From: Sphingomonadales bacterium | GTDB lineage: Bacteria > Pseudomonadota > Alphaproteobacteria > Sphingomonadales > Sphingomonadaceae | Length of the DNA stretch: 36,753 bases | Direction of reading: 5' to 3' | Assembly (NCBI GenBank): GCA_018971065.1 | Contig: JAGWVC010000032.1 | Span: 1-36,753, forward strand | Notes under the pieces: model-generated | What the model was told of the DNA's origin: nothing | Databases searched by the model: none | The model's input: the letters and a program-made list of their open reading frames with translations, nothing else | Made by a program: the position numbers and the translations under genes | Shown: one piece after another, positions 1-36,753 of the stretch | Numbering within the stretch: the first letter of the stretch is position 1 | How the letters are laid out: every line of letters begins with the position of its first letter

Positions 1-292
1 CGGACATGCGGTCCAGCGTGCGCCAGATCGCGCTGGTATGGTCGTTGAAGGCGGCGACCATCAGGTCCTCGCGGCGGCCGAAGCCGTTGCGCAGGGTCTG
101 CGCGGAGACGCCGCAGGCATCGGCAACGCGGCCCAGCGTGAACTGGCCGGGCGCTTCGGCCAGCAGGCGGCGGGTGGCGGCCAGCGCTTCGGCGCGGCGG
201 GCGTGCTGGCGGCGTTGCCGGCTGTCGCCCGGGGCAAGCAGCGGCGCGAACGGATCGATGGCGGTGCTGTCGTTCAGGCCTGCTACCGGCAT
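1..292 (-). CDS. TetR-family transcriptional regulator (N-terminal part, cut by window edge)
   Basis: Minus-strand frame open from an ATG at 292 to the left edge, giving 97 residues. After a basic, Arg-rich stretch comes a TetR-type helix-turn-helix: FTLGRVADACGVSAQTL followed by the FGRREDLMVAAF segment that closes the DNA-binding domain in this family. The ligand domain lies outside the window. An AGGGGAG Shine-Dalgarno sits about 7 bases before the ATG. It is divergent from the hydrolase gene at 355 with only 62 bases between, so it probably controls that gene and itself (inference). Ligand unknown. Confidence 0.8.
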   Translation of the reverse strand, partial: MPVAGLNDSTAIDPFAPLLAPGDSRQRRQHARRAEALAATRRLLAEAPGQFTLGRVADACGVSAQTLRNGFGRREDLMVAAFNDHTSAIWRTLDRMS

Positions 293-316
293 CGCGCGTT
301 CTCCCCTTTGCGGCGA

Positions 317-330
317 GGATCGGCCGAACC
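317..330. promoter_or_regulatory. Possible TetR operator palindrome
   Basis: GGATCGGCCGAACC is a 14-base palindrome with one mismatched pair around a perfect TCGGCCGA core. It lies in the 62-base gap between the divergent TetR gene and the hydrolase. Position fits an operator, but GC-rich DNA makes short palindromes common, so this is a weak call. Confidence 0.3.
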
Positions 331-354
331 GGGCGGTCAAGTCAAGGTGGCGCC

Positions 355-1146
355 ATGCCGGTGCTGAACCTGGCCGACGCGGCCTTGCATTATGAGGTGG
401 CGGGCAGCGGTGATCCGCCGATCGTGCTGGTGCATGGCGGGATGTGCGATCACCGCGACTGGGACCGGCTGGTGCCGCTACTGGCGGCGCATCACCGCGC
501 GGTGCGGCTGGACTTGCGCGGGCATGGGCTTTCGGGCGGTGGGCCGGATGGCTGCACGGTAGGTGGCTGGGCGGCGGATGTCCGGGCGCTGATCGGCGAA
601 CTGGGGCTGGTACGACCGGTGCTGGTGGGGCATTCGCTGGGCACGCGGATCGTGGTGGAGGCGGCACAGGCGGGCGATGCGGCGGGGGTGCTGCTGCTGG
701 ACGGCAGCCGGGCCTACGAACGCGAGGTGCCGGGGTCGCCGACGACGCTGGATGCGGTGATCGCGGCGACCATCGGGCCTTATGCCGATGACGAGGCGCG
801 GGCGGCGGTTCACGCGCGCATGGCGGGGACGCGGCCCGAGGTGATGGCGGCGTGCGTGGCGGCGATGAAGGCGTGGGACCCGGTGCGGGCGGCGGCGGCA
901 TTCGCGGTGCTTGGGGAGCTGGCGGTGCCGGTGCTGGCGATCCAGAGTACGTTTCACGCTTCGGGCGTGCCGCGTCGGTCGCTGACGGCGGCGGATCGGA
1001 CGACGCCGTACCTCGATTTCGTGGCGGGCGCGGTGCCGCAGCTCCGGACAGTGTTGCTGGCCGATACCGGGCATTTCGTGATGCTGGAGCGGCCCGAGAT
1101 CGTTGCGGGCCATATTCTTGCATTTGTTTCGGGAGTTTCATCATGA
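355..1146 (+). CDS. Alpha/beta-fold hydrolase
   Basis: 263 residues, a usual length for single-domain alpha/beta hydrolases. Visible elements: the oxyanion-side HGG motif near residue 28, the DLRGHG strand-loop near residue 55, the nucleophile elbow GHSLG with Ser94, and the C-terminal catalytic His240 in DTGHF. The acid residue is not assigned with certainty. No signal peptide, so cytoplasmic. Its stop overlaps the start of the DUF2332 gene (ATGA), which implies translational coupling. The substrate cannot be read from sequence; esterase, lactonase or C-C hydrolase activity are all possible. Confidence 0.88.
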   Translation: MPVLNLADAALHYEVAGSGDPPIVLVHGGMCDHRDWDRLVPLLAAHHRAVRLDLRGHGLSGGGPDGCTVGGWAADVRALIGELGLVRPVLVGHSLGTRIVVEAAQAGDAAGVLLLDGSRAYEREVPGSPTTLDAVIAATIGPYADDEARAAVHARMAGTRPEVMAACVAAMKAWDPVRAAAAFAVLGELAVPVLAIQSTFHASGVPRRSLTAADRTTPYLDFVAGAVPQLRTVLLADTGHFVMLERPEIVAGHILAFVSGVSS

Positions 1147-2222
1147 CCGCTGCTGCCGACGAAGTGGCCGCCTCGTTCCGGGCCAGCGAGGTGATCTTTA
1201 CCGGGATGGGGGCGCTGCTGTTCGCCGAGTTCTGTCGCCATGCGGCGGATGATCCCGAGATGATCGCGCTGGGCGGGTTGGCGATGGCGGGGGCGCGGCC
1301 GGCGCATCTGTTCAGCGCGGTGCATTACCTGTTGCTGGGCGATCCGTCCGACCCGCTGGCGCGGCATTTCGCGACGCTGGACGAGGCGCCGTTGGCGCCG
1401 GCAGGGGCGTATCCGAAGCTGGCGCGGTTCTGCGCGGCGCATCGGGGGGAATTGGTGGACCTGTTGCGCACGCGGACGGTGCAGACGACGTATGCCGAGC
1501 GCTGCCGGGCGCTGCTGGCGCCGATGGGGGTGGTGACGGGTGCTGCGGGGGAGCCGCTGAACCTGATCGAGATCGGTTGTAGCGCCGGGGCGCTGCTGGT
1601 GTTCGACAAGTTCGCCTATCGCATGGATGGCAGCGGGCTGGTGGGTGATCCCGGGGCACCGGTGGTGCTGGAAGGCGAATTGCGGAACGGGCCGCCGCTG
1701 TTCATTCCGACCATCGGCAAGCGCATCGGCATTGATCTGCACACCATCGACGCGCGATCGCCCGAGGACTGCCGCTGGCTGCTGGCGCTGTGCTTTCCGG
1801 AACTGCGTGACGAGCAGCGGCGGCTGGCGGCGGCGCTGGAGGTGATTGCCGAAACCGACATCACCATGCTGGAAGGCGATGGGCTGGCGCGGCTGCGCGA
1901 GGCGCTGGCGCTGGCGCCCGATCCGCTGTGCGTGTTCCATTCGGCCTGCCTGTTCTACTGGCCGCCCGAGGCGCGGCGGGCGCTGGAGGACCTGTTGCTG
2001 GAAACGGCGCGGACGCGCGAATTCTGGCGGATCAGCATCGAGCCTTCGGACACGTTCGACGATTGGCAGCACGGGCGCGGGGCAGGGGGCGTGCCGCCGG
2101 CGAAAACCCGGAAATCGGGCGAGATTCGCGTGTTCCACTATCGCGACGGGGCGGCGGCGTGCCGGCCGGTGGGGGTGCCCAGCGCCGATTACGGGACGAT
2201 CGAGTGGATCGACGCGTGCTGA
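1143..2222 (+). CDS. DUF2332 family protein
   Basis: 359 residues starting at the ATG that overlaps the upstream hydrolase stop; the frame is open further upstream but that part lies inside the hydrolase. Family hallmarks recalled for DUF2332 are visible: the TRTVQTTYAERCRALL segment, LIEIGCSAGALLVFD (glycine-rich, reminiscent of a methyltransferase SAM loop), the GIDLHTIDARSPEDCRWLLAL stretch, and the C-terminal WRISIEPSD region. The family has no established function. Translational coupling to the hydrolase and the nearby TetR gene suggest a small regulated pathway (inference). Confidence 0.8.
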   Translation: MTAAADEVAASFRASEVIFTGMGALLFAEFCRHAADDPEMIALGGLAMAGARPAHLFSAVHYLLLGDPSDPLARHFATLDEAPLAPAGAYPKLARFCAAHRGELVDLLRTRTVQTTYAERCRALLAPMGVVTGAAGEPLNLIEIGCSAGALLVFDKFAYRMDGSGLVGDPGAPVVLEGELRNGPPLFIPTIGKRIGIDLHTIDARSPEDCRWLLALCFPELRDEQRRLAAALEVIAETDITMLEGDGLARLREALALAPDPLCVFHSACLFYWPPEARRALEDLLLETARTREFWRISIEPSDTFDDWQHGRGAGGVPPAKTRKSGEIRVFHYRDGAAACRPVGVPSADYGTIEWIDAC

Positions 2223-2288
2223 GTTTTCGCTTTCCCTGATCGGCGGGGCCGTCCATCATCGGCGGATACGGATCAGGGGTGATAGCAG

Positions 2289-3980
2289 ATGGCCACGGCA
2301 ACCGAACCGGCAAAGCCGCCGCGTCCCAAGGGGCTGGCGCTGTTGCGCGTGGCGCTGGGCAATCGCAAATCGGCGTGCATGCTGGGGTTCGGGTTTTCGT
2401 CGGGGCTGCCTTACGCGCTGCTTATCGGTACGTTGAACGCGTGGCTGGGCGAGGAGAAGATCAACCTTGCCACCATCGGCGTGCTGTCGTGGATCGGGCT
2501 TTCGTACTCGTTCAAGTTCCTGTGGTCGCCGTTGGTGGACCGGGTGGCGTTGCCGGGGCTTGAAAAGCTGGGGCGGCGCAAGAGCTGGATTTTCCTGTGC
2601 CAGGTGCTGCTGGTGGCCAGTTTCCTGGGGCTGGCGCTGACTGACCCGGCCCATGCCATCGGCCGTTTCGCGCTGATCGCATTCGTTGCGGCGCTGGCTT
2701 CGGCCACGCAGGACGTGGCGGTCGATGCCTGGCGGATCGAGGTTTCGGACGAGGCGACACCGGTGGAACTGCTCTCTGCGATCTACCAGTTCGGCTATCG
2801 CATTGCGTCGATCGTCGGCGGTGCGTTGGCGCTGGTGCTGGCGGCGCGGATGGCCTGGCCGGTGGTCTATGCGCTGATGGCGTGTCTGGTGCTGCTGATC
2901 GCACTGTTGACGTTGCGCGCGCCCGATACACCGCGCGGGGCGGCAGGCACGCTGCAGGAAGTGCTGGCCCGGCCGGGTGAACTTGCACCGCAGGCGCGGG
3001 CCCTGGCGCTGATCGTGGTGCTGGCCGGCTGGGGCTGGGCGATCGCGACGTTGCTGCATTTCATGGTGACGGTGCTGGACCCTGCAACGGCAGGGGCGAA
3101 GCCACCGTCGGTGGCCGATTTCACCCGCACGGTCGGTCCCTGGATCGTCTTTGCCACGGTGGGCGTGCCGCTGGTGGTGGCGGCCGTGACCAACGCGCTG
3201 AAGGGGCGGCGAGTCGCGGTGCTGACGGTGCCGGATGGCGGTGGCGGCGCGGTGCGCAATGCCGCCAACCATCTTTACACGGCGCTGGTGTCACCGCTGG
3301 CGGAACTGGCCGGCCGGATCGGCTGGGGCGTGCTGATCGTCTTCGGGCTGATCCTGACCTATACGCTGTGCTATAACATCTGGGGCAGTTTCGCGTTTCC
3401 GTTTTACCTGAATTTCCTGAAATATTCGAAGGACGAGGTTGCGTTCGCGTCGAAGCTGTTCGGGATATTCATGACCATGCTGGGCATCAGCCTGGGCGGA
3501 TATTCGTTCGCGCGGCTGGGGCGGATGCCGACCATATTGGTGGGGGCGATGCTGCCGATCCTGGGCAATTTCGTCTATGCCGACCTGGCCGAAGGGGCCG
3601 TGCATATCGATGCGGTGGGGCGGTTCACCGGGCTGAACGCCCTGTTCGGGCTGTTCGGGTTCGACGCGCGGATGGTGCGACTGCTGCTGGCGATCAGTTT
3701 CGAGAATGTGTCCACCGGGTTGGCCGGCGCGGCGTTCGTGGCCTACCTTTCGGGCATCGTCTCGCGGCAGTATACCGCTGTGCAGTATGCGCTGCTGTCG
3801 TCGCTGACGTTCCTGATCGGCTCGCTGGGGCGCGGCGTGGCGGGCGAGGCGTTCGACCGGTATGGCTATGCGCCGGTGTTCCGCTGGACCGCCGCCGCCG
3901 GGCTGGTGGCGGTGGCGTTCGTGCTGCTGGAGTGGGCGCGATCGGCGCGGGCGGGCGCGTCCATTCCGGGCGAGAGTTAG
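2289..3980 (+). CDS. AmpG-type MFS permease (muropeptide transporter family)
   Basis: 563 residues with 12 or more hydrophobic spans, an inner-membrane transporter. The N-terminal region FSSGLPYALLIGTLNAWL, followed by TIGVLSWIGLSYSFKFLWSP and LGRRKSWI, is the characteristic start of AmpG-like permeases, which import GlcNAc-anhydroMurNAc peptides for cell-wall recycling. An extra soluble loop near residues 215-315 makes it longer than E. coli AmpG (about 490). Paralogues in sphingomonads may carry other substrates, so the symbol is withheld. The stop codon interlocks with that of the convergent gene at 3977. Confidence 0.85.
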   Translation: MATATEPAKPPRPKGLALLRVALGNRKSACMLGFGFSSGLPYALLIGTLNAWLGEEKINLATIGVLSWIGLSYSFKFLWSPLVDRVALPGLEKLGRRKSWIFLCQVLLVASFLGLALTDPAHAIGRFALIAFVAALASATQDVAVDAWRIEVSDEATPVELLSAIYQFGYRIASIVGGALALVLAARMAWPVVYALMACLVLLIALLTLRAPDTPRGAAGTLQEVLARPGELAPQARALALIVVLAGWGWAIATLLHFMVTVLDPATAGAKPPSVADFTRTVGPWIVFATVGVPLVVAAVTNALKGRRVAVLTVPDGGGGAVRNAANHLYTALVSPLAELAGRIGWGVLIVFGLILTYTLCYNIWGSFAFPFYLNFLKYSKDEVAFASKLFGIFMTMLGISLGGYSFARLGRMPTILVGAMLPILGNFVYADLAEGAVHIDAVGRFTGLNALFGLFGFDARMVRLLLAISFENVSTGLAGAAFVAYLSGIVSRQYTAVQYALLSSLTFLIGSLGRGVAGEAFDRYGYAPVFRWTAAAGLVAVAFVLLEWARSARAGASIPGES

Positions 3981-4966
3981 ACCTTCAGCACCACCCGGCC
4001 GGCGGTATTTCCGGCGAAGGCATCCTCCATCGCGGCGCGGAAATCGTCGAAGGCATACGCCTTGCCGATCACCGGCTGGAGTTTGCCCTCGGCCGCCCAT
4101 TGATTCATGCGGGCGCGGGTCTGCGCCATCTTCTCCGGCTCCTGTTCGCCGAACACGCGCAGTTGCACGCCGATCAGGCTGGCGGTCTTGACCAGCGGCA
4201 GGTTGGTTTTCAGCGCGGAGATGCCGCCGGTGAAGCCGATGACGAGGTAGCGGCCGTCGTAGCCGAGGGTGCGGAAGGCCGGGTCGGTCATGCTGCCGCC
4301 GACCGGGTCGAACACGACATCGACGGTGCCCTTGCCGCCCACTGCCGCCTTCACCAGATCGCGCCATGAGGCGGAGCGGGTGTCGATGGCGGCGTCGGCG
4401 CCCGCTGCCAGCGCGAGGGCGCGCTTGTCTTCCGTGGAGGCGCTGGCGATGACATGGGCGCCCAATGCCTTGCCGACCTGGATGGCGGCGATGCCGGTCG
4501 CGCCGCCCGCGCCCAGCACCAGCAGGACTTCCCCCGCCGCCAGCCTGCCGCGATCGCACAAGGCATGAGTGGCGGTGAGGTAGCTGGGCGGGAACACGGC
4601 GGCCTGTTCGAGGCTGAGGCCGGCGGGAACCTTGCTGAAGCTGCTGGCGCGGAAGGTGCCTTCGGTGGCGAACACGCCGCCGAAACTGCTGCCCATGACC
4701 GCATCGCCGACCGCGAACGCGGTGACGCCTTCGCCCACTTCCAGCACTTCGCCGGCGCATTCGCTGCCGGGGATGAACGGCAGCGGCGGGGTGACCTGAT
4801 ACTTGCCCATCGCGGTGAGCACATCGACATAGGAAATGCCGATCGCCTTCAGCGCGACGCGGATCTCGCCCTTGCCGGGCGCGCGGCTGGGCACGTCGCG
4901 GATTTCATAGACTTCGGGATCGCCGAAGCTGTCCGAGATAATGGCTTTGGTCATTTTGGGGGGCAT
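3977..4966 (-). CDS. NADPH:quinone oxidoreductase-like (zinc-free MDR family)
   Basis: 329 residues. Medium-chain dehydrogenase/reductase of the quinone oxidoreductase class: N-terminal GroES-like fold with PFIPGSECAGEV, then the nucleotide-binding segment VLGAGGATGIAAIQVGKALGA and the DVVFDPVGG motif. The Cys/His zinc ligands of alcohol dehydrogenases are absent. Such enzymes reduce quinones or enoyl/enone carbon-carbon double bonds with NADPH. Start at ATG 4966, preceded by GGAGG; a second ATG at 4954 is possible. The start overlaps the SDR stop by one base (TGATG). Last gene of the marR-led operon, so it may act on an enoyl or keto intermediate (inference). Confidence 0.87.
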   Translation of the reverse strand: MPPKMTKAIISDSFGDPEVYEIRDVPSRAPGKGEIRVALKAIGISYVDVLTAMGKYQVTPPLPFIPGSECAGEVLEVGEGVTAFAVGDAVMGSSFGGVFATEGTFRASSFSKVPAGLSLEQAAVFPPSYLTATHALCDRGRLAAGEVLLVLGAGGATGIAAIQVGKALGAHVIASASTEDKRALALAAGADAAIDTRSASWRDLVKAAVGGKGTVDVVFDPVGGSMTDPAFRTLGYDGRYLVIGFTGGISALKTNLPLVKTASLIGVQLRVFGEQEPEKMAQTRARMNQWAAEGKLQPVIGKAYAFDDFRAAMEDAFAGNTAGRVVLKV

Positions 4967-5721
4967 CAGTGTTGTCCTCCATCGCACCGCACCAGCGAGG
5001 CGGTGACGTTGACCGATGCCGGGCTGGCGAGGAACAGCGCGGCGGTGACGATTTCGTGCGCGTTGGCGGCGTGGCCGCGCGGGATGGCGATGGGGCCTTG
5101 CCCCTTGTCGGGCCAGGCTTCGACGATGTCGGTGCGGAACGCGCCAGGGGACAGCGTGTTGACGCGGACGTGCGGGGCATATTCCCACGCCAGGCTGCGG
5201 CTCATCGCGTTGAGCGCGGCCTTGGACGAGCCATAGGGCACGACCTGGGGCAGCGGCATCATCGAGCCCGACGAGGTGACGTTGATGATGCAGCCGCCGC
5301 CTTCGCCGCGCTCGCCCGCGTCGAACATGCGCTTGCCGACCTGGGTGGCGAGGCGGAACGGGCCCTTGAAGTTGAGGTTCAGCACCGAATCGAACAGCGC
5401 CTCGCTGATCTCGTGGCTGGGCACGCGCGGGCTCATCCCGGCGTTGTTCACAAGGATATCCACACGGCCGAACGCGGTGTAGGCTTCCTCGACCAGCCGG
5501 TCGCAATCGGGCCATCTGCCGGCGTGGGCGGAGATGGCCAGCGCCCGGCGGCCCAGCGCGCGGCATTCCTGCGCGACCGTTTCGCAGTTCTCCAGCTTGC
5601 GGCTGGCGATGATGACGTCGGCGCCGCGCTCGGCAAATGCCTTGACCATCTGGTAGCCGAGGCCGCGCGAGCCGCCGGTGACGAGCGCGACCTTGCCGGT
5701 GAAATCGAAAAGCGGGTCCAT
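4966..5721 (-). CDS. SDR family oxidoreductase
   Basis: 251 residues, classical short-chain dehydrogenase. TGGSRGLG cofactor loop near residues 15-22, NNAG, and the catalytic Ser and YGSSK (Tyr-x-x-x-Lys) are all present; the C-terminus has NTLSPGAFRTD. Likely NAD(P)-dependent oxidation or reduction of a hydroxyl/keto group. It begins 13 bases after the acyl-CoA dehydrogenase stop and overlaps the next gene, so it is within the operon. A role like LvaD or a 3-hydroxyacyl-CoA dehydrogenase would suit the neighbours but is not proven. Confidence 0.9.
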   Translation of the reverse strand: MDPLFDFTGKVALVTGGSRGLGYQMVKAFAERGADVIIASRKLENCETVAQECRALGRRALAISAHAGRWPDCDRLVEEAYTAFGRVDILVNNAGMSPRVPSHEISEALFDSVLNLNFKGPFRLATQVGKRMFDAGERGEGGGCIINVTSSGSMMPLPQVVPYGSSKAALNAMSRSLAWEYAPHVRVNTLSPGAFRTDIVEAWPDKGQGPIAIPRGHAANAHEIVTAALFLASPASVNVTASLVRCDGGQH

Positions 5722-5734
5722 TTTCCGCAGCCCC

Positions 5735-7045
5735 TTATTCGGCGTCGTTGTAGTTCGGATAGCGTGCGATCGCGGCCGCGCGCCGGGTGGGGATGTGTTC
5801 CGACGGGAACAGACCGTCGGCGGGCTTGGCCTTCCGGAGGTGGGCGCGGGCGAGCTGGCTCTTGTGCACGTCGGTGGGGCCGTCGGCGAAGGCGAGCGCC
5901 ATGTGGCCGGCGTACCAACTCGACAGTGGCAGTTCGAGGCTGATGCCCAGCGAGCCGTGCAGTTCCAGCGCCCTGCCGACGATGTCGTGATAGACTTGCG
6001 CCATCGCCACCTTGCACATGCCGATGTGGTTGCGCGCGGCGCCGTGCGGCATGCGTCCGGCCTCGATTTCGTCGATGATCCACGCGGTCTTCAGCACCAT
6101 CAGGCGGAACTGTTCGAGCTGGATGATCGAATCGGCGATCTTGCCCTGGACGAACTGGTGATCGCCCAGCATCCGCCCCTTGGTGCGGCGCGAAACCGCG
6201 CGTTCGAGCATCATGTCGATCGCGCGCTGGCAGATGCCGACGGTGCGCATGGCGTGGTGGATGCGGCCGCCGCCGAGGCGGGCCTGCGCCACCTTGAAGC
6301 CCTCGCCGGGGTTGCCCAGCATATAGTCGAGCGGCACGCGCACCTGGTTGTAGCGCACGTAGCAGGACTGGCCGTCGTCCACCGTCTCGCCGGTGCCGGC
6401 AATGCCGACGTTGCGGATGATCTCGAACCCGGGGGTGTCAGTGGGGACGATGAACATGCTCATCCGTTCGGTGAGCTTGGCGTCAGGATCGGTGACGGCG
6501 ATGACGAGGCAGAACGCGGCGTAGCGGGCGTTCGACGAGAACCACTTCTCGCCCTCGATCACCCACTCATCGCCGTCTCGCGTGGCCTTGCAGGTGAACT
6601 CGCCCGGATCGGCGCCGCCCTGTGGCTCGGTCATCGAGAAGCACGAGACGATCTCGCCGGCCATCAGCGGATCGAGATACTTCTTCTTCTGCTCGGGCGT
6701 GCCGAACAGCGCGAGGATTTCGGCGTTGCCGGTGTCGGGCGCGGCGGTGCCGAAGATGGTGGGCGCCCATTGCGAGCGGCCGAGAATCTCGTTCATCAGC
6801 GCCAGCTTGACCTGGCCATAGCCCGGCCCGCCGAGGTTGGGGCCGAGATGACAGGCCCACAGCCCTTGCGCCTTCACCTTCTCCTGCAAGGGCTTGAGGT
6901 GGCGGCGCGACGGCTTGTGCGTGGTGTCGTAAGTGAAGGTTGGCCCCTGCCACAGCAGGTCCATCGTCTGGCATTCCTCGCGGACGAAATCGGCCATCCA
7001 GTCAAGCTTGGCCTGGAATTCGGGTTCAACGGAAAAATCGATCAT
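5735..7045 (-). CDS. Acyl-CoA dehydrogenase, ACAD11-like
   Basis: 436 residues, FAD flavoprotein of beta-oxidation type. The middle domain shows FSMTEPQGGADP and GEKWFSSNARYA; the C-terminal helical domain begins with LGGGRIHHAMRTVG, a motif I associate with the ACAD10/ACAD11 branch, then CQRAIDMMLERA. Cytoplasmic. A Shine-Dalgarno AGGAGA lies 6-7 bases before ATG 7045. It follows an APH-type kinase gene by 21 bases. In ACAD10/11 and in the bacterial levulinate pathway (LvaA/LvaC), kinase plus dehydrogenase process 4-hydroxyacyl-CoA through a phospho intermediate; the same pairing here suggests similar chemistry (inference). Confidence 0.92.
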   Translation of the reverse strand: MIDFSVEPEFQAKLDWMADFVREECQTMDLLWQGPTFTYDTTHKPSRRHLKPLQEKVKAQGLWACHLGPNLGGPGYGQVKLALMNEILGRSQWAPTIFGTAAPDTGNAEILALFGTPEQKKKYLDPLMAGEIVSCFSMTEPQGGADPGEFTCKATRDGDEWVIEGEKWFSSNARYAAFCLVIAVTDPDAKLTERMSMFIVPTDTPGFEIIRNVGIAGTGETVDDGQSCYVRYNQVRVPLDYMLGNPGEGFKVAQARLGGGRIHHAMRTVGICQRAIDMMLERAVSRRTKGRMLGDHQFVQGKIADSIIQLEQFRLMVLKTAWIIDEIEAGRMPHGAARNHIGMCKVAMAQVYHDIVGRALELHGSLGISLELPLSSWYAGHMALAFADGPTDVHKSQLARAHLRKAKPADGLFPSEHIPTRRAAAIARYPNYNDAE

Positions 7046-7066
7046 GGCATCTCTCCTGAAGCTGAA

Positions 7067-8146
7067 TCAGCCGGCGCGCCGCGCCTGGCGCGCGACCTCG
7101 GCAAAGCACTGGTCGACGATCTTCGCGAAGAACCGGCCGGTTTCGGCGGGCAGGTGGCCGGCGGCTGCGGCGGCGACCTTGTACTCCAGCAGGCAGCCCG
7201 ACTTGAACTTGGCGAGGATCGAGAACCATTCGAAATCGCGGATGTCGCGGCCGGTGCCGGCGCAATAGTAGCGGGCCAGTTCCTGCTTGGTGGGGAACTG
7301 CGCGGGATCGTTCAGCGCGGTGGGAAAGAGCTTGTCCGGCTCGTCCTCGTCGCGCATCCCGCCGGTGAACCAGCCCATGTCGAGCATGGGATCGCCGATG
7401 GTGGACAGTTCCCAGTCTATCATCGCCGCCAGCCGTGCCGGCGGGGCGTGGTGGAACATCATGTTGGGGGTGCCGACATCGCCGTGGATGATGCCGCGCA
7501 CTTCCTGCGGGGTGTGGGCATGGCGCAGCCAGTCCTCGGCCTCTTCCAGGCCCTTCAGTTCGCGGCGCTGGTAGCCGGGGTACTTGTCGGCATAGGATTC
7601 GAGCTGGCCCTTCCAGCGATCGACCTGGCGTTCGAGGAACTTGCCGGGCTTGCCGTAATCTTCGAGGCCGATGGCCTTGTAATCGACATTGGCGAGCTTG
7701 ATCAGGCCATCGACGATCGCGAACGGGATGCCATAGGCATAGGGCATCTGGTCGAACGGCGGTTCGTTGTGGATTTTCTCGTCGCGCAGGTTGGGCGCCC
7801 AGCCGTTGACCTTTTCCATCACGTAGAAGCGCCCGCCGATCAGATCGGGATCGTCGCAGGCGCCATAGCAATGCGGATGCGGCACATCGGTGAGGTTCAG
7901 CGCGTTGAGCACGCGGGCTTCGCGCATCACGCCCTTTTCCGCGCCGGGCGGGGGGACGGCGGGCGGGCGGCGCAGCACCATCTGGCCTTCGCCGCGATCG
8001 AGCGTGAGCACGACGTTCGAGGTGCCGCCCGACAGGATCGAGGTTTGCAGCGGCCCTTTGCCCAGTTGCGGCACATGCGCGTCAAGCCAGTCGGTCAGCG
8101 GGCCGATCGGCGCCAGCAGATCCAGGTCGTGAATAATCCCGCTCAT
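7067..8146 (-). CDS. APH-family phosphotransferase, acyl-CoA-dehydrogenase associated
   Basis: 359 residues with an aminoglycoside-phosphotransferase/choline-kinase-like fold. N-lobe: LSGGTSNVVLTL (glycine-rich loop) and MVLRRPP with the ATP-contacting region. Catalytic loop HGDVGTPN at H221-D223-N228, then metal-binding MIDWE with Asp244 and DPMLDMGW. This architecture matches the N-terminal kinase domain of ACAD10/ACAD11 and bacterial LvaA rather than antibiotic kinases. Likely substrate is a hydroxyacyl-CoA (family knowledge plus context). Shine-Dalgarno AGGAGAG before ATG 8146; the marR stop is 14 bases upstream. Confidence 0.9.
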   Translation of the reverse strand: MSGIIHDLDLLAPIGPLTDWLDAHVPQLGKGPLQTSILSGGTSNVVLTLDRGEGQMVLRRPPAVPPPGAEKGVMREARVLNALNLTDVPHPHCYGACDDPDLIGGRFYVMEKVNGWAPNLRDEKIHNEPPFDQMPYAYGIPFAIVDGLIKLANVDYKAIGLEDYGKPGKFLERQVDRWKGQLESYADKYPGYQRRELKGLEEAEDWLRHAHTPQEVRGIIHGDVGTPNMMFHHAPPARLAAMIDWELSTIGDPMLDMGWFTGGMRDEDEPDKLFPTALNDPAQFPTKQELARYYCAGTGRDIRDFEWFSILAKFKSGCLLEYKVAAAAAGHLPAETGRFFAKIVDQCFAEVARQARRAG

Positions 8147-8160
8147 CCCGCTCTCCTGTC

Positions 8161-8622
8161 TTATCGTTCGCGCAGGCGCCCTTCGAGCGCCTTGCGTATG
8201 TCGCGCAGCAGCCGGGTGGCTTCGCGCGCGGTGGTTTCATCGACGGTGGCCGACAGTTCGGCGCCCAGCGCCTCGGCGGCGGTGTCGGCCTCGCGCTTCA
8301 TGGCGATGCCGCGCGGGGTGGCGACCAGCAGGCCGGCGCGCTTGTGATCGGGGTTGGCGGTGGATTCCAGCAGGCCGCGCGCCACCAGGGCGTTGGCGGC
8401 GCGCTGCACCAGTTGCCGCGGGCTGCCGAGCGAGCGGCCGATCTGCGGCACGGTGGGCGGACGATCCGCCTCAACCACGGCGTTCAGCACCATCATTTCC
8501 GATTCGCCCAGGCCCACGGCGCGGCGCGACGCCGCGAACGTGGATTTCAGGCGGCCGTTGATGCGGCTGATCTCGTCAACCAGGCCCACCAGCGGGAGTC
8601 GCGAATCGAACTTGCCATCCAT
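8161..8622 (-). CDS. MarR-family transcriptional regulator
   Basis: 153 residues. Winged helix-turn-helix: ESEMMVLNAV, then PTVPQIGRSLGSPRQLVQRAANALVARGLLE and the wing NPDHKRAGLLVATPRG. Dimerisation helices flank it. Cytoplasmic repressor or activator responding to a small ligand; MarR proteins ahead of acyl-CoA operons often sense aryl- or acyl-CoA esters. First gene of a five-gene run transcribed in the same direction. A 26-base palindrome lies 14 bases before its ATG, so it most likely represses its own operon. No clear Shine-Dalgarno precedes the ATG at 8622. Confidence 0.88.
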   Translation of the reverse strand: MDGKFDSRLPLVGLVDEISRINGRLKSTFAASRRAVGLGESEMMVLNAVVEADRPPTVPQIGRSLGSPRQLVQRAANALVARGLLESTANPDHKRAGLLVATPRGIAMKREADTAAEALGAELSATVDETTAREATRLLRDIRKALEGRLRER

Positions 8623-8635
8623 GCGACAAGCGTGT

Positions 8636-8661
8636 CACTTTGACATGATCGTGTCAAAGTG
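8636..8661 (-). promoter_or_regulatory. Palindromic operator overlapping the marR promoter
   Basis: Arms CACTTTGACA (8636-8645) and TGTCAAAGTG (8652-8661) are perfect reverse complements around TGATCG, whose core GATC is itself palindromic. On the minus strand the distal arm contains a consensus TTGACA -35 hexamer (8657-8652); no good -10 is visible. Position and symmetry fit a MarR dimer site that would block the promoter of the downstream operon. Confidence 0.75.
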
Positions 8662-8672
8662 GATTTTGAGGT

Positions 8673-10082
8673 TCATTCCTTCGCGGGCTGCACCGGGTCG
8701 ATTTCACCGGGTTCCTCGCCGGCGACCGACAGCACCGCCGCCCAGGCATCGACATTCTGCTGAAGCTGCGCGGGATCGATCTTGTCGAGCGTGTCGTCGG
8801 GGGTGTGGTGCAGGTCGAAGTAGCGGGTGCCGTCCTGTGCCAGATCGATCACCGGCAGCTTCTGCGCCGCGATGATCGGTTCGATGTCGGTGCCGCCTTC
8901 GGTCTCGCCGTGCGTGGCAACGATGCCGAGCGGCGCGAGCGCGGCGGCGATGCGGTCAGTCATCGCCTTGTTGGCAGGGGCGGTGTTGAACACGACCTTC
9001 CAGACGCGATCGGCGCCGAAGTCCGATTCCATCGCGAGGGCGTGGGGTTCATTGGCGTGCGCTTTCGCATAAGCCGCGCCGCCGAAGCCGCCGCGTTCCT
9101 CGGCCCCGGCCCACAGCAGGCGCACGGTGCGCAATAACGGGCCCTTATGCGTGGCTTGCAGCGCGGCGGCGGTGATGATCGCGCAGCCGGCGCCGTCGTC
9201 GATCGCGCCGGTGGCGAGGTCCCACGAATCGAGGTGGCAGGCGGCGAGGATGGGCGGAAGCTTCGGGTTGCGGCCCGGGATTTCGGCGATGACGTTGCCC
9301 GATGGCTGGGTGCCGGTGAACCTGGGGGTCATCGTCAGGCTGACGGTCATCGGTTTGCCGCTGCGGGCGATGCGCGCGATCAGGTCGGCATCGGGGGCGG
9401 AGACGGCGCCGGCGGCCACAGGAGGTGTGCCGTCAGGCCAGTTGGTGACGCCGGTGTGCGGATCGCGGTTGTGGTCGGTGCCGATCGAGCGGATCAGCAC
9501 GGCGACGGCGCCCTTGCTGGCGGCGAGGGCGGGGCCTTGGCGGCGGGCGGCGCCGTAGGGGCCATAGCCCGAGCCGTCCTGGTTGGGCTTCATGGCGTTG
9601 TCGATGAAGGCGACCTTGCCTGTGAGCGCGCCGGCGGGGAGGGCTTTCAGGGCGGCGAAGCTATCGAGGTAGGCAAGGTCGGCGGTCAGGCCGGCGGCGG
9701 GGGTGCTGCCGGAGTTACCGAGCGCGGTGACGGCGAGCTTCTGCGGGGCGGGGGCGGTGAGGCTGGCGCTTTCCCCAATATTTTCAGGGCCGCGTTCCCA
9801 GCCGGGCATGGTGTAGGGTTCGATGCGGACGTTGGCGAGGCCGAGTGCCTTGAGCCGGGCGACGGCCCAATCGCGCGCGGCGGCTTCGCGCGGGGTGGCG
9901 GCGAGGCGCTGGCCGACTTCGGTGGTGAGGTCGGCGACGATGCGCCAGGCCATGCCTTTGCCGTCGGGGTCGGGGATGGCGGAGGCGGGTGCGGGCGCTG
10001 CTTTGGTCGGCTTTGCGGCGGCGGGGGTGGCGAGCGCGGCGGTGAGCGCCAGAAGGGCGGCTGCGGAAGTCTTGCGAGTCAT
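8673..10082 (-). CDS. M28-family metallopeptidase, exported
   Basis: 469 residues from ATG 10082; an in-frame TTG two codons earlier is less likely. Residues 1 to about 24 form a signal peptide ending ...ATPAAAK. The di-zinc M28 set is visible: HLDSWD with His283, AIDDG with Asp295/296, the AEE pair Glu328-Glu329, a later Asp in MESDFGADR, and HHTPDDTLD near the C-terminus. A PA-like insert lies between about residues 120 and 250. Expected to cleave peptides as an aminopeptidase or carboxypeptidase Q-like enzyme in the periplasm. It lies upstream of marR but before the operator, so it is probably transcribed separately. Confidence 0.9.
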   Translation of the reverse strand: MTRKTSAAALLALTAALATPAAAKPTKAAPAPASAIPDPDGKGMAWRIVADLTTEVGQRLAATPREAAARDWAVARLKALGLANVRIEPYTMPGWERGPENIGESASLTAPAPQKLAVTALGNSGSTPAAGLTADLAYLDSFAALKALPAGALTGKVAFIDNAMKPNQDGSGYGPYGAARRQGPALAASKGAVAVLIRSIGTDHNRDPHTGVTNWPDGTPPVAAGAVSAPDADLIARIARSGKPMTVSLTMTPRFTGTQPSGNVIAEIPGRNPKLPPILAACHLDSWDLATGAIDDGAGCAIITAAALQATHKGPLLRTVRLLWAGAEERGGFGGAAYAKAHANEPHALAMESDFGADRVWKVVFNTAPANKAMTDRIAAALAPLGIVATHGETEGGTDIEPIIAAQKLPVIDLAQDGTRYFDLHHTPDDTLDKIDPAQLQQNVDAWAAVLSVAGEEPGEIDPVQPAKE

Positions 10083-10212
10083 CGGCAAAGGCTACGCTTC
10101 CGCTGCGGGTGCGGCAAGCCGCGCCAAGTGCATCCTTGCCCCGTGCCGTCCTGCCCTGTAGAGGCGCGGGCCAAGACTTTCCCCTTATTGCCTGATCGAT
10201 AGAGGACCCACG

Positions 10213-11868
<1,656 letters not shown>

Positions 11869-11886
<18 letters not shown>

Positions 11887-11955
11887 CGCGCTGGGGCAAG
11901 AAGCTGACGTGTTGACACGCTGGGGCAAGAAGCGGCGGCGCTGACGCACCGGGGC
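11869..11955 (+). repeat. Three tandem 29-bp imperfect repeats across the ettA stop codon
   Basis: Units at 11869-11897, 11898-11926 and 11927-11955 all begin AAGAAGC and end GGGGC. Unit 1 encodes the C-terminal KKLTR and the stop of ettA. Because 29 is not a multiple of three, units 2 and 3 are not in the gene frame and lie after the stop. Units 1 and 2 differ at three bases; unit 3 is more diverged. Looks like slippage duplication of the gene end. Confidence 0.85.
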
Positions 11956-11994
11956 GGGGGCAGCCCCGCCCGCATTGCCGGGGCAGGATGCGAA

Positions 11995-12036
11995 ATCGGC
12001 GCCGCAAGCGGGAGCTTGCGGCGCCGATCTGCTTTT
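11995..12036 (+). terminator. Rho-independent terminator of ettA
   Basis: A perfect 15-bp stem (11995-12009 with 12014-12028) closed by the loop GGGA and followed by CTGCTTTTA. The T run is on the plus strand, so it serves ettA; the hairpin may also act for recA on the other strand. Confidence 0.85.
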
Positions 12037-12039
12037 ACC

Positions 12040-12068
12040 GAATGCGCTCCGGGGGCAGGAGCGCATTC
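12040..12068 (-). terminator. Second hairpin between ettA and recA
   Basis: An 11-bp perfect stem, GAATGCGCTCC paired with GGAGCGCATTC, with a 7-base loop. It begins 9 bases beyond the recA stop codon on the minus strand. There is no T run directly after the stem, so it may work with the adjacent terminator rather than alone. Confidence 0.55.
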
Positions 12069-12076
12069 CTTGGGGA

Positions 12077-13147
<1,071 letters not shown>

Positions 13148-13227
13148 GTTGCGTCCCCTTTGTCCAAGTGCGTCCAAGTCCATGACCGGAAGGCCAATGG
13201 CGGCTTTGTATCGCCTTTGTTCTTATG

Positions 13228-13242
13228 GAACAAGTTGGGAAC
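13228..13242 (-). promoter_or_regulatory. SOS (LexA) box upstream of recA
   Basis: Plus strand GAACAAGTTGGGAAC, i.e. GTTC-N7-GTTC read in the recA direction, matching the known alphaproteobacterial LexA direct-repeat site. It lies 81 bases before ATG 13147. A further GTTC at 13219-13222 makes a local inverted repeat with the first GAAC. Implies LexA-controlled damage induction of recA. Confidence 0.85.
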
Positions 13243-13352
13243 GATAAATTTTCTATATTGGCATAATGTCGTAAAAACAGTTGCTTATCAAGAGAACGGG
13301 TGGTGAACGGGCTGGGAACAAAGCGGCCTGTTCGGCGGGGAGTATGCCGCCG

Positions 13353-13380
13353 GACGAATCAGGATATCCCCCGATTCGTC
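13353..13380 (-). terminator. Hairpin just downstream of cckA
   Basis: GACGAATC (13353-13360) and GATTCGTC (13373-13380) pair perfectly across a 12-base loop containing GGATATCC, itself a palindrome. It starts 5 bases past the cckA stop on the minus strand. No T run, so termination is inferred from position only. Confidence 0.45.
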
Positions 13381-13384
13381 GTTG

Positions 13385-15940
13385 CTATTTCGCGGCCGCC
13401 AGCACGCCCGCCACCTTGTCGCAGATCTGCTGGACCGAGAACGGCTTGCCGAGGAACTGTGCGTCCTCGACGTCGATCTCGCGGCGGAGTTGTTCCTCGG
13501 CGTGGCCGGACATGAACAGCACCGGCAGGGCGGGTTCGCGCAGGCGCATGGCGCGGACCATTGCCGGGCCATCCATGCCGGGCATCACCACGTCGCTGAC
13601 GACGAGGTCGAACAGACCCTGGCCGCTTTCCAGCCGTTCCGCCAGGCGGTCGAGCCCATCCTCGCCGTCGCGGGCCAGGGTGACGGTGTAGCCGGCGCGG
13701 ACCAGCGCGCGTTCGGCGACCATGCGCACCGAATCCTCGTCCTCGACCAGCAGGATGGCGCCGCCGCCGGCCCAGTTGCTGGGGGCTTCCGCCGGCTTGC
13801 GCGCCGGGGTTTGCACCGGTTCGCCGGGGGCGGGCTGGTGGACCGGCAGGTAGATGCTGAAGCGGGCGCCGCGTTCGGCCTTGTCGGTCGCGCCCTTTGG
13901 CTTGCCGGCTATGTTGTCGGCGAAGATGAAGCCACCCGACTGCTTGACGATGCCGTAGACGGTGGACAGGCCGAGGCCGGTGCCCTTGCCCATTTCCTTG
14001 GTGGTGTAGAACGGCTCGAAAATCTTGGGCAGCACATCCTCGGGGATGCCGCCGCCGGTGTCCTCGACCAGCAGCGCGGTGTAATCGGCGATAGGCAGGA
14101 TGTCGCTGCGCATGGCGCGGACGTCGGCGGCGGTGATGCGCCGGGTGGCGATGACGACGCGGCCGCCGCCGTCGCCTTTCAGGCCGGGCTTCTGGCCCTG
14201 ATCCTGCCCATGCTCCTGAATCGCGTCGCGGGCGTTGACCGCCAGGTTGACGATGACCTGTTCGAGCTGGGTCGGGTCGGCGCGGATGGCGCCGAGGTCG
14301 CGGTCGTGCGTGACTTCGAGGCTGATCTTCTCGCCAATCAGGCGCTTCAGCATCTGCGAGACTTCGGAGACGACGTCGGGCAGTTGCAGCACTTCGGGGC
14401 GCAGGGTCTGCTGGCGCGAGAAGGCCAGCAGGTGCCGGGTCAGCGAGGCGGCGCGGTTGGAACTGGCGCGGATCTGCTGGATGTCGTCATAGTCGCTGTC
14501 GCCGGGCATGTGGCGCAGCATCATCAGGTCGCAGGTGCCGATGATGGCGGTGAGCACGTTGTTGAAATCGTGCGCGACGCCACCGGCAAGCTGGCCGACC
14601 GCCTGCATCTTCGTGGCCTGCGCAACCTGGCGCTTGAGGCGGGTTTCCTCGCTGGTGTCGGCCAGGCTGAGCAGCACCGCAGCCTCGCCGAGGCCGCGCA
14701 CGCCGGCGAGGCTGAGCGAGATCGGCTCGTCGGGCTGGCCGATCAGCCGCACCGCGATGTCGCCGGCGCTGGCCGAGCCCTGGGCGAAGCGGCGGACCGC
14801 GTCGGACAGCGCGGCCTTGTCCTCGCGCACGACGAGGTCGGTGGGGTACGTGGGCGCCGGCTGGCCGTCGCGGCCGGCGGCGCGCATGAACGCGGCGTTG
14901 GCGAACAGCAGGCGGCCGTCGCGATCGGCCATCGCCAGACCCAGCGGCAGTTGCGCGAGCAGGCCTTCAAGGTGCGGGGCTGCCGACGCGGTGACGGCAT
15001 CGCCGCCGAGGCCGACGCCGCTGTCCGCCAGGACCATCAGCGAGGGGGTGGTGGCGGGATCGTGCGCGCCCGGCGCGTCGGGATCGCCGAGCGGGATGTG
15101 GAACAGCGTGAGCGGGCTGCCGCGCTGGACGTCGTGCGCCCAGTAGAGCCGGTCCTGATCGTCCTGGGCGAGCAGGCCGACGAAATCGCGATGCGCGGCG
15201 GCGGCCAGCGGATCGCCCAGCGCGCGTTCGGCAAAGCCGACGCTGGCGGCGCGGATGCGGCCGTCGGGATCGACGATCGCGGCGCTGAGCCCGGCGGCGG
15301 CGAGTGCGCGGCCCATCTTGCCGTCAAGCTGGGTCACAAGGTCGGCGATGGGGTCGCGATCGGCCAGCGGCAGCAGGCGCCAGACCAGGAAATCCTCGGC
15401 CCGGCCGGCGCGCTGGACTTCACCGTGCCAGCGACCGGGCACGCTGGCGGCCTGGGCGACCGCCTGTTCGCGGGTGCCACGCTCGATCCTGTCGATCACG
15501 GCCTTGCCGTCGCGCCAGGCATCGCGACCGGCGCGGGCAAGGCGTTCGGCGGAGCCGGGTTCGATGCCCATGCCGAGCGCGGGCGGGGCGCGATCGACCC
15601 CGAACCACGATTCGAACAGGCGGTTGGCGCAGACCAGGCGGCCGGCGCGATCGGTGACGGCGACGGCGCAATCGGGGTGGTCGATGGCGGCGACGGTGAC
15701 TGACCAGTCCGGCTCGGCAAAGGTGTCGGCATCCTCGCGGCGGTGCAGCGTCGGCAGCAGCCGCATGGCGCCCAGCAGCAGGAGCGCGCCGGCGGCAAAC
15801 CCGGCGACAACCAGCGGCTGGTGCGAGGCCAGCCAGACGATGCCGAGGCTGAGCACGAGGCCGAAACCCAGCGCCGCCTTGTCGAGCAGGGCCGGGCCGG
15901 ACGCGCCGGCTTCTGTCGGAGTCTGGCCGGCCAGGCTCAT
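13385..15940 (-). CDS. cckA: Hybrid sensor histidine kinase CckA
   Basis: 851 residues from ATG 15940. Two membrane spans at about 23-39 and 43-62, then PAS-like segments (CAVAVTDRAGRLVCAN; GLAMADRDGRLLFAN), a HisKA domain with phospho-acceptor His457 in GGVAHDFNNVLTAI, an HATPase domain (NLAVNARDAI, EDTGGGIPEDV, GTGLGLSTVYGIVKQSGGFI) and a C-terminal receiver with Asp783 in SDVVMPG. The last two stretches are hallmarks of CckA, which sends phosphate through ChpT to CtrA and CpdR in the alphaproteobacterial cell cycle. It begins 4 bases after the DUF2062 stop. Confidence 0.93.
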   Translation of the reverse strand: MSLAGQTPTEAGASGPALLDKAALGFGLVLSLGIVWLASHQPLVVAGFAAGALLLLGAMRLLPTLHRREDADTFAEPDWSVTVAAIDHPDCAVAVTDRAGRLVCANRLFESWFGVDRAPPALGMGIEPGSAERLARAGRDAWRDGKAVIDRIERGTREQAVAQAASVPGRWHGEVQRAGRAEDFLVWRLLPLADRDPIADLVTQLDGKMGRALAAAGLSAAIVDPDGRIRAASVGFAERALGDPLAAAAHRDFVGLLAQDDQDRLYWAHDVQRGSPLTLFHIPLGDPDAPGAHDPATTPSLMVLADSGVGLGGDAVTASAAPHLEGLLAQLPLGLAMADRDGRLLFANAAFMRAAGRDGQPAPTYPTDLVVREDKAALSDAVRRFAQGSASAGDIAVRLIGQPDEPISLSLAGVRGLGEAAVLLSLADTSEETRLKRQVAQATKMQAVGQLAGGVAHDFNNVLTAIIGTCDLMMLRHMPGDSDYDDIQQIRASSNRAASLTRHLLAFSRQQTLRPEVLQLPDVVSEVSQMLKRLIGEKISLEVTHDRDLGAIRADPTQLEQVIVNLAVNARDAIQEHGQDQGQKPGLKGDGGGRVVIATRRITAADVRAMRSDILPIADYTALLVEDTGGGIPEDVLPKIFEPFYTTKEMGKGTGLGLSTVYGIVKQSGGFIFADNIAGKPKGATDKAERGARFSIYLPVHQPAPGEPVQTPARKPAEAPSNWAGGGAILLVEDEDSVRMVAERALVRAGYTVTLARDGEDGLDRLAERLESGQGLFDLVVSDVVMPGMDGPAMVRAMRLREPALPVLFMSGHAEEQLRREIDVEDAQFLGKPFSVQQICDKVAGVLAAAK

Positions 15941-15944
15941 CCGG

Positions 15945-16517
15945 TCAGGCGCCCGCGGTCGCAGGCTTGCGGCGGCCTTGCGCGCTGGCCAGGCGCGCGC
16001 GTCGTTGCCGGGCGACGCGGGCGCGCCAGAACATCGCGGCCACGAGATAGCCGATCGACGCCAGCACCGTGGCTTCGACGAAGAGGCCGAACGCGGTGGC
16101 AATGCCGGCGCCGGTGAGCCGGGTGAGCAGGTGATCCGACCCGGTGGCGTGCATGGCGTTGGTGATCGGCTGGACTTTGGTGACGGCATCGATGCGCAGC
16201 AGGAAACCGCCGATCTTGTAGGCGGCGGGCCACATCAGCACCCAGGTTACCGGGTTCGATATCCAGGTGGAGCCGATCGCGACCGGGACGTTGGCGCGCA
16301 CCGCCACCGCCATGAACGCGGCGATGACGCTGTGCGCGAACGGGATGAGCACGCCGACGAAGATGCCGAGCGCGATGGCGCGGGGCACCGAGCGGCGATT
16401 GAAGCGCCACAGGTCGGGGCGCAGCACGCGGTGCGCGAACGGGCGAACCCAGCGGTTGCGTTCCAGCCCGTCGCGCGTGGGAAAATGGGTGCGGGCCCAG
16501 TTGGCCAGCGAGATCAT
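15945..16517 (-). CDS. DUF2062 domain membrane protein
   Basis: 190 residues from ATG 16517. The core RRSVPRAIALGIFVGVLIPFAHSVIAAFMAV and IGSTWISNPVTWVLMWPAAYKIGGFLL matches DUF2062, a small inner-membrane family of unknown role. Three to four hydrophobic spans; basic C-terminus. An alternative GTG start at 16544 would overlap the smpB stop (GTGA) and add 9 residues. Lies between smpB and cckA in one transcription direction, an order I recall from sphingomonads. Confidence 0.85.
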   Translation of the reverse strand: MISLANWARTHFPTRDGLERNRWVRPFAHRVLRPDLWRFNRRSVPRAIALGIFVGVLIPFAHSVIAAFMAVAVRANVPVAIGSTWISNPVTWVLMWPAAYKIGGFLLRIDAVTKVQPITNAMHATGSDHLLTRLTGAGIATAFGLFVEATVLASIGYLVAAMFWRARVARQRRARLASAQGRRKPATAGA

Positions 16518-16540
16518 GCGGGGCGGGCGTTCCGGGCCGG

Positions 16541-17023
16541 TCACTTGTATTCCCGCATGATTCGGGCCTGATCGCGCTTCCATTCGCGATCCTTGGTGGT
16601 GGCGCGCTTGTCGGCGTCGTTCTTGCCCTTGGCGAGCGCCAGCTCGACCTTGGCGCGGCCACGGCCGTTGAAGTAGATCGACAGCGGCACCAGGGTCATG
16701 CCCTTGCGTTCCACCGCGCCGGTCAGCTTGGCGATCTGGCGCTCGTGCAGCAGCAGCTTGCGCGGGCGTTTCGGCTCATGGTTGAAGCGGTTGCCGTGGC
16801 TGAATTCGGGGACGTTGGCGTTGACCAGCCAGACTTCGCCGCCCTTCACCTCGGCGTAGGATTCGGCGATCGAGCCTTCGCCGAAGCGCAGGCTTTTCAC
16901 TTCGGTGCCGGTCAGGCAGATGCCGGCCTCGAACTTGTCCTCGATGAAATAGTCGAAGCGCGCGCGCCGGTTCTCGGCGACGGTCTTCTGTTTGTCGAAC
17001 GCGGTGGGGGTGGGACGGGCCAT
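16541..17023 (-). CDS. smpB: SsrA-binding protein SmpB
   Basis: 160 residues, normal length. Recognisable from [31 protein letters not shown], the [19 protein letters not shown] strand region, LLLHERQI, and the lysine/arginine-rich tail [23 protein letters not shown], which enters the decoding centre. It binds tmRNA for trans-translation. The stop codon may overlap a GTG start of the DUF2062 gene. Confidence 0.97.
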
Positions 17024-17115
17024 GATGCTGCGTCATGTAGGGCGCAGAACGGCTTAGCGGAAGAGTCTTGCCGGAAACTTGCGGCATGAATGTGCAAGAA
17101 TTCCGGTGAAATACC

Positions 17116-18051
17116 TCAATCCGGGTAAACGGTGGGCGCGGTCATCTTCGTGCCGAGCGGGGGATAGCCGGGGACATCGTTGCCGGTGAACCAGATCAGG
17201 CGGCCCTGGGCCTGGGCGGGGGCGATGGCGAAGCGGTCGGCAACGTCGCCGATCAGCGTGAAGCCGCGTGCCAGCAGGTGAGCGTGAGCGGCGGCGGCAT
17301 CGCGGACGCGGAAGGTGATGGCACAGATGCCCTGGATGTTCGCCAGGTGTTGCGCCAGCGGCGAATCGGGGTCGCGCGGGGTGAGGGCCTCGATCACGGT
17401 GTCGCCGAGGTCGAACGCGGCGCAATCGGCGTTGTCGGCCGGCACGAAGCGCTGGCCGAGCGCGGGCATTTCCAGCCGCTCGGCGAACAGCGCGTGGGCT
17501 TCGGCCAGCGAGGGCGCGGACAGGCCGATGGCTTGCAGGCCGATGATGCCGAGCGGGTGGTCGGTGGCCCAGCGGCCGGGGTTCCAGCCGGGCTTGAGGC
17601 GCGGATCGTTCGGCAGCTCGCCGGTCATGATCTCGACCCGCATCCCCATGACCTGCCAGCGGGCGAGCAGGAAGTAGTGGCTTTCCATGCCGGGGTCGTA
17701 GTGGAGCTTGAAGCCCTTGGCGCGGAACCACTTGTCGGCTTTCGCAAGGTCCGCGACGCGCAGCGAGACGCCGAGCCAGCGGTTTTCGCCGGCGGAGCGA
17801 CGCAGCATCTGGCCGATGGGGGATTCGGGATCGGCACCGCGTCCTGCGGCGGCGATGGGGATCAGCATGGTGTCGCCGATCATCATCAGCCGTTCCTCGC
17901 GGTCCAGCCCCATTGCCTCGGTTTCGGGCGTGACCAGCATCTCGTAGGCGGTCTCGGCGCCGAACAGGTCGATGAAGAACGCGTCGCAGGCGGGGCGCAG
18001 GGCGTTGTCGGCGAGGGCCCAACTGAGGTGGGCGAGGGGGAGGGCGGGCAT
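17116..18051 (-). CDS. VOC family protein (glyoxalase/dioxygenase fold)
   Basis: 311 residues from ATG 18051 with GGAGAG about 10 bases upstream; the frame opens further upstream but through a repeat region. Two tandem vicinal-oxygen-chelate modules: LGVSLRVADLAKADKWFRAKGFKLHYD near residue 105 and ICAITFRVRDAAAAHAHLLARGF near residue 250. Such proteins bind a metal and act as lyases, isomerases or extradiol dioxygenases; substrate not determinable. Stands alone between smpB and a repeat-rich region. Confidence 0.82.
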   Translation of the reverse strand: MPALPLAHLSWALADNALRPACDAFFIDLFGAETAYEMLVTPETEAMGLDREERLMMIGDTMLIPIAAAGRGADPESPIGQMLRRSAGENRWLGVSLRVADLAKADKWFRAKGFKLHYDPGMESHYFLLARWQVMGMRVEIMTGELPNDPRLKPGWNPGRWATDHPLGIIGLQAIGLSAPSLAEAHALFAERLEMPALGQRFVPADNADCAAFDLGDTVIEALTPRDPDSPLAQHLANIQGICAITFRVRDAAAAHAHLLARGFTLIGDVADRFAIAPAQAQGRLIWFTGNDVPGYPPLGTKMTAPTVYPD

Positions 18052-18093
18052 GGCGGGGTCTCTCCGGGGTTCTGGTTTGCCCCGGACGCTGAC

Positions 18094-18163
18094 GCGATTG
18101 AAGGTGGAAGGAAAGGGAAATGCGAGGGGGTTACCCCCTCGCGCTCCCAAAACCTTGGCGGCG
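18094..18163 (+). repeat. Palindromic dispersed element, copy 1
   Basis: About 70 bases: left flank AGGTGGAAGGAAAGGGAAA, a perfect 9-bp hairpin at 18122-18142 (GCGAGGGGG, loop TTA, CCCCCTCGC), and right flank CCCAAAACCTTGGCGGCG. The same flanks occur inverted at 18987-19056 around a different but equally perfect stem. Lies upstream of the VOC gene. Confidence 0.75.
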
Positions 18164-18284
18164 ATGTGCGAGACCGATGTGGTGGTGCTGTGGATCAGTG
18201 CCGCAGGCTATATGGCCGCTTCGCGGCGGCCTTGGATTTGGTAGCGCTATGGGCAAACTGCTGCGAACTTGAGGAGAGCGGACA

Positions 18285-18674
18285 TCAGTGTGCAGCGTCT
18301 GGAACAATCCACGCGACCGGAATGTCTGGGAAGTGCCCCCAGTGGGTCCATGCGGCTTTGGCTTGATTACTGGGCCGCGATGCAAGTCCCCATCGCGGTG
18401 GATCGGGCCACCCGAACCAAACGTTGTCGATGAGAAGCAGATCCTCAGCATCGTGTGTTGCGTGGAACGCAACGTCAACAGAGGCTAACCACTCCTTGGT
18501 GCAGCCACATACACCGCGTTCTGGAAAGGCGTTCCAAGGGACCGGCTGCCAGCAAATTGGCTTGTGCGCGCGCTGGTGAAAACCCAACTCTTGCTTGTTA
18601 GCGGTTTGGGTATCCATGGGCCAAGGGGACGGCTCCCATTCCGGGTTAATTTCGTCGCGCCGATAGATGCTCAT
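18285..18674 (-). CDS. Orphan hypothetical protein with foreign codon use
   Basis: 129 residues from ATG 18674, no clear Shine-Dalgarno. Not recognised. Tryptophan-rich (11 Trp), with WEPSPWPMD, ICWQPVPWNAFPE, CGCTKEW, NVWFGWPDPPRWG and WTHWGHFPDIPVAW; no signal peptide or membrane span. Third codon positions are mixed (many A/T), unlike the near-uniform G/C of neighbours, which argues both for real coding and for recent transfer. It sits between two inverted palindromic elements (18094-18163 and 18987-19056). Function unknown. Confidence 0.6.
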   Translation of the reverse strand: MSIYRRDEINPEWEPSPWPMDTQTANKQELGFHQRAHKPICWQPVPWNAFPERGVCGCTKEWLASVDVAFHATHDAEDLLLIDNVWFGWPDPPRWGLASRPSNQAKAAWTHWGHFPDIPVAWIVPDAAH

Positions 18675-18756
18675 CTAGCAATACTAGCAAGTGCAAGGCC
18701 ATCCGCAATTGTCACATCCGGTATGACTGCAATTCCCGTCAACGGCACCGAAGCAG

Positions 18757-18783
18757 CCCTTCGACAAGCTCAAGGCGGACGGG
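18757..18783 (+). repeat. 27-bp dispersed repeat, copy A
   Basis: CCCTTCGACAAGCTCAAGG then CGGACGGG. Two more near-identical copies lie at 25490 and 28081 in the same orientation, all between genes. Confidence 0.8.
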
Positions 18784-18876
18784 TGGGGCGGGCAGTATGG
18801 GGACAGGGGAACGGATTAGCGCGGGAGCAAGAGGGATCGCTTCTCGATCGCGGGTGCGAGGCGCGTCCTTGAGCAT

Positions 18877-18970
18877 CTCACGCGAAGCCGCGAAGGCGCC
18901 AAGGATGGGGTGCAGGCCCCTTGCAAGGCACTTTCAAGAAATCTTTTGCGGCTTCGCGGCTTTGCGTGAG
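18877..18970. repeat. 94-bp hyphenated palindrome
   Basis: Left arm 18877-18904 and right arm 18943-18970 are inverted copies; the outer 19 bases (from CTCACGCGAAGCC) differ at one position. The arms share the TCACGC...AG.CGCGAAG pattern with the inverted repeats framing the GxxExxY gene at 21803-22359, so it may be a gene-less relative of that element (inference). Confidence 0.7.
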
Positions 18971-18986
18971 AATTGAACCTGCTCGA

Positions 18987-19056
18987 CGCCGCCAAAAGGC
19001 TTCGGGGGTGCAGGGGGAATGATTCCCCCTGCCTTTCCCTTTTCTACCTGAAACGC
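18987..19056 (-). repeat. Palindromic dispersed element, copy 2 (inverted)
   Basis: Read on the minus strand it has AGGTAGAAAAGGGAAA, a perfect 11-bp hairpin (19010-19032, arms GCAGGGGGAAT and ATTCCCCCTGC, one-base centre), then CCCGAAGCCTTTTGGCGGCG. It is inverted relative to copy 1. It lies 7 bases past the ornithine decarboxylase stop and could serve as its terminator. Confidence 0.75.
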
Positions 19057-19063
19057 GAAGCGC

Positions 19064-20269
19064 TCAGCGCAACCGCACTACGTTGTCCGAAACGCGCGGA
19101 TCGCGGCGGGTGCCGCTGTACTGGCTGGCCATCGGTTCGTCGGCGACATCGGCTTCGAGGCCTTCGCCGAAGCCGTTGAAGCGGGTGCGCATGGCGGCGC
19201 CGTAGGCGCCGAGCATACCGATCTCGATATAATCGCCGGCGGTGATGTCGGCCGGCAGCTCGAACGGACCGGCCATGAAATCGGCATCGTCGCAGGTGGG
19301 GCCATAGAACGAGAAGCCCTCTGCCGTCGCCGCGTGCTGGCCGTTCAGGCAGCGGACGGGGAAGCGCCAGTCGATATGGGCGGCATCGTAGAGCGCGCCG
19401 TAGGCGCCCTCGTTGATGTAGAGTTCGTCACCCCGGCGCTTGTCCACGCGGACGACCAGCGAGTTGTACTCGGCGGAGAGCGCGCGGCCGGGTTCGCACC
19501 ACAGCTCGGACGAGTAGGAGACCGGCAGCGATTCGAAGGCGCGGTGGATCGAGGCGAAGTAGTCTTCGAGCGGCGGCGGTTCCATGCCCGGGTAGATCGA
19601 CGGGAAGCCGCCGCCGACATCGATGATGTCAACGGTGACCGAGGCGTCGACGATGGCCGCGCGGACGCGTTCCATCGCCTGGACATAGGCGAACGGGGTC
19701 ATCGCCTGGCTGCCGACATGGAAGCAGATGCCGAGGCAGTCCGCGACCTGGCGGGTGGCCTGGAGCAGCGGGGCGGCGTCGGCAAGGTCAATGCCGAACT
19801 TGGCGGCGAGGCTGAGTTCGGAATATTCGCTGGAGACGCGCAGGCGCACGCAGAGCGACAGGTCGGTGGCGGGTTCGCCGGCGTCGTCGGCCGTGGCGGC
19901 GACGATCTTGGCGAGTTCCTCGTGGCTGTCGAGGCTGAAGGTGCGCACGCCGTGGACGTGGTATGCCTCGGCGATGGCGGCCGCGGTCTTCACCGGGTGC
20001 ATGAAGCACAGCACGGCTTCGGGCAGGGTGGCGCGGACGAGGCGCACTTCGACGATCGAGGCGACGTCGAAATGGGTGATGCCGCCGCGCCACAGCACGC
20101 GCAGCAGTTCCGGCGAGGGATTCGCCTTGACCGCATAGAGCGACTTGCCCGGAAACTTCTCGGCGAAGAAACGGGCGGCTCGTTCCGCAGCTTGCGGGCG
20201 ATTCAGGATTACGGGTTCGTCGGGCGAAAGGGCGCGCGCTACAGCCGATGCGTCTTGGTGAATGTGCAA
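19064..20269 (-). CDS. Ornithine/lysine decarboxylase, PLP fold-III (ODC type)
   Basis: 401 residues from a TTG start at 20269 (MHIHQDASAVARALSPDEP); no ATG lies between the upstream gene and conserved sequence, so TTG is favoured. Alanine-racemase-fold decarboxylase: PLP lysine Lys48 in LYAVKAN, HVGSQ, DVGGGFPSIY, WCEPGRALSAE and the C-terminal FYGPTCDDADF with active-site Cys-Asp. Makes putrescine (or cadaverine) from ornithine (lysine). Downstream of nspC with a 278-base leader that may hold its own promoter. Supplies diamine for the carboxyspermidine route encoded here. Confidence 0.9.
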   Translation of the reverse strand: MHIHQDASAVARALSPDEPVILNRPQAAERAARFFAEKFPGKSLYAVKANPSPELLRVLWRGGITHFDVASIVEVRLVRATLPEAVLCFMHPVKTAAAIAEAYHVHGVRTFSLDSHEELAKIVAATADDAGEPATDLSLCVRLRVSSEYSELSLAAKFGIDLADAAPLLQATRQVADCLGICFHVGSQAMTPFAYVQAMERVRAAIVDASVTVDIIDVGGGFPSIYPGMEPPPLEDYFASIHRAFESLPVSYSSELWCEPGRALSAEYNSLVVRVDKRRGDELYINEGAYGALYDAAHIDWRFPVRCLNGQHAATAEGFSFYGPTCDDADFMAGPFELPADITAGDYIEIGMLGAYGAAMRTRFNGFGEGLEADVADEPMASQYSGTRRDPRVSDNVVRLR

Positions 20270-20547
20270 CTCAAGGGACCCCCAATAGGCCTTGCGGCCA
20301 GAACACAAAGGACGAAGCTGTCGTGCGGTTTGGAAGTCCCCCAAAAGGGGTATGAGCGCGGCAGCGGGGGGTCGATATAGGGGGTGGCCGATGAACTGCA
20401 AGTGAAAATCGCGGCTCAAAATCGCCCGGCGCGGCGAGCGGGGAGCAAAGCCCGGCAGAATGGGCCTTACGGGGTTTTCATGACAGTTTTGTGACGTATT
20501 TTTCAGATTGGCGACAGCGGTTTGCCGGGCCCTTGCGAGGGCGGTTG
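20270..20547 (-). promoter_or_regulatory. Leader region of the ornithine decarboxylase gene
   Basis: 278 bases between nspC and the decarboxylase. On the minus strand, TTGCAG and TATATC are separated by 16 bases and could be a promoter. Downstream are a CCCCTTTTGGGG hairpin (20339-20350) and a GGCC-GCAA-GGCC tetraloop hairpin (20288-20299) close to the TTG start. Alphaproteobacterial decarboxylase genes can carry the speF cis-RNA (Rfam RF00518); whether this is one cannot be judged by eye. Confidence 0.35.
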
Positions 20548-21720
20548 TCAGCTCAGGCGGTCGCGGAAGGTCTCCCAATCGAATCGCTTCACGCATTCCA
20601 GCGAATCGGTATCTGAATCCCACAGCCAGATCGACGGCAGCGGCACGCCGTTGAAGGTGGTGGTCTTGACCATCGAATAGTGCGCCTGGTCGAGGAAGGC
20701 GAAGCGGGTTCCGGGTTCGGGGGCTTCAGCGAGGACGTAATCGCCGATGACGTCGCCGGCGAGGCACGAGGGGCCGCCCAGGCGGACGGCTTCGCCTTCG
20801 TCCAGTTCGCCCAGCATGGCGGGGCGATAGGGCGCCTCGATGACGTCGGGCATGTGGCAGGTGGCCGAGATGTCGGTGATGGCGACGGGCATTCCGTTCC
20901 AGCCGATGTCGAGCACTTCGCCGACGAGGATGCCGGCGTCGAGCGCGACGGCTTCGCCCGGTTCGATGTAGATCTGGGCGCCGGTGTCCTCGGCCATGTC
21001 CTTGAGGAACTGGACGAGGTCATCACGCTGGTAATCGGCGCGGGTGACATGATGGCCGCCGCCGAGGTTGAGCCACTTGAACTTGCCGAAATGGGGTTCG
21101 AGGTGATCGAACAGGACATCCCAGGTGCGCTGGAGCGGCTCGAAGTCCTGTTCGCACAAGGTATGGAAGTGCAGGCCGTCGATCAGCTCGACATGGTCGG
21201 CGGTGAGCTGGTCGATCGGGAAGCCCAGGCGCGAGTGCGGGGCGCAGGGGTCATAGCGCGGCACTTCGCCTTCGGCGTGCATGGGGTTCACGCGCAGGCC
21301 GACGTCGAACACCGCGCCGCTGTGGCGGGCGGCGGCGATATAGGGGGCGAAGCGTTCGATCTGGCGGGGGGAGTTGAAGATGACATGGTCCGAGAGGTGA
21401 AGAATCTCGGCGATGTCGGCTTCCTTGTAGGCGGCGCAGTACGTGGTGATCTCGCCGTCGTAATGCTCGCTGGCGAGGCGCGCTTCCCACAGGCCCGAGG
21501 TGCAGACGCCGTCGAGGTATTCGCCGACGATGGGCGCGGTGGACCACATGCTGAACGCCTTCAGCGCGGCGAGGACCTTGCAGCCGGAGCGTTCGGCGAT
21601 GTCCTGCAGGACGCGCAGGTTGGCGCGCAACTTGGCGGCATCGACGACGAAGGCGGGGGAATCGACGCGATGGATGTCGAAGTGGGCGAAGGCGCCCGGG
21701 TCGCCGGCTCTGGTTTCCAT
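20548..21720 (-). CDS. nspC: Carboxynorspermidine/carboxyspermidine decarboxylase
   Basis: 390 residues from ATG 21720, with AAGGAT 5-6 bases upstream. Fold-III PLP decarboxylase: DSPAFVVDAAKLRANL, PLP lysine Lys54 in LAALKAF, GLHFHTLCE, LNLGGGHHVTRADY, IEPGEA, and the diagnostic LGGPSCLAGDVIGDY and AHYSMVKTTTFNGVPLPS segments. Removes CO2 from carboxyspermidine to give spermidine (or carboxynorspermidine to norspermidine). Its partner dehydrogenase is at 22713; the two are separated by DUF486 and the GxxExxY insertion. Confidence 0.95.
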   Translation of the reverse strand: METRAGDPGAFAHFDIHRVDSPAFVVDAAKLRANLRVLQDIAERSGCKVLAALKAFSMWSTAPIVGEYLDGVCTSGLWEARLASEHYDGEITTYCAAYKEADIAEILHLSDHVIFNSPRQIERFAPYIAAARHSGAVFDVGLRVNPMHAEGEVPRYDPCAPHSRLGFPIDQLTADHVELIDGLHFHTLCEQDFEPLQRTWDVLFDHLEPHFGKFKWLNLGGGHHVTRADYQRDDLVQFLKDMAEDTGAQIYIEPGEAVALDAGILVGEVLDIGWNGMPVAITDISATCHMPDVIEAPYRPAMLGELDEGEAVRLGGPSCLAGDVIGDYVLAEAPEPGTRFAFLDQAHYSMVKTTTFNGVPLPSIWLWDSDTDSLECVKRFDWETFRDRLS

Positions 21721-21779
21721 GGTTATCCTTGGGTGACGGTTTCGTGCGGGATTAGCGGGGCAGAGGGCGATTTGCCACA

Positions 21780-21802
21780 GCGCTGAAGGCGGAAGGAAAG
21801 GG
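21780..21802 (+). repeat. Truncated left half of the palindromic element
   Basis: This 23-base stretch, containing GAAGGCGGAAGGAAAGGG, matches the left flank of copy 1 at 18094-18117 almost base for base. The match stops exactly where the left inverted-repeat arm of the GxxExxY module begins (21803). No hairpin or right flank follows. Confidence 0.6.
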
Positions 21803-22359
21803 TTTCGCGCAGAGACGCGAAGAGCGCAGAGCCGGCAGCGCTTCACTCGGGGCGGTAGTCGTTCACCACGCGACGGATGCCTGCCGCCATCGTTGTGCTC
21901 GAAAAGTTCAGTAGCAATCCAACGGGGAGTTTCATCAGTCGCAAGTACGTCAGCAATTGCCGTGAATGCAGCTTCCCCATTTGCTCCACTGCCTTGATTT
22001 CGACGATCAGCAAATCCTCGACCAGAAGATCGATCCTGAACGCAACTTCGAATTGCTGACCGTCGAAGCGGAGTGGCACGGGTACCTGCCGCCCGACGCG
22101 CAATCCTCGCGACTGCAGCCGGCCGGCGAGGATGGCTTCGTAAACGGACTCGAACAATCCCGGGCCAAGCTCGCGATGAATGCCTACTGCTTCATCGACC
22201 ACAATGGCGCTGATCTCGTCGACGTTCACAGCGCCGTGTCCTTGCAATGCAGAAGATGGCAATAAGCGAAGTTTACATTAAAAAATCAACTTCATAAATA
22301 AATTCCGTGGTGGAGGCCCAGAACTGCGGGCTTTGCGCTCTTCGCGCCTCTGCGTGAAC
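21803..22359. mobile_element. Inverted-repeat-framed GxxExxY module
   Basis: A left arm at 21803-21837 and right arm at 22325-22359 are inverted copies, 30 of 35 bases identical by hand alignment, sharing cores such as CGCGAAGAGCGCA. They enclose only the GxxExxY gene and its AT-rich upstream region (22263-22320). The left arm ends 5 bases from the gene stop; the right arm ends 6 bases before the DUF486 stop. No target-site duplication was found and no transposase is encoded, so mobility is inference. Confidence 0.55.
21843..22229 (-). CDS. GxxExxY family protein (PD-(D/E)XK nuclease-like)
   Basis: 128 residues from GTG 22229, which has AAGGA 9 bases upstream; a TTG at 22262 would add 11 residues. 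The naming motif is GLFESVY within LGPGLFESVYE (G-x-x-E-x-x-Y). Further on, VAFRIDLLVEDLLIVEIKA gives an Asp...Glu-x-Lys pattern like PD-(D/E)XK nucleases, and the end TYLRLMKLPVGLLLNF is typical of the family. Biological role of the family is not established. Upstream AT-rich DNA and flanking inverted repeats set it apart from the polyamine genes around it. Confidence 0.88.
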   Translation of the reverse strand: MNVDEISAIVVDEAVGIHRELGPGLFESVYEAILAGRLQSRGLRVGRQVPVPLRFDGQQFEVAFRIDLLVEDLLIVEIKAVEQMGKLHSRQLLTYLRLMKLPVGLLLNFSSTTMAAGIRRVVNDYRPE

Positions 22360-22365
22360 CTCTGT

Positions 22366-22712
22366 CTATACCGGCGACTTGAATACCAGCGCGGCACCCG
22401 CCACGATCAGGGCGAAGCCGGCGAGTTGGGGGAGGCCGGGTTTCTGGCCGAACAGGGCCCAGGCAACCACGACGAAGGCGGCGAGGGAGAACACTTCCTG
22501 CATCGTCTTGAGCTGGGCCAGCGAATAGCTGCGGGCGCCGATGCGGTTGGCGGGGACGGCGAGGCAGTATTCGAGGAGCGCGATGCCCCAGCTTGCCAGC
22601 ACGGCCAGCCACAGCGCCTTGTTCGGCGCCTTGAGGTGGCCGTACCACGCAAGGTTCATGAACAGGTTGGAGCCTGCCAGCAGCAGTGGCGGCAGGGCGG
22701 GGCTCCAGTTCA

Positions 22713-22713
<1 letters not shown>
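22366..22713 (-). CDS. DMT-superfamily small membrane protein (DUF486)
   Basis: 115 residues with four predicted membrane spans. LFMNLAWYGHLKAPN, LASWGIALLEYCLAVPANRIG and SLAQLKTMQEV are strong DUF486 (COG3169) features, a family distantly related to small multidrug transporters. ATG 22713 overlaps the stop of the carboxyspermidine dehydrogenase by one base (TGATG), so the two are translationally coupled. A link to polyamine movement is possible but unproven. Confidence 0.85.
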
Positions 22714-23927
<1,214 letters not shown>

Positions 23928-23984
23928 CTGTCTCCTGTTACCGTGAAGCGGGCCATATAGACTGGTAATATGTCAGGACAACAC

Positions 23985-24947
23985 ATGCGTTCCCCGACTG
24001 CCGACGGTGTTGCCATTGCTGCCGCCAAAATCGCGGCGTTGCTGCCGCCGACGCCGCTGTTGCCGCTGGAGGTGGATGGCGTGACGATCTGGTGCAAGGC
24101 CGAGTGCCTGCAACCGATCGGCGCGTTCAAGATTCGCGGGGCGTGGCACCGGCTGACCGATCTTTCCGGGGCGGAGCGGCAGGCGGGCGTGGTCGGCGTT
24201 TCCAGCGGAAACCATGCGCAAGGGGTGGCCTGGGCGGCGCGGCGGCTGGGCATCCGGGCGACGATCGTGATGCCCAACGACGCGCCGCAGGTGAAGCTGG
24301 CGGCGACGCGGGCGCTGGGTGCCGAGGTGGTGCTGTACGATCGGCCGGGCGGTGAGGATCGCGACGAAGCGGCGGCGCGGGTGATCGCCGGGACGGGCGG
24401 GGTGCTGGTCCATGCCTTTGCCGACCCGTGGGTGATCGAGGGGCAGGGCAGCGTCGGCATCGAACTGGCGGGGCAGATGCAGCAATGGGCCGGGGGTGGG
24501 CCGACGCGGATCGTGGCGCCGTGCGGCGGGGGCGGGCTTTCGGCCGGGCTGGCGCTGGCGTGCCCCGATGCCGCGATCGTGCCGGTGGAGCCGGAAGGCT
24601 GGGACGATGTCGGGCGCAGTCTGGCGGCAGGGGAAATCGTGGCGGTCGGCCCTGATGCGCCGGCGACGGCGTGCGATGCGTTGCAGACGCCGGCGACGCG
24701 GCCGATCAACTTTGCGGTGCTGCGCGAGCGGTGCGGGTTCGCGCTGGCGGTGACGCCGGCGGAAGTGCGGGCGGCGCAGCGGCTGGCGTTCGCGCGGTTG
24801 CGGCTGGTGGTGGAGCCGGGCGGGGCGGCAGGATTGGCGGCGGTACTGGCGGGGAAGACGGCTGTGAACGGGCGGACGGCGGTGGTGCTTTCGGGCGGGA
24901 ACACCGATGCGGCGGCGTTCGCGGCGGTGCTGGCGGGGGGCGATTGA
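23985..24947 (+). CDS. Threonine/serine dehydratase (PLP fold II)
   Basis: 320 residues from ATG 23985, which has AGGA at good spacing; an in-frame ATG at 23970 adds five residues but lacks a ribosome site. PLP lysine Lys49 in PIGAFKIRGA, the SSGNHAQGVAWAAR substrate loop, and the phosphate-binding CGGGGLSAG. No C-terminal ACT domain, so a catabolic or serine/threonine dehydratase type rather than the regulated IlvA. Could alternatively be a serine racemase or hydroxyaspartate dehydratase. Its promoter must share the 57-base spacer with the divergent dehydrogenase. Confidence 0.85.
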   Translation: MRSPTADGVAIAAAKIAALLPPTPLLPLEVDGVTIWCKAECLQPIGAFKIRGAWHRLTDLSGAERQAGVVGVSSGNHAQGVAWAARRLGIRATIVMPNDAPQVKLAATRALGAEVVLYDRPGGEDRDEAAARVIAGTGGVLVHAFADPWVIEGQGSVGIELAGQMQQWAGGGPTRIVAPCGGGGLSAGLALACPDAAIVPVEPEGWDDVGRSLAAGEIVAVGPDAPATACDALQTPATRPINFAVLRERCGFALAVTPAEVRAAQRLAFARLRLVVEPGGAAGLAAVLAGKTAVNGRTAVVLSGGNTDAAAFAAVLAGGD

Positions 24948-25012
24948 CGACGGCTTGACGAAACAAGGCTGTCATAGCAAGCTGTTAGCAGCGGTTTTCT
25001 GGAGGGGATGCC

Positions 25013-25441
25013 ATGATCACGATCGCGATGCTGAAGCCTGTTGTCGCGCTTGCCGGCTGGACCATGATCATGTGGTTCTGGCTTTATGCCACCCGCTTGC
25101 CGGCGATGGGCAAGGTGGACATGAGCGCGCTGGCCAATGATCCCACCAAGACGCTGGACCATGTGCTACCCGCGAATGTGCAGTGGAAGGCGCACAACTA
25201 CAACCACCTGCACGAGGCGCCGACGGTGTTTTATGCGGTGTGCCTGGTGATCGCGCTGACCGGCAACGGCGGTGGATATGGTGCGAAGGTTGCCTGGGCC
25301 TATGTGGGCTTGCGGATCGTTCACTCGCTGGTGCAGGTGACGATCAACAACGTTCCGGCGCGGTTCGTGGTGTTCGTGCTGTCGTCGCTGTGCCTGATGG
25401 CGCTGGTGTGGCGCGCGGCGCAGGTGACTTTTGGATTATAG
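25013..25441 (+). CDS. MAPEG family membrane protein
   Basis: 142 residues, four hydrophobic spans. MAPEG pattern: RLPAM, then NYNHLHEAPTVFYAVCLVIAL in span 2 and YVGLRIVHSLVQVTINNVPARF in span 3. The family includes microsomal glutathione transferases and eicosanoid enzymes; the bacterial role is unclear. GGAGGGGATGCC precedes the ATG. Single gene, convergent with zapE; a dispersed repeat lies between them. Confidence 0.88.
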   Translation: MITIAMLKPVVALAGWTMIMWFWLYATRLPAMGKVDMSALANDPTKTLDHVLPANVQWKAHNYNHLHEAPTVFYAVCLVIALTGNGGGYGAKVAWAYVGLRIVHSLVQVTINNVPARFVVFVLSSLCLMALVWRAAQVTFGL

Positions 25442-25489
25442 CCGGGAGCGCACCAAGCGGCGTTTCTTCGTGCCGCAATAGAAAGGCAG

Positions 25490-25516
25490 CCCTTCGACAA
25501 GCTCAGGGCGGACGGG
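25490..25516 (+). repeat. 27-bp dispersed repeat, copy B
   Basis: CCCTTCGACAAGCTCAGGG then CGGACGGG, between the convergent MAPEG and zapE genes. The ends CCCT and AGGG can pair. Confidence 0.8.
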
Positions 25517-25527
25517 AATGAGAGGAG

Positions 25528-26661
25528 TCAATCCTCGCCGTGGCCGAGGGCCATGTATTCGGCGCTTTGCATTTCCACCAGGCGGCTGACGGTACGGTCG
25601 AATTCGAAGCGGCCGGATTCGTTGCCGCCGGTGGTGGTGTCGTAAAGGTCTTCGGGTGAGGTGGCGGCGGTGACGAACAGCTTGACCTTGTTCTCGTAAA
25701 GCGCGTCGATCAGGGTGACGAAGCGGGCGGTTTCGTTGCGGTTGTCGCCGCCGAGACGCGGGATGCCGACCAGGATGACGGTGTGGTAGGCCATCGCCAG
25801 CGCCAGATAGTCGGCGGCGCCCCGAGCCTCGCCGCAGAGCCGCTTGAAGCTGAACACGGCGACGCCTTTCAGGCTTTTCGGAACGAACAGCTTGCGGTTG
25901 CCGCCAAGGTCCAGTTCGCCCGAGGGGACGTGGTCGATGTCCTCGGGCGAATAGTCGGTGAGGCGGTAGAAGGCTTCGCGGGTCTGGTCGGTGGCGGCAT
26001 CGCCGAGCGGGGAATGCCAGGTGGGGAGGCCGGCGAGGCGCTGGAGGCGGTAATCGACCGGGCCGTTGAGCGCGAGGACATCGAGTTCGGTTTCGATCAG
26101 CGCGATGAACGGCAGGAAATGCTCTCGATTCAGGCCGTCCTTGTAGAGCTGGCCGGGGGCGCGGTTCGAGGTGGTGACGATGACGAGGTTGTGATCGTTG
26201 ATCAGCGCGGTGAACAGGCGCGACATGATCATCGCGTCGGCCGAATTGTTGACCACCATCTCGTCGAACGCGAGCACCCGCAGTCCGTGCGCGATGGCGG
26301 CGGCGACGGGGGGGATGGGATCGCCCGATTCCGACAGCCTCGCATCGCGCAGCCGGGCGTGGACTTCGAGCATGAAGGCGTGGAAGTGGGCACGGCGCTT
26401 TTCGGTGATGCGCAAGGTATCATGGAACAGGTCCATCAGCATCGACTTGCCGCGCCCGACGCCGCCCCACATGTAGAGTCCGCGCGGGCGGGGGGCGGGC
26501 TTGCGGCCGAGCAGCTTGCCGATCAGGCCGGTGGAGGACGGCGCCGATTCAAGCTCCTTCTGGAGCTGGGCGAGGCGTTCGGCGGCGGCGGCCTGTTCGG
26601 CATCGGGACGCAGCTCACCCGAGGCGAGCAAGGCTTCGTAGCGGGCGATGAGGCCGGTCAC
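25528..26661 (-). CDS. zapE: Cell division protein ZapE (AFG1-like ATPase)
   Basis: 377 residues from GTG 26661, whose GTGA overlaps the thioesterase stop. AAA-type P-loop ATPase: VTGLIARYEALLASGEL start, Walker A in GLYMWGGVGRGKSMLMDLF, the RAHFHAFMLEVH stretch and Walker B VLAFDEMVV. The C-terminus has LYENKVKLFVTA and FEFDRTVSRLVEMQS as in ZapE/Afg1. Modulates FtsZ rings in E. coli; in mitochondria Afg1 aids turnover of respiratory subunits, notable next to sdhB. Last gene of the sdhB transcript. Confidence 0.92.
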   Translation of the reverse strand: MTGLIARYEALLASGELRPDAEQAAAAERLAQLQKELESAPSSTGLIGKLLGRKPAPRPRGLYMWGGVGRGKSMLMDLFHDTLRITEKRRAHFHAFMLEVHARLRDARLSESGDPIPPVAAAIAHGLRVLAFDEMVVNNSADAMIMSRLFTALINDHNLVIVTTSNRAPGQLYKDGLNREHFLPFIALIETELDVLALNGPVDYRLQRLAGLPTWHSPLGDAATDQTREAFYRLTDYSPEDIDHVPSGELDLGGNRKLFVPKSLKGVAVFSFKRLCGEARGAADYLALAMAYHTVILVGIPRLGGDNRNETARFVTLIDALYENKVKLFVTAATSPEDLYDTTTGGNESGRFEFDRTVSRLVEMQSAEYMALGHGED

Positions 26662-27110
26662 TTCGGGCTGCTCGGCTTGCGGGTGGTGGCGGTGAAGCTG
26701 GCGACGAGATCGTCGTCCTGGACGACGAGGCCGCGCAGGAAGCACAGGCGGCGCGTCTCACGGAGCATTTCGACCACGCAATCGAGCGGGCGGCTGCCGT
26801 CGCCGCCGCCGATGAACTGGCATTGCAGATCGACCGTGACCGAGCCGGAGACCGGGATGCCGCGCAACTGGTACATCGCCGCGAACAGCGAGACATCGAC
26901 GAGGCCGAGCGTGACGCCGCCGTGGGTGCGGCCGGCGGAATTGGTGTGGAGAACGCGCGGGGCCAGCCGCACGCGGCAGGTGTCGGGGGCCTCGCCGCGC
27001 ACCAGCAGCGTGCCGAGCACGCCACGGTTGTAGTGTTCCGGTTCGGCCAGGTCGTAGGCGGTCCAGCCCGGGTGGTCCGGGCTGGGCTCCCAGCGGAAAT
27101 AGGCGGACAA
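26658..27110 (-). CDS. PaaI-family hotdog thioesterase
   Basis: 150 residues from TTG 27110, 19 bases after the sdhB stop; no ATG exists near the expected N-terminus and the ribosome site is poor, so the start is uncertain. Hotdog fold: NSAGRTHGGVTLGLVDVSLFAAMYQLRG is the HGG motif and helix of PaaI/acyl-CoA thioesterases, followed by VTVDLQCQFIGGG. Hydrolyses an acyl-CoA of unknown type. Its stop overlaps the zapE start. Confidence 0.82.
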   Translation of the reverse strand: MSAYFRWEPSPDHPGWTAYDLAEPEHYNRGVLGTLLVRGEAPDTCRVRLAPRVLHTNSAGRTHGGVTLGLVDVSLFAAMYQLRGIPVSGSVTVDLQCQFIGGGDGSRPLDCVVEMLRETRRLCFLRGLVVQDDDLVASFTATTRKPSSPK

Positions 27111-27129
27111 GGGAACGGCCCGTCTGCGA

Positions 27130-27912
27130 TCAGATCTGGCGTTCGGCCTGCATCTTCTTGATTTCTGCGATGGCGCGCGCGGGCGACAGGCCCTTCGGGC
27201 AGACGTTGGCGCAGTTCATGATGGTGTGGCAGCGATAGAGGCGGAAAGGGTCTTCCAGCTCGTCGAGGCGTTCACCGGTCATCTCGTCACGGCTGTCGGC
27301 CAGCCAGCGGTAGGCCTGGAGCAGGATGGCGGGGCCGAGGAACTTGTCCGAGTTCCACCAGTACGACGGGCACGAGGTGGAGCAGCAGGCGCACAGGATG
27401 CATTCGTACAGGCCGTCGAGCTTTTCGCGCTGTTCGGGCGATTGCAGGCGTTCCTTGCCCGACGGGGTGGTGGAGACGGTTTGCAGCCAGGGGCGGATCG
27501 ACGCGTACTGCGCGTAGAAGTGGGTGAAGTCGGGCACGAGGTCCTTGATGACTTCCATGTGCGGCAGCGGGGTAATGCGGATATCGCCCTTGAGGTCCTC
27601 AATCGCGGTGGTGCAGGCGAGGCCGTTGCGGCCGTTGATGTTCATCGCGCAGGAGCCGCAGATGCCTTCGCGGCAGGAGCGGCGGAAGGTGAGCGTGGCG
27701 TCCTGCTCGGTCTTCATCTTGATCAGCGCGTCGAGCACCATCGGGCCGCAGGAATCGAGATCGATGTCGAAGCTGTCGTAGCGGGGGTTTTCGCCCGAAT
27801 CGGGATCGTAGCGGTAGACCTTGAACTTCTTGACCTTCGTGGCCCCGGGGGCGGCGTGATGGCGGGCCTTGCCGCTGATCTTGCTGTTGGCGGGGAGAGT
27901 GAAGGTGGCCAT
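27130..27912 (-). CDS. sdhB: Succinate dehydrogenase iron-sulfur subunit
   Basis: 260 residues. Three cluster sites are clear: 2Fe-2[10 protein letters not shown] plus the later NGLAC, 4Fe-4[13 protein letters not shown], and 3Fe-4[16 protein letters not shown]-terminal [38 protein letters not shown] is typical of alphaproteobacterial SdhB. Part of respiratory complex II on the inner face of the membrane. The other subunits (sdhC, D, A) are not beside it: upstream is a 215-base gap with a dispersed repeat. Confidence 0.97.
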
Positions 27913-28080
27913 CGCGGGTTCCCGTGAAAAACGCTGCGCTATCGCGCCGGTAAGGGCGCGGTTTGGGCCTCTCTAGCGATTCATCGCGTGGGGGCAAGGG
28001 GAGTCGTGAAATCCGTCCCGGGGCTTGCCGAAATGCCGTACTCTGTTGCGGGGCGCAGGCTTCGCAAGAAGAAGTACGGT

Positions 28081-28107
28081 CCTTCGACAAGCTCAGGACG
28101 GACGGGA
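28081..28107 (+). repeat. 27-bp dispersed repeat, copy C
   Basis: TCCTTCGACAAGCTCAGGA-type sequence then CGGACGGG (first base at 28080 is T), in the gap between sdhB and the amine-dehydrogenase-like gene. Same orientation as copies A and B. Confidence 0.8.
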
Positions 28108-28127
28108 AGGGAGTGGCGCGGCGATCG

Positions 28128-29180
28128 TCAGCGAACCACGAGGCCGTGGGGCTGGAGCACGCCGAAGTCGAGGTGAGTGACGACGCCGGGGGCGGCATCG
28201 CAGACCGCCGCGACGGCGGTGGCGCCGACGATGCCGGTCCACGGCAGGCCGAGGAACGGGTGGCGGCCATCGCCATCGGGCAGGCCCATCAGGTTGCATT
28301 CGACGCCGGGATCGCCGTGGATGCGGACGCGGTAGCGCGCTTCGCCCTGTTCCCACAGCGGTTCGAGATCGGTGCCGAGTTGCCAGTAGAAGTGGTAGAC
28401 GAGGAACGGCTTGCCGCCCGACCACGCGGTCCATTCGTAGTGCTGGCCGCCGCAGGTGCCGGCTTTCACTTCGCCGAACTCGTGCTTGATGTCTTTCAGG
28501 GCCTTGGAGACTTCGAACTTGACGGTGACGTTGTCGATCTCGACGCCGAGCGCCTTGGCGACGAGCTCCATCGACGAGTAGAAGTGCTTGTAGGTTTCGG
28601 GCGAGCGGCGCGGGTTGGCGAGCAACTCGTCGCAAGGCGCGCCGAAGCCCATGATCTCGGTGTAGATCATCGGATTGCGGACCTTGTCGATGATCTCGGC
28701 CACCTCGATGTGGTCGATGCGGTTCATCAGCCGGGCGAGGGTGATCGGCAGGATGTCGCCCGAATAGCCGGGGTGAATGCCGCAGCCGTGGAACGAGACG
28801 TTGCCCTTCTTGCAGGCGGCCTCGATCTTGGCGGCGTCCTCGGGAATCCACTTGTTGGGGAGGAACGGCCCGGCGGGGGAGACGACGTTCTTGCCCGATT
28901 CGAGGAAGCGGCAGACCAGATCGGGCGAGATGCCCAGCATGTGCGGGGCATAGAGCACGGCATCGGCATCCATCGCGATCAACGCTTCGGCATCGGTGGT
29001 GCAGATGACGCCGGTCTTCGGCAGGCCGACGATGTCGCCGGCGTCCTTGCCGTTCTTCTCGTCACTGGTGACATAGACGCCGACGAGTTCGATGTTCGGG
29101 TTCTGGATGAAGCCGCGCAGCGCGGCCTTGCCGACGACTCCGGTGCACCACTGGATGACCTTGTAGGTTTTCTGGGACAT
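28128..29180 (-). CDS. NAD(P)H-dependent amine dehydrogenase family protein
   Basis: 350 residues. Rossmann start YKVIQWCTGVVGKAALRGF and HPGYSGDILPITLARL resemble the COG3804/2,4-diaminopentanoate dehydrogenase group, related to dihydrodipicolinate reductase. Cytoplasmic oxidoreductase; in sphingomonads such genes occur in aromatic, steroid or terpenoid gene sets, so the true substrate may not be an amine. AAGGAACA precedes ATG 29180. Follows an SDR gene in the same direction. Confidence 0.82.
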   Translation of the reverse strand: MSQKTYKVIQWCTGVVGKAALRGFIQNPNIELVGVYVTSDEKNGKDAGDIVGLPKTGVICTTDAEALIAMDADAVLYAPHMLGISPDLVCRFLESGKNVVSPAGPFLPNKWIPEDAAKIEAACKKGNVSFHGCGIHPGYSGDILPITLARLMNRIDHIEVAEIIDKVRNPMIYTEIMGFGAPCDELLANPRRSPETYKHFYSSMELVAKALGVEIDNVTVKFEVSKALKDIKHEFGEVKAGTCGGQHYEWTAWSGGKPFLVYHFYWQLGTDLEPLWEQGEARYRVRIHGDPGVECNLMGLPDGDGRHPFLGLPWTGIVGATAVAAVCDAAPGVVTHLDFGVLQPHGLVVR

Positions 29181-29221
29181 GGGGTGTTCCTTTCTGGGGT
29201 GTGCGCTGGCCCACCCCCCGG

Positions 29222-29247
29222 CCCCCTCCCGCAGGCGGGAAGGGGAG
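29222..29247 (-). repeat. Hairpin-forming GC-rich intergenic sequence
   Basis: CCCCCTCCCGCAGGCGGGAA then GGGGAGG forms an interrupted stem around CCCG/CGGG between the SDR stop and the amine-dehydrogenase-like gene. It resembles intergenic repeats common in alphaproteobacteria, but only one copy is seen here. Could attenuate read-through. Confidence 0.4.
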
Positions 29248-29270
29248 GTTGGTTGCGTTTTGCTGCGAGC

Positions 29271-30077
29271 TTAGAGGACGGCCTTCACCTGGCCGCCATC
29301 GACGCGGTAGTTGGCGCCGGTGACGAAGCCCGAGCGGGGGCTGGCGAGGGTGCAGACGATGAGGCCGATATCCTCGTCGATGCCGAGGCGGCCGGCGGGG
29401 GGGAGTTCGAAGATTTTCAGCTCGACCATTTTCGCGGTGATCTGCTCGACCGTCATGGTCTGATCGCCGAAGCGGTCGCGCATCGAGCGGATCAGGCCGT
29501 CGCCGACGATGATGCCGGGGGTGACGGTGTTGACGGTGACGCCGCTGCTGCGCAGCGAGCCGGCGAGGCTGACGGTCATGTTGTTGAGCGCGGCCTTGGC
29601 GGCGGAATAGTCGGCGCCGAGGTTGTTGGGCTGGACCGCGACGACGCTGGAGACGTTGATGACGCGGCCGAAGCCGGCTTCGACCATTGCCGGGGTGGCG
29701 AGGCGGATCAGGCGGACGGCGGCGAGGAAGTTGGCGTGGTAGTTCGACACCCAGTCGGCCAGTTTGATCCCGAGCGGGGGGACGGCGCTGTTGCCGGTGG
29801 AGGAGCCGCCGGCGTTGTTGACCAGCACTTCGACATTGCCGCCGAGCGCGGCGACGGCCTGGGCGTGGACGGCCTCGGCGCCTTCGTCGGTGGACAGGTC
29901 GCCGATGGCGACGCCGGCGGCGCCGATCTTCGCGGCGACGGCTTCGGCACGTTCGCGGTTGCGGCCGTGGATGACGACGCGAGCGCCTTCCTCGGCGAAC
30001 ATGCGCGCGGTGCCGGCGCCGATGCCGCTGCTGCTGCCCGAGATGAGCACGCGGCGGCCGGTCAGTTTCAGGTCCAT
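29271..30077 (-). CDS. SDR family oxidoreductase
   Basis: 268 residues from ATG 30077 with an AAGGAGGG ribosome site. Cofactor loop SGSSSGIGAG, NNAGG, catalytic Ser in NVSSVVAV and YSAAK, and a C-terminal TGANYRVDGGQV, all classical SDR. RNRERAE after strand 2 suggests NADP preference. Probably acts in the same pathway as the downstream dehydrogenase (90-base gap, same strand). Divergent from the small secreted protein gene. Confidence 0.9.
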   Translation of the reverse strand: MDLKLTGRRVLISGSSSGIGAGTARMFAEEGARVVIHGRNRERAEAVAAKIGAAGVAIGDLSTDEGAEAVHAQAVAALGGNVEVLVNNAGGSSTGNSAVPPLGIKLADWVSNYHANFLAAVRLIRLATPAMVEAGFGRVINVSSVVAVQPNNLGADYSAAKAALNNMTVSLAGSLRSSGVTVNTVTPGIIVGDGLIRSMRDRFGDQTMTVEQITAKMVELKIFELPPAGRLGIDEDIGLIVCTLASPRSGFVTGANYRVDGGQVKAVL

Positions 30078-30169
30078 CCGATTCCCTCCTTGATATGGTT
30101 TGTGCCGGTTCTGGCGAGGCGCTCGCGCGGTGCGTATTCCCAAATGGGGATAAGGTGTGTTTTCGCGGT

Positions 30170-30188
30170 CTGCGTATCGGGTACGCAG
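30170..30188. promoter_or_regulatory. Palindrome in the divergent SDR/small-protein region
   Basis: CTGCGTA and TACGCAG (7 bases each) around TCGGG. It lies between divergent genes starting at 30077 and 30249, so it may be an operator or a leader hairpin. Weak call. Confidence 0.35.
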
Positions 30189-30248
30189 TTTGTCGCATTG
30201 CAGCATGGGGCCGGACGGGGTTGTTTCGGCGGCAAAGGAGGCTTGGCG

Positions 30249-30461
30249 ATGCTGACGGTTGCAATCCTGCTGGCAAGTGCGGCGATGGCGGTGGCACAGC
30301 CATCTAACGGCGATGGGGCAGAGCAGGCGCATGCCTTGCGCGTGCCGATGGCATCCGAAGGTGAGGCGGTGCGAAGCGAAGGGAAAGCGCCGGTGCGCCG
30401 GCGCGAATCCGAGGCGCCGCGCCTGCTGCTGTATCGCGGGCAGGGGACGATGAAAGCGTGA
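30249..30461 (+). CDS. Small secreted hypothetical protein
   Basis: 70 residues. The start is supported by AAAGGAGG 7-8 bases before the ATG. Residues 1-17 (MLTVAILLASAAMAVAQ) look like a signal peptide with cleavage after AVA; the mature part is about 53 residues, charged, with VRRRESEAPRLLLYRG. No family recognised. Precedes the DUF1214 gene by 76 bases in the same direction. Confidence 0.6.
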   Translation: MLTVAILLASAAMAVAQPSNGDGAEQAHALRVPMASEGEAVRSEGKAPVRRRESEAPRLLLYRGQGTMKA

Positions 30462-30537
30462 GGTTTTCTCTATTGATTGAGTAGAGGTTTTGCGTCAGCT
30501 TCCGGTCATCCGAAAATCGGAACCGGGAGAGCAGGCG

Positions 30538-31911
30538 ATGAGCGACAGCTTCAGGATGGACCGGCGCGATGCGCTACGGGCGGCGATCGGCGGGGCGGTG
30601 CTGGCGGGCACGCAGGGCGCGGTGTGGGCGGCGAAGGCGGCGGCGCGGCCCTTGCTCTATTCGGCGGAGCAGTTGCAGTGCGAACTGTGGCTGCTGAAGC
30701 TGGAGCAGGACCCGGCGGTGATCGCCATCCAGCAGAAGCTGTACCTGGCCCTGGCCGAAAGCGCGCGGGCGCGGATTCCCGATGCGGCGCGGACGCTGGA
30801 TCGCGCGGTGAAGGAATGGTCGCGATCGCTGATCATGGGCGAGGCGATGTATCGGCCATCGCGCCCGTTCTTCCAGTGGGGCACCGACGACACGCCGCGC
30901 GAATGGCTGGGGCACAAGCTGGGCGGGGTGGGCACTTCGGGTGACAACCCCGATGCGATCTATCGCACCGCGACGATTGCCGGCGGCGGGCGGTTCGAGA
31001 TCAGGGGCCAGTTCCACAAGGACAGCCGGCCGGTGCAACTGCTGTTCGAGGCCGACGCCGCCAACCTGGCCAAGCCGCAGAAAATGATGCTGCCGACCGC
31101 GAACGGCAACCACCAGGACGTTCACAGCCAGTCGATGCTGTCGGACCGCGATCTGGTGGTGGCGCCGGACGGGTCGTTCCGCATCACGCTGGGCGGGGAG
31201 GCGGACGGGCCGAACCACATGACGCTGCCCGATTCCGGCGATTGCGTGATCGGCGTGCGCGACATGCTGGGGCGCTGGACCGACAAGCCGGCGCGGCTGG
31301 CGATCCGGCGGCTGGATGCGGTGCCGGCGGAGGTCTGGGACTACGCGACGGTGCGGGGGCGGGTGCTGGAGGACCTGGAAGGCTATGTGCGGTTCTGGTC
31401 GCACTTCCCCGACATCTGGTTCGGCGGGCTGAAGGCCAACACCAAGTCGGCGCCGCTGCAGCGGCCGGGGGGCTGGGGCTATGTGGCGGGGGTGAACTTC
31501 CACCTGGCGCCGGGCGAGGCGATGGTGGTGAAGACCGTGGATGGCGGGGCGAAGTATACCGGCTTCCAGATCAACGATCCGTGGATGATCGCGCCCGATG
31601 CGCGGGCCATGCAGGTGTGCCTGAACAAGACCCAGACGGTGTGGGGCAAGGACGGCACCGCGACTTATGTGATCGCGCCGCGTGATCCCGGGGTGGCGAA
31701 CTGGCTGGACACCGAGGGGATGCACGACGGGCTGGGCATCCTGCGCTGGCAGGGGATTCCGGCCGACCTGAAGGGCGACGGGTTGATCCGCGACTTCCGC
31801 GTGGTGTCGCTGGACGAGGTGGCGCGGCTGGGGCTGCCGAAGGTGACGCCGGCGGAGCGGCGTCGGCAGGTGGCGGCGCGATGGGCGGCCTATTCCTCGC
31901 GGGCGCGGTGA
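30538..31911 (+). CDS. DUF1214 domain protein with Tat signal
   Basis: 457 residues from ATG 30538. The N-terminus MDRRDALRAAIGGAVLAGT is a twin-arginine export signal. The C-terminal half (about 330-450) has FHLAPGEAMVVKTVDGGAKYTGFQINDPW-like features of DUF1214, with QVCLNKTQTVWGKDGTATYVIAPRDPGVANWLDT. Function of the family is not established; members often lie in sphingomonad catabolic regions. Ends 7 bases from the stop of convergent rfbA. Confidence 0.78.
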   Translation: MSDSFRMDRRDALRAAIGGAVLAGTQGAVWAAKAAARPLLYSAEQLQCELWLLKLEQDPAVIAIQQKLYLALAESARARIPDAARTLDRAVKEWSRSLIMGEAMYRPSRPFFQWGTDDTPREWLGHKLGGVGTSGDNPDAIYRTATIAGGGRFEIRGQFHKDSRPVQLLFEADAANLAKPQKMMLPTANGNHQDVHSQSMLSDRDLVVAPDGSFRITLGGEADGPNHMTLPDSGDCVIGVRDMLGRWTDKPARLAIRRLDAVPAEVWDYATVRGRVLEDLEGYVRFWSHFPDIWFGGLKANTKSAPLQRPGGWGYVAGVNFHLAPGEAMVVKTVDGGAKYTGFQINDPWMIAPDARAMQVCLNKTQTVWGKDGTATYVIAPRDPGVANWLDTEGMHDGLGILRWQGIPADLKGDGLIRDFRVVSLDEVARLGLPKVTPAERRRQVAARWAAYSSRAR

Positions 31912-31918
31912 CGCGGCG

Positions 31919-32800
31919 TTACAATGCGCCGGCGAGCAGCTTGCGCAGGTATTGGGCATACTCGGACTTGCCGAGCAGTGCGGCGGCGGCTTCGAGGCCG
32001 GAGTCGTCGATGAAGCCCATGCGCCAGGCGATTTCCTCGGGGCAGGCGATCTTCATGCCCTGGCGTTTTTCGAGGGTGGCGACGAAGCTGGCCGCATCGA
32101 GCAGGCTGTCCGGCGTGCCGGTGTCGAGCCAGGCGAAACCGCGGCCCATGACTTCGACATCGAGCTTTCCGGCGGCGAGATAGGCGCGATTGACGTCGGT
32201 GATCTCAAGCTCGCCGCGCGCGGAGGGCTGGATCGAGGCGGCGATGTCAACGACGGTTTCATCGTAGAAGTAGAGGCCGGTGACCGCCCAGTTGGACTTC
32301 GGGTTGGCCGGTTTTTCCTCGATCGAACTGGCGCGCTTGTTCGCATCGAAGGCGACCACGCCGTAGCGTTCGGGATCGGCAACTTGGTAGGCGAAGACGG
32401 TGGCGCCGCCCTGGTTGGCCAGGCGATGGCGCGCCGACTGGAGCGCTTCGGGAAGGCCGTGGCCGAAGAAGACGTTATCGCCCAGGACCAGGCAGGAGGG
32501 GCCGCCGCGAACGAAGTCGGCGCCGATGGTGTAGGCTTGCGCGAGGCCCTTCGGTTCGGGCTGGACCGCGTAGGAAATCGAAATGCCCCATTGCGCGCCG
32601 TCGCCGAGCAGGTGCTGGAACGACGATGCGTCGTGCGGGGTGGTGATGATCAGCACGTCGCGGATGCCGGCCAGCATCAGCGTGGTCAGTGGGTAGTAGA
32701 TCATTGGCTTGTCGTAGACCGGCATCAACTGCTTCGAGATTGCCAGCGTCATCGGGTAGAGCCGGGTGCCGCTGCCGCCGGCCAGAATGATCCCCTTCAT
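31919..32800 (-). CDS. rfbA: Glucose-1-phosphate thymidylyltransferase
   Basis: 293 residues, normal RmlA length. [18 protein letters not shown] is the nucleotide-binding loop, followed by [25 protein letters not shown], and later [10 protein letters not shown] and [20 protein letters not shown]. Joins dTTP and glucose-1-phosphate to dTDP-glucose, first step of dTDP-L-rhamnose synthesis. Last gene of the operon, 14 bases after rfbD; AAAGGA precedes the ATG. Confidence 0.96.
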
Positions 32801-32814
32801 CGGTCTGGTATCCT

Positions 32815-33714
32815 TTAATCGAAGCTGTTTTCGCGCACGAGGCGGGTGACGACGGTGCGGCAGGAATCGCGCCAGTCAGGCAGGCGGATGCCGTGCGCGG
32901 CGGCGAGTTTGCCGCAATCGAGCCGCGAATTGGCAGGGCGCTGCGCGGGGGTGGGGTATTCGGCGGTGGTGATGCGCCTGACCGTGGCCACCGGCCCGCC
33001 CGCTGCCGCCGAGGCGGCAAAGATGGCGGCGGCGAAATCGGCCCAACTGCCTTCGCCGCTGCCGGTGGCGTGGAACAGGCCCCGCAGCGCGGGATCGGCG
33101 GCGGCTTTCAGATTGGCGGCGACGGCCATCGCGGCATCGGCGAGATCGAGCGCGCTGGTGGGGCAGCCGTGCTGGTCGGCGACCACGCCGAGCTCGTCGC
33201 GCGCGGTGGCGACGCGGAGCATGGTCTTGGCGAAATTCGCGCCGAACGGGCTGTAGACCCAGGCGGTGCGCAGGATGGCGGCATCGGCGCCGGAGGCGAG
33301 GACCGCCTGTTCGCCCGCCAGCTTGGAGGCGCCATAGACGCCGGTGGGGCCGGTGGGATCGCTTTCCAGGTAAGGTTCGCGCTTGTCGCCGGCGAACACG
33401 TAGTCGGTGGAAATGTGGACGATGGGCACGCCAAGCGCCCTGGCCGCCCTGGCCACGGCGCCGGCGCCATCGGCGTTGATGGCGAAGGCGAGATCGGCTT
33501 CGCTTTCGGCCTTGTCTACCGCGGTGTGGGCGGCGGCGTTGACGATGGCGTCCGGTTTGGCGGCGGCGAGCGCGGCGAGGATGGCGGCATTGTCGGGGCG
33601 GGCGAGATCGAGCGCGGGCGGGCCGACGGCGATGACGGTGTGGCCATGCGCGGCGGCGCGTTCCTGCATCGACAGGACGAGCTGGCCGGGGCCGCCGGTG
33701 ACGACGATATTCAT
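32815..33714 (-). CDS. rfbD: dTDP-4-dehydrorhamnose reductase
   Basis: 299 residues. Extended [16 protein letters not shown] loop, [21 protein letters not shown] and the catalytic [10 protein letters not shown]-terminal [12 protein letters not shown] is typical of RmlD. NADPH reduction gives dTDP-L-rhamnose, the final step. The usual GxxGQLG loop reads GGPGQLV here. ATG overlaps the rfbB stop (ATGA). Confidence 0.95.
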
Positions 33715-34781
33715 TTCGCGGTTGCCGTGGCAAGGCCGAGGCGTTCGCCGTCATATGTCGCGCGGAGCGGGGACCACCACCATTCGTTGTCGAGATACCA
33801 ATGCACGGTCTTGACGATGCCGCTGTCGAAGTTTTCCCGCGCGCGCCAGCCGAGTTCGGTTTCGAGGCGGGTGGCGTCGATCGCGTAGCGGGCGTCGTGG
33901 CCGGGACGATCGGTGACGAAGGCGATGAGTTCGCGGCGGGGGCGGTCGGCAGGGACGAGGCGGTCCAGCACGTCGCAGACCTGATGGACGACATCGAGGT
34001 TCCGGCGCTCGTTACGGCCGCCGACGTTGTAGGTTTCGCCGGGTTGGCCCTGCGCGGCGATCAGGTCGAGCGCGCGGGCGTGATCCTCGACGTAGAGCCA
34101 GTCTCGCACGTTGTCGCCGGTGCCGTAGACGGGCAGGGGGCGGCCCTGCAGCGCGTTGAGGATGGTGAGCGGAATGAGCTTTTCGGGGAAGTGGAAGGGG
34201 CCGTAGTTGTTCGAGCAGTTCGAGACGACCACCGGCAGGCCGTAGGTGCGGTGCCAGGCCTTGGCGAGATGGTCCGAGGCGGCCTTGCTGGCCGAATAGG
34301 GCGAGGACGGATCGTAAGGCGTGGTTTCGTGGAACAGGCCCCCGTCAGCCTCGCACGTGCCGCCGAGCGAGCCGTAAACCTCGTCCGTCGAGACATGGAG
34401 GAAGCGGAAGGCGGCCTGCTCCCGGGCGGGAAGCGTGCTCCAGAAGGCGCGGGCGGCTTCGAGCAGCGTGAAGGTGCCGGTGATGTTGGTGGAGATGAAA
34501 TCGGCCGCGCCGGTGATCGAGCGATCGACATGGCTTTCGGCGGCCAGATGCATCACGCGATCCGGGCGAAAGCCGGCGAAGGCTTCGGACATGGCGGCGC
34601 CGTCGCGAATGTCGGCGTGGAGGAAGCGGTAGTTGGGCTTGTCCTGCACCGGGGTGAGCGAGGCGAGGTTGCCGGCATAGGTGAGCGCGTCGATGTTGAG
34701 CACGTCGTCGCCCGCGTCGACGAGGTGCCGGACCAGAGCCGAGCCGATGAACCCGGCGCCGCCGGTGACGATGGTACGCAT
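33711..34781 (-). CDS. rfbB: dTDP-glucose 4,6-dehydratase
   Basis: 356 residues from ATG 34781. [18 protein letters not shown] loop, [36 protein letters not shown] with the Thr-Asp-Glu active-site triad, and catalytic [11 protein letters not shown]; then [15 protein letters not shown]. Converts dTDP-glucose to the 4-keto-6-deoxy sugar. Begins 7 bases after the rfbC stop and is coupled to rfbD. Confidence 0.96.
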
Positions 34782-34788
34782 GGGCGGA

Positions 34789-35352
34789 TCAGCCTTTGAA
34801 GGGGAAGCAGGTGGGGAGATCGGCGAGGCGGGGCTGGACCCGATCCTTGGGCGACAGCGTCCCGGCATCGGCGACCGAGGGCCAGGCGATGCCGATGGCG
34901 GGATCGTTCCAGAGCAGGCCGGCGTCGTTCGGGGCGCTGTAGTAGCCATCGACCTTGTAGCACACGATCGAGTTAGGCTGGAGCGTGCAGAAGGCGTGGC
35001 CGAAGCCACGCGGAATCCAGAGCTGGTTGCCGGCTTCGGGAGTCAGTTCGACCGCCGTCCATTTCCCGAATGTCGGCGAACCGTGGCGCAAGTCGACCGC
35101 GACGTCGAAGATGGCGCCCGCGAGGCAGCGCACCAGCTTGCCCTGCGGGCACGGCTCGGTCTGGAAATGGATGCCGCGAATGGTGCCGGACCTGACGCTG
35201 AGCGACTGGTTTTCCTGAAGAAAATCGACATGTCCGATGTGTTCGGCGAAGCGGTCGGCACGGTGGATTTCGGAAAAATAGCCGCGATCATCGCCGTGGC
35301 GGGCCGGGGTGATCTCGAACAGGCCCGGCAGTTCAAGTTGCCTGAAAATCAT
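34789..35352 (-). CDS. rfbC: dTDP-4-dehydrorhamnose 3,5-epimerase
   Basis: 187 residues from ATG 35352 ([16 protein letters not shown]); the frame extends upstream but without family similarity. Cupin epimerase: [11 protein letters not shown], active-site His in [22 protein letters not shown], and [13 protein letters not shown]. First gene of rfbC-rfbB-rfbD-rfbA, which makes dTDP-L-rhamnose for surface polysaccharide or glycolipid. The 142-base gap upstream must hold the promoter. Confidence 0.95.
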
Positions 35353-35494
35353 TTCGTTCCCGACCGATGCTGTGCTGGCGGCAACCGTCCTCGTAGAATC
35401 ATGGGGAGCACCGCCGCAATGTCCTGAACCAAGAAATGCGCCACAAGTCCAGCGCATTGGACGCCGGCGCTAACCCTATGCCGCCATCCGGCAA

Positions 35495-36753
35495 TCAATG
35501 GGCGGCGTCCTCGGCAAGGAGCAGGCGCGCGTTTGCGAGTGTGGTGGCAGCGGCGGCGCGGCGGGCGGGGAGATCGGGTGCGGGGGCGGGCAGCGGGACT
35601 TTCGCGCCGTAGATCAGGCAGAGGTCACCGGCGCCGTAGCCGGGCTTGCGCAGGTTCCAGCCGAGGTAGGCGCCATCGGGCGCGGCGACTTCGGGGAGGT
35701 GGATGCCGGCCTGGTCGATGCCGTTGGCGTCCACCGTGGGGACGAGGAGCGGCCAGTTCTTGCCTTTGACCGGGCTGATCGGGGCGTTGGCGACTTTCGG
35801 CCAGGCGAGGCCGGGAATCGTGGGGGTTTTCAGGGCGCTGAGCGGGACGAGCTGGCCATTGGCGAGGCGGGGCCAGACCGAGGCGGGCGGCGCGGCGCGG
35901 TTGCCGGTCCAATCGAGCATGGCGACGAGCAGCGCGCGCAGCGCGGGGGCGTAGTTGAACGGGTTGGCCGGGTAGGCACAGGCAGGGCTGGCGAGGCCGG
36001 GGGCGTGGGGGCCGCCGGTGATCATGTAGGCGCGGACGTTGGCGGGGAAGGCGACATCGCGCGAGGTACCGCCGGTTCCGACCAGCGCGGCGCCGGCCTG
36101 CCAGAATTCGGCGCTGGTATCGACGTGGAACACGCGGGGGCAGGTGTTCGTGGCCGTGCAGCGGGCGAGGATGCCGTCGCGCCGGCCGGTGACGGGATCG
36201 GTGAGGGTGGCGTAAGTGTAGGGGAAGGTGAAGCCGGGGACGTCGTGATCCTCGTGCTGGCGCGAGAAGCGGCCCGGTTCGGCGAAGCGGAAGTTGGTGA
36301 AGGTGCGGCGTCCGCCGGCGATGTAGGGGATCATCCCGTCGAACACGCGGGTGCCGTCGGGCGCGCGGTTGAAGCCCTGCCAGAGGAAATTGCGCAAGTA
36401 GCGGCCCGATTGCGAGCCGCCGATGGCGATGGTGGCGGAGAACGGGCCGGAGCGCGGGTTGCAGGCGCCGTGTGCGTCGCGATCGCACGGGGCGGCGGCG
36501 AGATCAGCCAGCGGATTGCCTTGCGCGGCGGTGGTGTGGCGCAGGAAGGCGACGAGATCGCGGGTGGCGGCGAAGCCGAGGCCCATGACCCGCGAATCGC
36601 GCGCGGTGTATTCGAGGCGGTAGATGGCGCCGGCGTCCCTGTCGGCCGGGCGGGTGACGGTGACGTGGGTGGCGTCGTCGAAGTGCCAGTCCGCCGGGGC
36701 GAGGGTGCGCGGTGCGGCGGCGGTGGTGGCGCGGACGGTGAGGCGGGCGTCGG
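35495..36753 (-). CDS. Alpha/beta hydrolase domain protein (Abhydrolase_10-like), 5' part outside window
   Basis: Open to the right edge: 419 codons are visible, and the ATG at 36586 is internal because the upstream frame continues with family-like sequence (AIYRLEYTARDSRVMGLGFAATRDLVAFL). Nucleophile elbow IGGSQSGRYLRNFLW, then HEDHDVPGFTFPYTYATLTDP and a long C-terminal domain. Paired cysteines suggest export. Members are putative esterases with no defined substrate. Ends 142 bases from the rfbC start. Confidence 0.82.
   Translation of the reverse strand, partial: DARLTVRATTAAAPRTLAPADWHFDDATHVTVTRPADRDAGAIYRLEYTARDSRVMGLGFAATRDLVAFLRHTTAAQGNPLADLAAAPCDRDAHGACNPRSGPFSATIAIGGSQSGRYLRNFLWQGFNRAPDGTRVFDGMIPYIAGGRRTFTNFRFAEPGRFSRQHEDHDVPGFTFPYTYATLTDPVTGRRDGILARCTATNTCPRVFHVDTSAEFWQAGAALVGTGGTSRDVAFPANVRAYMITGGPHAPGLASPACAYPANPFNYAPALRALLVAMLDWTGNRAAPPASVWPRLANGQLVPLSALKTPTIPGLAWPKVANAPISPVKGKNWPLLVPTVDANGIDQAGIHLPEVAAPDGAYLGWNLRKPGYGAGDLCLIYGAKVPLPAPAPDLPARRAAAATTLANARLLLAEDAAH

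Follow-up and report, generated by a model that had tools for sequence, protein, structure and literature searches.

In REPtrons, a single resident nuclease gene, that of the RAYT transposase (TnpA-REP), lies between inverted repeats of the REP/REPIN kind, gene-less inverted pairs forming hairpins are dispersed, no target duplication is found and the gene mostly stays put (in part after PMC3733652). A GTAG tag at the repeat end is named as a REPtron feature in the same account, which also describes TIRtrons (TIRYTs), tyrosine transposase genes between long terminal inverted repeats; in certain species these repeats make up a repeat family as well (PMC3733652). The MITEs of DDE insertion sequences are short elements bounded by terminal inverted repeats and carry no gene of their own. 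REPIN-like dispersal is known only with HUH tyrosine transposases.

The locus described here lies in a window (the whole stretch of DNA that was analysed, 36,753 nucleotides of a Sphingomonadales bacterium contig) and has the organisation of REPIN-RAYT pairs, but not their enzyme or their GTAG tag. A PD-(D/E)XK enzyme stands in place of the HUH/Y1 tyrosine transposase, the arms are built from repeated CGCRRAG-like heptads, and column counts of 120 aligned arms did not reveal the tag. With TIRtrons the locus shares a gene between terminal inverted repeats that also belong to a repeat family, but again the gene encodes a PD-(D/E)XK nuclease and not a tyrosine transposase. The features of the window are as follows.

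18876 to 18971, no strand: gene-less paired-arm element of similar grammar, with CTCACGCRAAGCCGCGAAG arms
20548 to 21720, minus strand: nspC carboxynorspermidine decarboxylase-like gene (374 bits, under the cut-off of 409)
21796 to 21838, plus strand: arm downstream of the GxxExxY gene, reading inward on the plus strand, core TTCGCGCAGAGACGCGAAGAGCGCAGAG
21843 to 22262, minus strand: GxxExxY / PDDEXK_3 nuclease gene, matched by the PF13366 and TIGR04256 profiles
22324 to 22366, minus strand: arm upstream of the GxxExxY gene, reading inward on the minus strand and abutting the DUF486 stop codon
22366 to 22752, minus strand: DUF486/DMT_6 gene (context)
22713 to 23927: carboxynorspermidine synthase-like, saccharopine-dehydrogenase-like gene, scoring under the model's curated cut-off

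The first-pass annotation had placed a single GxxExxY gene between 35-bp inverted repeats, in a module separating a dehydrogenase and DUF486 from nspC and encoding no transposase, and each of these points held. Its 30 of 35 matching bases were confirmed by a hand count on the alignment, in which the full arms are 43 bp long, identical at 36 positions and 485 bp apart; the GxxExxY open-reading frame is the sole gene between them, its neighbours are annotated as claimed, and profile searches match the enclosed protein to PF13366 only and to no transposase family. The protein is 128–139 aa long; its start codon is probably the GTG near 22229, because most homologues are ~128 aa long. The gene-less element, 2.8 kb from the gene unit, is a 96-base near-palindrome with arms 75% complementary and 3 mismatches to the arm pattern, and it folds as one long hairpin (DNA fold z −6.9; 0 of 200 shuffles equally stable). 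Rfam gave no match at gathering scores between positions 18500 and 22800.

Taken alone, the window arm pair is indecisive (score 51; 300 resampled sequences, self-hairpins included, averaged 28 and reached 62); what decides is its recurrence at other loci. A genome scan of 457 GxxExxY relatives left 80 loci, L001–L060 being titled sphingomonads or merely Proteobacteria and L061–L080 mostly other phyla, and a similarity-blind set came from an even draw of 199 genomes of the family, in which 54 of 64 PF13366 rows were examined (the remainder being two from G001, four from G026, one from G019, two G217 fragments and a weak G042 match). The search for arms around other GxxExxY genes that the first-pass annotation had proposed found them at 49 of the 54 similarity-blind genes, against 1 of 232 control open-reading frames from L001–L060, and the arm pair is therefore real; a terminator or chance hairpin is ruled out by the same controls and the recurrence across loci. 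Among the 59 testable best-match loci (L050 of L001–L060 has a short flank and was excluded from the arm tests), 56 had, with 200-bp flanks, an inverted pair scoring above all 540 shuffles, the criterion behind the counts of 49 and 1 as well, with the consensus TTCRCGCAGAGRCGCRGAG followed by more GCAGAG/CGCAGAG heptads, and 10 of the 20 loci in L061–L080 exceeded their own null maximum with 350-bp flanks.

Arms also co-vary, with each other and with the protein. At the 49 loci above the arm-pair threshold, the left arm's own partner was its best match in 32, at a mean rank of 0.8 against 24 by chance, a rank test somewhat biased toward the own pair because the selection of arms itself went by the highest left-right similarity; own pairs scored 51 on average, others 21 and the largest shuffle 26. 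Arm similarity tracked protein similarity (Mantel r 0.57, the largest of 2000 permutations reaching 0.21). One genome, G129, holds eight GxxExxY paralogues, each with a matched arm pair and non-CGCAGAG types among them; L303 and L306 are alike in both protein and arms, whilst the remaining six differ.

The window protein matches PF13366 PDDEXK_3 (E 5.4e-37, 127.2 bits against a curated cut-off of 22) and TIGR04256 GxxExxY (E 8.3e-37, 126.1 bits against 35), a very large family with 5157 matches among 5201 candidates scored in one search, and a sequence search of the PDB with it returned no match at E up to 1. It is predicted to be a single-domain PD-(D/E)XK nuclease with a Cas4/lambda-exonuclease-like fold. 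The active site is conserved, with D78 and E88 kept in all 115 aligned proteins, K90 in 114, and each of these as well as Q102 and Y106 in 114–115; we take the D..ExK and QxxxY residues to be the motif of Cas4/lambda exonuclease/RecB-type nucleases. Unlike Cas4, the window protein has no cysteine with which to form the iron-sulphur cluster of that family, none of the annotated neighbours is a cas gene, and the nuclease is paired with repeats. Judged by dN/dS, the gene is under purifying selection (0.05–0.3 in the 15 closest pairs and a median of 0.19 over 63 pairs, with synonymous sites near saturation in many of them).

That the arms form a dispersed repeat family beyond the gene unit is borne out by gene-less inward pairs in many genomes. 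Matches to the arm pattern occurred in 26 of 27 gene-holding genomes, with as many as 71 in the forward and 69 in the reverse direction, against 0–2 for the reversed-pattern control, a few of the 27 being no higher than that control; 15 of the 20 genomes behind L061–L080 also had matches, some of them dozens (control 0–1). A script paired 70 gene-less elements of 48–263 bp from 80 regions in nine genomes, two of which (G116 and G092) do not carry the gene. Elements are mostly ~170 bp long in G004 and 64 bp in G003, and reach 210 bp in G137, where they contain a nested second hairpin. Nested second hairpins in L201–L204 and L208 (G137) and in L219 (G056) have arms like TCACACGAAGCCACGAAG, which come near the type found with other GxxExxY lineages such as L285 and L293.

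Within each genome the two most alike elements share 73–97% identity, with flank agreement of 0.40–0.73, mostly ~0.5, and such unlike flanks do not fit the action of a homing endonuclease. G092 is the exception, its alike elements having alike flanks; the arm pairs at L214–L218 of this gene-less genome lie within a larger repeat with conserved flanks. No target duplication was detected in the 70 elements at lengths of 2, 3, 4, 5, 6 or 8 bp and offsets of 0–11 from TTC (lowest p 0.07), in a set where a nested arm was taken as the partner by mistake in at least two (L203 and L208); the elements, short and gene-less like MITEs, thus differ from them in having no fixed-length duplication. Arms within one element matched each other beyond permuted arms in G004, G005, G001 and G137 (p 0.002–0.018) and no better than permuted in G003 (p 0.54). 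The resident arms, those flanking the gene, were the best match for 4 of 7 elements in G001, 6 of 9 in G003 (two further ties), 13 of 21 in G004 (two ties) and 2 of 3 in G006, and for only 2 of 15 in G005 (one tie).

Among 100 of the 111 places listed for G129, 34 of 35 close pairs faced inward and two wider inward pairs were present, one enclosing a GxxExxY gene and the other a 311-bp gap with no PF13366 match, the searched CGC-type pattern having missed the arms of the other seven paralogues. Eight genomes without the gene had, by eye, no inward pair wider than ~280 bp among the matches listed. Orientation was read for arms with a near partner in seven of these eight (all except G173): similar arms lie mostly outward, minus then plus and 27–76 bp start to start, in G028, G045 and G095, unlike the inward arrangement of gene-bearing genomes, whilst G213, G210, G199 and G223 have inward pairs although the gene is absent.

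Comparisons of single sites between relatives showed presence and absence of elements. A 675-bp intergenic stretch of G004 contains a tandem duplication with two elements, where eight relatives covering both sides (six aligned) have 0–134 bp; at a second site, elements with unlike loops are present in G004, G277, G001 and G012 and none in G274, G259 and G292. The elements that follow a shared terminator differ between L018 and L025, and L024 has ~5 bp at the L018 element site where L018 has 192, between flanks 89% and 83% identical. These comparisons carry no direction, and homology breaks inexactly relative to the arms.

Gene and dispersed arms occur together. The GxxExxY gene is present in 43 of the 199 family genomes, as a single match in 31, and one genome has as many as 8 copies. 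Arm-rich genomes, by which we mean those with at least five arm hits, make up 26 of the 43 gene-bearing and 16 of the 156 gene-less genomes (Fisher 5e-11, kinship ignored, the genomes being related and hence not independent in presence and abundance counts); conversely the gene is held by 26 of 42 arm-rich and 17 of 157 other genomes, and the median number of arm hits is 10 with the gene and 0 without it. Fewer than 3 arm hits were found in 11 of the 43. In a second order, that of the Thiodictyon genome G307 (119 genomes), the gene is present in 19 of 23 arm-rich and 41 of 96 other genomes (p 9e-4, kinship ignored), a link that is not significant with a single arm hit as the criterion (p 0.08); one gene-bearing genome of this order, G339, has 251 and 246 arm hits.

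Empty sites in related genomes, a check that the first-pass annotation had called for, are common. Among the best 30 nspC loci of the 137 genomes with a match, the unit adjoins nspC in 4 and is absent in 26; the DUF486–nspC gap, 649 bp in the window, is 6–70 bp in six relatives without the unit, and a further four have only 2 bp between the synthase match and nspC. At 34 of the 60 best-match loci no more than 300 bp separates the gene from nspC or the synthase, and these loci, with the window and five further loci, form 40 rows which all fall in one clade of 46 (SH-aLRT 98; 115 rows and 127 columns, 54 of the 112 inner branches open, one gene present at least twice as L021 and L270), the other 6 members lying elsewhere. 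One clade, together with absence from many relatives, suggests that the gene settled at the nspC site once or a few times, has mostly been inherited there and has occasionally moved. L057, the nearest locus by context, has the same gene order and is 89% identical in nspC, 92% in the synthase, 73% in DUF486 and 68% in GxxExxY; the nuclease, although under purifying selection, therefore diverges more quickly than the polyamine genes. The proposal of a minimal mobile or selfish unit thus holds for the repeats, which disperse, but not for the gene-bearing unit, which rarely moves, unlike an active jumping cassette. Fixation of the module at this locus, named in advance as the observation that would count against mobility, is nearly complete within the clade, although a few members lie elsewhere and many relatives have no unit.

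We think it fairly probable that the unit is the gene-bearing resident of a REPIN-like repeat population, whose nuclease acts in trans on the gene-less pairs. We infer that the GxxExxY protein would recognise, bind and cut its own arms, with which it co-varies, and that the pairs are mobilised in this way: single-stranded hairpins or cruciforms would most likely expose the paired arms, the nuclease would nick or trim at the hairpin base, and the released or copied hairpin would be joined elsewhere by host repair or replication, with no target duplication. Acting in trans, the nuclease would keep or spread gene-less hairpin pairs in intergenic DNA, whilst the gene-bearing copy would seldom move and pass mainly by vertical inheritance, here between DUF486 and nspC. 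Counting against this reading are the arm-rich genomes that have no gene, the gene-bearing genomes with few arm hits, the poor fit of most G005 elements to the resident arms, the loss of significance in the second order at a single arm hit, and the arm-richness of every genome holding both the gene and a Y1 transposase.

Alternatively, GxxExxY could serve the cell in house-keeping or defence, as a nuclease acting on hairpins or arms (to trim cruciforms, or in RNA/DNA quality control), with its flanking arms as an operator or recognition site and the dispersed copies as tolerated replication errors. Its predicted fold, purifying selection and long residence at one site would all suit such a role, but the gene is patchy across the family, the unit is missing from most of the nspC loci compared, PADLOC gave weak matches only (best E 0.005), and dispersed copies with unlike flanks require some copying activity; we consider this explanation unlikely. 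Still less probable is that the unit is an autonomous cut-and-paste transposon moving gene and arms together, as the first-pass annotation had it. The unit is delimited by arms, the gene is found at many loci, including those of the six nspC-clade members elsewhere, and one genome holds several copies; yet most gene-bearing genomes have a single match, most clade members sit at the same place, the G129 paralogues are mostly diverged rather than recent copies, and gene-less relatives have no target duplication.

A RAYT (HUH tyrosine) or other insertion-sequence transposase might instead spread the arm pairs, GxxExxY being a passenger in one of them, a reading that we regard as improbable, less so than the autonomous transposon and more so than the house-keeping role. 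A transposase survey of the 199 genomes, which covered the Y1 family, found Y1 transposases in 32: the arm-rich genomes had them in 12 of 42 cases, the others in 20 of 157 (p 0.02). Of the gene-bearing genomes, each of the 9 with Y1 was arm-rich, compared with 17 of the 34 without (p 0.007). However, 30 of the 42 arm-rich genomes have no Y1 match, the gene-arm link persists among genomes without Y1 (17 of 30 against 17 of 137, p 8e-7), and Y1 and arm abundance are unlinked where the gene is absent (3 of 16 against 20 of 140). Repeats of another kind and of their own (GGTGACA or GGGGACA type, no null) flank six RAYT loci in arm-rich genomes, target duplication is absent from the 70 elements, and a passenger is not expected to co-vary with its arms. 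Whole GxxExxY units or their remnants have been multiplied at L314–L325 (G367, 12 loci) and L328–L333 (G385, 6), the G367 copies inside outer ends GGGKCTATRCCATAT; of the 4 copies for which both ends were read, 3 have exact 8-bp duplications. Foreign ends with such duplications make the machinery of another element likely, and 4 of 5 translated GxxExxY copies in G367 are broken. Both sets look like capture by an insertion-sequence MITE, whose ends may resemble those of ISL3 type. The multiple copies could at first be taken for self-mobility, but the foreign ends and duplications of the G367 copies speak against it, and we counted them as hitch-hiking. The outer ends of the G385 copies are of GGCTCTTC type.

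A nuclease gene between inverted repeats, with gene-less pairs of the same kind scattered through the genomes of many bacteria that carry it, points to a nuclease in partnership with a population of tiny selfish DNA hairpins, an association not described so far. More tentatively, and with slightly less than even confidence, GxxExxY nucleases across phyla may be the trans-acting enzymes of their own hairpin-element families, a new class of mobile DNA in which each lineage co-evolves with its own arm code made of heptads, and insertion requires no DDE, HUH, serine or tyrosine chemistry and leaves no target duplication. If the nuclease were shown to drive movement, the class would be new, and finding the same arrangement of gene and repeats with a second, unrelated type of enzyme would mean that this lifestyle has more than one origin. 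It would further point to a role for the very large, uncharacterised GxxExxY family and account for a common kind of intergenic hairpin in bacteria. With its eight matched gene-arm sets, G129 offers a direct test of a nuclease-arm code. The parts of the open-access literature that we drew on name GxxExxY in passing and gave no description of a GxxExxY-repeat system, six 15-mers from the arms did not occur in that literature, and of 31 IMG/VR stretches that matched a pattern none encodes a GxxExxY relative.

Two further observations concern the repeats. The RAYT-like genes of the sphingomonad family at L308–L313 lie between inverted repeats of their own, in which GGTGACAG, GGTGACAC or GGGGACA-like motifs occur. 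By eye, the predicted GxxExxY N-termini of P0004, P0020, P0044 and P0097 resemble translated arm sequence (FRAETQR...), as does the C-terminus of P0097 (...SAPFASFAFPARN).
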